This document shows, one piece after another, positions 1 to 43,655 of a DNA stretch of 43,655 nucleotides (positions are counted from its first letter, which is position 1; every line of letters begins with the position of its first letter). The stretch comes from Longimicrobium sp. GTDB taxonomy: Bacteria; Gemmatimonadota; Gemmatimonadetes; Longimicrobiales; Longimicrobiaceae. Made by a program: the position numbers and the translations under genes. The stretch lies in the NCBI GenBank assembly GCA_036389795.1, contig DASVWD010000239.1, forward strand, positions 1 to 43,655, in the 5' to 3' direction. The notes under the pieces were generated by a model. That model ran no database searches, was not told the origin of the DNA, and worked only from the letters and a program-made list of their open reading frames with translations.

Positions 1-13
1 AAACAGATTGGCA

Positions 14-95
14 TCACACAGAGGACACGGAGGACACGGAGAGAACTTCAATCTCTCCGCTGTTCCTCTGTGTTCTCTGTGCCCTCTGTGTGAGA
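14..95. repeat. Palindromic repeat family A, copy 1 (TCACnCAGAG ends)
   Basis: Hairpin-forming element. The left end TCACACAGAGG pairs with the right end CCTCTGTGTGA. The arms hold tandem units of about 9 nt based on GGACACGGA. Four further copies lie at 139-210, 26750-26812, 41867-41929 and 43410-43490, all between genes. Together with copy 2 and the terminator at 265-299 it fills the stretch from 1 to 354, where I see no gene. Confidence 0.8.
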
Positions 96-138
96 CCTTT
101 TCAGGGCTGATACCCGAACGATTCCCTGCGAAATGGTA

Positions 139-210
139 TCACGCAGAGGTAGCAGAGGAAGACCAATCGGGCGATGTGTTCTCTACTACCTCTGCCGACC
201 CTGCGTGAGA
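139..210. repeat. Palindromic repeat family A, copy 2
   Basis: The left end TCACGCAGAGG and right end CTGCGTGAGA pair; the middle is less perfect than in other copies. The fifth base pair of the stem is G-C here and A-T in copy 1, a compensatory change that supports a selected or copied hairpin. Confidence 0.75.
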
Positions 211-264
211 CATTCCGGACACGGGTCTCGAACGGCGGCCAGTCGAATCGACAGAACACGAAAA

Positions 265-299
265 CGCCCCGGCCGCCGGAAGATCCGGCGGCCGGGGCG
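265..299 (-). terminator. Rho-independent terminator of the M28 peptidase gene
   Basis: A perfect 16-bp stem (CGCCCCGGCCGCCGGA, 265-280, and its complement at 284-299) with a 3-nt loop. Read on the minus strand it is followed by TTTTCGTG. It lies 56 bases past the stop codon of the minus-strand peptidase. Confidence 0.85.
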
Positions 300-354
300 A
301 TCCGTCGCGGCAGGAAAAGGAGGGCAGGCTGTAGCTATCCCCCGTCCCCTGCGG

Positions 355-2064
355 CTACTGCCGGCACTGCCCGTACGGGTCCGGCTTCGGCTTGTCCACC
401 ACCAGCCGCTCCGGCCGGTCGCCCACCGCCTTCGCCACGTCGGCGATCAGGCGGCTCACCTTGGCCAGCTTCTCGTAGTCGAGGTACTGCGGCTCGTCGG
501 TGAGCATGTGGTAGTCGAAGTGGCCGCCCGTGGTGAAGAAGGTCACCGGGATCCCCCACCGCGCGTAGTTGTAGTGGTCGCTGCGGCAGTAGATGTTGGC
601 CGGGTGCCCGTTGGCGTCCCACGAGTAGTCGAAGGTGAAGCCGTGGCTGGCCGACGTGTTCACCTGCTCGATCAGGTCGCCCAGCTGCGTCGAGAGCCGG
701 CGCGAGCCCACCAGCTGCACGTAGCCGGCGCCGCCGCCCTGCAGGTCGTCGGCGCGGCCGCGGCCCACCATGTCGATGTTGAGCTGCGCCACGATCGAGT
801 CGCGCGGCACCGTGGGGTGCTCGGTGAACCACTCCGAGCCCAGCAGCCCCTTCTCCTCGGCCGTGTGCCACACGAAGAGCACCGAGCGCTTCGGCCGGTT
901 GGCCGCCAGGTACTCCGCGATCTCCAGCATCGCCGCCGTCCCGCTCGCGTCGTCGTCGGCGCCGTTGAAGATCGAGTCGCGCCGGGCGGGGCGCTCGGCG
1001 CGCAGCCCCTGGAGCACCCGCTGCACCTCGGCCGCCTTGGCCGCCGTGGCGCTGTCGGGCTGCTGGTCGGCGCCGGTGGGGCGCAGCACGCGGTTGAACG
1101 CGCGGAGGGAGTCGTGGTCCAGCGCGCCCGGGGCCACGCCGTCGTGGTCGTTGTGCGAGCCGATGGCCACGTACTGGCCGCGCAGCCGCGGGTCGCTCCC
1201 GCGCAGGACGGCCACCACGTTGCGCGCCGGGTGCTCGGCCGGCGTCTCGGTGAACGCCACCGTGCCGCTCACCGCCTTCCCCGCCGCGCCCGGCTGCAGG
1301 CCCGCCAGCGGCGCGCCCAGCAGCTTCTCGGCCGCCGCGGCGGTCACCAGGACCGCCGCCGGCGCGGCCGGCGCCTGCGGCTGCTGGTGGCCCGCCTGCG
1401 AGAGCATGAGCTGCGGCTCGGTGAAGAAGCCCAGCACCGGCGGCGGCGTCACGTCCATCGACGCGATCGCCACCCCGGCCGCCGTGGCGTAGCGCCCCAG
1501 CGGCGCCGCCGTCCAGAAGCGCCAGCTCGGGCGCCCGTCCGGCCCCGCCGGCGCCGCGAACACCACCAGCTTCCCCGCCGCCTGCTCGGGCGAGATCATG
1601 CCGGGGTCGCCGATGCGGCCGCCGTAGACCACCTGCGTGCCGCTGGCCGCCAGCCGCTCGCCGAAGGTGAAGGCGCCGGGCACCGAGGGGATCAGCACGA
1701 AGTCCGTCCCGAACGCCAGGCGCTGCCCGTCCACGGTGAGCACGGCGCTCCGGTCCGCCCCGCGGCGCACCAGGGGGATGGTCTGGAAGAAGGTGCCGCC
1801 CTCGCCGGCCGGCTCCAGGCCGATGCGCCGCGCCTGGCGGGCGATGTAGTCGGTGCCCATCACGTTGCCGCGCGTGCCCGACTCGCGCCCCATCATCGAG
1901 TCGTCGGCCAGCACGTACACGTGCGTCATCGCGTCGGCCGCGGTGATGGCCGCCGAGGTGGGCCGCGGCGGGTGCTTGAGCGGATGCTCCGGCGCCTGCG
2001 CGAGCGCCGGCCCCGCGAGCAGCGCGAGCGCCAGCGCGCCGGTGGAACCTGCGTGGATCTTCAC
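355..2064 (-). CDS. Secreted M28-family zinc aminopeptidase-like protein
   Basis: Predicted 569-residue exported metallopeptidase of clan MH (M28), likely removing N-terminal residues from peptides in the periplasm or outside the cell. I place the start at GTG 2064, since the next residues (VKIHAGSTGALALALLAGPA) form a signal peptide and CAGGAG lies upstream; the longer frame to 2277 only reads through a repeat. The expected zinc ligands are visible: GSHNDHD (His304, Asp306), GADDDASG (Asp370), the AEE pair (Glu403-Glu404), NIDMVGR (Asp431) and a late His in GGHFDYH. A PA-like insertion of roughly 130 residues sits between the N-terminal part and the catalytic core, as in many membrane or secreted M28 enzymes. 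It follows the S41 peptidase gene on the same strand, but a 407-base repeat-filled gap separates them, so it is probably transcribed separately. The substrate is not predictable. Confidence 0.92.
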   Translation of the reverse strand: MKIHAGSTGALALALLAGPALAQAPEHPLKHPPRPTSAAITAADAMTHVYVLADDSMMGRESGTRGNVMGTDYIARQARRIGLEPAGEGGTFFQTIPLVRRGADRSAVLTVDGQRLAFGTDFVLIPSVPGAFTFGERLAASGTQVVYGGRIGDPGMISPEQAAGKLVVFAAPAGPDGRPSWRFWTAAPLGRYATAAGVAIASMDVTPPPVLGFFTEPQLMLSQAGHQQPQAPAAPAAVLVTAAAAEKLLGAPLAGLQPGAAGKAVSGTVAFTETPAEHPARNVVAVLRGSDPRLRGQYVAIGSHNDHDGVAPGALDHDSLRAFNRVLRPTGADQQPDSATAAKAAEVQRVLQGLRAERPARRDSIFNGADDDASGTAAMLEIAEYLAANRPKRSVLFVWHTAEEKGLLGSEWFTEHPTVPRDSIVAQLNIDMVGRGRADDLQGGGAGYVQLVGSRRLSTQLGDLIEQVNTSASHGFTFDYSWDANGHPANIYCRSDHYNYARWGIPVTFFTTGGHFDYHMLTDEPQYLDYEKLAKVSRLIADVAKAVGDRPERLVVDKPKPDPYGQCRQ

Positions 2065-2143
2065 GGAACGGAACTCCTGGTGATGGGAACGGGGCGCACG
2101 CCGCGCCCGAGAAAACGACAAGACACTGCGAACCGCCCGGTTC

Positions 2144-2291
2144 GGGCATGTCCCTCCGCTGCGCTCCGGGCCGGGCTGCGCGCGCCGTAGGGCACGATAC
2201 GACTGTGCCCAACGGCGCCGGGCCCCGGTCGCGCCAAACCCCCGGCGCGCCCGTGTCCCGGCCCTCCGGGCGCGCATCCCTCATGCAACTT
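2144..2291 (-). repeat. Composite leader element (repeat family D), copy 1
   Basis: About 148 bp with two internal hairpins. Copies are at 17834-17982 and 36673-36816. Each lies 70-100 bases upstream of a gene start and in the same orientation relative to that gene. In this copy the first hairpin is GGGCAC/GTGCCC and the second CGCGCC/GGCGCG. The gap 2065-2471 is otherwise filled by a CAGGGAACAGGGGACAGG stretch (2292-2330) and repeat family B (2364-2417). Confidence 0.8.
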
Positions 2292-2363
2292 CAGGGAACA
2301 GGGGACAGGTTACAGGGAACAGGCGGCACCATCCCCCGTCCCCGCAGGGCCCCGTAAAGTCCA

Positions 2364-2417
2364 CCCTCTCCCGAAGTTGGGAGAGGGTTGCCGCTCTAAG
2401 GCGGCGGGTGAGGGCCC
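2364..2417 (-). repeat. Double-hairpin repeat family B, copy 1
   Basis: CCCTCTCCC/GGGAGAGGG hairpin (2364-2387) followed by a GCCGC/GCGGC hairpin (2390-2405) and GGGTGAGGGCCC. It lies just past the stop codon of the S41 peptidase gene, in the same orientation relative to the upstream gene as the copies at 34630 and 36982, so it may act as a transcript end. Confidence 0.8.
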
Positions 2418-2471
2418 CCGCGGCCGCGCCAAAGTCCGCGATCGTGCATGGGACAGCGGGGGCCTGCTTGC

Positions 2472-4130
2472 TCAGCCCCGGCTGCGCGCCGCCGCCGTCG
2501 CGGGGACCGGCGCCGGCACCGGCCGCGGCACCCGCGCGAAGGTCTCCGCCTGGGTGGCGGCCCCGCGCAGCAGCCCGAGCGCCGCCTGCAGCTGGTCGTC
2601 GCGCGCCGCCGCCCGGCGGAAGCTGGCCGAGTCGCCGAACGCCAGCGAGGCCACGCGGTCCTCCAGCAGCCGGTCGATCCACCCGGATCCCGCGTCGAAC
2701 TGCCCCCGCTCCACCGCCACGCCTTCCCTGCGCAGCCGCGCGAAGAGCTGCTCGCGCCACTCCGGCCCCGGCACGAAGTCCGGCCGGGCCGTCCTCGCCA
2801 GCTCCAGCGTGAGCTCCGAGAGCACCTCGTTCGTCGCCGACGCCCGCGCCGAGAGCGCCCGCGCCAGCGCGCGCTCGGGCCCCGCCAGCGTGTCGGAGCG
2901 CACCACCACGTCCGGGGTGATCCCCCCGCCGCCGTACACGGGCCGCCCCTGGTCGGAGTGGAACACCGGCCGCGCCGCCAGCGCCGAGTCCGAGGGCGGC
3001 AGCGTGTCCTCGGGCGCGAAGGAGCCGTCGGGGAGCAGCTTGCGCTCGCGCTGGATGGAGCGGCCGCTGGGCGTGTACCACTTCCCCGTGGTCAGCTTGA
3101 GCGCCCACCCGCCCTCCAGCGGGAAGAGGTCCTGCACCAGCCCCTTACCGAAGGTCGGCTCGCCGACGACCACCGCGCGGTCGTGGTCCTGCAGCGCCCC
3201 CGCCACGATCTCCGCCGCCGACGCCGTCCCCTCGTCGGTGAGCACCACCACCGGCTCGGCCGGCGCCAGCGGGTCGGCGGCCGCGCGGTACACCTCGGTG
3301 GGGACGTTGCGGTAGACCACCCGCAGCACCTCCTGCCCCCGCTTCACGAACACGTTGCTGACGCGGATCGACTGGTCCAGGCTCCCGCCGCCGTTGCCGC
3401 GCAGGTCCAGGACGAACGCCCGCGCCCCCGCCTTGCGGAGCCCCGCCACCGCCCGGTACACCTCCTCGGCCGAGCTCTCGCTGAAGCGGTCCAGCGGCAG
3501 GTAGCCGATGCGGTCGTCCAGCATCAGCGCGTAGGGGACCACGGGGATGTGCACCACCGCCCGGCGCGCCTCGATGCGCACCGGCGCGGCCTCGCCGCGG
3601 CGCACCAGCGCCACGCGCACGGTGGTCCCCTCCGGCCCCAGCAGCCGCGCCGTCACCCGGTCCAGCGGCACCCCCGTCACCCGCACCCCGTCCACCTCCA
3701 CGATGCGGTCGCCCACCCGCACCCCCGCGCCCTCGGCGGGCGTCTGCGGATAGACGCGCATCACCGTGGCGGTGTCGCGCACCACCTCCACCAGCATCCC
3801 CAGCCCGCCGTAGCCGTTGCGCAGGCTCTCGCGCTGGAAGTCGGCCAGCTCCTCGGGCGAGTAGAGGTCCGCGTACGGGTCGCCGATGCGGCGCAGCAGC
3901 CCGCGCGCCGCCATCTCGTACAGGCTGTCCTCGGGCACCTGGTCGGCGCCCAGCGCGTACACGCGCGCGAAGACCTCCTGGAAGAGCTGCGCGCCGTCGC
4001 TCACGGCGCTCTGCAGCATGAAGCCGCCCACCACCAGCGGCGGCACCAGCGCCGCCAGCAGCGCGCGCTTCAGGCCGCGCCTGCGCTCCCGCGCGTCCAC
4101 GCGGCGGGCGGGGGTCCTGCGACGGCTCAT
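2472..4130 (-). CDS. S41 C-terminal processing peptidase (CtpA-like)
   Basis: Predicted 552-residue membrane-anchored serine protease of the tail-specific/CtpA family, acting in the periplasm. From the N-terminus: basic stretch, one membrane segment (about 24-42), a PDZ domain (about 107-178, with GYGGLGM and AGVRVGDRIVEVDG), and the S41 core with LDLRGNGGGS. The Ser-Lys dyad is visible as Ser304 in DEGTASAAEI and Lys329 in TFGKG. The long C-terminal tail after the core (from about 380) resembles that of C-terminal peptidases from related phyla. The start ATG shares its A with the TGA stop of the upstream gene (CGGTGATGAGC), pointing to translational coupling with the NTF2-like gene. No partner or substrate is suggested beyond that coupling. 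Confidence 0.94.
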   Translation of the reverse strand: MSRRRTPARRVDARERRRGLKRALLAALVPPLVVGGFMLQSAVSDGAQLFQEVFARVYALGADQVPEDSLYEMAARGLLRRIGDPYADLYSPEELADFQRESLRNGYGGLGMLVEVVRDTATVMRVYPQTPAEGAGVRVGDRIVEVDGVRVTGVPLDRVTARLLGPEGTTVRVALVRRGEAAPVRIEARRAVVHIPVVPYALMLDDRIGYLPLDRFSESSAEEVYRAVAGLRKAGARAFVLDLRGNGGGSLDQSIRVSNVFVKRGQEVLRVVYRNVPTEVYRAAADPLAPAEPVVVLTDEGTASAAEIVAGALQDHDRAVVVGEPTFGKGLVQDLFPLEGGWALKLTTGKWYTPSGRSIQRERKLLPDGSFAPEDTLPPSDSALAARPVFHSDQGRPVYGGGGITPDVVVRSDTLAGPERALARALSARASATNEVLSELTLELARTARPDFVPGPEWREQLFARLRREGVAVERGQFDAGSGWIDRLLEDRVASLAFGDSASFRRAAARDDQLQAALGLLRGAATQAETFARVPRPVPAPVPATAAARSRG

Positions 4131-4630
4131 CACCGGCCCCGGGTCGGCGGCAGCTCCGGGCACCCCTCGCGCCGGCGCGTGTCGGTCACCTGGATCACCT
4201 TCCACCCGTCCGCGGCGCGGAAGAGCTGGAAGGCGTTCACCCCGCAGTGCGACAGGCGGTCGCCCGCGTAAAAGGTGTAGCGCATCCACGCCGTGGCCAG
4301 CGGGCCGTCCACCCGCACCTCCAGCCCGTCGATACGCTCGTCGTACACCACGTCGTGCGGCGTGCCCACCGTGCGCACGAAGGCCTCGATCGAGTCCACG
4401 CGCACCCCCGTCTGCCCGTCGGGGCGCACGCCCGTCGTCATCAGCCGCGCCGTGGGGTGCATGACGGAGCGGACCACGGTGCTGTCGCCCGCGCGCATCC
4501 CGTCGAAGAGGCGGCGGATCGTGGCCGCGACTTCGGCCTCGGCCGCGGCGCCGGTGGTCTGCTGGGCGCGGAGCGGGGCCGCGGGCGCGAGCGCCAGGAC
4601 GGCGAGAACGGCCAGGGAGATGCGCTTCAT
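4130..4630 (-). CDS. Exported NTF2-like (SnoaL/DUF4440-type) protein
   Basis: A 166-residue protein with a clear signal peptide (MKRISLAVLAVLALAPAA, cleavage near LRAQ-QT). The rest reads as one NTF2-like cone fold: helix IRRLFDGMRAGDSTVVRSVM followed by alternating strands, ending in the typical GWKVIQVTDTRR strand. Relatives include lumazine-binding-like and ketosteroid-isomerase-like proteins; no catalytic residues can be assigned. The gene sits 27 bases after the cupin stop and overlaps the S41 peptidase start by one base. Serine hydrolase, cupin, NTF2-like and S41 genes therefore look like one transcript. The function may be small-ligand or peptide binding in the periplasm; this is inference. 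Confidence 0.82.
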   Translation of the reverse strand: MKRISLAVLAVLALAPAAPLRAQQTTGAAAEAEVAATIRRLFDGMRAGDSTVVRSVMHPTARLMTTGVRPDGQTGVRVDSIEAFVRTVGTPHDVVYDERIDGLEVRVDGPLATAWMRYTFYAGDRLSHCGVNAFQLFRAADGWKVIQVTDTRRREGCPELPPTRGR

Positions 4631-4657
4631 CCGTCGAGACTCGTTCGAAAGGAATGG

Positions 4658-5014
4658 TCAGGAGGTTCGGCCCTCGCCGGGCCGTTCCCCGCCCTCGGGG
4701 CCGTAGAAGAACACCCAGGTGGCGAAGTCGTCCGAGAAGTCCTCGAAGCGGTGGACGACGCCGGCCGGGACGAAGAGCACGTCGCCGGGCCCGAAGACGT
4801 GCCGGTCGGCGCCGTTGACGAACCACCCCGTCCCGGAGATCACCACGTACACCTCGTCGCGCGTGTGCGGCTGCTGCGGGTCCGTCCCGCGCGGCGCGTA
4901 CACCTCCACCACCAGCGAGCCGTGCTCGAGCTGCGTGGTGAAGCGCTCGCCGCCCGGCCCGGGCAGCGTGGCCAGCGCCTCGGCCGCGGTGACGCGGCGC
5001 CGCGCTTCGCTCAC
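4658..5014 (-). CDS. Small single-domain cupin
   Basis: A 118-residue cupin without signal peptide, probably cytoplasmic. Both cupin motifs are present: HTRDEVYVVISGTG (His50, Glu54) and GDVLFVPAGVVHRF (His88), which would bind a metal. The first motif has a single His, so a three-ligand site is the safest reading. The GTG start overlaps the TGA stop of the upstream serine hydrolase in a GTGA, so the two are translationally coupled. Small cupins of this type are sensors, isomerases or dioxygenases; the sequence does not say which. Confidence 0.88.
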   Translation of the reverse strand: MSEARRRVTAAEALATLPGPGGERFTTQLEHGSLVVEVYAPRGTDPQQPHTRDEVYVVISGTGWFVNGADRHVFGPGDVLFVPAGVVHRFEDFSDDFATWVFFYGPEGGERPGEGRTS

Positions 5015-6243
5015 CGGCCCCGGCTCCCGGCGGGGAGCGACTCGACCACGATGCGCGCCAGCTCGGTGACGACCTGCCCCGGGCCGCGGCCCAGGGCGCC
5101 CTCCGCCGTGGTGTTCACCTGGAAGGCGACGGCCACGCCGTGCTCGGGCCAGTAGCGCACCTCGGTGAGGTAGCCCGGCATGTAGCCGCTGTGCCCCCAG
5201 GTGACGCCGAGCGGGGTGGGGCGGACGATGACGCCCAGCCCGTACCGCGCCTCGCGCCCGAGCATCGGGGCGGGGACCCCCACCAGCGCCTTGTCGAGCA
5301 GCGCCCGTGGGAACGCCCGCCCCTCGTAGAGCGCCTTCGCCCACCGCGCCAGGTCCTCGGCCGTGGAGGCGAAGCCGCCGCCCGCCCACTCGAACTGGGG
5401 ATTGACCGCGAAGCGCCCCTGGGCGTCGATCATCGCGTCCGCGCCGCCGAAGGGATTGCCGGGGCCCGCATACCCCTGAGCCAGTCCGTTGATCCGGCGG
5501 CTGTCGGAGGGCACCGTGTTCGCCAATCCGAGGGGCAGGAGCACCCGCCGCTCCACTTCCGCGTACAGCGTGGAGCCGGTGATCCGCTCGATGATGGCGC
5601 CCAGGACGATGTAGTTGGTGTCGGAGTAGTCCCACCCCTGCCCCGCCGCGAACGGCGCCCGCGCGTCGAAGAGGTACGCCAGCCGCTCCTGAGGCGTCCA
5701 CACCCGGTCGGGATCGGCGGAGAGGTCGCGCAGGAAGCGCTCGTTCAGCTCGTAGCGCACCAGCCCGCTGGTGTGGTTCATCAGCATCCGCACGGTCACG
5801 TCCCGCGCGTTCGGCAGCCGCCCGAACCACGGCTCCGCGCCGAGATGCTTCGCGATCGGGTCGTCGAGCCCCAGCCTCCCCTCGCCCACCAGCTGGAGGG
5901 CGACGGCAGCCACGTACGTCTTCCCCACGCTCCCCGAGAGCATCCGGTCCGCCGGCCGCATCGCCAGGTCGCGCGCCGTGTCGGACTGACCCGTCGCCAG
6001 CCCGAGCACCGTCCCGTCCGGCAGCGCGATCCCGGCGGTGGCCCCGGGGAAATGCCCCGCCGCGTGGATGCTGTCGAGCTTCGCCTGCAGCCGCGCCACC
6101 AGCGCCGCGTCCACCCGGCGGACGGACGGCGCCGCGGCCGCCGCCCGCTGCGCCCGCACCGCCGGCGAGCACGCCGGCGCGGCGACCAGGACGGCGGCGA
6201 GGAGCGGGCGGAGCGAGCGGAGGAGGTACGGGGTCCGGATCAT
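5011..6243 (-). CDS. Serine hydrolase of the class C beta-lactamase/DD-peptidase family
   Basis: Predicted 410-residue exported serine hydrolase. ATG 6243 gives an N-terminal export signal; the Cys in AAPACSP may be a lipid attachment site but the lipobox is not canonical. Active-site motifs: Ser105-x-x-Lys108 (SGSVGK), Tyr206-Ser-Asp208 in place of the usual YxN, and HSG in WGHSGYMPG in place of KTG. These are typical of the esterase/D-aminopeptidase branch rather than of true beta-lactamases. It is the first gene of a likely four-gene minus-strand operon (hydrolase, cupin, NTF2-like, S41 peptidase). The longer frame to 6435 has no Shine-Dalgarno support and reads through a repeat. Substrate unknown. 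Confidence 0.9.
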   Translation of the reverse strand: MIRTPYLLRSLRPLLAAVLVAAPACSPAVRAQRAAAAAPSVRRVDAALVARLQAKLDSIHAAGHFPGATAGIALPDGTVLGLATGQSDTARDLAMRPADRMLSGSVGKTYVAAVALQLVGEGRLGLDDPIAKHLGAEPWFGRLPNARDVTVRMLMNHTSGLVRYELNERFLRDLSADPDRVWTPQERLAYLFDARAPFAAGQGWDYSDTNYIVLGAIIERITGSTLYAEVERRVLLPLGLANTVPSDSRRINGLAQGYAGPGNPFGGADAMIDAQGRFAVNPQFEWAGGGFASTAEDLARWAKALYEGRAFPRALLDKALVGVPAPMLGREARYGLGVIVRPTPLGVTWGHSGYMPGYLTEVRYWPEHGVAVAFQVNTTAEGALGRGPGQVVTELARIVVESLPAGSRGR

Positions 6244-6280
6244 CGATTCGGATCCTGGTGATGGCTGGCCGGCTGGCCGG

Positions 6281-6328
6281 GCGAATGAATTCGCTGCAAC
6301 GACCACACGAAGTCCGCCTGCGCGGACT
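6281..6328 (-). repeat. Two-hairpin repeat family C, copy 1
   Basis: Hairpin B is GCGAAT-GA-ATTCGC (6281-6294) and hairpin A is AGTCCGC-CTGC-GCGGACT (6311-6328), separated by a 16-base linker. It is inverted relative to copy 2 at 6444. Both stems differ from copy 2 by paired substitutions. Confidence 0.75.
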
Positions 6329-6443
6329 GGCGGGCTGCGCCCGCGCGCTTCGCGCCGACGGGGCGAGTATCGATGCGAGGGAGCAACCTGCCTCGCCCGT
6401 GCGGCGCCTGCCACCCGCGCCGAACCCGCGCCCACACCGAAGG

Positions 6444-6491
6444 AGCCCGCGCAGGCGGGCTTTTCGCCGTTGTAGCCGCGGGTTCACCCGC
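6444..6491 (+). repeat. Two-hairpin repeat family C, copy 2
   Basis: Hairpin A is AGCCCGC-GCAG-GCGGGCT (6444-6461) and hairpin B is GCGGGT-TC-ACCCGC (6478-6491). Copies 3-6 are at 9957, 20974, 22170 and 30650. Confidence 0.8.
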
Positions 6492-7045
6492 CTTTCCCCA
6501 CCCAGACCCACCCCCAACGGAGCAAGCCCCGGCGCGGCGGGGAGCGGGCCGGCGGGTGGGACCGGCCATCCTCCGCGCGGCCGGGGCCGCTCGGGTCGGG
6601 GCGCCGCCGGCGCGCGGGCGCCGCAGCGCGATTCTATCCTGTCTCGGGAAGCCTAGAAAGCCTCCATCCTTCCCGCCTGGACCGGCGTCTCACGTGGAGT
6701 CCGCCCCCGCGGCCCTCAGCCGTGCCCACCCGGAGAAGCGCATGAGGGCTTTGAAGTGGGGGTTGCGTCGGCGTTATCGAGCCGCGGAGGACGGTGCTCT
6801 CTCCACTCGCCGGACTGCTGCCCGGCGCTAACAGCTTAGCACCGCGGGCGGCCGCGCAGGTACCGGAACGGGACGGGACGTGTCGGCGGGTGACGAGCGG
6901 TGGACGCGCGGGACGAGCGGAGAGCACCCGTTTCCCGAACACACCCCGAAATCCGAATGACTGGACGGCGCCCGCCCGCCGCCCGCACCTTCCTGCCACG
7001 CGGCCGATCCCGGTCGCGCGGGAACGGCGAGGACCGGAGCGAGGC

Positions 7046-8178
7046 GTGGAGACGAGCGAGGCGGGCGCGGGAGGAAGGTGGAAGCGGATCCGGGGCGACC
7101 TGCTGCTGGGGCTCGCCTTCTGGAGCGCCGTGGACCTCTTCTTCTTCTCGCGCCTCTACGTGCAGATCGGCGTGGCCGAGAAGCCGCCCTTCACCGCGCG
7201 CCAGATCTTCGGGCCCCACCTGCTGGAGACCGTGGCCGACGTGGCGCTGTGGACCCTCTACACCCCGCTCATCCTCCACCTGGCGCTGCGCTTCCGCCTG
7301 GGCCGCCGCCTCCTCCCCTGGGCGGTGCACCTGGGGGCCTCGCTCCCGCTGGCGGTGGTGAGCAGCCTGGTGGGGTGGGTGGTGGTCACCGCCACCTGGC
7401 CCGTGCCCGACCCGGCGCTCGCGCGCTGGCTCGCCTCGACGGTGCACAACAACGTGCAGGTGTACTGGATGGCCGTGGTGGCCGCCCTGGCGCTCGACTA
7501 CTGGCGCCGCGCCCGCGAGCGCGAGCTCAGGGCCTCGCAGCTCGAGACGCAGCTGGCCCGCGCGCACCTGCAGGCGCTGGAGATGCAGCTGCAGCCGCAC
7601 TTCCTCTTCAACACCCTCAACTCCATCTCCGAGCTGGTGCACGAAGACCCGCACGCCGCCGACCGCACCATCACGCGGCTCGGCGACCTGCTGCGCATGA
7701 GCATCGACCGCCAGGCCGGGCAGGAGGTGCCGCTCGCGCGCGAGCTGGAGTTCGTGGGCGCCTACCTGGAGATCGAGCGCACGCGCTTCCACGACCGGCT
7801 CACCGTGGAGACGCGCGTGGACCCCGGCGCGCTCGACGCGCTGGTCCCCTCGCTCATCCTGCAGCCGCTGGTGGAGAACGCCATCCGCCACGGCGTGGCG
7901 CCCCGCGCCCGCCCGGCGCGCATCGTCCTGGGCGCCGAGAGGGACGGCGACGTGCTGCGCCTCACCGTGGCCGACGACGGGCGCGGGCTCCCCCCGCGGG
8001 TGCGCGAGCGGGTGGGGCTCGGCAACACGCGCACGCGGCTCACGCAGCTCTACGGAGACCGGCACCGCTTCGAGGTGGCCGCCGCGCCGGGCGGGGGTAC
8101 GCTGGCCACGGTCGAGGTCCCCTACCGCCGCGCCGCGGACGCGCCCGCGCGCGAGGCGCCGCGCCTGGTGGAGGCCCG

Positions 8179-8182
<4 letters not shown>
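7046..8182 (+). CDS. LytS/AlgZ-type sensor histidine kinase
   Basis: Predicted 378-residue membrane histidine kinase. Four hydrophobic segments (about 18-32, 52-77, 85-107, 125-150) precede a short coiled linker and a His_kinase domain of the LytS type: LQLQPHFLFNTLNS with phospho-acceptor His185, then an HATPase_c domain with the N box LVENAIRHG and glycine-rich DDGRGL and GLGNTRTRL. I chose GTG 7046 because GGAGCGAGG precedes it; the frame runs upstream to 6794 but that stretch reads as non-coding. Its stop overlaps the start of the response regulator gene (GTGA), so the pair is co-translated. No extracellular sensor domain is visible, so the signal is probably sensed in the membrane. Confidence 0.94.
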
Positions 8183-8975
<793 letters not shown>

Positions 8976-8979
<4 letters not shown>

Positions 8980-9185
8980 GTCGATCCCGCCTCTTCCAGC
9001 GGGTCGTCGTACCATGGATCGTCCTCCAACCCATCCATCAGCGTCGCCTCCCAGACCCGCCGCTCCGCGAGCTCCTCTTCCCAGGCGGCGGGGTCCGCCC
9101 TGAGCGCGTCATAAGCGGCGTTCACTTCCGCGAAAAACCGCCGACGGCGTTCGGCCTCATCCGGGAGGTCGGGAGGATTGGTCAT
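8976..9185 (-). CDS. Small acidic antitoxin-like protein, no toxin partner
   Basis: A 69-residue protein starting at ATG 9185 (a longer start at 9221 is possible). The segment NAAYDALRADPAAWEEELAERRVWEATLMDGLED resembles small acidic proteins often found beside PemK/MazF-like toxins; this link is from memory of the family pattern, not a search. No toxin gene lies next to it: downstream is the convergent response regulator and upstream is the short frame at 9228-9446. It is helical, strongly charged and has no signal or membrane segment. Base composition is somewhat lower in GC than its neighbours, which could mean transfer. Confidence 0.6.
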
Positions 9186-9227
9186 CGGTGGAGTGGTTGG
9201 AGGAGATGATGTATGGGACAACAGGGC

Positions 9228-9446
9228 CTACGCCCGGGGAGCGTTTCGCCGGTAGGGGGGTTCTTGCGATCCCCGCAGACCGATCTGGATGCGCTCGGAC
9301 CGAGGCACTGTGCTCATGGGCGTCCAGAGCGGGATCAAACGCCGAACTCTCGGCGACTGGTCTGCATCCAGCTTGAACTTGCCCGCTCCAAGGGCGCGCT
9401 GAAGCCCCCCAAATGGTTTGTTGAGGATCTCATCGTTCGTGTCCAT
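9228..9446 (-). CDS. Possible 72-residue protein at the 3' end of the oxidase operon
   Basis: Not recognised. ATG 9446 lies 8 bases after the TAA of the cytochrome c gene, with GAGGT about ten bases before it. The frame has 72 codons, starts MDTNDEILNKPFGGLQRALG and ends in a basic Arg/Pro-rich tail. Third codon positions are clearly less GC-rich than in neighbouring genes, so it may be foreign or not coding. No signal peptide, membrane segment or cysteine is present. A near-perfect palindrome CTGAGGTTACCTCAG (9449-9463) covers the upstream stop codon and ribosome-binding region and could control its translation. Confidence 0.3.
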   Translation of the reverse strand: MDTNDEILNKPFGGLQRALGAGKFKLDADQSPRVRRLIPLWTPMSTVPRSERIQIGLRGSQEPPYRRNAPRA

Positions 9447-9454
9447 ACCTGAGG

Positions 9455-9856
9455 TTACCTCAGCGTGTAAAGGTACGCCGCGATGTCGCGCGCGTCGGCG
9501 TCGGTGACGCGGAGGTTGGGCATCGCGGTGGCGCTGTCGATGCCGGGCGGGTCCTTGATCCAGCGCTCCAGGTTGGGCGGCGTGTTCTGCAGCACGCCGG
9601 CGATGTACATGCGGCTCGCCACGCCGGCCAGCGGCGGCCCCACCCGCCCGCGCGCGCCGGGGACGCCGGGGATGGTGTGGCAGGCGTCGCACCCGTAGCG
9701 GCCGATCAGCTCCCGCCCCTTCTGCGGGTTGCCGCCCGTGAGCCGCACCGCGTCGCGCGAGCGGTAGTCCTCGCACCCCGCGAGCACCAGCGCGACGATC
9801 CCCGCCAGCGCCGCCCCGCGCGCCACCGCCCACGCCCCGCCGACCGTTCTGCGCAT
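9455..9856 (-). CDS. Lipid-anchored cytochrome c
   Basis: A 133-residue class I cytochrome c lipoprotein. A signal with lipobox LVLAGC puts the lipidated Cys at position 28. The heme site is CDACH (Cys56, Cys59, His60), and the distal ligand is probably Met in SATAMPNL. It would shuttle electrons at the periplasmic face of the membrane, plausibly to the caa3 oxidase encoded just upstream. A gap of 182 bases containing a family C repeat separates it from the small membrane gene, so it may be transcribed with the operon at reduced level or from its own promoter. Confidence 0.9.
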   Translation of the reverse strand: MRRTVGGAWAVARGAALAGIVALVLAGCEDYRSRDAVRLTGGNPQKGRELIGRYGCDACHTIPGVPGARGRVGPPLAGVASRMYIAGVLQNTPPNLERWIKDPPGIDSATAMPNLRVTDADARDIAAYLYTLR

Positions 9857-9956
9857 CACCCGTCTCCCGCTACCGGGCTCCCGCTCCGCAGGCGGCACGC
9901 GCCCACGCTCCAGGAAACCATGCCGTCCGAGTCGAAGGCCGACCCCGCACCGAACC

Positions 9957-10004
9957 AGCCTGCGAAGGCAGGCTTCTCGCCGTTGTTGCCGCGGGTTCAC
10001 CCGC
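9957..10004 (+). repeat. Two-hairpin repeat family C, copy 3
   Basis: Hairpin A AGCCTGC-GAAG-GCAGGCT (9957-9974), linker TCTCGCCGTTGTTGCC, hairpin B GCGGGT-TC-ACCCGC (9991-10004). It sits in the gap between the small membrane subunit gene and the cytochrome c gene. Confidence 0.8.
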
Positions 10005-10038
10005 CCCTGCCCGAATCGCACCCCGCACTTCGCACTCA

Positions 10039-10434
10039 CTACAGCTGGCACGGCCGCAGGATCACCGTCCCCGCCCACTGGGCCAGGATGATGAGCGCGA
10101 AGAACGCGCCGAGCACCATCCCCACGATCGCCAGGAAGCGGCTGCGCGGGAGCGTTCCTGCGCCCTCCGTGGGCCAGTCGCGCCCCAGCTCGCGCCAGTG
10201 GGCGCGCGACAGCAGCCCGCCCGCAACCGCCAGCGCCAGGGAGACCAGGTTGGCCAGGTGCACCCACACCTCGCCGTCGCGGCACGCCACGGGGACCAGC
10301 GCGTACGCCACCTGCAGGTTCAGGAAGAACGCCGCCGCGGGGAGCAGCACCCCCACCCACAGGGGGACGAACCCCCGCGGGCGGTCGAAGCGCGTCTCGC
10401 CGCGCACGCTCGCGTCGGTCTCGGCTACAGCCAT
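10039..10434 (-). CDS. Small membrane protein of the caa3 oxidase operon
   Basis: A 131-residue protein with three membrane segments (about 18-47, 56-75 and 99-122 by hydrophobicity). It starts inside the end of the subunit III gene (10-base overlap). Position and size match the small subunit IV-like proteins that close many caa3 operons, but I see no motif proving membership. It has no heme- or copper-binding motif. It probably stabilises or helps assemble the oxidase. Confidence 0.75.
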   Translation of the reverse strand: MAVAETDASVRGETRFDRPRGFVPLWVGVLLPAAAFFLNLQVAYALVPVACRDGEVWVHLANLVSLALAVAGGLLSRAHWRELGRDWPTEGAGTLPRSRFLAIVGMVLGAFFALIILAQWAGTVILRPCQL

Positions 10435-11039
10435 CGCGGGGAGAAGTAGACCAGGAAGTAGAGCGGCACCCACACCAGCGACAGGAAGTACTGGTAGACC
10501 GCCGCGTCCTCGGCGTCGGAGAAGTGCTTGTCCTCCCACTTCGACGAGTAGGAGAGCGCCGCGAACACCCCCGTCTCGAGCAGGTCCGCGATCAGCAGGG
10601 TGGCGTGGGCCCCCAGCACCAGCCAGGCCACCGAGCCGTAGGCGTTCTCGTCCCAGCGCACGTTCAGCGAGCGCAGCTCGAAGTAGCGGAGCACGGTGGC
10701 CGCCAGCGACATCGCCGCCCCGACCGTGAGCCAGAGCCGCACCGGGACCAGCTCCCGCCGGAGCGCCGCCCGGTGGACGAACGCCAGGGGGACGATGACC
10801 AGCAGGATGAGCACCAGGTTGACGGTCGGCACCAGCAGGTCCGGGAGCGGCACCGGCGGCGGCGGCCAGGTGAGGAAGTTCCGGCGCAGGTAGAGGTAGG
10901 CGGCCGCGCAAATGGCCAGCGTGGCGCCCTCGATGGTCATGAACGAGAGGGTGCCCCACCAGTTCACGGACTTCGAGCCGAAGACGACCTCCGGCAGCCC
11001 GGAGACGTCGAGCGTGGCGCGGCGCGGCTCGGGCGTCAT
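10425..11039 (-). CDS. ctaE: Cytochrome c oxidase subunit III
   Basis: A 204-residue integral membrane protein with five segments, consistent with the short bacterial form of subunit III. Recognisable features are the first helix SFMTIEGATLAICAAAYLYL and the conserved acidic/His residues in VLGAHATLLIADLLETGVF. Subunit III stabilises proton uptake in the heme-copper oxidase. The ATG overlaps the subunit I stop (ATGA) and the 3' end overlaps the small membrane protein gene. Confidence 0.9.
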   Translation of the reverse strand: MTPEPRRATLDVSGLPEVVFGSKSVNWWGTLSFMTIEGATLAICAAAYLYLRRNFLTWPPPPVPLPDLLVPTVNLVLILLVIVPLAFVHRAALRRELVPVRLWLTVGAAMSLAATVLRYFELRSLNVRWDENAYGSVAWLVLGAHATLLIADLLETGVFAALSYSSKWEDKHFSDAEDAAVYQYFLSLVWVPLYFLVYFSPRWL

Positions 11040-12973
11040 CCCTTGGGATCCTCCGTGCGCTTCGGCGGCAGGCCCCAGAGCACCAGGAAGGGGAAGAGCA
11101 GCACGGTCCCCAGCACCGCGCCCCAGGGGGTGAAGACCAGCGCGATCAGGAGCGCCCCCGTGGCCAGCGCCGCGAAGAAAGGCCACGGCGTGTCGCCCGG
11201 CAGCGGGTGGCGGGCCTCGGGGTCGGCGTCCATGGTGCTGGTGATCAGCACCTCGCGCCGGTCCGTCCTGAGCCCCGTCACCACCGGCGCGTCCGCCGTC
11301 TGCTGCCAGAGCGGCGAGCGCCCCTGCACCACGGGGATGTGCAGGAAGTTGTAGGACGGCGGCGGCGAGCTGGTGGCCCACTCCAGCGAGTCGGCGCCCC
11401 ACGGGTCGTCGCCCGCCGGGGTGCCGCCGCGCAGGCTCTTCAGCACGTTGGCCACGAAGACGAGCGCGCTCAGCGCGATGGTGAAGGCGCCCACCGTGGC
11501 CAGCAGGTTCAGGTCGCCCCAGCCGGTGCCCGCGAGGTAGGTGTAGACCCGGCGCGGCATCCCCATCAGCCCCAGGAAGTGCATGGGGAAGAAGGTGAGG
11601 TTCACGCCGACGAAGAAGAGCCAGAAGTTCACCTTCCCCATCCGCTCGTCCATCAGCCGGCCGGTGAACTTGGGGAACCAGTAGTAGAACGCGGCCCAGA
11701 GCGGGAAGAGCGCCCCCCCGATCAGCACGTAGTGGAAGTGGGCCACCACGAAGAAGGTGTCGTGCGCCTGCAGGTCGAAGGGGATCGACGCCAGCATCAC
11801 CCCCGTGACCCCGCCGATCACGAAGAGGAAGATGAAGCCCAGGATGAAGAGCAGCGGCGTGTCGAACCGGGGGCGGCCCGCCCAGAGCGTGGCGATCCAG
11901 CAGAAGATCTGCACCCCGCTGGGGATGGCGATCATGATGCTGGCGGCGGTGAAGAAGCTCTGCCCCATCTGGAAGATCGGGGTGGCGAACATGTGGTGCA
12001 CCCACAGCCCGAACCCCACGAAGCCGTTGGCCACCAGCGACAGCACGATGGCCGTGTAGCCGAACACCTCGCGCCGCGTGAAGGCCGGCAGCATGGCCGA
12101 GACCATCCCCGTGGCGGGGATGAAGATGATGTAGACCTCGGGGTGCCCGAAGAACCAGAAGAGGTGCTGCCAGAGGAGCGCGTCGCCCCCTTCGGCCGGG
12201 TTGAAGAAGTGCGTGCCCACGCCGATCATGCGGTCCATCGCCAGCATCATGCTCCCCGACGCCACCGTGGGCATGGCGAAGAGCACCATGAAGCTGGTGA
12301 CCAGCATCGACCACACGAAGAGCGGGATGCGGTTCAGCGACATCCCGGGCGCGCGCATCTTGAAGATGGTGACGGTCAGCTCGATGGCCGCCACCAGCGC
12401 CGCGATCTCGGTGAAGGTGATGGTCTGCGCCCAGATGTCGGAGCGCTTCCCCGGCGCGTACTCGGGGCCCGACAGCGGCACGTAGTTGAACCAGCCGTTG
12501 TCCGGGCCCGAGTTGGTCAGCAGGCTGACGTAGAGGAAGACCCCCCCGATCAGGAACACCCAGTACCCGAAGGCGTTCAGCCGCGGGAAGCTCACGTTGC
12601 GGGTGCCGAGCATCAGCGGCACGAAGTACAGCGCCATGGCCTCCATCACGGGCACGGCGAAGAGGAACATCATGGTGGTGCCGTGCGTGCTGAAGAGCTG
12701 GTCGTACTGGTCGGGGCCGATGAAGCCGTTCTCCGGGCGCGCGAGCTGGATGCGCATCAGGAGCGCCTCGATCCCGCCGAGCACCAGGAAGACGAAGGTG
12801 GTGACGACGTAGCGCGCGGCGATCGCCTTGTGGTTGGTGGTGAAGAGCCACCCCGCCACCCCCGGCTTGCGGCGCCAGACGCGGTCCAGCTCGGCGGTCT
12901 CCCGCTCGCCCAGGAGCCCCGCGGGCGGCTGCGCCTTCCTTTCCTCGGCCACCCCGCTCGGCGGTGGGTTCAT
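11036..12973 (-). CDS. ctaD: Cytochrome c oxidase subunit I (caa3 type)
   Basis: A 645-residue catalytic subunit of an A-type heme-copper oxidase reducing O2 to water. Metal ligands are visible: heme a His97 (STHGTTMMF) and His414, heme a3 His412 (AHFHYVL), CuB His277, His326 and His327 (GHPEVY, WVHHMFA), and the cross-linked Tyr281. Twelve core helices are followed by a C-terminal extension with two more segments (about 596-635), as in caa3-type enzymes of thermophiles and bacilli. The gene overlaps subunit II upstream and subunit III downstream by four bases each. No frameshift is present. Confidence 0.97.
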   Translation of the reverse strand: MNPPPSGVAEERKAQPPAGLLGERETAELDRVWRRKPGVAGWLFTTNHKAIAARYVVTTFVFLVLGGIEALLMRIQLARPENGFIGPDQYDQLFSTHGTTMMFLFAVPVMEAMALYFVPLMLGTRNVSFPRLNAFGYWVFLIGGVFLYVSLLTNSGPDNGWFNYVPLSGPEYAPGKRSDIWAQTITFTEIAALVAAIELTVTIFKMRAPGMSLNRIPLFVWSMLVTSFMVLFAMPTVASGSMMLAMDRMIGVGTHFFNPAEGGDALLWQHLFWFFGHPEVYIIFIPATGMVSAMLPAFTRREVFGYTAIVLSLVANGFVGFGLWVHHMFATPIFQMGQSFFTAASIMIAIPSGVQIFCWIATLWAGRPRFDTPLLFILGFIFLFVIGGVTGVMLASIPFDLQAHDTFFVVAHFHYVLIGGALFPLWAAFYYWFPKFTGRLMDERMGKVNFWLFFVGVNLTFFPMHFLGLMGMPRRVYTYLAGTGWGDLNLLATVGAFTIALSALVFVANVLKSLRGGTPAGDDPWGADSLEWATSSPPPSYNFLHIPVVQGRSPLWQQTADAPVVTGLRTDRREVLITSTMDADPEARHPLPGDTPWPFFAALATGALLIALVFTPWGAVLGTVLLFPFLVLWGLPPKRTEDPKG

Positions 12974-13992
12974 CGGAGCGTCTCCAGGTAGCTGAGCAGG
13001 GCGTGCAGGTCCTTCGGGTCGATCGGGTTGGCCGGCATGCGCGTCCCCGGCTTGATCCGCTGCGGGTCGGTGATCCAGCCGCCCAGGTGCCCGCGGTTGT
13101 TGGGCAGCACGGCCGCGGCGATGGTGCGGCGGCTGGCCAGGTGCGTGAGGTCCGGAGCCACGCTCCCCCCCGCCGGCGTGCCGCGGATGGTGTGGCACAT
13201 CACGCAGGCGTTGCCCAGGAAGACCTCGAGCCCCCTGCGCGTCACCGAGTCCGCCGGCGGCCGCGCGTTGGTGAGCTGGTGCTCGAACCAGCGGGCGAAC
13301 TCGGCCTCGGGCTCGGCCACCACCTCCAGGCCCATCTTGGCGTGCTGGTGCCCGCAGAACTCGGCGCACTGGCCGCGGTAGACGCCCGGCCGGTCGGCGC
13401 GCAGCCAGGTGAGCGTGGTGTAGCCGGGGATCAGGTCCTTCTTCCCGTGCAGGTTGGGCACCCAGAACGAGTGGATCACGTCGTCGGACTGCAGCATCAG
13501 CCGCACGGGCCGGCCGACGGGAATGTGGATCTCGTTGGCGATGGTCAGGTGCCGGCTCTCGTCGGGGTCCACGTAGGTGGCCTCCCACCACCACTGGTGA
13601 CCGGTGACGGTGATGGTGAGGATGTTCCGGTTCTGCGGCGTGGCCACCGCGCGGCCGGTGAAGAAGTCCAGGAGGAGGAAGACCACCAGGATCGCCACCG
13701 TGGCGCCCACGGCGGTGGTGACCCCGCGCCGCATCCGCCGCTCCTTCTCCTCGGGCTGGATCTCGTCGCGCCGGCGGTGGAAGACGGCGTAGAGGAGCGC
13801 CGCCATGACGATGAGCCACACGGCGGAGGCCACCACCAGCATCGGCCAGAAGAGGTTCTCGATGCGCTCCGCCTGGATCCCCGCCGGGTTCAGCACGTTC
13901 TGCCGTCCCCCGCACGCGGCGAGGAGGACGGCGGCCGCGGCGGCGGGCGCGGGGCGGAGGAGGGGAAGGACGCGGCGCACGGCGGACCTCAC
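12970..13992 (-). CDS. ctaC: Cytochrome c oxidase subunit II with fused cytochrome c domain
   Basis: A 340-residue caa3-type subunit II. The lipoprotein signal ends at LLAAC (Cys27). Two membrane helices (about 46-70 and 93-111) lead to the CuA cupredoxin domain with GHQWWWE and ligands His174, Cys209, Glu211, Cys213, His217 and Met220 (CAEFCGHQHAKM). A C-terminal cytochrome c domain has CVMCH (Cys263, Cys266, His267) and a probable axial Met in GTRMPANP. It takes electrons from periplasmic cytochrome c and passes them to subunit I. I chose GTG 13992, which overlaps the upstream stop (GTGA); an internal GTG four codons later is possible. Confidence 0.95.
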   Translation of the reverse strand: MRSAVRRVLPLLRPAPAAAAAVLLAACGGRQNVLNPAGIQAERIENLFWPMLVVASAVWLIVMAALLYAVFHRRRDEIQPEEKERRMRRGVTTAVGATVAILVVFLLLDFFTGRAVATPQNRNILTITVTGHQWWWEATYVDPDESRHLTIANEIHIPVGRPVRLMLQSDDVIHSFWVPNLHGKKDLIPGYTTLTWLRADRPGVYRGQCAEFCGHQHAKMGLEVVAEPEAEFARWFEHQLTNARPPADSVTRRGLEVFLGNACVMCHTIRGTPAGGSVAPDLTHLASRRTIAAAVLPNNRGHLGGWITDPQRIKPGTRMPANPIDPKDLHALLSYLETLR

Positions 13993-14525
13993 GGCGGCGG
14001 CGCCTGCGTGGGCGGCTTGACGGTGACGCGGCGCTCCGGGTCGGGGTTGGCGTCCTCCAGCTGGTCGCCGCGGCCGGACCAGGTGTCGAAGGGCGTCAGC
14101 TCGGAGAGCGAGCGCACGTACGCCACCAGTTTCCAGGTGTCGGCGGTGCCGATGCGGCCCTTGAAGGAGGGCATCCCGTTGGGGCGCCCCTGCTGGATCG
14201 TCTGGAAGATGTTCTCGGGCTCGCTCCCGTAGATCCACTGGTCGTCGATGAGCGGCGGGCCCATGCTCCCCCCGCCCCCCGGCGAGTGGCAGCCGGCGCA
14301 GTTGAACCACGAGAAGAGGCGCTTCCCCTCGGAGACCGCCCAGGCGTTCTCCTCGTAGACGGTGGCGGTGGCCTCGGGCGTGGGCGGGCCCGCCTGCAGC
14401 CCGCTGGTGCGCACGATCCCCCCGGCCGCGGAGCCCGGCGGCACCTCGCGGAAGTCGCGGTCCTCGCGCTCGCAGGCGGCGAGCAGGGCCGCCAGGGCCA
14501 GCACCGTCGGGGCGAAGCAGCGCAT
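13989..14525 (-). CDS. Lipoprotein cytochrome c, probable acceptor for the PQQ dehydrogenase
   Basis: A 178-residue mono-heme cytochrome c. The signal ends at LLAAC (Cys18). The heme motif is CAGCH in FNCAGCHSPGGGGSMGPPL, with the axial Met probably in NGMPSFKG. It lies between the XoxJ-like gene and the oxidase genes, so it may play the XoxG role: taking electrons from the dehydrogenase and giving them to CuA. I chose ATG 14525 because GAGGAAAGAG stands before it; ATG 14546 would instead overlap the upstream stop as ATGA and add seven residues. The Pro-rich tail (VKPPTQAPPP) is unusual. Confidence 0.88.
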   Translation of the reverse strand: MRCFAPTVLALAALLAACEREDRDFREVPPGSAAGGIVRTSGLQAGPPTPEATATVYEENAWAVSEGKRLFSWFNCAGCHSPGGGGSMGPPLIDDQWIYGSEPENIFQTIQQGRPNGMPSFKGRIGTADTWKLVAYVRSLSELTPFDTWSGRGDQLEDANPDPERRVTVKPPTQAPPP

Positions 14526-14542
14526 CCGGATCTCTTTCCTCG

Positions 14543-15409
14543 TCATGGTGCCGACGCGACCCGGGGCGTCTCCACGCGCGGCACGCCGTAGCGGTCCAGG
14601 ATCGCGTCGATCTCGGCGCGGCGGCGGCGCAGCACCTCGTCGACCTCCGCGCGCAGGGTGGCGTCGCCGCGGCGCACGCCCATGGAGATGTCGTAGACCA
14701 TGGGGAAGAACGGCAGGTCGACCTGCGGCTCCACGGGGACGATCTCCAGCGGGACGCGGTGCTCGCGCGCCCACCACCCGGCCAGCGGCCCCCAGACCAC
14801 GGCGACGTCGATCTCGCCGGCCGCCAGCGCGTCCATGATGCGCGCCGGCGGGTTGGGCTCGCGGTAGTCGCCGTAGACGCTGTAGCCGCGCAGGTTGCCC
14901 ACGATCCCCCGCCGGGCCAGCGCGTGCGCGGGCGGCGCGTTCGCGTAGTCGTCGCCCAGGAGGGGGACGCCGATCTTCAGCGTGCGCAGCGCCGGGTCGT
15001 CGAACGAGCGGAGGTGGAGCCCGCGGCCGCCGCGGTAGGCGAAGACGTAGGTGGAGCGGTAGTAGGGCCGGGTGGTCTGCACCAGCTCGTAGCTGCTGGG
15101 GACGCCGGCCACCAGGTCGCAGGCGCCGGCGCGCAGCGTGTTGCGGACGAAGCCGCGGCGCTGGGCCCACCAGGTGTAGCGCACCTTCGCCCCCAGGTCG
15201 CGCGCCACCAGCTCGGCGATGCGGTTCTCGAACCCCTCGCCCGCCGCGTTGGAGAACGGGAGGTTGTTGGGGTCGGCGCAGACGCGGAGGGTCCTGCCCT
15301 CGGAGCACGCGGAGAGCGTCGTCGCGAGGACGGCGATCAGCGCCACGCGCGGGCCGCGGAGCCAGGTGCGAAAGTGCGAAAGTGCGAAAGTGCGATGGGA
15401 CCCCCGCAT
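14543..15409 (-). CDS. xoxJ: XoxJ/MxaJ-like periplasmic binding protein
   Basis: A 288-residue solute-binding-type lipoprotein (lipobox LSAC) of the quinoprotein-dehydrogenase-associated family. The opening RTLRVCADPNNLPFSN...GFENRIAELVARDLG and WWAQRRGFVRNTL are strong family signatures. MxaJ/XoxJ proteins are thought to help activate the PQQ dehydrogenase rather than feed a transporter, and no ABC permease lies nearby. It follows the dehydrogenase gene by 68 bases. The start at ATG 15409 lies in the loop of a 109-base inverted repeat, so its first residues (HRTFALSHFRT) are translated from the 8-nt repeat; the only in-frame alternative is a GTG too close to the lipobox. Confidence 0.88.
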   Translation of the reverse strand: MRGSHRTFALSHFRTWLRGPRVALIAVLATTLSACSEGRTLRVCADPNNLPFSNAAGEGFENRIAELVARDLGAKVRYTWWAQRRGFVRNTLRAGACDLVAGVPSSYELVQTTRPYYRSTYVFAYRGGRGLHLRSFDDPALRTLKIGVPLLGDDYANAPPAHALARRGIVGNLRGYSVYGDYREPNPPARIMDALAAGEIDVAVVWGPLAGWWAREHRVPLEIVPVEPQVDLPFFPMVYDISMGVRRGDATLRAEVDEVLRRRRAEIDAILDRYGVPRVETPRVASAP

Positions 15410-15474
15410 GAGCGAGGTCCCGCGCCCGCAGGCGCCGTTCACTTTCGCACTCTCGCACTCTCGCACTTTCGCAC
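15366..15474. repeat. Inverted repeat of 8-nt GTGCGAAA units
   Basis: Left arm 15366-15395 holds three full GTGCGAAA units plus GTGCGA; the right arm 15441-15474 holds the complement (TTTCGCAC/TCTCGCAC units). The arms could form a long hairpin in the gap between the PQQ dehydrogenase and xoxJ-like genes. The xoxJ start codon lies in the loop. The same unit occurs in front of the FNT gene (17992-18024) and, as GTGCGTGA, in front of GH15 (36575-36604). Confidence 0.8.
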
Positions 15475-15477
15475 TCC

Positions 15478-17343
15478 TCACGGCAGCGAGAACACGTACA
15501 GCGTCCCGCCCTTGCTCGTATACTGCGGCAGGTCCTGCATGGCGCCCACGAAGCCGCCGCCCGCGGTGGGGTCCTGCGGCGAGAGGTCGCCCGAGACGAC
15601 GGCGCCCGACCAGCCGCCCACGCCGTCGAAGATCGCCACGTACTGCTTGCCGTCGGGGCCGCGGAAGGTGATCGGCTGGCCGATGATCCCCGAGCCGGTG
15701 CGGAACTGCCAGAGCAGCCTGCCGGTGCGCGCGTCCACCGCCTTGAACCAGCGGTCCATCGTGCCGTAGAACACCACGTCGCCCGCGGTCGCCAGCGCGC
15801 CGCTCCACACGGGGAAGCGCTCGCGGAGCTTCCACACGGCGCGGCGCCCCACCGGGTCCCACGCGGTGAACTCGCCGCGGTGGCCGCCGGGGCCGCCGTA
15901 GAAGCGCACGTTGGCGCCCACGAACGGCGTGCCCGCGATGTAGTTGGCCTCCACCGACTCCCAGTCCATGCACAGGTTCTGGTGCGGCATGTAGAGGAGG
16001 CGCGTGCGCGGGCTCCAGGCGGCGGGCTGCCAGTCCTTGGCCCCCGGCGCGGCGGGGCAGATCTCGCGCGTCACCTCGCCGATGCGCGGCTCCTTCTCGC
16101 TGGCGTACTGGAGCCGGCCGCTCTTGAGGTCCACGCCCTTCGTGGAGGTGATGTAGACGTAGGGGTCGGCGGAGAGCACCTGGCCGGTGCCGCGGTCCAT
16201 CACGTACACGTAGCCGTTGCGCTCGGCGCGCAGCAGCGCCTGCACGGTGCGCCCGCCGATGGGGAGGTCGACCAGGATGTTCTCGTTGATCCCGTCGTAG
16301 TCGAACAGGTCGTGCGGGGCCCACTGGTAGAACCAGCGCGCCTGCCCGTCGTCGGGGTCGCGCGCGAAGATGCCGGCCGACCACTTGTTGTCGCCGGGGC
16401 GCTGGGCGGGGTTCCAGGGGCCGGGGTTGCCGGTGCCGTAGTAGATCAGGTCCAGCCGCGGGTCGTACGACACCCACCCCCACACGGTGGCGCCCCCGGT
16501 CTTCCACATGTCGGGCGGCCAGGTGGTCACGCCCAGGTTGTTCCCCCGGTCGCTGGCGTAGAAGGGCCGGAAGCCGGGGCCGATCAGCACGTCGGGGTCG
16601 GGGCCCGTGTTGTACGCCTTCCAGACGGTGCGCCCGGTGCCGGCGTCGAGCGCCTGGACCCACCCGCGCACCCCCATCTCGCCGCCGGCGTTGCCGACGA
16701 TGACCTTCCCCTTCACCACCAGGGGGGCCATGGTCATCGTCTCGCCCCTGTTGATGTCGCCCAGCTTCACGCGCCACACCTCGCGGCCGGTGGCGGCGTC
16801 GACGGCGACGGCCTGGTTGTCGAGGGTGACGTAGAAGAGGCGCCCGTCGGCGTAGGCGGCGCCGCGGTTGACCAGGTCGCAGCAGGCCACCCCCGGCGCC
16901 GAGCGCTCGAAGGGCGGGCGGTAGCTCCACTTCACCTCGCCCTGGCGGGTGAGGTCCAGCGCGTAGAGGAAGTTGGGGAACGGCGTCACCACGTACATGG
17001 TGTTGCCGACCACGAGGGGGGCGCCCTCGTGGCCGCGCGTGTTCCCGGTGGTGAAGGTCCACGCCAGCTTGAGGCTGGCGACGTTCTGCGCGGTGATCTG
17101 GGCGAGCCCGCTGAAGCGCGTGTTGGCGTAGTCCTTCGACGCCATCAGCCACTGCCCGTCGTCGGGCGTGGCGGCGCCCCGCACTTCGGTGGGCGGCGTG
17201 GCGGAGGGGCCGGGGACGGTGCTCGGCTGGTCTTCGGGCTCGTTCCCCTCCTTGCACGCGGCGAGGAGGACGGCGCAGGCGCAGAGCGCGAGCGGGAGCC
17301 GGCGGACGCCGGAACGGACACTTGTGGACGAAGGCGAAAACAC
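15478..17343 (-). CDS. xoxF: Lanthanide-type PQQ-dependent alcohol dehydrogenase (XoxF-like), lipid-anchored
   Basis: A 621-residue type I quinoprotein alcohol dehydrogenase with an eight-bladed propeller. The adjacent cysteines of the disulfide ring are Cys154-Cys155 (VACCDL). Metal/PQQ ligands can be placed at Glu222 (AGGEMGVRG), Asn306 (GNPGPWNP) and catalytic Asp348. Two residues later Asp350 (LFDYDG) is the extra Asp that marks lanthanide-using XoxF/PedH enzymes; calcium enzymes have Ala or Ser there. The N-terminus ends in lipobox LLAAC (Cys30), whereas XoxF proteins are usually soluble. There is no C-terminal heme domain, so it needs a separate cytochrome c, supplied downstream. Start GTG 17343 is the only in-frame choice before the signal. 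Methanol or another short alcohol is the likely substrate, by family. Confidence 0.93.
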   Translation of the reverse strand: MFSPSSTSVRSGVRRLPLALCACAVLLAACKEGNEPEDQPSTVPGPSATPPTEVRGAATPDDGQWLMASKDYANTRFSGLAQITAQNVASLKLAWTFTTGNTRGHEGAPLVVGNTMYVVTPFPNFLYALDLTRQGEVKWSYRPPFERSAPGVACCDLVNRGAAYADGRLFYVTLDNQAVAVDAATGREVWRVKLGDINRGETMTMAPLVVKGKVIVGNAGGEMGVRGWVQALDAGTGRTVWKAYNTGPDPDVLIGPGFRPFYASDRGNNLGVTTWPPDMWKTGGATVWGWVSYDPRLDLIYYGTGNPGPWNPAQRPGDNKWSAGIFARDPDDGQARWFYQWAPHDLFDYDGINENILVDLPIGGRTVQALLRAERNGYVYVMDRGTGQVLSADPYVYITSTKGVDLKSGRLQYASEKEPRIGEVTREICPAAPGAKDWQPAAWSPRTRLLYMPHQNLCMDWESVEANYIAGTPFVGANVRFYGGPGGHRGEFTAWDPVGRRAVWKLRERFPVWSGALATAGDVVFYGTMDRWFKAVDARTGRLLWQFRTGSGIIGQPITFRGPDGKQYVAIFDGVGGWSGAVVSGDLSPQDPTAGGGFVGAMQDLPQYTSKGGTLYVFSLP

Positions 17344-17627
17344 GTCTGCGACAGCCTCAAGCTGGGGTTGAGACCTCGACCGCGCTGCGACCGGACTTCG
17401 CCCTGCTGCGGCGGCCGGCGAATGCAGGTTCTGGACCGCCCCTCGTTACACCTACGCTGGTTTTGGTTTTCGTGCACTAACTGTTCCAGCATGCGCCTTC
17501 CGTTCACTTACCGTAACGGACACCCCCGCACGGCCTGGCGCCTGGGTTCTGCTCCCTGCCCCGGAGGCTGGTCCCCGTCTTGCGCGCCGCCCCCGGCTGA
17601 CCGTGCCAGGGCTGCGGGCGCCGGCGC

Positions 17628-17682
17628 GGGCCCTCACCCGGCGGCCTTAGAGCCGCCACCCTCTCCCAACTTCGGGAGAGGG
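17628..17682 (+). repeat. Double-hairpin repeat family B, copy 2
   Basis: GGGCCCTCACCC, then hairpin GGCGGC-CTTAGA-GCCGCC, then CCCTCTCCC-AACTTC-GGGAGAGGG (17659-17682). The first stem is GGCGGC/GCCGCC here but GCCGC/GCGGC in the other copies, a paired change. Unlike the others it does not directly follow a stop codon. Confidence 0.8.
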
Positions 17683-17720
17683 GACTCGACGGGGCTTTGG
17701 CGCGTGGGAGCGGGACCCTC

Positions 17721-17823
17721 GTAGGGGCGAGGCATGCCTCGACCGGCGGATGGCAGTACATGCGCGGCAGGCGGCCTCTTGCGCCGATGCCTCCTGTGCT
17801 CGGACTCGCAGGCTCGCCCCTAC
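17721..17823 (+). repeat. Repeat family E (GTAGGGGCGAG), copy 1
   Basis: About 103 bp bounded by GTAGGGGCGAG (17721) and CTCGCCCCTAC (17813-17823), an inverted pair. The interior, including CGACCGGCGGATG and GGCGGCCTCTTGCGCC, is nearly identical to the copy at 36848-36949. Confidence 0.85.
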
Positions 17824-17833
17824 GGAACCGCGG

Positions 17834-17982
17834 AAGTTGCATGAGGGATGCGCGCCCGACAGGGCCGGGACCGTGGCGGCCGGGGGGTTTCGGCCGGCGC
17901 GGGCCCGGCGCCGTTGGGCACGGTCGTATCGTGCCCTACGGCGCGCGCAGCCCGGCCCGGAGCGCAGCGGAGGGACATGCCC
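17834..17982 (+). repeat. Composite leader element (repeat family D), copy 2
   Basis: Begins AAGTTGCATGAGGGATGCGC and ends GGAGGGACATGCCC. Hairpins on this strand: GGCCG/CGGCC around GGGGGTTT, and GGGCACG/CGTGCCC. It stands 71 bases upstream of the FNT gene start, in the same orientation relative to the gene as copies 1 and 3. Confidence 0.85.
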
Positions 17983-17991
17983 AAAACGGCA

Positions 17992-18024
17992 GTGCGAAAG
18001 TGCGTGAGTGCGAAAGTGCGAAAG
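17992..18024 (+). repeat. 8-nt tandem repeat before the FNT gene
   Basis: Four units of GTGCGAAA/GTGCGTGA in tandem, ending about 30 bases before the FNT start codon. Related runs lie at 15366-15474 and 36575-36604, also next to gene starts. Confidence 0.75.
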
Positions 18025-18053
18025 TACAAAGCACCCTCACCTGGGCGGCGTCC

Positions 18054-18917
18054 GTGAGCGAACCGGAGCGGGATGCGGAAGAGGAGCGGCCCGAGGGCGC
18101 GCCCGACCTGAGCGAGCGCGAACGGAAGAAGGCCGACGAGGAGCAGTCGCTCGACGCCGACACCACCCACGAGGTGATCCGGCGCGAGGGCGAGGAGGAG
18201 CTCAAGCGCTCCACCGCGGCGCTGGCGTGGTCGGGGCTGGCAGCGGGGCTGGCGATGGGGTTCTCGCTGGCGGCCGAGGGGATCCTGCGCGCGCACCTCC
18301 CCGACGCGCCCTGGCGGCCGCTGGTGAGCAAGCTGGGCTACAGCTTCGGCTTCCTGATCGTGATCCTGGGGAGCCAGCAGCTCTTCACCGAGAACACGCT
18401 CACCGCCGTGGTGCCGCTGCTGGCGCGCCGCACGCGCGACATGTTCCTGAACGTGGCGCGGCTGTGGGCGGTGGTCCTGCTGGCGAACCTGGCGGGCGCG
18501 TTCCTCTTCGCCTGGGTGATCGGGCGCACGGAGCTGTTCACGCCCGAGGTGCGCCACGCCTTCGACGAGATCGGGCGCAAGGCGGTGGAGCACGGCTTCT
18601 GGCTCACGGTGCTCAAGGGGGTGTTCGCGGGGTGGCTGATCGCGCTGCTGGTGTGGATGCTCCCGGCGTCGGAGGCGGCGCACGTGCTGGTGATCGTGGC
18701 GATGACGTGGCTGGTGGGCGTCGGCGAGTTCTCGCACATCATCGCGGGCGCGGCGGAGGTCTTCTACCTGGTGGTGACCGGCGCGCTCGGCTTCGGCGAC
18801 AGTCTGGCGCGCTTCGTGGCGCCGACGCTGCTGGGGAACGTGATCGGCGGGGTGACGCTGGTCTCGGCGCTCAACCACGCGCAGGTCACCGCCGGCGGCG
18901 GGAAGAATCGTGGGTGA
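18054..18917 (+). CDS. Formate/nitrite transporter (FNT) family channel, YfdC-like
   Basis: A 287-residue membrane protein. A charged, acidic N-terminal tail (1-55) precedes six membrane segments with FNT signatures: GLAMGFSL in the first, GYSFGFLIVILGSQQLFTENTL in the second, LLANLAGAFLF, then GVFAGWLIALLVWM, and a final SALNHAQV. FNT channels pass formate, nitrite or similar small anions; the long N-terminus places this with the YfdC-like branch, whose substrate is uncertain. Formate would fit next to an alcohol-oxidising PQQ dehydrogenase, but that is inference. GTG 18054 has only a weak ribosome-binding site, so the exact start is not certain. A composite repeat leader lies upstream. Confidence 0.87.
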   Translation: MSEPERDAEEERPEGAPDLSERERKKADEEQSLDADTTHEVIRREGEEELKRSTAALAWSGLAAGLAMGFSLAAEGILRAHLPDAPWRPLVSKLGYSFGFLIVILGSQQLFTENTLTAVVPLLARRTRDMFLNVARLWAVVLLANLAGAFLFAWVIGRTELFTPEVRHAFDEIGRKAVEHGFWLTVLKGVFAGWLIALLVWMLPASEAAHVLVIVAMTWLVGVGEFSHIIAGAAEVFYLVVTGALGFGDSLARFVAPTLLGNVIGGVTLVSALNHAQVTAGGGKNRG

Positions 18918-18966
18918 ATGATCCGGGACGTCTGAAGTCTCGGAATTCCGAACCATAGCCCACCGT

Positions 18967-19141
18967 TGTCATCCTGAGGGCGCACGCACCGAAGTTGCGC
19001 CTGCACGGGAGCCCGTGCGCCCGAAGGATCTGCGGGTGGGGATTCGCGCGTCAGTCGGGCTCACGCTCGAATCCGACCCGCAGATCCTTCGTCGCCGCCC
19101 GGCATTCGGGCACGATGACGGTCTCGCGCGGCGGCTCCTCA
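18967..19141 (+). repeat. Intergenic hairpin repeat family F, split by an IS element
   Basis: Starts TGTCATCCTGAGG (18967-18979). Inner arms CGAAGGATCTGCGGGT and its near-complement ACCCGCAGATCCTTCG can pair. The outer right arm is interrupted: CCTCA (19137-19141) continues after the IS as GGATGACA (19991-19998), and the rejoined CCTCAGGATGACA is the exact complement of the left end. A second copy begins at 43550. Confidence 0.8.
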
Positions 19142-19987
19142 GAGACTTTTGAGAAACGTCAAAATGGCCGAAGTCGGCGTACCATCAGGCGGATCATCGC
19201 GAGATACATCCACGTCAGGGTGCTCTCCGGCGACTCCTCGTAGTCCTTGCTCAGGCGACGGTGTTTGCCGAACCAGGCGAATGTCCTCTCGACGACCCAC
19301 CGCATGGGCAACACGGAGAAGCCCTTTTGCCCCGCTGGTCGTTCGACGATCTGCAGCTTCCAGCCGAAGCCGTACGCGAGCACGGAGGGCGTTCCGCGGT
19401 AAATCTGGTCCGCGAAGATCGTTTCGAGCCGGGGGCACACCCCCTTCAGCTTCGGCAATACCAGTGCGGCACCTGCAGCATCCTGAACGTCCGCCGGATG
19501 CACGGCAGCCGCCCACAGCAGACCGAGCGTATCGACTACGATGTGCCGCTTGCGTCCTTTGACTTTCTTGCCCGCGTCGTATCCACGCGGCCCCCTTTTT
19601 CGGTGGTCTGGGCTGACTGGCTGTCCAGGACCCCCGCGCTCGGCGTCGGCTCGCGCCCTTCGGCTACACGAACCTCTCTTCGCAGGAAATCGTGAAGCCG
19701 CTCGAGCGTGCCGTCGCGCTTCCATCGGCGGTAGTGGTCATACACGTCCGCCCACGGGGGGAAGTCGTGGGGGAGCATCTCCCACTGGCAGCCTGACTTC
19801 AGGATGTAGAGCAACGCGTTCACGATCTCCACGAGCGGGTACTTCCGGTGTGTCCCGCCGTGACTGGCCGGCTTCTCGATCTGAGGACGCAGGAGCTCTC
19901 ACTGCGCTTCGGACAGATCGCTCGGATAGGCTTTTCGGCTCATGTTCGAGCATTATGTCCGATTCGAGTCGGATTCTCAAGAGTCTC
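19142..19987. mobile_element. 846-bp IS5-family insertion sequence
   Basis: Terminal inverted repeats GAGACTTTTGAGAA (left, 19142) and GAGACTCTTGAGAA (right, read inward from 19987) differ at one position. A 3-bp direct repeat TCA flanks it (19139-19141 and 19988-19990), matching the TNA target reported for the IS1031 group; the two-frame transposase and size would also fit IS427. One transposase gene on the minus strand, disrupted, fills the element. It sits inside the right arm of a family F hairpin repeat. Confidence 0.9.
19159..19943 (-). pseudogene. IS5-family DDE transposase, interrupted by a stop codon and a frame change
   Basis: Reading from ATG 19943 gives MSRKAYPSDLSEAQ and then TGA (19899-19901) where relatives have Trp in QWELL, followed by a continuous frame with LLYILKSGCQWEMLPHDFPPW and VLDSQSAQTT. 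The catalytic part continues in another frame from about 19580: GRKRHIVVDTLGLL, then FADQIYRG and the conserved MRWVVERTFAWFGKHRRLSKDYE ending at 19159. The frame change could be a programmed shift as in IS427-type elements, but the early nonsense codon should stop normal translation. The element is therefore probably inactive unless the stop is read through or a later start is used. Confidence 0.88.
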
Positions 19988-20057
19988 TCAGGATGACAGC
20001 CGTTTGGGTTCGAGGTTGCTACTACCCTCTGGCGGTACAAGGACCGGCAAACACGGG

Positions 20058-20981
20058 ATGATCCGGCTCGTCTGCGCGCTCGTCTGCGTCGGGACCGCTC
20101 TCGCCGGGTGCTCGGAGGCGAGGGAGGAGCCGCGCGCCGCCGGGGAGCCCGCGGCGCCGCCGGCACGGACTCCGACGGACACGCTGCGGATCGGCTTCGT
20201 CTACAAACAAGGGGCGCCGCGGGATACGGAGGTGATGCGGACCGTGTACGGGGTGCGCCTCGGCGTGGAGGAGGCGCAGCACGCGGCGGCGATGTTCGGG
20301 CGCGCCGTCGAGTGGTTCCACGATGACGATCCGGAGCGGCTCGTCGCGGAGAGGCGGGTGCACGCGCTGGTGGGCGGGTTCGGCGAGGAGCAGTGTCGAA
20401 AGGTTGCAGAGGTTGCGCAACGCCGCTCGGTGTTGTACCTGAACGTCGCGTGCACTTCCGACGCGCTCCGCGGCGACGCGTGCAACCGGTTCGCGTTTCA
20501 CGTCGCCCCCAGCGAGGCCATGCTCGCCGACGCGGCGCGCGCGGCCGGGGTGGAGGGCGGCCGGGCGGCGGCCTGGCACGACTCGCTGGAGAGGTTCGGC
20601 GCGGGGCAGCTGCGCGACCGGTTCCGCGCGCGCTGGGGCGACTCGCTGGAGGTGGTGGGCTCTCAGGGATGGGTGGGGTGGTTTGGGGTGAAGGTGCTCT
20701 GGGAGTCCACCCTCCGCGCGCGCACGGCGGAGGCTTCGGCGCTGGTTTCCTATCTCGAACGTCCCTCCACGCAGTTCGACGGGCACAAGGGCCGCCCGCT
20801 CTCCTTCCGCTCCTGGGACCACCAGCTCCGCCAGCCGCTCTACGTCGTCTCCCCCTCCGGCGACGTCGTCGAGGTGCCCGCCGCCGCGCCGGGGAGCGAG
20901 GAAGGCTCGCGCGAGCTGCTGGACCGGCTGGGGACGACCCGGGCGGAGACGGCGTGCCGCATGGCGTCCGCAGGCGGATGA
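20058..20981 (+). CDS. ABC-type substrate-binding lipoprotein of the PQQ-catabolism type
   Basis: A 307-residue type I periplasmic binding protein with lipobox ALAGC (Cys18). After a Pro/Ala linker comes LRIGFVYKQGAPRDTEVMRTVYGVRLGVEEAQ, the first lobe of a branched-chain-amino-acid-type binding fold. The segment VLYLNVACTSDALRGDACNRFAFHVAPSEAMLADAAR resembles the binding protein family described in PQQ-dependent alcohol catabolism systems (TIGR03863-like, from memory). No permease or ATPase gene is present. The following YVTN gene has the same association, which supports the assignment. ATG 20058 is preceded by ACGGG. Its TGA stop lies inside a family C repeat hairpin. Confidence 0.78.
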   Translation: MIRLVCALVCVGTALAGCSEAREEPRAAGEPAAPPARTPTDTLRIGFVYKQGAPRDTEVMRTVYGVRLGVEEAQHAAAMFGRAVEWFHDDDPERLVAERRVHALVGGFGEEQCRKVAEVAQRRSVLYLNVACTSDALRGDACNRFAFHVAPSEAMLADAARAAGVEGGRAAAWHDSLERFGAGQLRDRFRARWGDSLEVVGSQGWVGWFGVKVLWESTLRARTAEASALVSYLERPSTQFDGHKGRPLSFRSWDHQLRQPLYVVSPSGDVVEVPAAAPGSEEGSRELLDRLGTTRAETACRMASAGG

Positions 20982-21050
20982 ATCCGCGGCTACGACTACA
21001 GAAAGCCTCGCCGGACAGCCGATGCAATTCGAACTCGGTGCGCGCGAGGC
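20974..21050 (-). repeat. Two-hairpin repeat family C, copy 4
   Basis: Hairpin B GCGGAT-GA-ATCCGC (20974-20987) overlaps the stop codon of the binding-protein gene. Hairpin A is AAGCCTCGC (21003-21011) with GCGAGGCTT (21042-21050) around a 30-base loop. The B stem has A-T where other copies have G-C. Confidence 0.75.
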
Positions 21051-21075
21051 TTCGACTGACCCAGAGCAGCGCCCG

Positions 21076-22065
21076 GTGCGAATCTCCCGACTCGTTCTCG
21101 TTTCCGTCCTCATCGCCTTTTCCCCGCTCTTCGCATCGGCGCAGGGGCGGGCGCCGCTGCTGTTCGTCAGCAACGAGGGGTCGCGGGACATCAGCGTCGT
21201 GAACACGGCGACGAACCGGGTGGTGGCGACGATCCCGGTGGGGGTCAGGCCGCGCGGGATCCAGGTGAGCCCCGACGGGAGGCGCGTGTACGTGGCGCTC
21301 TCGGACGAGCACCCGAACCGCGCCGGGGGCCGTGACGCCATCGCGGTGATCGACGTCGCCACGCGCCGTGTCGTCGCCCGCTACCAGGGGGGGACGGACC
21401 CGGAGCAGTTCGGGGTGACGCCGGACGGGCAGCGCCTCTACGCGTCGAACGAGGACGCGGGGACGGCGAGCGCCACGGACCTGCGCACCGGCCACGTCCT
21501 GGCGACGCTGGTGGTGGGGATCGAGCCGGAGGGGGTGGCGGTGAGCCCCGACGGGCGCTGGGTCTACGTGACGGCGGAGACCAGCAACACCGTGTCGGTG
21601 ATCGACACGCGCGCCAACCGCGTGGTCGGCAACCTGCTCGCGGACGCCCGCCCGCGCGCGGCCGCGTTCTCGCCCGACGGCGCGCGCGCGTACGTGACGA
21701 ACGAGATCAGCGGCACGCTCACCGTGATCGACGCGCGCCGGCACCAGGTGGTGGCCAGTGTGGAGATGGAGCGCGGCGAGGGGAAGCCGGTGGGCGTGGC
21801 GGTCTCGCCCGACGGGCGGCGCGTGTACGTGGCCAACGGGGCGACCGGCACGGTCGTCGTGGTCGACGCGCGGACGCTCAGGGTCGTGGGCCGCGTCCGC
21901 GTGGGGCGGCGGCCGTGGGGGATCGCCGTCAGCCGCGACGGGCGGCGCGTCTACACCGCCAACGGCATCTCCAACGACGTCTCGGTGATCGACGCGGCGA
22001 CCAGCCGCGTGGTGGCGACGGTGCGCGTGGGGCAGCGGCCGTGGGGGGTGGCGGTGGGGTTCTGA
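21076..22065 (+). CDS. Exported YVTN-family beta-propeller protein
   Basis: A 329-residue secreted propeller. The signal peptide is VRISRLVLVSVLIAFSPLFA with cleavage near ASAQ. The mature protein has seven repeats of about 42 residues with the pattern VSPDGRRVYV...VIDxxTxRVVATIPVGxRPxG. It matches the kind of propeller seen next to PQQ-linked binding proteins (TIGR03866-like, from memory), and the gene directly follows such a binding protein. Its role may be in PQQ-enzyme maturation or redox-partner binding, but this is not established. I chose GTG 21076 because upstream residues are encoded by repeat family C; the longer frame from 21022 lacks a sensible signal sequence. Confidence 0.87.
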   Translation: MRISRLVLVSVLIAFSPLFASAQGRAPLLFVSNEGSRDISVVNTATNRVVATIPVGVRPRGIQVSPDGRRVYVALSDEHPNRAGGRDAIAVIDVATRRVVARYQGGTDPEQFGVTPDGQRLYASNEDAGTASATDLRTGHVLATLVVGIEPEGVAVSPDGRWVYVTAETSNTVSVIDTRANRVVGNLLADARPRAAAFSPDGARAYVTNEISGTLTVIDARRHQVVASVEMERGEGKPVGVAVSPDGRRVYVANGATGTVVVVDARTLRVVGRVRVGRRPWGIAVSRDGRRVYTANGISNDVSVIDAATSRVVATVRVGQRPWGVAVGF

Positions 22066-22169
22066 GGCGCCTCCGATGCCCCGGCCGCGATCGGAGTCGC
22101 CGCGTGTCGTCGCGGGATCGCGTGCCGGCCGGGCGTCGCGAGCGGCCGAGGCCACCCGCTGGAACCGGG

Positions 22170-22240
22170 AAGCCTCGCCTGAGCATCCTCGCGACGCGCG
22201 GGATCGGTCGGGCGAGGCTTCACTTCGATCGCGGGTCCGC
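22170..22240 (+). repeat. Two-hairpin repeat family C, degenerate copy 5
   Basis: AAGCCTCGCC (22170-22179) pairs with GGCGAGGCTT (22211-22220) around a 31-base loop. A linker and short hairpin GCGG-GT-CCGC (22231-22240) follow. It fills most of the 251-base gap between the YVTN and cupin genes. Confidence 0.6.
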
Positions 22241-22316
22241 TGATCGGTGCGCGTCACGCTCCTTGCGTGGACGCGGCGCGGGCGGGCGAGAACGATCTCC
22301 AGCACGAGAGAGGCGA

Positions 22317-22799
22317 ATGGGCGAGGCGGAGACGGCGGGGAGGACGATCGCGATCCGCACCTTCACGGGGGTGGTGCGCGTGCGCGGCGAGGAGACGCGC
22401 GGGCTGCTCACCGTGATCGAGCACACGCTGCCGCCGGGCCGCATCGCCATGCCGCTGCACCGCCACGAGCGCGAGGCGGAGACCACGTACGTGCTCGAAG
22501 GCACCCTCAGCGTGCAGGTGGGGAAGCGGGTCACGCGCGTCGGCCCCGGCGCCACCCTGGTCAAGCCCGCGGGCGTCTTCCACACCTTCTGGAACGAGGG
22601 CGCCCGCCCCGCGCGCTTCCTGGAGATGATCGCGCCGGGCGGGCTGGAGGCGTACTACGAGGAGGTGTCGGGGATCGTCCCCGCGTCGGGCGTGATCGAG
22701 ATCGAGAAGGTGCTGGAGATCTCGCGCCGCTACGAGCTGGAGTTCGACATGGCGAGCCTCTTCGACATCATGGAGCGCCACCAGGTCCAGCTCGCGTAG
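22317..22799 (+). CDS. Cupin 2 domain protein
   Basis: A 160-residue protein with one conserved cupin barrel. Metal ligands His48, His50 and Glu55 lie in PLHRHEREAETTYVLEGTL, and His89 in VKPAGVFHTFWNEG. A helical C-terminal tail (about 115-160) extends beyond the barrel. The start ATG 22317 is preceded by GAGAGAGG. Such proteins often act on or sense small acids or phenols. It lies on the same strand as the radical SAM cassette but is separated from it by a hairpin (22823-22858) and 206 bases, so I do not count it as a certain member. Confidence 0.9.
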   Translation: MGEAETAGRTIAIRTFTGVVRVRGEETRGLLTVIEHTLPPGRIAMPLHRHEREAETTYVLEGTLSVQVGKRVTRVGPGATLVKPAGVFHTFWNEGARPARFLEMIAPGGLEAYYEEVSGIVPASGVIEIEKVLEISRRYELEFDMASLFDIMERHQVQLA

Positions 22800-22822
22800 A
22801 CGCGGCGCCACCGACGACGCGA

Positions 22823-22858
22823 ATCGCCCCTCCCCGCGCGCAGCGGGCGAGGGGCGAT
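22823..22858 (+). terminator. Hairpin after the cupin gene, probable terminator
   Basis: ATCGCCCCTCCCCGC (22823-22837) pairs with GCGGGCGAGGGGCGAT (22843-22858) with one bulge and a 5-base loop. There is no T run directly after it, so it may be a weak or factor-dependent end, or an RNA-stabilising hairpin. Confidence 0.55.
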
Positions 22859-23005
22859 ATCGTCGGGAAAAGGAGACGGGAGGACGGCGCCGGAGTGTCC
22901 ACACGGCATGAAAGCTGCGCGCCCCTCGGGCCAGCGCTGGCCCTTCTTATCGCCTCGTCCTGCGGGGCGACACCCGTGTCGCGGACCCTCCTCCACCCGC
23001 CCTGA

Positions 23006-24361
23006 ATGGGTCCTCTTGCTCACGAGCTGGAAGCGGACGGGGCGCAGCTCCCGCGCCTGTTCCGCGAGCGCCTCCTGCAGCAGAGCATCGAGCACGCGCG
23101 CACGCGGGTGCCCGCGTACCGGCGGCTGCTGGCCGAGGCCGGCGGCGTGAGGCGGCTGGAGGATCTCGCGGCGCTTCCCATCACCGAGAAGCAGGCGCTC
23201 TTCGACTACCCGGAGGCGTACCGGGCCGAGGACCTCGATACGGCCCTGGTGCAGAAGACCAGCGGCACCACCGGCAAGCGCCTGGAGATGCATCGCAGCT
23301 CGGCCGAGGTCGAGTTCATCCACGGCTTCTTCAGCCAGGTCCTCGACCGCGCCCCCGGGGCGCAGCAGCCGATCTGCGTCAACCTGGTGCTGGGCTGCAA
23401 CGGGCCGCCGCTGCCGGTCCCGTACCCGGGGCCCAGCCTGAGCGTGGACCTGACCGACCCCGCCTGGATCGAGCGGGCCGAGACCCTCGCCGCGGCGCCC
23501 TGGCTCCTGTGCGGCACGGAGCCGCGCCCGGCGGTGGTGGCCGGCCTGGAGTCGCAGCTGCGGATCCTGACGCTGCTGCTGGCGGAGCGGGGGTTCGACT
23601 GGTCCCGGAGCGCGGTGCGCTCGCTGGTCTCGTGCGGCGACCTCCTGACCGCTCGCCTGCGCCGCCTCTACGAGACGACGTGGGGCGTGCCGGTGCACGA
23701 CCGCTACGGGATGACCGAGATCTTCGGCGGCGCGAGCCCCTGCCCCGCCTGCTCGAGGTGGCACTTCGATTGCTTCGTCGTCCCCGAAGCCGTCGATCTT
23801 CGCGCGCGCCAGCCGATCCGCCGGGGAGTCGGCGCGCTTCTCCTCACCTCGCTCGTCCCGTTCGTGCAGAAGCAGCCGCTGGTCCGCTACTGGACCGGGG
23901 ACCTGGTCGAGTTGCACCCCGGCTGCCCCGTGGACGACTTCGGCTTCAGCATCAAGGGCAGGCTCGTGCGCAGCGTGGTGGCCGAGGAGGAGGCGGGGGC
24001 GGTGGTGCTGCTGACCGCGGCCGACGTCTACGACGCGCTCGACGACTTCCCGGAAGTTGCGTCGAGCGAGATGTTCCGGCACGTGCCCGTGCGGGACCAC
24101 TCGGCGCTGGGGCACCTGAAGTTCCGGCTCGAGTCGTCGAACGGCGCCGGGCGCACGCACGTCCGGCTCCTGGTGGAGCTGCGCCATCCCCCGGAAGCCC
24201 GGCCCGAGCACACCCGCGCGCTGCTGGAGCGCATCCGCGGCGCCGTGATCGCGCGACACCCAGAGTTGGCATCCCGCCTCCACGACGGATCGGTCGAGTT
24301 CGCGGTGGAGGCATCCCCGCCCGGCACGCTGACGTCGTTCCTTCCCGACGAAGTCGAGTAG
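23006..24361 (+). CDS. PaaK-like adenylate-forming enzyme
   Basis: A 451-residue ANL-type enzyme of the phenylacetate-CoA ligase/CapK group, activating a carboxylic acid as its adenylate. The P-loop is KTSGTTGK (84-91), the core motif RYGMTEIFGG is at about 233-242, and YWTGDLVELHPGC follows near 295. Cys246, Cys249 and Cys256 with His253 (SPCPACSRWHFDC) look like a metal-binding loop. The N-terminal part HARTRVPAYRRLL...LEDLAALPITEK is typical of the family. It is shorter at the C-terminus than full CoA ligases in which a lysine-bearing lid is easy to find, so the second half-reaction is uncertain. First gene of a compact four-gene cassette, 58 bases before the small protein gene. Confidence 0.88.
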   Translation: MGPLAHELEADGAQLPRLFRERLLQQSIEHARTRVPAYRRLLAEAGGVRRLEDLAALPITEKQALFDYPEAYRAEDLDTALVQKTSGTTGKRLEMHRSSAEVEFIHGFFSQVLDRAPGAQQPICVNLVLGCNGPPLPVPYPGPSLSVDLTDPAWIERAETLAAAPWLLCGTEPRPAVVAGLESQLRILTLLLAERGFDWSRSAVRSLVSCGDLLTARLRRLYETTWGVPVHDRYGMTEIFGGASPCPACSRWHFDCFVVPEAVDLRARQPIRRGVGALLLTSLVPFVQKQPLVRYWTGDLVELHPGCPVDDFGFSIKGRLVRSVVAEEEAGAVVLLTAADVYDALDDFPEVASSEMFRHVPVRDHSALGHLKFRLESSNGAGRTHVRLLVELRHPPEARPEHTRALLERIRGAVIARHPELASRLHDGSVEFAVEASPPGTLTSFLPDEVE

Positions 24362-24419
24362 GCCGGGAAAGCGGCGTCCGGCACGTGCCGGCACCCGAAC
24401 CGCGCAGCGGAGGTGACCC

Positions 24420-24614
24420 ATGAAGAACCCAGCCGCCGGCCGTTCCGTCCACCTGACCGAGGAGACGCACCGCGAGCTCGCCGACCTGTACCGGCGCATC
24501 TCCAAGCTGGGCGACCCCAGGCTGGCCCAGCTGGTGGTGGCGGAGGCCGTGATCGCCCGGGCGGTGCGGGACTCGGCGGCCATCGCCGCGGCGATCGCGC
24601 AGACCTCCCTCTGA
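24420..24614 (+). CDS. 64-residue small protein between adenylating enzyme and radical SAM genes
   Basis: Not recognised. It has the best ribosome-binding site in the window, GGAGGTGA six bases from ATG 24420, implying high protein output. The sequence has a possible short strand (RSVHLTEETH) followed by two helices (RELADLYRRISKL and RLAQLVVAEAVIARAV) and an Ala-rich end AAIAAAIAQTSL. Two readings fit: (1) a ribbon-helix-helix-like regulator, by the strand-helix-helix order; (2) a peptide substrate or carrier for the flanking enzymes, by position and strong translation. It has no Cys, Ser cluster or GG site that would prove a RiPP precursor. The radical SAM start codon comes 2 bases after its stop. 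Confidence 0.85.
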   Translation: MKNPAAGRSVHLTEETHRELADLYRRISKLGDPRLAQLVVAEAVIARAVRDSAAIAAAIAQTSL

Positions 24615-24616
24615 GC

Positions 24617-25540
24617 GTGGAGACGTCCCTGCCGGTCGCGCGCGCGTCGCCGGAGGCGCGCGTGTGGGTGTGGGTCGACGCGGCGGCCGTGTGCAACCTG
24701 TCGTGCGCCCATTGCTACACGGCCTCGATGCAGGCGGCCGCGGTCATGGCGCTCGACACCTTCCGGCGGGTGGTGGGCCGGCTGGCCGGGAGCGGGCTCC
24801 GGGTGCAGCGCTTCCACCTCAACTGGCGGGGCGAGCCGCTGGCGAACCGGGCCCTGCCGGAGATGCTGCGCCACCTGGCCGAGGCGGCGCCGGAGTGGCC
24901 GGTGGAGTGGCACACCAACGGCACCCTGGTGACGCCGGAGCGCGCGGAGCGCCTGCTGGCCGCCCACCCCGCGCAGCGCGTCTACGTCTCGCTGGACGGG
25001 GGGAACCGCGCCAGCTTCGAGCGCAACCGCGGGGAGGGCGCCTGGCGGCGCGCGCTGGCCGGCGCGGAGGCCCTCCTGGCGGCCCGCCCGCGCGGCGCGG
25101 GGCCGGAGGTCGGCATCTACCAGCTCGACCTCGGCGTCCCGCCGGAAGAGTACGACCCGCGCTTCCTGGAGCTGGCGCGCGCGGCGGACGTCCACACCGT
25201 GGTGAAGCCGGTGCACACCGACGGCGGGCCGCTGGTGGGGCTCCGGCGGCTGCCGCGCGGCCCCTGTTTCTGGCTCGGCCACACACTGGCCGTGGACACC
25301 TCCGGGGGCGCGCACACCTGCCTCCTCTCGGGCGGGAGCGCGCTGGGCTCGCTGCTGGAGGAGCCCGTGGAGACGCTGCTCGGGCGGGCCCGGGCGCTCC
25401 GCCAGGCCGTCGTGGACGGGGGGCGGTCGCGGGTGCCGGGGTGCGCCGGGTGCTTCAAGGAAGAGGGCGCGCCCGCGGCGGAGGCTCCCTCCGCCGCCGG
25501 CGTCCCCGCCCGTCCCGCGCTGGCCGCGGCGGGCGCGTGA
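24617..25540 (+). CDS. Radical SAM enzyme with twitch/SPASM-type cysteines
   Basis: A 307-residue radical SAM protein. The [4Fe-4S]-SAM motif is CNLSCAHC (Cys26, Cys30, Cys33). Further barrel features are NWRGEPLAN (GEP in place of GGE), EWHTNGTLV and YVSLDGGNRASFERNRG. The C-terminal part carries Cys217, Cys235, Cys276 and Cys279 (GPCFWLGH, AHTCLLSGG, PGCAGCF), enough for one auxiliary cluster of the twitch type, as in BtrN-like dehydrogenases and some peptide modifiers. An Ala-rich tail follows. GTG 24617 starts 2 bases after the small protein stop, and the end overlaps the aminotransferase start as GTGA. Reaction and substrate are unknown; oxidation or epimerisation of a small molecule or of the small protein are both possible. 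Confidence 0.92.
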   Translation: METSLPVARASPEARVWVWVDAAAVCNLSCAHCYTASMQAAAVMALDTFRRVVGRLAGSGLRVQRFHLNWRGEPLANRALPEMLRHLAEAAPEWPVEWHTNGTLVTPERAERLLAAHPAQRVYVSLDGGNRASFERNRGEGAWRRALAGAEALLAARPRGAGPEVGIYQLDLGVPPEEYDPRFLELARAADVHTVVKPVHTDGGPLVGLRRLPRGPCFWLGHTLAVDTSGGAHTCLLSGGSALGSLLEEPVETLLGRARALRQAVVDGGRSRVPGCAGCFKEEGAPAAEAPSAAGVPARPALAAAGA

Positions 25541-26730
25541 CGGTGGACGGCCCTCCGCGGTTCACGCACGGGAGCGGCGTGCTGCTCTTTGACGCCGCGG
25601 GCAACACGTACCTCGACCTGCTGTGCGAGTGGGGGGTGGCGCCGCTGGGGTGGAACCCGCCCGAGGTGGTGCAGGCGGTGGCCCGCTCCCTGGCGGAGAA
25701 CAGCTTCGCGGCCCGGCACTGGGCCGGCGACCTGGGCGACCGGCTGGCCGCCGAGCTGCGCGCCGGGCTGGGGCACGAGGGGTACGCGGTCTTCCCCGCG
25801 CTCAGCGGCTCCGAGGCCGTCGACATGGCGCTGCGCATCGCCCGCAGGGCCACGGGGCGGCCCGGAGCGCTGTACCTGGGCGGCGCGTACCACGGGAGCA
25901 CGCTGGCCGCCCGGGCCGCGTGCGGCGTGCGGGGGTGGGTGACGGAGGAGGAGCGCGGCGGCTTCCCGAACGTCGAGATCCCGGTCGGGCCGGGCGGGGA
26001 GATCGACCTGGACCGGGTGGAGCGGGAAATTCGCGCCGGCCCCGGCCTCGGCTGCCTGATCCTGGAGCCGCTGCGGGCGAACGCGGGCTTCGTCGCGCTC
26101 GACCCGGCGCGGATGCGGGGGCTGCGGGCGCTCTGCCGGGAGCACGGCCTGCTCTTCATCGCGGACGAGATCACGGAGGCGCCGGCGCGCTGCGGGGTGT
26201 GGTGCGGGATGCACCACTTCGGCGAGCAGGCGGACGTCCTGCTCCTGGGGAAGTCGCTCTCGGCGGGCGTGTTCCCGATCGCGGCCGTGGCGGTCGCCCC
26301 CGAATTCGCCCGCTTCGCCGAGGCGCCGGGGTTCTTCTCCACCTTCGCGTGGACGCCTCCCGCCTGCGCGGGCGCGCTCGCCACGCTCGAGGTCATCTCG
26401 TCGCGCGACCTGGTGGAGAGGGCGCGGCGGCTACGGGCCCAGGTGGAGGACCAGCTGGAGGAGATCCGGCGGTTCCCGGGGGTGACGGCGGTCGCCGGGA
26501 TGGGGATGGGCTTCGGCATCGGCGTGCGCGAGGACGGCCGCAGTCCGCCGGTCCGGGTGGAGCTGGCCCGCCGGCTGCGCCTGCGCGGCGTCATCGTCGG
26601 GCCGAACCCCAACCTCCCGGGGCTGGTGCTGATGCCGCCGCTCACCATCGAGCTCGCGGAGCTGCGCAGGGGGCTGCAGGCGATCCTGGAGGTGATCGCG
26701 AGCGCGCCCGACGGCGGCGTGGTCGCCTAG
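25537..26730 (+). CDS. Class III PLP-dependent aminotransferase
   Basis: A 397-residue fold-type I aminotransferase of the acetylornithine/GABA/glutamate-semialdehyde branch. PLP-binding Lys239 lies in LLLGKSLSAGVFPIAAV and the pyridine-nitrogen Asp210 in IADEITEAPARCG; a phosphate-binding segment SGSEAVDMALR and YHGST are present. The usual DEVQTGxGRTG is altered to DEITEAPARCG, so the acceptor-side pocket differs from common members. It is the last gene of the cassette and overlaps the radical SAM gene by four bases. A transaminase after a radical SAM oxidase would fit conversion of an alcohol to a ketone and then to an amine, as in aminocyclitol pathways, but this is only an inference. Confidence 0.92.
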   Translation: MTVDGPPRFTHGSGVLLFDAAGNTYLDLLCEWGVAPLGWNPPEVVQAVARSLAENSFAARHWAGDLGDRLAAELRAGLGHEGYAVFPALSGSEAVDMALRIARRATGRPGALYLGGAYHGSTLAARAACGVRGWVTEEERGGFPNVEIPVGPGGEIDLDRVEREIRAGPGLGCLILEPLRANAGFVALDPARMRGLRALCREHGLLFIADEITEAPARCGVWCGMHHFGEQADVLLLGKSLSAGVFPIAAVAVAPEFARFAEAPGFFSTFAWTPPACAGALATLEVISSRDLVERARRLRAQVEDQLEEIRRFPGVTAVAGMGMGFGIGVREDGRSPPVRVELARRLRLRGVIVGPNPNLPGLVLMPPLTIELAELRRGLQAILEVIASAPDGGVVA

Positions 26731-26749
26731 ATCCGGGGAACTTCAGGCC

Positions 26750-26812
26750 TCACGCAGAGTCAGCAGAGTGAGCGGAGAACCCCTCCGCTGACTCTGCTGA
26801 CTCTGCGTGCTG
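26750..26812. repeat. Palindromic repeat family A, copy 3; likely two-way terminator
   Basis: A 27-bp stem with one mismatch: arms 26751-26777 and 26783-26809, loop of 5 bases. Arms begin CACGCAGAGTCAGCAGAGT. It lies between the convergent aminotransferase and outer-membrane genes and is followed by GTCTTTTT on the plus strand, so it could end transcription of the cassette. Confidence 0.85.
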
Positions 26813-26835
26813 AAAGTCTTTTTCCGGTCCCGGGA

Positions 26836-29388
26836 TCAGAACGGCATCCCGAGCGTCAGGTACAGGGTGCCCTTCTCGCCCTTCGCGTAGGCGACCGTCG
26901 CGGAGCGGCCGAGCGCCTCGAAGGAGAGGCCGCCGCCGAGCGCGGTGTGCCAGTCGCCGGGCGAGTCGCCGTCCACGTAGACGCGGCCCGCGTCGGCCAG
27001 GGCGAAGACGCCCACCAGCGGGCGCAGGACCAGCAGGTTCACCCGCGCCAGCCGCGCCCGCAGCTCGGCCTGCCCGAAGAGCGCCGCGTCGCCGCGGAAG
27101 CGCTGGTAGGGGAAGCCGCGCAGCGTCCCCGGCCCGCCCACGAACGCCGACTCCTGGAAGGGGAAGTCGCCCAGCGCCTGCACGCCTGCCGCGCGCAGCG
27201 CCAGCACCACCGGCCCCAGCGGCGCGTACCCGCGCGCGTCGGCGCTCAGCCGGCCGAACTCGCCGAAGTCGCTGGTGAAGCCGTTCGCCACCGCGCCCAG
27301 GAAGGCACCCCGGCGCGGGTAGACGTCGCTGTCGCGCAGGTCCACCGCCGCGCCCGCCTCGGCGCCCGCCTGCCAGAAGCTCTCGCCCCCCTCCGGCAGC
27401 GGCGAGAGCGGGTGCAGCGCGCCCAGCTCCTCGGGGTCGGTCCACTTCGCCACGGGGCCGGCGTACAGGTCCAGCCGCTCGGTGTCGCGGAAGAAGTACG
27501 CCACCTGCGCCCGCACCTGCGTCTGGTCGATCAGGAAGGCGTCGCGGTCGGGGTCCTCGGGGCTCTCGTTGCCGAAGCCGTGGAAGCGCACGTTCTCGAA
27601 CGTCGAGGCGCGCGCGTTCACCGCCACCCGCGAGGGGCGGTTGGTGTGGCGGAAGTCGGCCAGCAGCTCGGCGCCGTAGCCGCCCTCCTGCGGGGCCCAG
27701 AGCGCGCGCAGGGCGACCATGCTGGCGTACGGGGTGCGCCGGAAGCCGTAGCGCGTCCAGGTGGGGCCCACGCCCAGCACCAGCCCCGTGTGCAGCTGCC
27801 AGCCGGCCCACGGGGTGAAGAGCGAGCCGCCGCTCCCCCAGTCGCGCGGGGGCGGCGGGTTGCCGATCAGCGAGTCGGGCTCGGGCGGGCTCCACTCGCG
27901 GGTGTCGACCTTCGCCTCGCGCCCCGGCTCGAAGCGGTTGTCGCCACGGTCGTCGTGGAACACCGTGCGCCGCCCGCCGGCCGCCGCCGACTCGTCGCGC
28001 AGCTCGTCGTCGCCGCCGCCGCCGATCACGCGCACCAGCACGCCCTTCTCGCGCGAGGCTCCGCGCACCAGCGCCCGGTCGTCGCCGCCGTGCAGGAAGA
28101 CGCGCACCTCGCGCGTCTCCGCCGGCACGAAGCGGCGGCGGTAGTACGGCTCGCCCGGGCGGTCCTTCTCCGTGTGCACGACGACGTCGACGCTGCCGTC
28201 CTCCAGGCGGGTGATCTCGGCGCGCTCGGGCTCGTCGGTGCTGTGCAGGTCCACCTCGCGGGCCTGCAGGGCGTACAGCTCGGCGGCGGCCTGCGGGAGC
28301 TGGTCGCGGCGGCTCTTGAGCGCGGCGGCGAGCGCGGCGCCCTCCACCGCGTGGTACTCGGGCGGGAGCCGGCGCACGGCGGCGTCGATCACCTCGTCGG
28401 TGAGCCGGGCGCGCAGGAACGCGGCGGTGGAGTCCCACTTCTCGCGCGAGAGGCCGGAGAGGAGGCGGCGGTCCAGCTCGCTGGGGTGGCGGTGGTAGCG
28501 GAAGACCTGGTCGTAGCGCGGCCCGAAGCGCACGATGATCGGGGTGAACGAGCGCGCGATCCCGGGGATCAGCCCCCCGCTGCTGTTGAAGGCGTTGTCG
28601 CGGTCGCGGGGGATCGCCCGCCAGTACTTGAGCCCGCCGCGGTCGAAGCGCGCCCAGCGCCACTGGTCCCAGTGCCGGTCCCAGTCGCCGAAGAAGACGT
28701 CCATCAGCCGCGCGGTGAGGAACGCCTCGGCGTCGACGCGGTGCTCGGGGTCCTCCGCCAGCTTCTCGCGGAAGTCCTCGTTCCAGCTCTCGCCCGATCC
28801 CTCCACGTCTTCCGCGCCCGCGAAGCCGTCGATCGGGCGCTCCTCGACCTGCCCCAGCCTCCCGGCGAACTGGCGGAACTCCGTGCCCAGGAACGGGTGG
28901 TCGGGCATCACGTACAGCCGCGGCGTCGCGTGCAGCACGCCCACCGCGTCCAGCAGCGGCGGCACCACCAGCGCGGCGGCCGGGTTCTTGGCGCTCACCA
29001 GGTCCTGCGCCACGCGGTGCGGGATGGTGCCGCGCAGCTCGGGGCGCATGGAGGGGGTGACGTCCTTCTGGACCGAGCGGAAGACGTACTCGCGCCCGTT
29101 GCGCCCCTTCATCCGCACCGACTCGGTGGAGAGCCCGCCGCCCTCGCGCTCGACGGTGAGCCCCCCGGCGAAGGTGTCGGGGTTCAGCACCTCGACGCGC
29201 ACGGGCGTGGTCCACAGGTCGCGGTAGTTCTCGCCCAGGAAGAAGGTGCGCAGCCCACCGGCCTCGTACTGCCGCCCCGCCACCACGGTGCGCGTCTCCT
29301 GCGCCGCGGCGCCGGGCGCGAGGGCGGCCGCCAGGGCGAGCACAAGGCCGGCGACGCGCAGGGTCGAACGGCTCGGGGTCGCTTCCAC
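26836..29388 (-). CDS. Outer-membrane beta-barrel protein with CotH-like kinase motif
   Basis: An 850-residue exported protein. I chose GTG 29388, with GGAG ten bases upstream and a signal peptide ending near GAAAQ. The N-terminal half (about 40-400) shows FRSVQKD, VVPPLLDAVGVLHATPRLYVMPD, then FGDWDRHWDQWRW (234-245) and AIPRDRDNAF (258-267). These last two resemble the D-x-H-x-x-N and DxDxxF active-site motifs of CotH-type atypical kinases. The C-terminal part (about 530-850) is a BamA/TamA-like surface-antigen barrel with GFGNES, YPRRGAFLGA and RGFPYQRFRGDAALFGQAELR, and it ends in Phe as outer-membrane proteins do. The family is otherwise known with a metallophosphoesterase in front, absent here. 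Possible role: outer-membrane protein linked to phosphoryl transfer; unproven. Confidence 0.85.
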   Translation of the reverse strand: MEATPSRSTLRVAGLVLALAAALAPGAAAQETRTVVAGRQYEAGGLRTFFLGENYRDLWTTPVRVEVLNPDTFAGGLTVEREGGGLSTESVRMKGRNGREYVFRSVQKDVTPSMRPELRGTIPHRVAQDLVSAKNPAAALVVPPLLDAVGVLHATPRLYVMPDHPFLGTEFRQFAGRLGQVEERPIDGFAGAEDVEGSGESWNEDFREKLAEDPEHRVDAEAFLTARLMDVFFGDWDRHWDQWRWARFDRGGLKYWRAIPRDRDNAFNSSGGLIPGIARSFTPIIVRFGPRYDQVFRYHRHPSELDRRLLSGLSREKWDSTAAFLRARLTDEVIDAAVRRLPPEYHAVEGAALAAALKSRRDQLPQAAAELYALQAREVDLHSTDEPERAEITRLEDGSVDVVVHTEKDRPGEPYYRRRFVPAETREVRVFLHGGDDRALVRGASREKGVLVRVIGGGGDDELRDESAAAGGRRTVFHDDRGDNRFEPGREAKVDTREWSPPEPDSLIGNPPPPRDWGSGGSLFTPWAGWQLHTGLVLGVGPTWTRYGFRRTPYASMVALRALWAPQEGGYGAELLADFRHTNRPSRVAVNARASTFENVRFHGFGNESPEDPDRDAFLIDQTQVRAQVAYFFRDTERLDLYAGPVAKWTDPEELGALHPLSPLPEGGESFWQAGAEAGAAVDLRDSDVYPRRGAFLGAVANGFTSDFGEFGRLSADARGYAPLGPVVLALRAAGVQALGDFPFQESAFVGGPGTLRGFPYQRFRGDAALFGQAELRARLARVNLLVLRPLVGVFALADAGRVYVDGDSPGDWHTALGGGLSFEALGRSATVAYAKGEKGTLYLTLGMPF

Positions 29389-29818
29389 TCGTCGGTCTCC
29401 GTCGGAGGGTCGAGAAGGGCGGAGCGGGGACGGACACAAGGCAATCGCCCGTGCCTACGGAACAAACGTGCCGCGGCGGGCATCGTCACGTTCGCGCGGC
29501 CCCGGCGCCGCCGCGGGCAGCCCCCACCCTGGCGCCTGGCGCGCCTGTCCCTCCCCCGAATTTCAGGGAAGGGACCTTGGCACGGACCGGCGGCCCCCCG
29601 GAGACGGACCGGGCCAAGGAAGCGAGGGCTTTGGCTGGCCGGGTGGCCGGGAGAGCATGAGGTAAACACGGGGCGCGCTGGTCGGCTTACCGGTTTCCGC
29701 TGGACATGGCAGAGGCCGTGGATTACTCTGCTCTCCTGCCCCTCCCGCGTCGCCGGCCACGGATGGCGCGCCACCCGCGGCCGTTCGGCCGCCCCCAGGG
29801 TCAGAAACGGAGGCGAAC
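29389..29818. other. Divergent intergenic region
   Basis: Between the outer-membrane protein (minus) and the cysteine-repeat protein (plus). It contains a family B-like repeat (29518-29576). No gene is visible. Promoters must lie here for both genes; TGGACA (29701) with TACTCT 17 bases on is only a weak candidate for the plus-strand gene. Confidence 0.5.
29518..29576 (+). repeat. Family B-like repeat, copy 1 (CCCTGGCGCCTGGCGCGCCTG)
   Basis: CACCCTGGCGCCTGGCGCGC followed by a hairpin around CCGAATTTCA with GTCCCT/GGGAC arms. The second copy at 30539-30594 is nearly identical, with a perfect CCCCTCCCC/GGGGAGGG-type stem. The two flank the cysteine-repeat gene on either side in the same orientation. 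Confidence 0.75.
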
Positions 29819-30472
29819 ATGCGAGGCTTGCTGATCGGACTGCTGGTACTGGCCGGAGCGAGCATCCCGTCCGTCGCCCGCGCGCAGGCGACGATCGCCG
29901 AAAACATCAACCGCTACCATCCGGGCTGCCACGCCCGGGCGGACATGCGGGGAGGCGACTGCGTGGCGGCGGCCCACCGCTACTGCGAGGCCAACCACTC
30001 GAGGAACAGCTTCGGCTTTCCCATTCGGCGGGATGTGGAGAACATCCACATCGCGTGCGCCTTCCGCGCCTGGTACGGCGAAGTGGCCTACGGGCGGCTG
30101 CAGGAGCTCCATCCCGAGTGCGGGGGCCCTGCCGACGCCCAGACGCCGGCCTGCGTGGCCGCCGTGCGGCGGTACTGCGCGAACGAGAGGTCGTTGTCGG
30201 GCGGCCTGATCCAGGAGGTCGGACCCGGGAGTGCCGCGGTCGCCTGCTTTCGGGCGACTCGCCAGAGAGACGTGGAGTACCGGAGGCTCCTCGCGATCTC
30301 CGCCGCCTGCAACGGACCGGGCGCGGCGGGCTCGCTGAGCTGTGTCACGGCCAGCGCCGAGTGGTGCCGCTTGGGTAACCGAAGCGAGTTGGGCCTGCCC
30401 CAGGAGGTGGGCCGCGACTCGCTCGCGGTATCGTGCTTCCCCGCCAGGGTGCAGGTGATGCGGGTGCTCTGA
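29819..30472 (+). CDS. Secreted protein of three four-cysteine repeats
   Basis: A 217-residue exported protein, family not recognised. The signal peptide MRGLLIGLLVLAGASIPSVA is cleaved near RAQA. The mature chain is three tandem units of about 60 residues, each with four cysteines at strikingly constant spacing: 37-48-56-80, 101-112-120-143, 164-175-183-206 (gaps 11, 8 and 23-24). Each unit has CVxAxxxxC in the middle and, in units 2 and 3, QEVGxxSxAVxCF at the end. The even spacing implies two disulfides per unit. ATG 29819 is preceded by GGAGGCG. It has no obvious partner gene. The fold could be a helical disulfide module; function unknown. Confidence 0.85.
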   Translation: MRGLLIGLLVLAGASIPSVARAQATIAENINRYHPGCHARADMRGGDCVAAAHRYCEANHSRNSFGFPIRRDVENIHIACAFRAWYGEVAYGRLQELHPECGGPADAQTPACVAAVRRYCANERSLSGGLIQEVGPGSAAVACFRATRQRDVEYRRLLAISAACNGPGAAGSLSCVTASAEWCRLGNRSELGLPQEVGRDSLAVSCFPARVQVMRVL

Positions 30473-30538
30473 ACGGTGATGCGCCCCGACGCTCGAGCGT
30501 CCAGACGCACGAAGGGGCCCCCGGCGCGCGCCGGGTGA

Positions 30539-30594
30539 CAGCCCACCCTGGCGCCTGGCGCGCCTGCCCCTCCCCCGAACTTCAGGGGAGGGAA
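30539..30594 (+). repeat. Family B-like repeat, copy 2
   Basis: CAGCCCACCCTGGCGCCTGG, then CCCCTCCCC and its complement around CGAACTTCA. Close to the copy at 29518 and lying just after the cysteine-repeat gene, so it may act as its transcript end. Confidence 0.75.
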
Positions 30595-30649
30595 CTCGGA
30601 GCTTCGCGCGACGCAACCAGGCGCGGGAGCGAGATGGATTGCGCGGTTG

Positions 30650-30709
30650 AAGCCTCGCGGCGGTTTGCGAGGCTTTCCGTAGTTCCAGCGAGTGTGTTCA
30701 CGCACTCGC
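30650..30709 (+). repeat. Two-hairpin repeat family C, copy 6
   Basis: Hairpin A AAGCCTCGC (30650-30658)/GCGAGGCTT (30667-30675), linker TCCGTAGTTCCA, hairpin B GCGAGTG/CACTCGC (30688-30709). Confidence 0.75.
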
Positions 30710-30754
30710 GACGGCGGCGCTGCGCGACGAAGCCCGCGTTGATGAACGGAACAC

Positions 30755-30782
30755 TTGACGGCGGTGTTCCAAGTGTTAATAT
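30755..30782 (+). promoter_or_regulatory. Sigma-70 promoter of the blaI-M56 operon
   Basis: -35 TTGACG (30755-30760), 16-base spacer, -10 TAATAT (30777-30782). The -35 lies in an 8-bp inverted repeat AACACTTG (30750-30757)/CAAGTGTT (30770-30777), and the -10 lies in GTTAATATCTTAAC (30775-30788). The start of transcription would fall near 30789, right before the BlaI-type operator. Confidence 0.75.
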
Positions 30783-30791
30783 CTTAACAGA

Positions 30792-30807
30792 TGTCAAATT
30801 TTTGACG
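30792..30807. promoter_or_regulatory. BlaI-type operator 1, before blaI
   Basis: TGTCAA-ATTT-TTGACG, an inverted repeat with 11 of 12 symmetric arm positions, just downstream of the -10 box. The same dyad, perfect, stands before the serine hydrolase gene (32995-33010). Position suggests autorepression. Confidence 0.7.
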
Positions 30808-30833
30808 GACCGCCTTCCACCCGACGATTCTCC

Positions 30834-31223
30834 GTGAGCCACGAAGCCCCTGCCGCGCTGAGCCGGCGCGAGCGCCAGATCCTGGACGTGCTGTACCGCC
30901 TGGGCCGCGCGACGGCCGCGGAGGTGACGGCCGAGCTGGACGACGCGCCGACCTCCACCACCGTGCGCGGGCTGCTGCGCATCCTGGAGGAGAAGGGGCA
31001 CGTGCGGCACGAGCAGGACGGCCTTCGCTACGTCTACCTCCCGGCGGTGCCGCGCGAGGACGCGGGGGTGTCGGTGCTGTCGCACGTGCTGAAGACCTTC
31101 TTCGAGGGCTCGCCGGCGCGGGCGATGGCGGCGCTGCTGGGCTCGCGCGCCGACGGCCTCACCGGGGCCGAGCTGGAGCGGCTGGCGCGCATCGTGGAAG
31201 ACGCGCGCAGGGAGAGCGCATGA
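30834..31223 (+). CDS. BlaI/MecI-family transcriptional repressor
   Basis: A 129-residue winged-helix repressor. The N-terminal domain (about 8-80) shows LSRRERQILDVLYRLGRATAAEV and STTVRGLLRILEEKGHVRHEQDGLRYVYLP, the BlaI/MecI/CopY recognition helix and wing. The C-terminal helical part mediates dimerisation and in the family is cut by the partner M56 protease; a clear Asn-Phe cleavage site is not visible. The GTG start at 30834 follows an AT-rich promoter with operator-like dyads. Its stop overlaps the M56 gene (ATGA). The next gene after M56 is a class C-like serine hydrolase with a matching operator, so it is the likely target along with the operon itself. Confidence 0.93.
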   Translation: MSHEAPAALSRRERQILDVLYRLGRATAAEVTAELDDAPTSTTVRGLLRILEEKGHVRHEQDGLRYVYLPAVPREDAGVSVLSHVLKTFFEGSPARAMAALLGSRADGLTGAELERLARIVEDARRESA

Positions 31224-32953
31224 GCCCCGCCCTCGCCTTCCTGCTCGGCGCCACCGCCAGGGCGTCGCTGGTGGTCGCCGCCGCGGGGCTCGCGGCGGTG
31301 ATGCTGCGGCGCGCCTCGGCCGCGGTCCGGCACGGCGTCTGGGCTGCGGCGCTGCTGTCGCTCCTCCTCCTCCCCGCCCTCTCGCTCGTCCTGCCCGCCT
31401 ACCGCCCGCCCGCCGCCGTCGTGGAGCGGCTCGCCGGGCTGCGGCCGCGCGCCGCGGCGGGTCCCGTCGCCGATGCCGTGCGGCCGGGCGGAGCGAGGCG
31501 GACCGACGATCCGGCGATCTTCGGCGGGGAGGATGGCCCGATGCCGTCCCGCCCGCCCGTCGATCCGGGGACCGTCGTCGTCGCCGCCTGGATCGCGGGG
31601 TTCCTGCTGGTCGCGGGGCGGGCGCTGCGGAGCCGGCTGGCGGCGCGGGGGCTGGTGGCGCGCGCGCGGCCGGTGTCGGAGTGGACCGCCGTGCTGCCGC
31701 GGGGCGTGCGGCTGCTGGAGAGCGGCGAGGTGGCGGCCCCGGCGGTGGCGGGGATCTTCCGCCCGGCGGTGCTGCTGCCTCCCGGCGCGGCGGCGTGGCC
31801 GGAAGAGCACCGGCGCGCCGTGCTGGCCCACGAGCTGGCGCACGTCGAGCGGCGCGACGTGCTGACGGACCTGCTGGCGCAGGCGGCGTGCGCGCTGCAC
31901 TGGTTCAACCCGCTCGCCTGGATCGCCGCGCGGCGGCTGGCGGCGGAGCGCGAGCGCGCCTGCGACGACCGCGTGCTGGCGGCCGGCGTGGAGCCGCTCG
32001 GCTACGCCACGGTGCTGCTGGAGGCGGCGCGGGCGTCGCTCGCCGCGCGCGCGGCGGCGGCCGGGACGCTGGCGATGGCGCGGCCGTCGGAGCTGGAGTC
32101 GCGCTTCACCGCCCTGCTCGACCCCCGGCGCCGCCGCGGCCCGCTCTCCCGCCGCGCCCGCGCCGCGCTGGCCTGCTGCGCCGCGCTCTTCCTCCTCCCC
32201 CTCGCCGCCTTCCGCGCGGAGCCGGCGCCCTCTCCCGCCCGCGAGCCGTGGACCGGCCCCGCCGCGACCGCCGCGGCGCCGACGGCGCGGAGAGCGCCGG
32301 CCGCGCGGCGGGAGACGACGAGCGCCGCCGTCCAGCACGCCGACGCCGACCAGCCACTCGTCATCACGGACCAGGACTCGCTGCTGGACCCGGAGAGCGA
32401 GCGGGTGGCGCTGCCGTACGAGCGGCTGGCGGCGCGGGCGGCGGCGGTCCCGGCGGCGGGGCCGGACGCGCGCGCCATCGCCGCGCTGCAGGCGGAGCTG
32501 GACCGCGTGTCGCGGGGGCCCGGCGACCTGGTGCGCGAGCGGGCGATCTGGGCGCTCACGCAGGTCCGCGGCGGCCGCCTGGTGGAGCCGCTCCTCGAGA
32601 AGCTCGGCGACGCCGACTGGAAGGTCCGCGCGTACGCCGCGTGGGGGCTGGCCGTCGCCGGCGACCGGCGCGCCACGGCGCCGCTGATCCCGTTGCTCCG
32701 CGACCCCGTCTGGCGCGTCCGCGCGATGGCCGCCGCCGCGCTGGTCGACCTGGGCGACCCCGCCGCGCGCGACGCCATGGTGGCCGTGATCGCCGACCCC
32801 GCCTGGCAGGTGCGCATCAGCGTCGTCCACTACCTGGAGCGCTCCGGCAGCCCCGACGCCCTCGCGCAGTTGCGTCCCCTGCTCTCCGATCCCCACGCCG
32901 GCACCCGGCTGACCGCCGAGGCCGCCGCCGCCCGCCTCTCCGGCCGCCGTTAG
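31220..32953 (+). CDS. M56 (BlaR1-like) membrane metalloprotease with C-terminal HEAT repeats
   Basis: A 577-residue membrane protein. N-terminal membrane helices (about 8-28, 38-60, 117-136) surround a zinc protease domain with HELAH (204-208) followed by WFNPLAWIAARRLAAERERACDDRVL, the M56/BlaR1 signature. A further membrane helix (about 310-335) leads outside. The C-terminal sensor is not a penicillin-binding domain as in BlaR1: it is a run of HEAT-like helical repeats (about 420-577, with RERAIWALTQV, KVRAYAAWGLAVAGD, RVRAMAAAALVDLGDPAARDAM, QVRISVVHYLERSG). The signal may therefore be a protein or peptide. Coupled by ATGA to the repressor gene. Confidence 0.92.
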   Translation: MSPALAFLLGATARASLVVAAAGLAAVMLRRASAAVRHGVWAAALLSLLLLPALSLVLPAYRPPAAVVERLAGLRPRAAAGPVADAVRPGGARRTDDPAIFGGEDGPMPSRPPVDPGTVVVAAWIAGFLLVAGRALRSRLAARGLVARARPVSEWTAVLPRGVRLLESGEVAAPAVAGIFRPAVLLPPGAAAWPEEHRRAVLAHELAHVERRDVLTDLLAQAACALHWFNPLAWIAARRLAAERERACDDRVLAAGVEPLGYATVLLEAARASLAARAAAAGTLAMARPSELESRFTALLDPRRRRGPLSRRARAALACCAALFLLPLAAFRAEPAPSPAREPWTGPAATAAAPTARRAPAARRETTSAAVQHADADQPLVITDQDSLLDPESERVALPYERLAARAAAVPAAGPDARAIAALQAELDRVSRGPGDLVRERAIWALTQVRGGRLVEPLLEKLGDADWKVRAYAAWGLAVAGDRRATAPLIPLLRDPVWRVRAMAAAALVDLGDPAARDAMVAVIADPAWQVRISVVHYLERSGSPDALAQLRPLLSDPHAGTRLTAEAAAARLSGRR

Positions 32954-32993
32954 CCGTCCGCCGGCCGGAGACCGGGATTTCGCTCGCCCACAG

Positions 32994-33011
32994 GTGTCAA
33001 AAAATTGACAC
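32994..33011. promoter_or_regulatory. BlaI-type operator 2, before the serine hydrolase
   Basis: GTGTCAA-AAAA-TTGACAC, a perfect 18-base dyad 26 bases before the ATG of the serine hydrolase gene and sharing TGTCAA-N4-TTGAC with operator 1. TTGACA inside it could also serve as a -35 box, but no good -10 box follows before the gene. Confidence 0.75.
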
Positions 33012-33036
33012 TTATCCCTCACGCTTCGAGGATGCC

Positions 33037-34581
33037 ATGAGCCCACGTCCGACCTTCCTCTCCGCGCGCACGGCGATCCTGGTCGCGGCGGCGCTGCTCG
33101 CGCCGGGCGCCGCGCACGCGCAGACCGGCGCCCTGCCGCCGGAGCTGGACGCGTACATCGCGAAGGCGCTGGCCGAGTGGGAGGTGCCGGGAATGGCGCT
33201 CGCCGTCGTCCGGCACGACTCGGTGCTGGTGGCCAGGGGCTACGGCGTGCGCGAGCTGGGGAAGCCGGGGCGGGTGGACGAGAACACGGTGTTCGACATC
33301 GCCTCGCTCACCAAGAGCTTCACGGCGGCCGGCGCGGCGGTGCTGGTGGACGAGGGGAAGCTCGCGTGGGACGACCCCGTGCGGCGCTGGCTGCCGTGGA
33401 TGGAGTTCCCCGACGCGTACCTCACGCGCGAGGTGACGCTGCGCGACCTCCTCTCGCACCGCACAGGGCTGGAGGCGGCCAACTTCGCCTACCGCTTCAC
33501 CGGCATCGACCGCGGGGAGACGCTGCGGCAGGTGCGCTGGATGCGGCCGCAGGCGCCGTTCCGCACGCGCCAGGTCTACAACAACATCCTCTACGCCGCC
33601 GCCGGCGAGGTGACGGCCGCCGCGGCGGGGACGACGTGGGCGGAGCTGATGCGGACGCGCCTCTTCCAGCCGCTGGGGATGGGGAGCACCACGGCGGAGG
33701 AGGAGCCCGACCGCGCCGGGAACGTGGCTTCGCCGCACGCACCGATCGGCGGCGTGCAGCGCCCGGTCCGCGCGCGCAACCACCAGGCCATCTCCCCGGC
33801 GGGCGGGGTGTACTCCACGGCGGCCGACATGGCGCGCTGGCTCCGCTTCCAGCTCGCGGACGGCGTGCTGGACGGGCGGCGGGTGATCTCCGCGGCGGCG
33901 ATGGCGGAGATGCACCACCCGTGGACGGTGATCCCCACCACGCCCGAGATGCGCGCGTCGCGGCAGGTGGAGGGCTACGCCGGCTACGGGCTGGGGTGGA
34001 ACGTGATGGACTACCGCGGCCGCCCGCTGCTCTGGCACAGCGGCAACTCCGACGGGATGCCCAGCTACATGGCCATCCTGCCGAAGGACGGGATCGGCGT
34101 GGTGGTGATGCTGAACTCCTGGGGCGCCTCGGTCCTGCACGGCGAGCTCGTCTCGCGCGTCCTGGACACGCTCCTGGGGCTGCCCACGCGCGACTACAGC
34201 GGCGAGCTGATGGCGCGCACCCACGAGGCCGAGCGCCGCGCGCGGGAGGCGGCCGCGCGCGAGGACTCGGCGCGCGTGCGCGGGACCCGCCCCACGCTGC
34301 CGCTGGACGCCTACGCGGGAGTGTACGCCGACAGCCTGTACGGCGAGATCGCGGTGGCGCGCGAGGGGGAGAAGCTCACGCTGCGGATGGGGAAAGGCGA
34401 GATCGCGGACCTGGAGCACTGGCACCACGACACCTTCCGCGTGCTCTGGCGCGACGACCTGTTCCGCGAGTACTTCTCGACGCTGGTGACCTTCTCGCTC
34501 GACGCGCGCCCCGCGCCGGCCATGCTGGGGATGCGCCTCAACCGCGACTGGATCGAGGCGCGGCGGAGGGCGGCGCCGTAG
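33037..34581 (+). CDS. Secreted class C-like serine hydrolase, likely BlaI-regulated
   Basis: A 514-residue exported serine hydrolase. The signal peptide ends near AAHAQ. Motifs: Ser90-Leu-Thr-Lys93 (SLTK), Tyr181-Asn-Asn183 (YNN) and HSGN in LLWHSGNSDG, in the class C beta-lactamase/DD-peptidase fold. A C-terminal domain (about 410-514, YAGVYADSLYGEIAV...TLRMGKG) resembles the DUF3471 lipocalin-like domain found in esterase relatives. ATG 33037 is preceded by GAGGATG. It lies 83 bases after the M56 gene, with an operator dyad between, so it is likely induced when M56 inactivates BlaI. Whether it hydrolyses beta-lactams, D-peptides or esters is open. Confidence 0.92.
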   Translation: MSPRPTFLSARTAILVAAALLAPGAAHAQTGALPPELDAYIAKALAEWEVPGMALAVVRHDSVLVARGYGVRELGKPGRVDENTVFDIASLTKSFTAAGAAVLVDEGKLAWDDPVRRWLPWMEFPDAYLTREVTLRDLLSHRTGLEAANFAYRFTGIDRGETLRQVRWMRPQAPFRTRQVYNNILYAAAGEVTAAAAGTTWAELMRTRLFQPLGMGSTTAEEEPDRAGNVASPHAPIGGVQRPVRARNHQAISPAGGVYSTAADMARWLRFQLADGVLDGRRVISAAAMAEMHHPWTVIPTTPEMRASRQVEGYAGYGLGWNVMDYRGRPLLWHSGNSDGMPSYMAILPKDGIGVVVMLNSWGASVLHGELVSRVLDTLLGLPTRDYSGELMARTHEAERRAREAAAREDSARVRGTRPTLPLDAYAGVYADSLYGEIAVAREGEKLTLRMGKGEIADLEHWHHDTFRVLWRDDLFREYFSTLVTFSLDARPAPAMLGMRLNRDWIEARRRAAP

Positions 34582-34629
34582 TCCGCGGTGAAACTCGGTC
34601 GCGCACGACGGGCATCGGCGCGGCCGCGG

Positions 34630-34683
34630 GGGCCCTCACCCGCCGCCTTAGAGCGGCAACCCTCTCCCAACTTCGGGAGAGGG
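34630..34683 (+). repeat. Double-hairpin repeat family B, copy 3
   Basis: GGCCCTCACCC, hairpin GCCGC-CTTAGA-GCGGC, hairpin CCCTCTCCC (34660-34668)/GGGAGAGGG (34675-34683). It lies 49 bases after the serine hydrolase stop, between convergent genes. A CCCCTGT-rich stretch (34720-34748) then runs up to the GH15 stop; a similar one lies at 318-356 next to the M28 stop. Confidence 0.8.
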
Positions 34684-34751
34684 TGAGCTCGACCGCCTCG
34701 GTGCGGGTTGGGAGTAGCTGCCGGCTGTCCCCTGTCCCCTGTCGCCTGCGG

Positions 34752-36572
<1,821 letters not shown>

Positions 36573-36574
36573 GA

Positions 36575-36604
36575 GTGCGTGAGTGCGTGAGTGCGTGAGT
36601 GCGT
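36575..36604 (-). repeat. 8-nt GTGCGTGA tandem repeat before GH15
   Basis: Nearly four tandem copies of GTGCGTGA directly before the proposed GH15 start codon. Related to the GTGCGAAA runs at 15366-15474 and 17992-18024. Confidence 0.8.
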
Positions 36605-36672
36605 TCGGACGCGTCACATCATCCGTCGGCCGGGGCCGCGCGGCAAGATCGCGAACCGCGAACCGCTGGCTC

Positions 36673-36816
36673 GGGCGTGTCCCTCCGCTGCGCTCCGGGC
36701 CGGGCTGCGCGCGCCGTAGGCCTGCAAACAACGCAGGCCGACGGCGCCGGGCCGCCGCCGCCACGATACCCCTGTGGCGGCGCCGTCCCGGCCCTCCGGG
36801 CGCGCATCCCTCACGC
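36673..36816 (-). repeat. Composite leader element (repeat family D), copy 3
   Basis: The ends match copies 1 and 2, but both hairpins have changed with pairing kept: GGCCTGC/GCAGGCC in place of GGGCAC/GTGCCC, and CGCCGCCAC/GTGGCGGCG for the second. Confidence 0.85.
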
Positions 36817-36847
36817 GAGGTTTCGTTGCGCGAAGCGCCCTGGGGCC

Positions 36848-36949
36848 GTAGGGGCGAGCATGCGAGTCCGAGCACAGGCGGCATCGGCGCAAGAGGCCGC
36901 CTACCGCGCATGTACTGGCATCCGCCGGTCGAGGCATGCTCGCCCCTAC
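36848..36949 (-). repeat. Repeat family E (GTAGGGGCGAG), copy 2
   Basis: Bounded by GTAGGGGCGAGCATGC and GCATGCTCGCCCCTAC, a perfect 16-base inverted pair. The interior is nearly identical to 17721-17823 in inverse orientation. Confidence 0.85.
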
Positions 36950-36981
36950 GAGGATCTTCGCACCGAGCCCCGTCAAGTCCA

Positions 36982-37035
36982 CCCTCTCCCGAAGTTGGGA
37001 GAGGGTTGCCGCTCTAAGGCGGCGGGTGAGGGCCC
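36982..37035 (-). repeat. Double-hairpin repeat family B, copy 4
   Basis: CCCTCTCCC/GGGAGAGGG (36982-37005) and GCCGC/GCGGC (37008-37023), starting eight bases after the CtaG-like stop codon on the minus strand. Likely transcript end. Confidence 0.8.
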
Positions 37036-37042
37036 CGCGCGG

Positions 37043-38005
37043 TCACGCCGCCAGCGCGCGCCGCGCCTCCGCCGCGCGCACGCGGCGCTCCGAGGCGCGC
37101 AGCCACTGCAGCAGCAGCCACACGGCCGCCGCCAGGTACGGCACCCCGCCGGGGATCCACATCACCAGCCCCGCGAGCTGCTGGTCCGCGGCCGGCGTGA
37201 GCCCCCACGCCGCCGCCGACTGCAGGTGCGCCGCGTACCACGGCGCCTCGCTGAAGGCCAGCAGCGCGCCCAGGGCCCCGCTCGCCATCGCCATCGCGAA
37301 CGCGTAGAGCACCGCCGCCCCGGGAGAGCGGCGCAGGCGGCCGGCCGGGTGCAGCGCCACCCACCAGAAGAGCGCCGCCGTCCCCAGGAAGCTCGCGTGC
37401 TCCAGCGCGTGCACCCCCTCGTGCGCCAGCGCCGCGTCGTACGCGCCCGGCAGGTGCCACGCCCACAGCGCCCCCGCGTGCAGCGCGAACGCGGCGAGCG
37501 GGTGCGCGAGCCCCCGGAAGAGCGCGCGCAGCCCCAGCGCGTGCCACCACCGGGCGGCCGCGGCCCGCCCCCGCCGCGGCAGCCCCCAGGCGAGCCCCAC
37601 CTGCGGCGCCCCCAGCACCAGCAGCGGCGCCGCCACCGCCATCAGCAGCAGGTGCTGCAGCATGTGCGCGGTGAAGAGCGCCCCCCCGGCCGCGTCCAGC
37701 GGCGACACCAGCGCCACCAGCAGCGCCGCGATCCCGCCCCCGAAGGCGAGCGCCTGCGCCCTCGCCACGCCGCGGCCCGCCCCCGCCCGCCTCCACACCG
37801 CCTCCACCCCGCGCGAGTAGATCCACGCGGCCACGAAGAGCGAGATCAGCACCCCCGGCTCCCACGACCACGCCCCCCACAGGTCGTGCGGCGCCACCGG
37901 CCGCCCCGGGTGCGCCGCCAGCGGCCCGGGCACGCCCGCGGCCAGCGCCGCCGGCAGGAGCGCCCGGCCTCGACGCAGAGTCGACCGAACCTCGTGGAAT
38001 CTCAC
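37043..38005 (-). CDS. ctaG: CtaG-like cytochrome c oxidase assembly protein (caa3 type)
   Basis: A 320-residue membrane protein of the caa3_CtaG family, with about seven membrane segments. Conserved histidines lie in helices: FTAHMLQHLLLM, HAGALWAWHLP and ALEHASFLG, and WEPGVLISLFVAAWIYSRGV is the usual N-terminal helix. The family is needed for copper insertion or assembly of caa3 oxidase in bacilli. It lies about 20 kb from the oxidase operon, on the same strand. GTG 38005 gives a plausible start, but the ribosome-binding site is weak and the first 30 residues (signal-like, MRFHEVRSTLRRG...) may vary. Confidence 0.88.
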   Translation of the reverse strand: MRFHEVRSTLRRGRALLPAALAAGVPGPLAAHPGRPVAPHDLWGAWSWEPGVLISLFVAAWIYSRGVEAVWRRAGAGRGVARAQALAFGGGIAALLVALVSPLDAAGGALFTAHMLQHLLLMAVAAPLLVLGAPQVGLAWGLPRRGRAAAARWWHALGLRALFRGLAHPLAAFALHAGALWAWHLPGAYDAALAHEGVHALEHASFLGTAALFWWVALHPAGRLRRSPGAAVLYAFAMAMASGALGALLAFSEAPWYAAHLQSAAAWGLTPAADQQLAGLVMWIPGGVPYLAAAVWLLLQWLRASERRVRAAEARRALAA

Positions 38006-38227
38006 GACTTACGCACCGGGTGAGCGGGGCCCGCATCTTGCCCGCGCCCGGAGAGGCAAGCCGCATTCCGCACCCTCGCTCCGCACTTCGCGACCCCCTC
38101 GATTCCCCCGTCCGCTCTGTCCAGAGTTCGTCCAGGGTTGGAACGCATGTTGCAACCGCCTTCCGCCCCACGTTTTCCGGCCGAAGGAGCCGGGGGACCG
38201 GTCACCCACCAACCTGGGAGGTGCGGG

Positions 38228-38701
38228 ATGCGCGACAGGGACGAGCTCGACCGGGAGCGGCCGCTGGAGGCGAACGGGCTGCGCGGCGAGGAGGAGCGGA
38301 AGCTGACGCTCTCGGAAGAGGAGCTGGAGCTGCGGAAGCGGCAGGTGTCGGCGGGCGAGGTGGGGGTCGAGAAGCGGGTGGAGACCGAGCACGTGCGCGA
38401 GAGCGTCCCCACCCTGCGCGAGGAGGTCACCGTCGAGCGGCGGCCGATCACCGACCCCATGCAGGCGCGGGGGGAGATCACCGAGGACGAGATCCGCGTC
38501 CCGCTCCACGCCGAAGAGGTGGTGGCCGAGAAGCGCGTGGTCCCCAAGGAGGAGCTGGTGGTGCGCAAGCACGCCGTCCAGGAGGAGCGCGTGGTGGAGG
38601 CCGACCTGCGCCGCGAGCACGCCGAGGTGGAGCGCATGGGCGACGTCGACCTCCGGGACGACGCCGGCCTCCGGGGCGACGGGCTCGACCGCGACCGCTG
38701 A
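38228..38701 (+). CDS. DUF2382 (YsnF/AvaK-type) protein
   Basis: A 157-residue, highly charged, soluble protein. The core shows the DUF2382 pattern: LTLSEEELELRKRQVSAGEVGVEKRVETEHVRESVPTLREEV..., then EDEIRVPLHAEEVVAEKRVVPKEELVVRK. Proteins with this domain are general-stress proteins in bacilli and cyanobacteria, often with an N-terminal PRC barrel; none is present here. ATG 38228 follows GGGAGGTG at good spacing. The gene ends at a strong terminator. Molecular function is unknown. Confidence 0.9.
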   Translation: MRDRDELDRERPLEANGLRGEEERKLTLSEEELELRKRQVSAGEVGVEKRVETEHVRESVPTLREEVTVERRPITDPMQARGEITEDEIRVPLHAEEVVAEKRVVPKEELVVRKHAVQEERVVEADLRREHAEVERMGDVDLRDDAGLRGDGLDRDR

Positions 38702-38726
38702 CGGTATCGGGCAGGATGACGGAAAA

Positions 38727-38762
38727 AGCGAGGGGCCGGGTGAGATCACCCGGCCCCTCGCT
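38727..38762. terminator. Strong two-way Rho-independent terminator
   Basis: A 17-bp perfect stem (38727-38743 with 38746-38762), arm AGCGAGGGGCCGGGTGA. AAAAA precedes it on one side and CTCTTT follows on the other, so it can end both the DUF2382 gene (plus) and the convergent lipoprotein gene (minus). Confidence 0.92.
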
Positions 38763-38789
38763 CTTTCCATCCGCCGCCGACGATGCGGC

Positions 38790-39314
38790 TCAGTACTCGA
38801 TGCGGCGGCTCTTGTCGACGTTGTTGCCGATCACGGCGCCCGCCACGCCGCCCACCACGCCGCCGATCACGGCGCCGCGCACGCGGTGACGGCTCCCGCC
38901 GGCCACCGCGCCGGCCACCGCGCCCACGCCCGCGCCGATCGCCGCGTCACGCACGGTGTGCTTCTGCTCCACCACCCGCGGCTGCCGGACCGGCGCCGAG
39001 GCGTAGGTCCCGCTCGAGCTCGAGCGGCGGCCCACCGAGGACGACGAGCGGCGGCTCGAGGAGCGGCGGGGCCGCGAGACCGGCCTCTCCTCCTCTTCCG
39101 CCGGCGCCGCCTCTTCCTTCACCGGCGCCGGCGCGTGCGCGGCCAGTGCGGAAAGCTCCAGCGGCGAGGCCACCGGCTGCACCGGGGCGGCGGGCTGCGC
39201 CGCCAGGCTGTCCAGCCAGGCCAGGTCGCGCTCCAGGGTCGGCTGCTCGTCACGCCCGCAGGCCGCGATGACCATCAGGGGGGACATCACCAGGGCGATT
39301 TTCAGGACACGCAT
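38790..39314 (-). CDS. Glycine-zipper lipoprotein
   Basis: A 174-residue lipoprotein (lipobox VIAAC, Cys19). The middle is low-complexity: Ala/Pro/Glu-rich, then a Ser/Arg run (about 83-105). The C-terminal part is a glycine-zipper domain: AAIGAGVGAVAGAVAGGSRH and GAVIGGVVGGVAGAVIGNN, ending RRIEY, as in YMGG/Rick_17kDa-type envelope proteins that insert into or oligomerise in membranes. The start ATG is preceded by GGAGGAG. A well-formed sigma-70 promoter lies about 210 bases upstream (39528-39556), giving a long leader. Confidence 0.85.
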   Translation of the reverse strand: MRVLKIALVMSPLMVIAACGRDEQPTLERDLAWLDSLAAQPAAPVQPVASPLELSALAAHAPAPVKEEAAPAEEEERPVSRPRRSSSRRSSSSVGRRSSSSGTYASAPVRQPRVVEQKHTVRDAAIGAGVGAVAGAVAGGSRHRVRGAVIGGVVGGVAGAVIGNNVDKSRRIEY

Positions 39315-39721
39315 GCGTCTACTCCTCCGTCTCGACTCTTCGATGGTGGTGGCGGCCGGGCGTGAAAACCCGCTTCACCATTGGACTTTCCGTCCGCCGT
39401 CGCCGCCCGTGGGCTCCGATGTCTCGCCGGGTATCTTGCAGACCCCGGGCCACGCGTCACGCTGCTACCGCTTCATCATGCATCTGCTACGGATATACGT
39501 CGCAGACCTCCCTACGATTGAGTCTTAAATATACCTCACGCAACGACTTAGGTCAACTCCACCACCGGGTGGGCACGTCGGCGGCGGCCCGGGAACGAGG
39601 CGGTCCGGGCCGTCCCGCGCCCGCGGCCGCGCTTGCCTCGCGGGCGGTCGCGCCGCTATCAACTTCCCGTTCCCCGCGCGGGCACTGAAGGCAGGACGAC
39701 GCGACCGGAGAAGCGCACCCG
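39315..39721. other. Divergent intergenic region
   Basis: 407 bases between the lipoprotein (minus) and antiporter (plus) genes. Centre 39480-39560 is AT-rich and carries the minus-strand promoter. I see no gene, repeat copy or terminator. The plus-strand promoter for the antiporter was not found. Confidence 0.6.
39528..39556 (-). promoter_or_regulatory. Sigma-70 promoter for the glycine-zipper lipoprotein
   Basis: On the minus strand: -35 TTGACC (39556-39551), 17-base spacer, -10 TATATT (39533-39528). This is close to consensus and lies in the most AT-rich spot of an otherwise GC-rich region. Transcription would start near 39521, leaving a leader of about 205 bases. Confidence 0.7.
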
Positions 39722-41119
39722 ATGACCCTGTTTGAGGTCCTGGCGGTCCTGATCACGCTCACGGCCCTGATCGGGTTCGTCAACGAGCGCTACATCGGCC
39801 TGCCGCCCACCATCGGCGTGCTACTGGGCGGGCTGCTGGTGTCGCTGGCGCTGGTGGCGCTGGACGAGCTGGGGCTCACGGGGCAGGGCTTCGCGGCCGG
39901 GCTGCTGGCCCAGATCGACTTCGACGCGCTGCTCATGCAGGGGCTGCTGAGCTTCCTGCTCTTCGCCGGGGCGCTGCACATCAACCTGGGCGAGCTGCTG
40001 GAGCAGAAGTGGACCATCCTGCTCCTGGCCACCTTCGGCACCCTCCTCTCCACCCTGCTGATCGGCGGGGCGATGTACGGCGTGCTCGCCGCGCTGGGGC
40101 TGCCGATCCCGCTGGCCTGGGCGCTCCTTTTCGGCGCGCTGATCTCGCCGACCGACCCGATCGCGGTGCTGGGGATCCTCAAGCGCATGAACGCGCCCAG
40201 GCGGCTGGAGGTGCTCATCGGCGGCGAGAGCCTCTTCAACGACGGGGTGGGCGTGGTGGTGTTCACCATGATCGCGGGGCTGGCGCTGGGCGAGGGGCAC
40301 GCGGAGCCGACCGCGGCGGGCGCGGCGGGGCTCTTCCTGCGCGAGGCGGTGGGCGGCGTGGCGTACGGGCTGCTGCTGGGGTGGGCCGCCTTCCACCTGC
40401 TGCGCCGGATCGACAACTACACGGTGGAGATCCTGATCACCCTGGCGGTGGTGACGGGCGGCTACGCGCTGGCGGGGCGGCTGCACACCTCGGGGCCGAT
40501 CGCCGTGGTGGTGGCGGGGATCCTGGTGGGCAACCCCGGGCGCCGCTTCGCCATGTCGGAGGTGACGCGCGGCCACCTCGACACCTTCTGGCTGGTGGTC
40601 GACGAGGCGCTGAACGCCGTGCTCTTCGTGCTGATCGGGCTGGAAGTGCTGGTGCTGCGGCTCACGGGGCCGTTCCTGGCCGCGGGGCTCGCGGCGATCC
40701 CCGTGGTGCTGGCGGCGCGCGCGGTGAGCGTGGGCGCCCCGATCGCGGCGCTGCGCCTGCGCGTGCCCTTCCTCCCCTACACGGTGCGCACCATGACGTG
40801 GGGCGGCCTGCGCGGGGGGATCGCCGTCGCGCTGGCGCTGTCGCTGCCGGCCTCCCACGCGCGCGACCTGGTCGTGGTGATGACGTACGCGGTGGTGGTC
40901 TTCTCGATCCTGGTGCAGGGCCTGACCGTGGCCCCGCTGGCCCGCCGCGCCACCGCCCGCGGCGTGGAGGCGCCCCTGGCGCTGGACTCCTCGGGCGTCC
41001 CCGTCGACGCCCTGGTCCCCGCGCCGGCGGCGGAGCCGGACGCGGACGAGCCGGCGGCCGAAGGCGCTCCCCTGGTGGCCGACGCACCCGCCGGGAGCGC
41101 CGATCTTCGGCCGTCGTGA
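39722..41119 (+). CDS. CPA1-family Na+/H+ antiporter (NhaP-like)
   Basis: A 465-residue membrane protein with 12-13 helices. Ion-binding signatures are ISPTDPIAV (Thr144-Asp145-Pro146) and GGESLFNDGVGVV (Asn173-Asp174), diagnostic of electroneutral CPA1 exchangers. WGGLRGGIAVALALSLP is the conserved late segment. The soluble tail (about 415-465) is short, Ala/Glu/Pro-rich and carries no RCK or CBS domain. It expels Na+ in exchange for protons for pH and salt balance. It has no evident operon partners. Confidence 0.94.
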   Translation: MTLFEVLAVLITLTALIGFVNERYIGLPPTIGVLLGGLLVSLALVALDELGLTGQGFAAGLLAQIDFDALLMQGLLSFLLFAGALHINLGELLEQKWTILLLATFGTLLSTLLIGGAMYGVLAALGLPIPLAWALLFGALISPTDPIAVLGILKRMNAPRRLEVLIGGESLFNDGVGVVVFTMIAGLALGEGHAEPTAAGAAGLFLREAVGGVAYGLLLGWAAFHLLRRIDNYTVEILITLAVVTGGYALAGRLHTSGPIAVVVAGILVGNPGRRFAMSEVTRGHLDTFWLVVDEALNAVLFVLIGLEVLVLRLTGPFLAAGLAAIPVVLAARAVSVGAPIAALRLRVPFLPYTVRTMTWGGLRGGIAVALALSLPASHARDLVVVMTYAVVVFSILVQGLTVAPLARRATARGVEAPLALDSSGVPVDALVPAPAAEPDADEPAAEGAPLVADAPAGSADLRPS

Positions 41120-41367
41120 AGGCGCGAACGACAGCCGGTTCCCACGCGGTCAGCCATGGGGCGGCCGCAGGGATGTGGCATACGTGGAGCAATACGAGTA
41201 TTCTCCTCCGCGTGTCACGGGTCGCCGGGGCGGCGCCTCGGCTCACCCGCTCGCTCCAACCCTGCCGGCCTCACAGGCATCCTAGCAGGCGCCGGCGCAG
41301 ATCCGCCCGTCGTCGTCTCCATTCGAGAGCGACGGCTCCTTCCACTCTCCCTCAACCGAATCGGGGC
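41120..41367. other. Intergenic region before the PDZ gene
   Basis: 248 bases. Contains a small dyad AATACGAGTATT (41191-41202) in an AT-richer patch that could be an operator or part of a promoter. No gene seen. Confidence 0.4.
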
Positions 41368-41832
41368 ATGCGACTCTCACCCTCCGTATCCACCCTCGCG
41401 GCGGCCCTCGCGCTCCTCCTGCTGCCCGCGGCGCTGGCCGCGCAGGCGACCCCGTCCACGCCGAACGCTTCACGGCCGGTCGGGTGCCGCGGCACCAGCT
41501 CTCAGACGTCCGCGCTCACGATGCAGGGCGTGAACGGACAGCCGATCGTGTTCCCGGACTATCCCTTGATCGTGGACGTCCAGCCGGGCTCGCCGGCGGA
41601 GCGGGCCGGCATCAGGCCCGGCGACATGATCGTCGTCCAGGACGGCCGGGATCTCATCGGCAACCCACCGACGCAGCCCCCCCTGGCGGGAGATACGGTT
41701 CGCTACCTGGTGCGACGGAACGACACCGAGATCCCGATCACCGTCGTCCTCGGCCGCTGGGACCCGCCGGAGGAGGCGCCCGGGGTGACGCGCATCTGCC
41801 GGCCCGTGGGGACCGGCTCCGGGGGAGACTGA
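41368..41832 (+). CDS. Secreted single-PDZ protein
   Basis: A 154-residue protein. Signal peptide MRLSPSVSTLAAALALLLLP, cleavage near AALAAQA. The rest is one PDZ domain (about 55-145) with the ligand groove region and VDVQPGSPAERAGIRPGDMIVVQDGRDL, as in HtrA/S41 PDZ domains, but no protease domain is present. Two Cys (GCRG near the N-terminus, ICRP near the end) may form a disulfide holding the ends together. It may bind C-termini of periplasmic proteins. Function unknown. Confidence 0.85.
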   Translation: MRLSPSVSTLAAALALLLLPAALAAQATPSTPNASRPVGCRGTSSQTSALTMQGVNGQPIVFPDYPLIVDVQPGSPAERAGIRPGDMIVVQDGRDLIGNPPTQPPLAGDTVRYLVRRNDTEIPITVVLGRWDPPEEAPGVTRICRPVGTGSGGD

Positions 41833-41866
41833 GCTCGGCGTCGTTCCGGTTCCGAACTGATTCGAA

Positions 41867-41929
41867 TCACACAGAGAAACAGAGGAACAGAGAACCGAAT
41901 CCTCTGTTTCTCTGTTTCTCTGTGTGAGA
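41867..41929. repeat. Palindromic repeat family A, copy 4
   Basis: TCACACAGAGAAACAGAGGA on the left pairs with CTCTGTTTCTCTGTGTGA on the right, about 26 bp with one mismatch. It lies after the PDZ gene and before the last serine hydrolase gene. Confidence 0.85.
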
Positions 41930-42046
41930 CTACCCGAGCCTGGTTCCGAACGATACGAGGAGAAGACAGGCCCGGTCCTCGCATGGAAACGGCCGACGCG
42001 CCGCATCCGGTGGGAGCGCGTCGAGGATCGGGGACGAGGGGAGGAG

Positions 42047-43384
42047 ATGCTGGAGCGGGCGAAGAGCGATCCCGCGGCAGAGTGGGAGGAAGCGGAGGAA
42101 GAAGAGGCGCCGGAGCCGCGGCCGGAGCCGAGGCGGTACTCGTGGAGGCAGCGCGCCGTGGCCGCGCTGCTGGCGATCTCCTTCCTGCTGCTGCTGGCGT
42201 GGCCGTTCTTCCTGAGCGGGCGCGTCCGCTGGCTCCTCACCCCCGTCCCGCGCCTGGCCGGCGCCCACGCCACGCCGCCGGTGGACCTGCGCGCGGAAGA
42301 CCTGCGGCGGGCGGAGGAGATCGTCTTCGGCGAGGTGGAGCGCGAGGCGTTCCCGGGAGCCGCGCTCGCCGTCGGCCAGCGCAGCGCGATCGTGCTGGAG
42401 CGCGGGTACGGGCGCACCGGGTGGACGCGCTTCGCCCTGCCCGTGGACCCGGACCGCACCCTCTACGACCTGTCGTCGCTCACCAAGGTGGTGGCCACCA
42501 CCGCGGCGGTGATGGTGCTGGTGGACGACGGGCGGATGCGGCTGGACGACCCCCTGCAGCGCTGGCTCCCCACCTTCCGCGGCGGCGGGCGCGAGAAGAT
42601 CACCGTCCGCCAGGTCCTCACCCACACCTCCGGGCTCCCCGCCGCCGTGCTCGACCTGGGCGAAGGCACCCCGCGCCAGCGGCTGGAGCGGCTGATCGCC
42701 ACCGTGGAGCTGGTCGACGAGCCCGGCGCGGAGGTGCTCTACTCCGACGCGGGCTTCGTGCTGCTGGGCGAGGCGGCCGCGCGCGCCGCCGGCGAGCCGC
42801 TCCCCGCCTTCCTGCGGCGGCGGGTGTGGGGGCCGCTGGGGATGAGCTCCACCCGCTACCAGCCGGGGCTCATCTGCCGGGTCTGCGCGCCCACGCTCTC
42901 GCTGAGGGACGGCCGCCCGTTCGCGGGGAAGACGAACGACCCCTTCGCGCGCGAGCTGGGCGGCGCCACCGGCAACGCGGGGCTCTTCTCGACCGCGCAC
43001 GACGTCGCCCGCTTCGTGGCGATGCTGGCCAACGGGGGCGAGCTGGACGGCGTGCGCGTGGTGCGCGCCTCCACGCTGGCCCAGTTCACCCGGCCGGGCC
43101 CGCGCACCGGCACCCGGGCGCTGGGCTTCGAGGTGTTCTGCCGCGAGGGCACCGTGCCCAACCACGTGCCGTGCAGGACGGAGCCGTACGCGTACGGCCA
43201 CACCGGCTACACGGGCACCTCGTTCTGGATCGACCCGAAGAGCGGGGCGTGGGTGGTGCTCCTCACCAACCGCACCTACCTGCCGCGCGCCCCCAACCGC
43301 ATCCGCCTGGTCCGCCGCCGCCTCTTCGACACGGCGACGGGCCAGGGCCCCGCGCCCGACAGCGCCCGCACCGATTCCACGTGA
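42047..43384 (+). CDS. Membrane-anchored class C-like serine hydrolase
   Basis: A 445-residue protein. An acidic cytoplasmic tail (1-30, EEAEEEEAPEPRPEP) and one membrane helix (about 37-57) anchor a periplasmic serine hydrolase domain. Motifs: Ser144-Leu-Thr-Lys147 (SLTK), YSD in VLYSDAGFVLLGE, and HTG in GHTGYTGTSFW. The sequence around EREAFPGAALAVGQ and LSSLTKVVATT resembles the esterase/beta-lactamase-like family that includes EstB. ATG 42047 follows AGGGGAGGAG; the frame open to 41924 begins inside a hairpin repeat. Substrate unknown. Confidence 0.9.
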   Translation: MLERAKSDPAAEWEEAEEEEAPEPRPEPRRYSWRQRAVAALLAISFLLLLAWPFFLSGRVRWLLTPVPRLAGAHATPPVDLRAEDLRRAEEIVFGEVEREAFPGAALAVGQRSAIVLERGYGRTGWTRFALPVDPDRTLYDLSSLTKVVATTAAVMVLVDDGRMRLDDPLQRWLPTFRGGGREKITVRQVLTHTSGLPAAVLDLGEGTPRQRLERLIATVELVDEPGAEVLYSDAGFVLLGEAAARAAGEPLPAFLRRRVWGPLGMSSTRYQPGLICRVCAPTLSLRDGRPFAGKTNDPFARELGGATGNAGLFSTAHDVARFVAMLANGGELDGVRVVRASTLAQFTRPGPRTGTRALGFEVFCREGTVPNHVPCRTEPYAYGHTGYTGTSFWIDPKSGAWVVLLTNRTYLPRAPNRIRLVRRRLFDTATGQGPAPDSARTDST

Positions 43385-43409
43385 TCCGACACGGACAACT
43401 GCTTTCGTC

Positions 43410-43490
43410 TCACGCAGAGTCGGCAGAGTCGGCAGAGAACACATCGCCTTCCGCGGTTTTCCTCTGCTACCTCTGCTTCCTCTGCGCGAG
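43410..43490. repeat. Palindromic repeat family A, copy 5
   Basis: TCACGCAGAGTCGGCAGAG with CTCTGCGCGAG at the right end; the middle arms are less perfect. It follows the last gene of the window. Confidence 0.75.
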
Positions 43491-43549
43491 GCCATGTCGT
43501 TGGGATGACACGCACTCATACGGAATCCGGAAAATCAGTTGGTGTTTGC

Positions 43550-43655
43550 TGTCATTCTGAGGCCCGATCACACAGGACCGGCATTCGCACGGATGACCGC
43601 AGGGCCGAAGAATCTTCTCACCCTGCCAGGTAGGTTGGGCGCGGTAGCGGCACGG
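43550..43655 (+). repeat. Intergenic repeat family F, second copy, cut by the window end
   Basis: Begins TGTCATTCTGAGGCCCG and continues GGGCCGAAGAATCTTCTCACC, matching the layout TGTCATCCTGAGG...CGAAGGATCTGCGGG at 18967. No gene is visible from 43385 to the end. Confidence 0.65.

Follow-up and report, generated by a model that had tools for sequence, protein, structure and literature searches.

The closest described systems to the repeats reported here are REPINs, which are REP doublets that form hairpins and are moved by RAYT transposases (PMC3116915), bacterial interspersed mosaic elements, or BIMEs (PMC2817692), MITEs and RU/ERIC elements (PMC10969869, PMC2759123), and the Frpo/ssi promoters, which act as single strands in the leading regions of plasmids (PMC9849209, PMC11541004); of these, Frpo1 and Frpo2 of the F plasmid are 92% identical and lie upstream of ygeAB and ssb (PMC9849209). 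The window, by which we mean the whole 43,655-nt stretch of Longimicrobium DNA analysed, holds three repeat families, B, E and D, that follow one another in the gaps before several genes. Our literature searches found no paper on D, queries with sequence strings giving just papers on human microRNA variants, and nothing useful on repeats of Longimicrobium or Gemmatimonads, while Rfam 15, run on the window, D and the plasmid loci described below, gave D and its relatives no score above the gathering threshold of any family.

D resembles a REPIN in being extragenic and present in more than 100 copies, in its conserved ends and variable spacer with compensatory changes, and in its putative single-stranded DNA hairpin. 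It differs in being a multi-branched cloverleaf of ~143 nt with six helices rather than an inverted doublet of short REPs, its ends share just a 5-bp complementary stem, and no RAYT gene was found beside it. With BIMEs the composite shares the architecture of an intergenic mosaic of palindromic modules and linkers, but BIMEs alternate the orientation of their REPs, whereas the three families B, E and D hold one order and one orientation. D behaves like a REPIN or a BIME, being intergenic, amplified and structured, yet misses defining features of both, in that no inverted REP doublet, no alternating orientation and no adjacent RAYT were seen. E is short, intergenic, non-coding, bounded by 12-bp terminal inverted repeats and partly solo, like MITEs and RU/ERIC elements, but no parent insertion sequence was identified for it, and D ends in its 5-bp stem with no long inverted repeats.

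We propose that non-autonomous intergenic repeats of REPIN/BIME/MITE-like character make up the composite first read as a leader, a mosaic that has a polarity of its own and D as its core and that was copied genome-wide and recently amplified; we assign this reading a probability of roughly 0.6. E, which carries terminal inverted repeats and is confined to this species, would have inserted beside pre-existing D copies, and composites of B, a filled slot and D would subsequently have been amplified as units, producing the constant order. The D fold would act in transiently single-stranded DNA and may serve as substrate when D, without a gene of its own, is copied or moved in trans in a REPIN-like manner. 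A mild tendency for B to stand at a stop codon and D at the next start may reflect tolerance of the terminator-like hairpin of B just past genes, rather than leader function.

The positions of the elements are collected in Table 1. On direct reading of the three gaps, and as an earlier note on this DNA had stated, those before the FNT and GH15 genes hold B, E and D where it placed them, and the M28 gap has B and D in the same order; the constant orientation it gave to the 8-nt repeat does not stand, as the GH15 array runs opposite to both D and the gene. In place of E, which the M28 gap lacks, CTGTTCCCTGT-type repeats occupy the slot between B and D. By Pfam, the genes that follow the gaps (FNT, PF01226; GH15, PF00723; M28, PF04389) are mutually unrelated. 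The consensus of B folds with z = -4.9, and no clear target-site duplication accompanies E. Across loci, B is followed by GGGnTCGGTGCG, then by either of two alternative slot fillers, E with a GGCGCTTCGCGCGACGAAACCCG-like linker or CTGTTCCCTGT repeats, and then by D, on whose 3′ side stand arrays of the GTGCG or GTTCGC type, the GTGCG type in either orientation (genome-wide, sense at 23 and antisense at 14 of 92 D flanks). The linkers that join the three elements are conserved across many loci, and other hairpin families occupy the same mosaic positions. Within the window, further intergenic repeats, a GCCTGC/GCAGGC hairpin with CCGCGGGTTCACCCGCC (6426-6499 and 9939-10012) and a B-like CTGGCGCCTGGCGCGCCTG...CTCCCCCGAA hairpin (29500-29580 and 30519-30599), belong to the same mosaic vocabulary as B-E-D. 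Near the two ends of the contig (170-211 and 43407-43448) stand the arms of a 42-nt inverted repeat (GGCGATGTGTTCTC...), which are 88% complementary.

Table 1. Positions of the repeat elements in the window and of D-like elements on plasmid loci
Feature	Location	Coordinates	Strand	Remarks
B, double-hairpin repeat	FNT gap (divergent)	17628-17690	+	nhmmer profile of copies
E, 103-bp element	FNT gap	17722-17824	+	terminal inverted repeat CGTAGGGGCGAG...CTCGCCCCTACG
D, ~143-nt cloverleaf-like element	FNT gap	17839-17981	+	covariance model R1, E 1.8e-16
GTGCGAAA-type 8-nt array (GTGCG)	FNT gap	17992-18023	+	sense
FNT start codon GTG	FNT gene	18054	+	
B	GH15 gap (tandem)	37035-36971	-	
E	GH15 gap	36948-36847	-	
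D	GH15 gap	36815-36676	-	at site common to congeners G008 and G002
GTGCGTGA 8-nt array	GH15 gap	36575-36605	+	antisense to D and GH15
B	M28 gap (tandem)	2417-2353	-	
D	M28 gap	2286-2145	-	covariance model R1
B, solo	convergent gap between 33037-34581 (+) and GH15 (-)	34630-34692	+	
D-like element	L230 (pUTME-10-1)	725-805, 4001-4081		
D-like element	L224, L225, L231			

The genome to which the window belongs (G000) is a 7.5-Mb draft with 72% GC, of which we analysed 2.04 Mb (27%), partly chosen for D-bearing contigs; genes were called by a purpose-written codon-model finder, and repeat copies were gathered by iterating nhmmer profiles of the three families. After removal of duplicate strand hits this sample held 96 D, 59 B and 43 E, and an unpicked subset leads to whole-genome estimates of ~280, ~120 and ~100, respectively. 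Many contigs of the draft start or stop inside D, making it a main source of assembly breaks (C10, C31, C33, C46, C51, C77, C153, C163, C174, C184 and C226 touch D at the first ~135 bp, and the ends of C4 and C37 do so as well), and given these contigs the copy number of D is probably underestimated. Overlaps of at least 20 bp with a predicted gene are limited to 1 of the 96 D and a single B, in sequence of which ~73% is coding. Within the sample E stands 5′ of D in 27/27 pairs, 26 of them on the same strand, B lies on the 5′ side of D in 37/38 pairs and of E in 17/17, and full-length B is always on the strand of D (35/35). The spacings are narrow, at 15-45 bp from E to D and 20-57 bp from B to E, and the distance from B to D falls into two groups, 17-88 and 122-187 bp, the larger mostly with E in between. 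This internal order is far beyond chance genome-wide and tracks D rather than the gene, being preserved in reversed tandem and in convergent gaps, and it most likely stems from the copying of composites; E and D also occur as solo copies. A genome-wide count of order and orientation, which the earlier note had put forward as a check, thus upholds a non-random order and reduces orientation to genes to a bias.

Indeed, the constant orientation to the downstream gene that had been seen in the window is lost at genome scale. By gap type, the D copies of the 2.04-Mb sample are tandem forward in 41 cases, tandem reversed in 17, divergent in 16 and convergent in 13; the forward excess in tandem gaps (p = 0.002) holds for composites (23:6, p = 0.002) but not for solo D (18:11, p = 0.26). 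At such frequencies three forward copies in one window are unremarkable. Among gaps of at least 200 bp, D is found at similar rates in convergent (13/88) and tandem (58/418) ones, and since no gene starts in a convergent gap, these copies and the reversed ones leave both a leader and a duplicated promoter, two of the options raised at the outset, unsupported; for the three window gaps the duplicated promoter was rejected on their account. A role of B-E-D as a riboswitch- or attenuator-like RNA leader that regulates the genes downstream in cis is in our view most unlikely. It would account for the 41/58 tandem D that face the start codon of the next gene, usually 30-230 nt ahead, for the conserved fold and for a GH15 copy common to three species, but one third of the copies are reversed or in convergent gaps, the helices are nearly without G-U pairs, which their covariation avoids, no D was found close to the FNT and M28 orthologs of G008 and G002, Rfam holds no match and the downstream genes are unrelated. 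The remaining option, a mobile intergenic module, is supported by the many copies, their strictly intergenic position, the species-specific amplification, and presence or absence at orthologous sites. The 23:6 bias of composites has no direct explanation in random insertion and counts against the mosaic reading. A reading by replication strand was also tried, in which the strand of D correlates with local codon-3 GC skew (rho ~0.3-0.4); as the skew flips sign inside contigs and neighbouring D tend to alternate strand (16/49 same), it allows no replichore conclusion.

D is composed of P1 (GCGTG/CACGC), P2, the C(GNA)G hairpin Pa, a variable P3, P4 with loop AGTNGTATC, and P5. In an alignment of 30 diverse copies (A1), 97.1% of the cells in this structure are paired, and both sides have changed in 19 of 43 pairs (100 cells); none of 500 shuffles was as high on every measure, slid-structure controls reached at most 51% paired cells, and RNAalifold independently recovered an almost identical structure. 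Loops and junctions carry invariant motifs. D is an old element of the whole family, in which Watson-Crick compensation has preserved a cloverleaf-like fold. Across P1, P2, Pa, P4 and P5 of 80 D copies from G000 there are 2 G-T and 4 A-C against 2389 Watson-Crick cells, copies that are mutually related rather than independent, and in tRNA stems of the same genomes 47/840 are G-T, from ARAGORN structures, which favour allowed pairs and may under-report A-C. As G-T is no commoner than A-C in the stems of D, the constraint or process that shapes pairing would act on DNA, and it is as DNA, not RNA, that D appears to fold. It has in common with the structured RNAs of Rfam a fold supported by covariation and differs from them in being nearly free of G-U pairs. 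At loci L155, L212 and L215 of congener G007 and L156 of G009, the loop of the P3 hairpin resembles that of P4 (AGTATCGT / AGTACCGT), as though P3 had received a duplicate of P4. An attC-like reading of the ends of D, judged by eye, was rejected, as the core sites misfit and the flanks vary.

Comparison with nine congeners, scored among the best 20-150 candidates per genome, gave 68 (G008), 57 (G002), 26 (G009), 12 (G007), 2, 1, 0, 0 and 0 copies of D, which thus occurs in some members of the genus and family and is patchy between species. B-like hairpins were found in 8/9 of these genomes and E in 0/9, so that within the genus it is known from this species alone. D lies upstream of GH15 at the same place and in the same orientation in G000, in G008 (D 6602-6780, gene from 6983, same strand) and in G002 (D 1069-1234, gene up to 923, minus strand), and it has been kept while the GH15 protein diverged to 77% identity; this could mean a host function of D at some sites and counts against the mosaic reading. 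Because this copy is common to three species, it predates their split, and since E was not found in G008 or G002, E would have arrived later, in the G000 lineage, beside a D already in place. No D was found near the FNT and M28 orthologs of G008 and G002, and at one D of G008 (L152) the orthologs of the two flanking genes stand side by side in G000 with no D between them, an empty site. Most orthologous gaps being judged by coordinates, the sites of D are a mix of old shared and lineage-specific ones.

The older D at GH15, the 15-45 bp between E and D, and the existence of solo copies of both would also fit a site-specific insertion of E and B beside D or into its flank as the source of the constant order, a sub-question of the mosaic reading and compatible with it; we find this possible but somewhat unlikely, given linkers conserved over many loci and no clear target-site duplication seen at E. 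That D is instead a protein-binding or chromosome-organising site, BIME-like in serving gyrase, a nucleoid protein or DNA repair, and was selected and amplified by the host for this, draws on its intergenic position, its structure, the invariant motifs in its loops and junctions and its long conservation at GH15. We consider it quite unlikely, with D absent from 3/9 and near-absent from 2/9 congeners and its copy number varying more than 100-fold. As to how the mosaic might be moved, G000 has just two Y1_Tnp genes (PF01797), neither adjacent to D, the nearest D being ~2.2 kb off at a contig end; no transposase could be linked to D in this genome, and neither a target-site duplication nor an excision product was found, which weighs against the mosaic reading.

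Relatives of D were found beyond the Gemmatimonadota. An exact 27-mer from its 3′ end had no match in genome contigs, and a degenerate 29-mer from its 5′ end matched Gemmatimonadota and Pseudomonas, the D-like element of the latter leading by search to relatives on plasmids. The consensus of these occurs in 3,711 plasmid records, 2,844 of them conjugative, in E. coli genomes at 4,636 places on plasmids versus 55 on chromosomes, and in no phages. R1, built without any plasmid loci, aligns end to end at 13 places on ten tested loci, mostly with E of 3e-5 to 2e-3. The plasmid forms are without P4, keep P1, P3 and P5 with compensatory changes, and have Pa invariant. Judged from sequence motif and fold, on which the link rests, common descent of D and the plasmid elements is likely. 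That the D copies are what is left of integrated conjugative elements, with the plasmid-type relative in their leading regions, would fit the matches of R1 to this fold on conjugative plasmids; such an origin is scarcely credible for D copies that occur one by one across the genome, flanked in the window by metabolic and protease genes unrelated to one another, and that have the P4 which the plasmid forms lack.

Several plasmid copies lie near ssb, antirestriction, methyltransferase, partition or umuDC genes, and in conjugative plasmids of Pseudomonadota and Bacillota a GC-rich D-like element is found a few hundred bp from ssb. On an IncF plasmid both D-like copies are inside a duplicated block of ~540 bp, 91% identical, together with a AAAATTTTTTACC/GGTAAAAAATTTT hairpin, which fits the published description of Frpo1/Frpo2 of F (PMC9849209, PMC11541004). 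Relatives of D thus share a block with a Frpo-like hairpin on this plasmid, and Frpo works as folded DNA, as D appears to; D and its plasmid relatives differ in being GC-rich rather than an A+T-rich hairpin, and of the -35 and -10 boxes that the folded strand of Frpo rebuilds for RNA polymerase, D has no evident -10. On a Pseudomonas fluorescens chromosome (L205) two D-like elements, at 4704-4787 and, more weakly, 6611-6695, stand ~1.9 kb apart in a region of unidentified genes that is possibly an integrated element. The Sporomusa plasmid pSSP59 (L224) carries a type-P5 twister ribozyme above the Rfam threshold (2505-2564, minus) ~1.2 kb from its D-like element, and a second, weaker match (1667-1721). 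We tentatively suggest, at somewhat less than even odds, that D and thousands of plasmid copies are one undescribed family acting as folded single-stranded DNA, located on plasmids in leading regions near single-strand promoters and ssb, and that a derived, P4-bearing version in a Gemmatimonadota clade became a chromosomal repeat at hundreds of copies.

The analysis separates two look-alikes that met in one window, a constant internal order, which is real, and a constant orientation to genes, which is a sampling effect on top of a mild bias. Furthermore, R1 describes a defined, covariation-supported DNA fold with near-zero G-U, whose plasmid counterpart lies beside genes expressed from incoming single-stranded DNA. 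This provides a testable entry to the role of folded DNA in conjugation and to the route by which such elements may become chromosomal repeats.

Follow-up and report, generated by a model that had tools for sequence, protein, structure and literature searches.

Within the 43,655-nucleotide stretch of Longimicrobium sp. DNA analyzed here (the window), four plus-strand genes lie in close succession, with intergenic spacing of 58, 2, and -4 bases, an exact match to the positions and tight packing reported in a preliminary description of this DNA. The features are as follows:

23006..24361, plus strand: PaaK-like adenylate-forming enzyme, 451 aa, from an uncharacterized clade (basis: NF045666 at 81 bits, below the cut-off of 300; full-length homologues)
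24409..24416, plus strand: Shine-Dalgarno site GGAGGTGA of the 64-aa protein (basis: 8-base match)
24420..24614, plus strand: helical protein, 64 aa, without a known family; putative carrier for, or partner of, the adenylating enzyme (basis: codon score, ribosome-binding site, model, weak Roseibium likeness)
24617..25540, plus strand: twitch/SPASM radical SAM protein, BtrN-like, 307 aa, GTG start (basis: alignments, PDB profile, model)
25537..26730, plus strand: class III PLP aminotransferase, 397 aa, GTG start (basis: PF00202 at 202 bits, 11-row tree)

The upstream neighbors (a cupin, a beta-propeller protein, and a periplasmic binding protein) and the convergent Omp85 gene downstream are ordinary and have no obvious link to the four genes. 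Neither a sugar kinase nor a glycosyltransferase nor a dedicated transporter was found beside the cassette in the window, a Pfam scan of 23 window proteins called no cyclitol synthase, and the AnmK gene of the source genome is on a different contig.

The smallest of the four open reading frames is a credible gene, beyond what chance would produce. Its codon score of 0.455 resembles in-frame coding windows and exceeds 99.3% of off-frame windows, its GC content by codon position is 0.73/0.50/0.97, and a closed frame of this length arose in 153 of 2000 shuffles of the gap. The earlier observation that this gene has the strongest ribosome-binding site in the window is borne out, as the 8 bases of GGAGGTGA upstream of 24420 that match the anti-Shine-Dalgarno complement form the longest such match among the 23 starts compared; such a site suits a small protein needed in stoichiometric amounts. 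A longer radical SAM reading from a start at 24413 (375 aa) was rejected, being an overlay on the small gene in a frame with a non-coding codon score.

The adenylating enzyme carries the motifs TSGTTG, YGMTE, and YWTGDL, and its best-scoring models are PaaK-like. The families of the enzymes had been described as established, which holds for the radical SAM protein (PF04055, 54 bits) and the aminotransferase, both above cut-off; the AMP-binding match, at 23.5 bits, is below its cut-off of 29.9. The adenylating enzyme resembles PaaK-like ligases and the DVU_1553 family AMP-dependent ligases (NF045666) in its adenylate-forming motifs, size, and Cys/His loop, but it falls far under every equivalog cut-off (for TIGR02155, the PaaK phenylacetate-CoA ligase, 49 bits against 646) and differs in having a small helical partner. 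The loop itself, CPACSRWHFDC (Cys-x2-Cys-x3-His-x2-Cys), is present as described but is less unusual than was thought, with PDB 4r1l, a Bacteroides-type phenylacetate-CoA ligase, holding C-x6-H-x4-C in the equivalent position.

In the aminotransferase, the DEITEAPARCG motif that had been singled out as altered is indeed there, but it retains the D-E, R, and G of class III enzymes; SGSEA, YHG, and the lysine of GKSLSAG are also present, and because these residues are kept the enzyme looks catalytically ordinary.

The radical SAM protein has the CX3CX2C motif (C26-x3-C30-x2-C33), nearly invariant in alignments of 22 and 18 sequences, and the four C-terminal cysteines noted previously, C217, C235, C276, and C279, are invariant in both alignments and align with those of BtrN. 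Searched against the PDB, the 22-sequence profile finds BtrN best (E 8e-16), with an alignment that spans core and twitch and takes in the four C-terminal cysteines, followed by BlsE (E 1.3e-11) over the core only, and then by peptide maturases (best 2.2e-8) and MoaA. By sequence profile, then, BtrN is the closest solved relative. It is a four-cysteine twitch dehydrogenase that converts 2-deoxy-scyllo-inosamine to an amino-ketone, with an auxiliary cluster ligated by the four cysteines (PMC9012708). An AlphaFold2 model of the window protein (pLDDT 86.7) gives its top VIA Z, 19.7, to BtrN 4m7t (232 residues, 3.2 A; 14–18% identity in structural alignment, which is low), with the peptide maturases ChlB, SkfB, and anSME tied at about 19, while Foldseek ranks BlsE first and BtrN third. 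Structure does not separate a sugar from a peptide substrate here because BtrN ties with the peptide maturases by fold; it is the profile and the gene context that point to the substrate type.

To place the cassette in context, 84,980 species genomes were scanned for relatives of the radical SAM protein with a pattern that detects only those keeping the conserved stretches, yielding 24 loci. The relatives, 31–54% identical, come from Actinoplanes, a Sporichthyaceae metagenome-assembled genome, many Alphaproteobacteria, Burkholderia, and a flavobacterium. At the Croceicoccus, Bradyrhizobium, and Burkholderia loci, a class III aminotransferase gene comes after the radical SAM gene, an NlpC/P60-like gene and one of 136 aa come before it, and a family 2 glycosyltransferase is nearby. 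The window aminotransferase groups with these three radical-SAM-linked enzymes (support 100/99) in a tree of 11 rows with a small outgroup sample, at only about 30% identity to them. Stappia, Chelatococcus, Bosea, and a Sphingopyxis have a DegT sugar aminotransferase immediately upstream of the radical SAM gene, and the Sporichthyaceae locus has a DegT enzyme too; the Stappia protein is closest to nucleotide-sugar aminotransferases (PseC/DesI-like). Moreover, about 14 alphaproteobacterial loci have a gene of the AnmK cluster immediately downstream (the one tested, from Stappia, scores 480, above the NCBIfam cut-off of 352), and in Actinoplanes the radical SAM gene overlaps at its end with a gene for an AmgK-like kinase (82 bits, against an AmgK cut-off of 550). 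Amino sugars are the common theme of these neighborhoods.

The adenylating enzyme keeps different company. Its full-length relatives, 28–30% identical, are plasmid-borne in Roseibium, Rhizobium, Aminobacter, and Mesorhizobium, and also occur in one Rhizobiales genome. A small same-strand gene lies upstream of the enzyme in Roseibium (60 aa), Rhizobium (88 aa), Aminobacter (83 aa), and the Rhizobiales genome (96 aa), and the radical SAM protein is absent from these loci. The four small proteins are Ala-rich and, by eye, helical. Those from Rhizobium, Aminobacter, and the Rhizobiales genome have SEA/EAA repeats and are clearly related to one another; the window protein shows no clear kinship with this type, and has weak similarity to the Roseibium neighbor (per-pair p about 0.005–0.009 against shuffles). 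A 68-aa gene also precedes a Streptomyces relative of the enzyme, with doubtful kinship. Across lineages the small proteins are barely similar in sequence, and the gene order is reversed, with the small gene after the adenylating enzyme in the window and before it elsewhere.

The complete four-gene cassette was found in no other genome among those searched, including nine congeners. Neither these congeners nor 51 other relatives have a full-length match to the radical SAM protein, and the seven weaker matches cover the core only; among genomes sampled from the Burkholderia and Actinoplanes orders, the gene was matched in the centre genomes alone. In 395 genomes of the phylum the adenylating enzyme has only distant PaaK-like counterparts (E 1e-16 or weaker), and a search of the Actinoplanes order, run without a positive control, returned none. 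Because none of the 24 radical SAM loci has a relative of the adenylating enzyme, the four-gene arrangement is seen only here within what was searched; whole genomes, covering 8 of the 24, added two distant matches and no more. Viral contigs hold no relatives of the adenylating enzyme, the radical SAM protein, or the small protein, phage records none of the radical SAM protein, and plasmids none of the small protein. For the small protein, weak matches in the genomes of relatives (E 0.003 or worse) fall within long open reading frames and were taken as chance. In four congeners a GH15 gene adjoins Omp85 and the cassette is absent, but the ends of an insertion at GH15/Omp85 are undefined because collinearity does not extend to the far side. 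No paper on this gene combination turned up in literature searches.

The cassette is thus two modules joined that occur separately elsewhere, not one conserved unit. Absent synteny had been named in advance as an argument against a functional cassette, and the outcome is mixed, with the four-gene order not found again but each half-module kept elsewhere. This pattern raises the alternative that two horizontally acquired modules came to lie side by side by chance and act independently, which would fit both the separation of the modules everywhere else they were found and the absence of the cassette from congeners. However, the gaps of 58, 2, and -4 bases and the overlapping stop and start codons suggest one transcript with coupled translation, and we consider chance assembly quite improbable. 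The analysis establishes the gene content, the two conserved half-modules, and the amino-sugar context in relatives, and the original claim of a biosynthetic cassette is supported.

The small protein is central to how such a cassette might work. A single-sequence AlphaFold2 model (mean pLDDT 78.6) has helices at residues 14–28 and 33–63 and no significant PDB match by Foldseek, though failure to find a fold family in structural searches was not counted as proof; Pfam, searched as far as E 1, gives nothing for the protein, acyl carrier proteins and ribbon-helix-helix (RHH) families included. An RHH autoregulator of the operon, unrelated to catalysis, would be one account of it: the segment RSVHLTEETHRELADL reads like an RHH strand plus helix, and a second structural look found a ParD antitoxin chain, weakly, at Z 3.1, with a monomer model in which the RHH strand dimer cannot appear. 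Set against this are the lack of Pfam and Foldseek matches, a modeled second helix of about 31 residues, and the absence of the strand segment from the possibly related Roseibium protein, so that a regulator seems an unlikely identity for the small protein.

The preliminary description had also raised the possibility that the small protein is a substrate, and asked whether it co-occurs with the radical SAM gene in other genomes. In the neighborhoods inspected it does not: other genes occupy the adjacent position at the two closest relatives (52–54% identical) and at the three loci with a class III aminotransferase. No small precursor-like gene lies beside the radical SAM gene at the closest relatives L062, L042, L057, and L065, nor was one seen at L051, where the upstream flank is only 323 bases. 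Because radical SAM relatives do without such a gene and adenylating-enzyme relatives have one, the small protein is disfavored as a radical SAM substrate.

These observations bear directly on a ribosomally synthesized and post-translationally modified peptide (RiPP) pathway, in which the 64-aa protein would be a precursor modified by the radical SAM enzyme and the aminotransferase, and a carboxylate would be activated by the adenylating enzyme. The adjacent small gene with its very strong ribosome-binding site would suit such a pathway, as would a radical SAM fold as near to peptide maturases as to BtrN. In Rhizobium and Aminobacter, moreover, the EA-rich small proteins beside the related adenylating enzymes are accompanied by an S8 peptidase and by deazapurine or beta-RFAP synthase-like genes, as might be expected if something were released from a peptide. 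In addition to the missing small gene at radical SAM relatives, however, Pfam finds no leader-binding (RRE/PqqD-like) domain in the four proteins, about 15 residues precede the modeled radical SAM core, and the small protein has no Cys, no Trp, and one Tyr. Many RiPP systems have no detectable leader-binding domain. Daptide biosynthesis, in which a class III aminotransferase acts on a RiPP, likewise pairs such an enzyme with a small protein, but the window aminotransferase scores 137.7 bits against a cut-off of 450 for the daptide model NF041821, and neither a radical SAM nor a PaaK-like protein belongs to the daptide set. On balance a RiPP pathway appears improbable.

Most likely the small protein partners the adenylating enzyme as a carrier or scaffold, an idea already present in the preliminary description and strengthened by the small Ala-rich genes that adjoin relatives of this enzyme. 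Small dedicated proteins loaded by an ATP-dependent ligase are known in the LysW-type amino-group carriers; the idea of a small carrier plus ligase is shared, but the window ligase is PaaK-like. In a more far-reaching form of this proposal, the adenylating enzyme would attach its substrate by a covalent bond to the small helical protein, a new carrier type, and the ligase-carrier module would be reused in unrelated pathways, here with a BtrN-like pair; we regard this form as speculative and rather unlikely. The unrelated pathways in question are those marked in Rhizobiales by EA-repeat proteins beside deazapurine/beta-RFAP synthase genes and an S8 peptidase.

Collectively, the best explanation is that the four genes serve to build or modify a small metabolite of the amino-sugar or aminocyclitol type, with a sugar or cyclitol alcohol oxidized, the product transaminated, and an acyl part added or carried by the ligase and small protein, a reading that we place at slightly below even odds (roughly 45%). 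Each enzymatic step is an inference. In butirosin biosynthesis, an aminotransferase acts on the ketone made by BtrN. By homology with BtrN and from gene context, the radical SAM enzyme with SAM would oxidize a ring hydroxyl to a ketone, with its four-cysteine auxiliary [4Fe-4S] cluster as electron acceptor. The class III aminotransferase, encoded by the overlapping gene, would then turn the ketone into an amine, as happens after BtrN. More tentatively, the PaaK-like enzyme may adenylate a carboxylate, which, with the 64-aa protein as dedicated carrier or scaffold, would be attached to the amine or held as an intermediate.

The butirosin enzyme (PDB 4m7s, 4m7t) offers the closest parallel, with the same radical SAM core and four-cysteine twitch, an adjacent aminotransferase gene, and amino-sugar genes adjoining relatives of the window protein; it differs in that the window has a class III rather than a DegT aminotransferase, and no aminocyclitol synthase gene was seen nearby. 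The cytosylglucuronate decarboxylase BlsE (PDB 7vob) also shares the radical SAM core and acts on a sugar nucleoside, but the profile match is limited to that core and its reaction is a decarboxylation.

If this reading is right, the cassette would connect a radical SAM/aminotransferase pathway with a ligase-small protein module that is unexplored, and would hint at undescribed amino-sugar metabolites in organisms other than the usual producers. A more general question also becomes testable, namely whether the tiny, Ala-rich neighbors of PaaK-like ligases act as carriers.

Within the window, two features lie outside the cassette:

26740-26815, a long inverted repeat whose arms match almost perfectly, CACGCAGAGTCAGCAGAGT ... 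ACTCTGCTGACTCTGCGTG
30834-32953, overlapping genes for a BlaI-type penicillinase repressor and a BlaR1-type M56 peptidase

The inverted repeat separates the cassette from the Omp85 gene and is a candidate terminator or a candidate mobile-element remnant, and the M56 peptidase carries HEAT repeats.

Loci in other genomes encoding relatives of the cassette's radical SAM protein include:

L044:8007-8675, L071 and L072, Sphingopyxis radical SAM gene copies
L062:9766-10692, 309-aa protein encoded downstream of the radical SAM and AmgK-like genes of Actinoplanes
L052-L069 and L043, alphaproteobacterial radical SAM cluster

The Sphingopyxis copies, which are probably truncated, lack the N-terminal CX3CX2C part and adjoin a large gene that carries a Tn3 transposase annotation in L044. 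The Actinoplanes 309-aa protein, judged by eye to be D-Ala-D-Ala carboxypeptidase-like, had no Pfam match at a threshold of 1e-5. The alphaproteobacterial cluster, perhaps a sulfur-containing amino-sugar pathway, encodes the radical SAM protein, a DegT aminotransferase, AnmK, a SufE-like protein and a pair of ThiF-like proteins. It also encodes MoaD-like and ThiS-like carriers, which have GG at their ends, and class III CoA-transferase, acyl-CoA dehydrogenase-like and TIM-barrel proteins.

Relatives of the PaaK-like enzyme occur in Rhizobiales with an EA/SEA-repeat protein (83-96 aa) encoded upstream:

L048:9459-12762, L049:9174-14372 and L078:406-3463, EA/SEA-repeat protein and PaaK-like enzyme

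The Rhizobium and Aminobacter loci also hold an S8 peptidase, accompanied by deazapurine-type genes in the former and a beta-RFAP synthase-like gene in the latter. These Rhizobiales loci look like an undescribed pathway.
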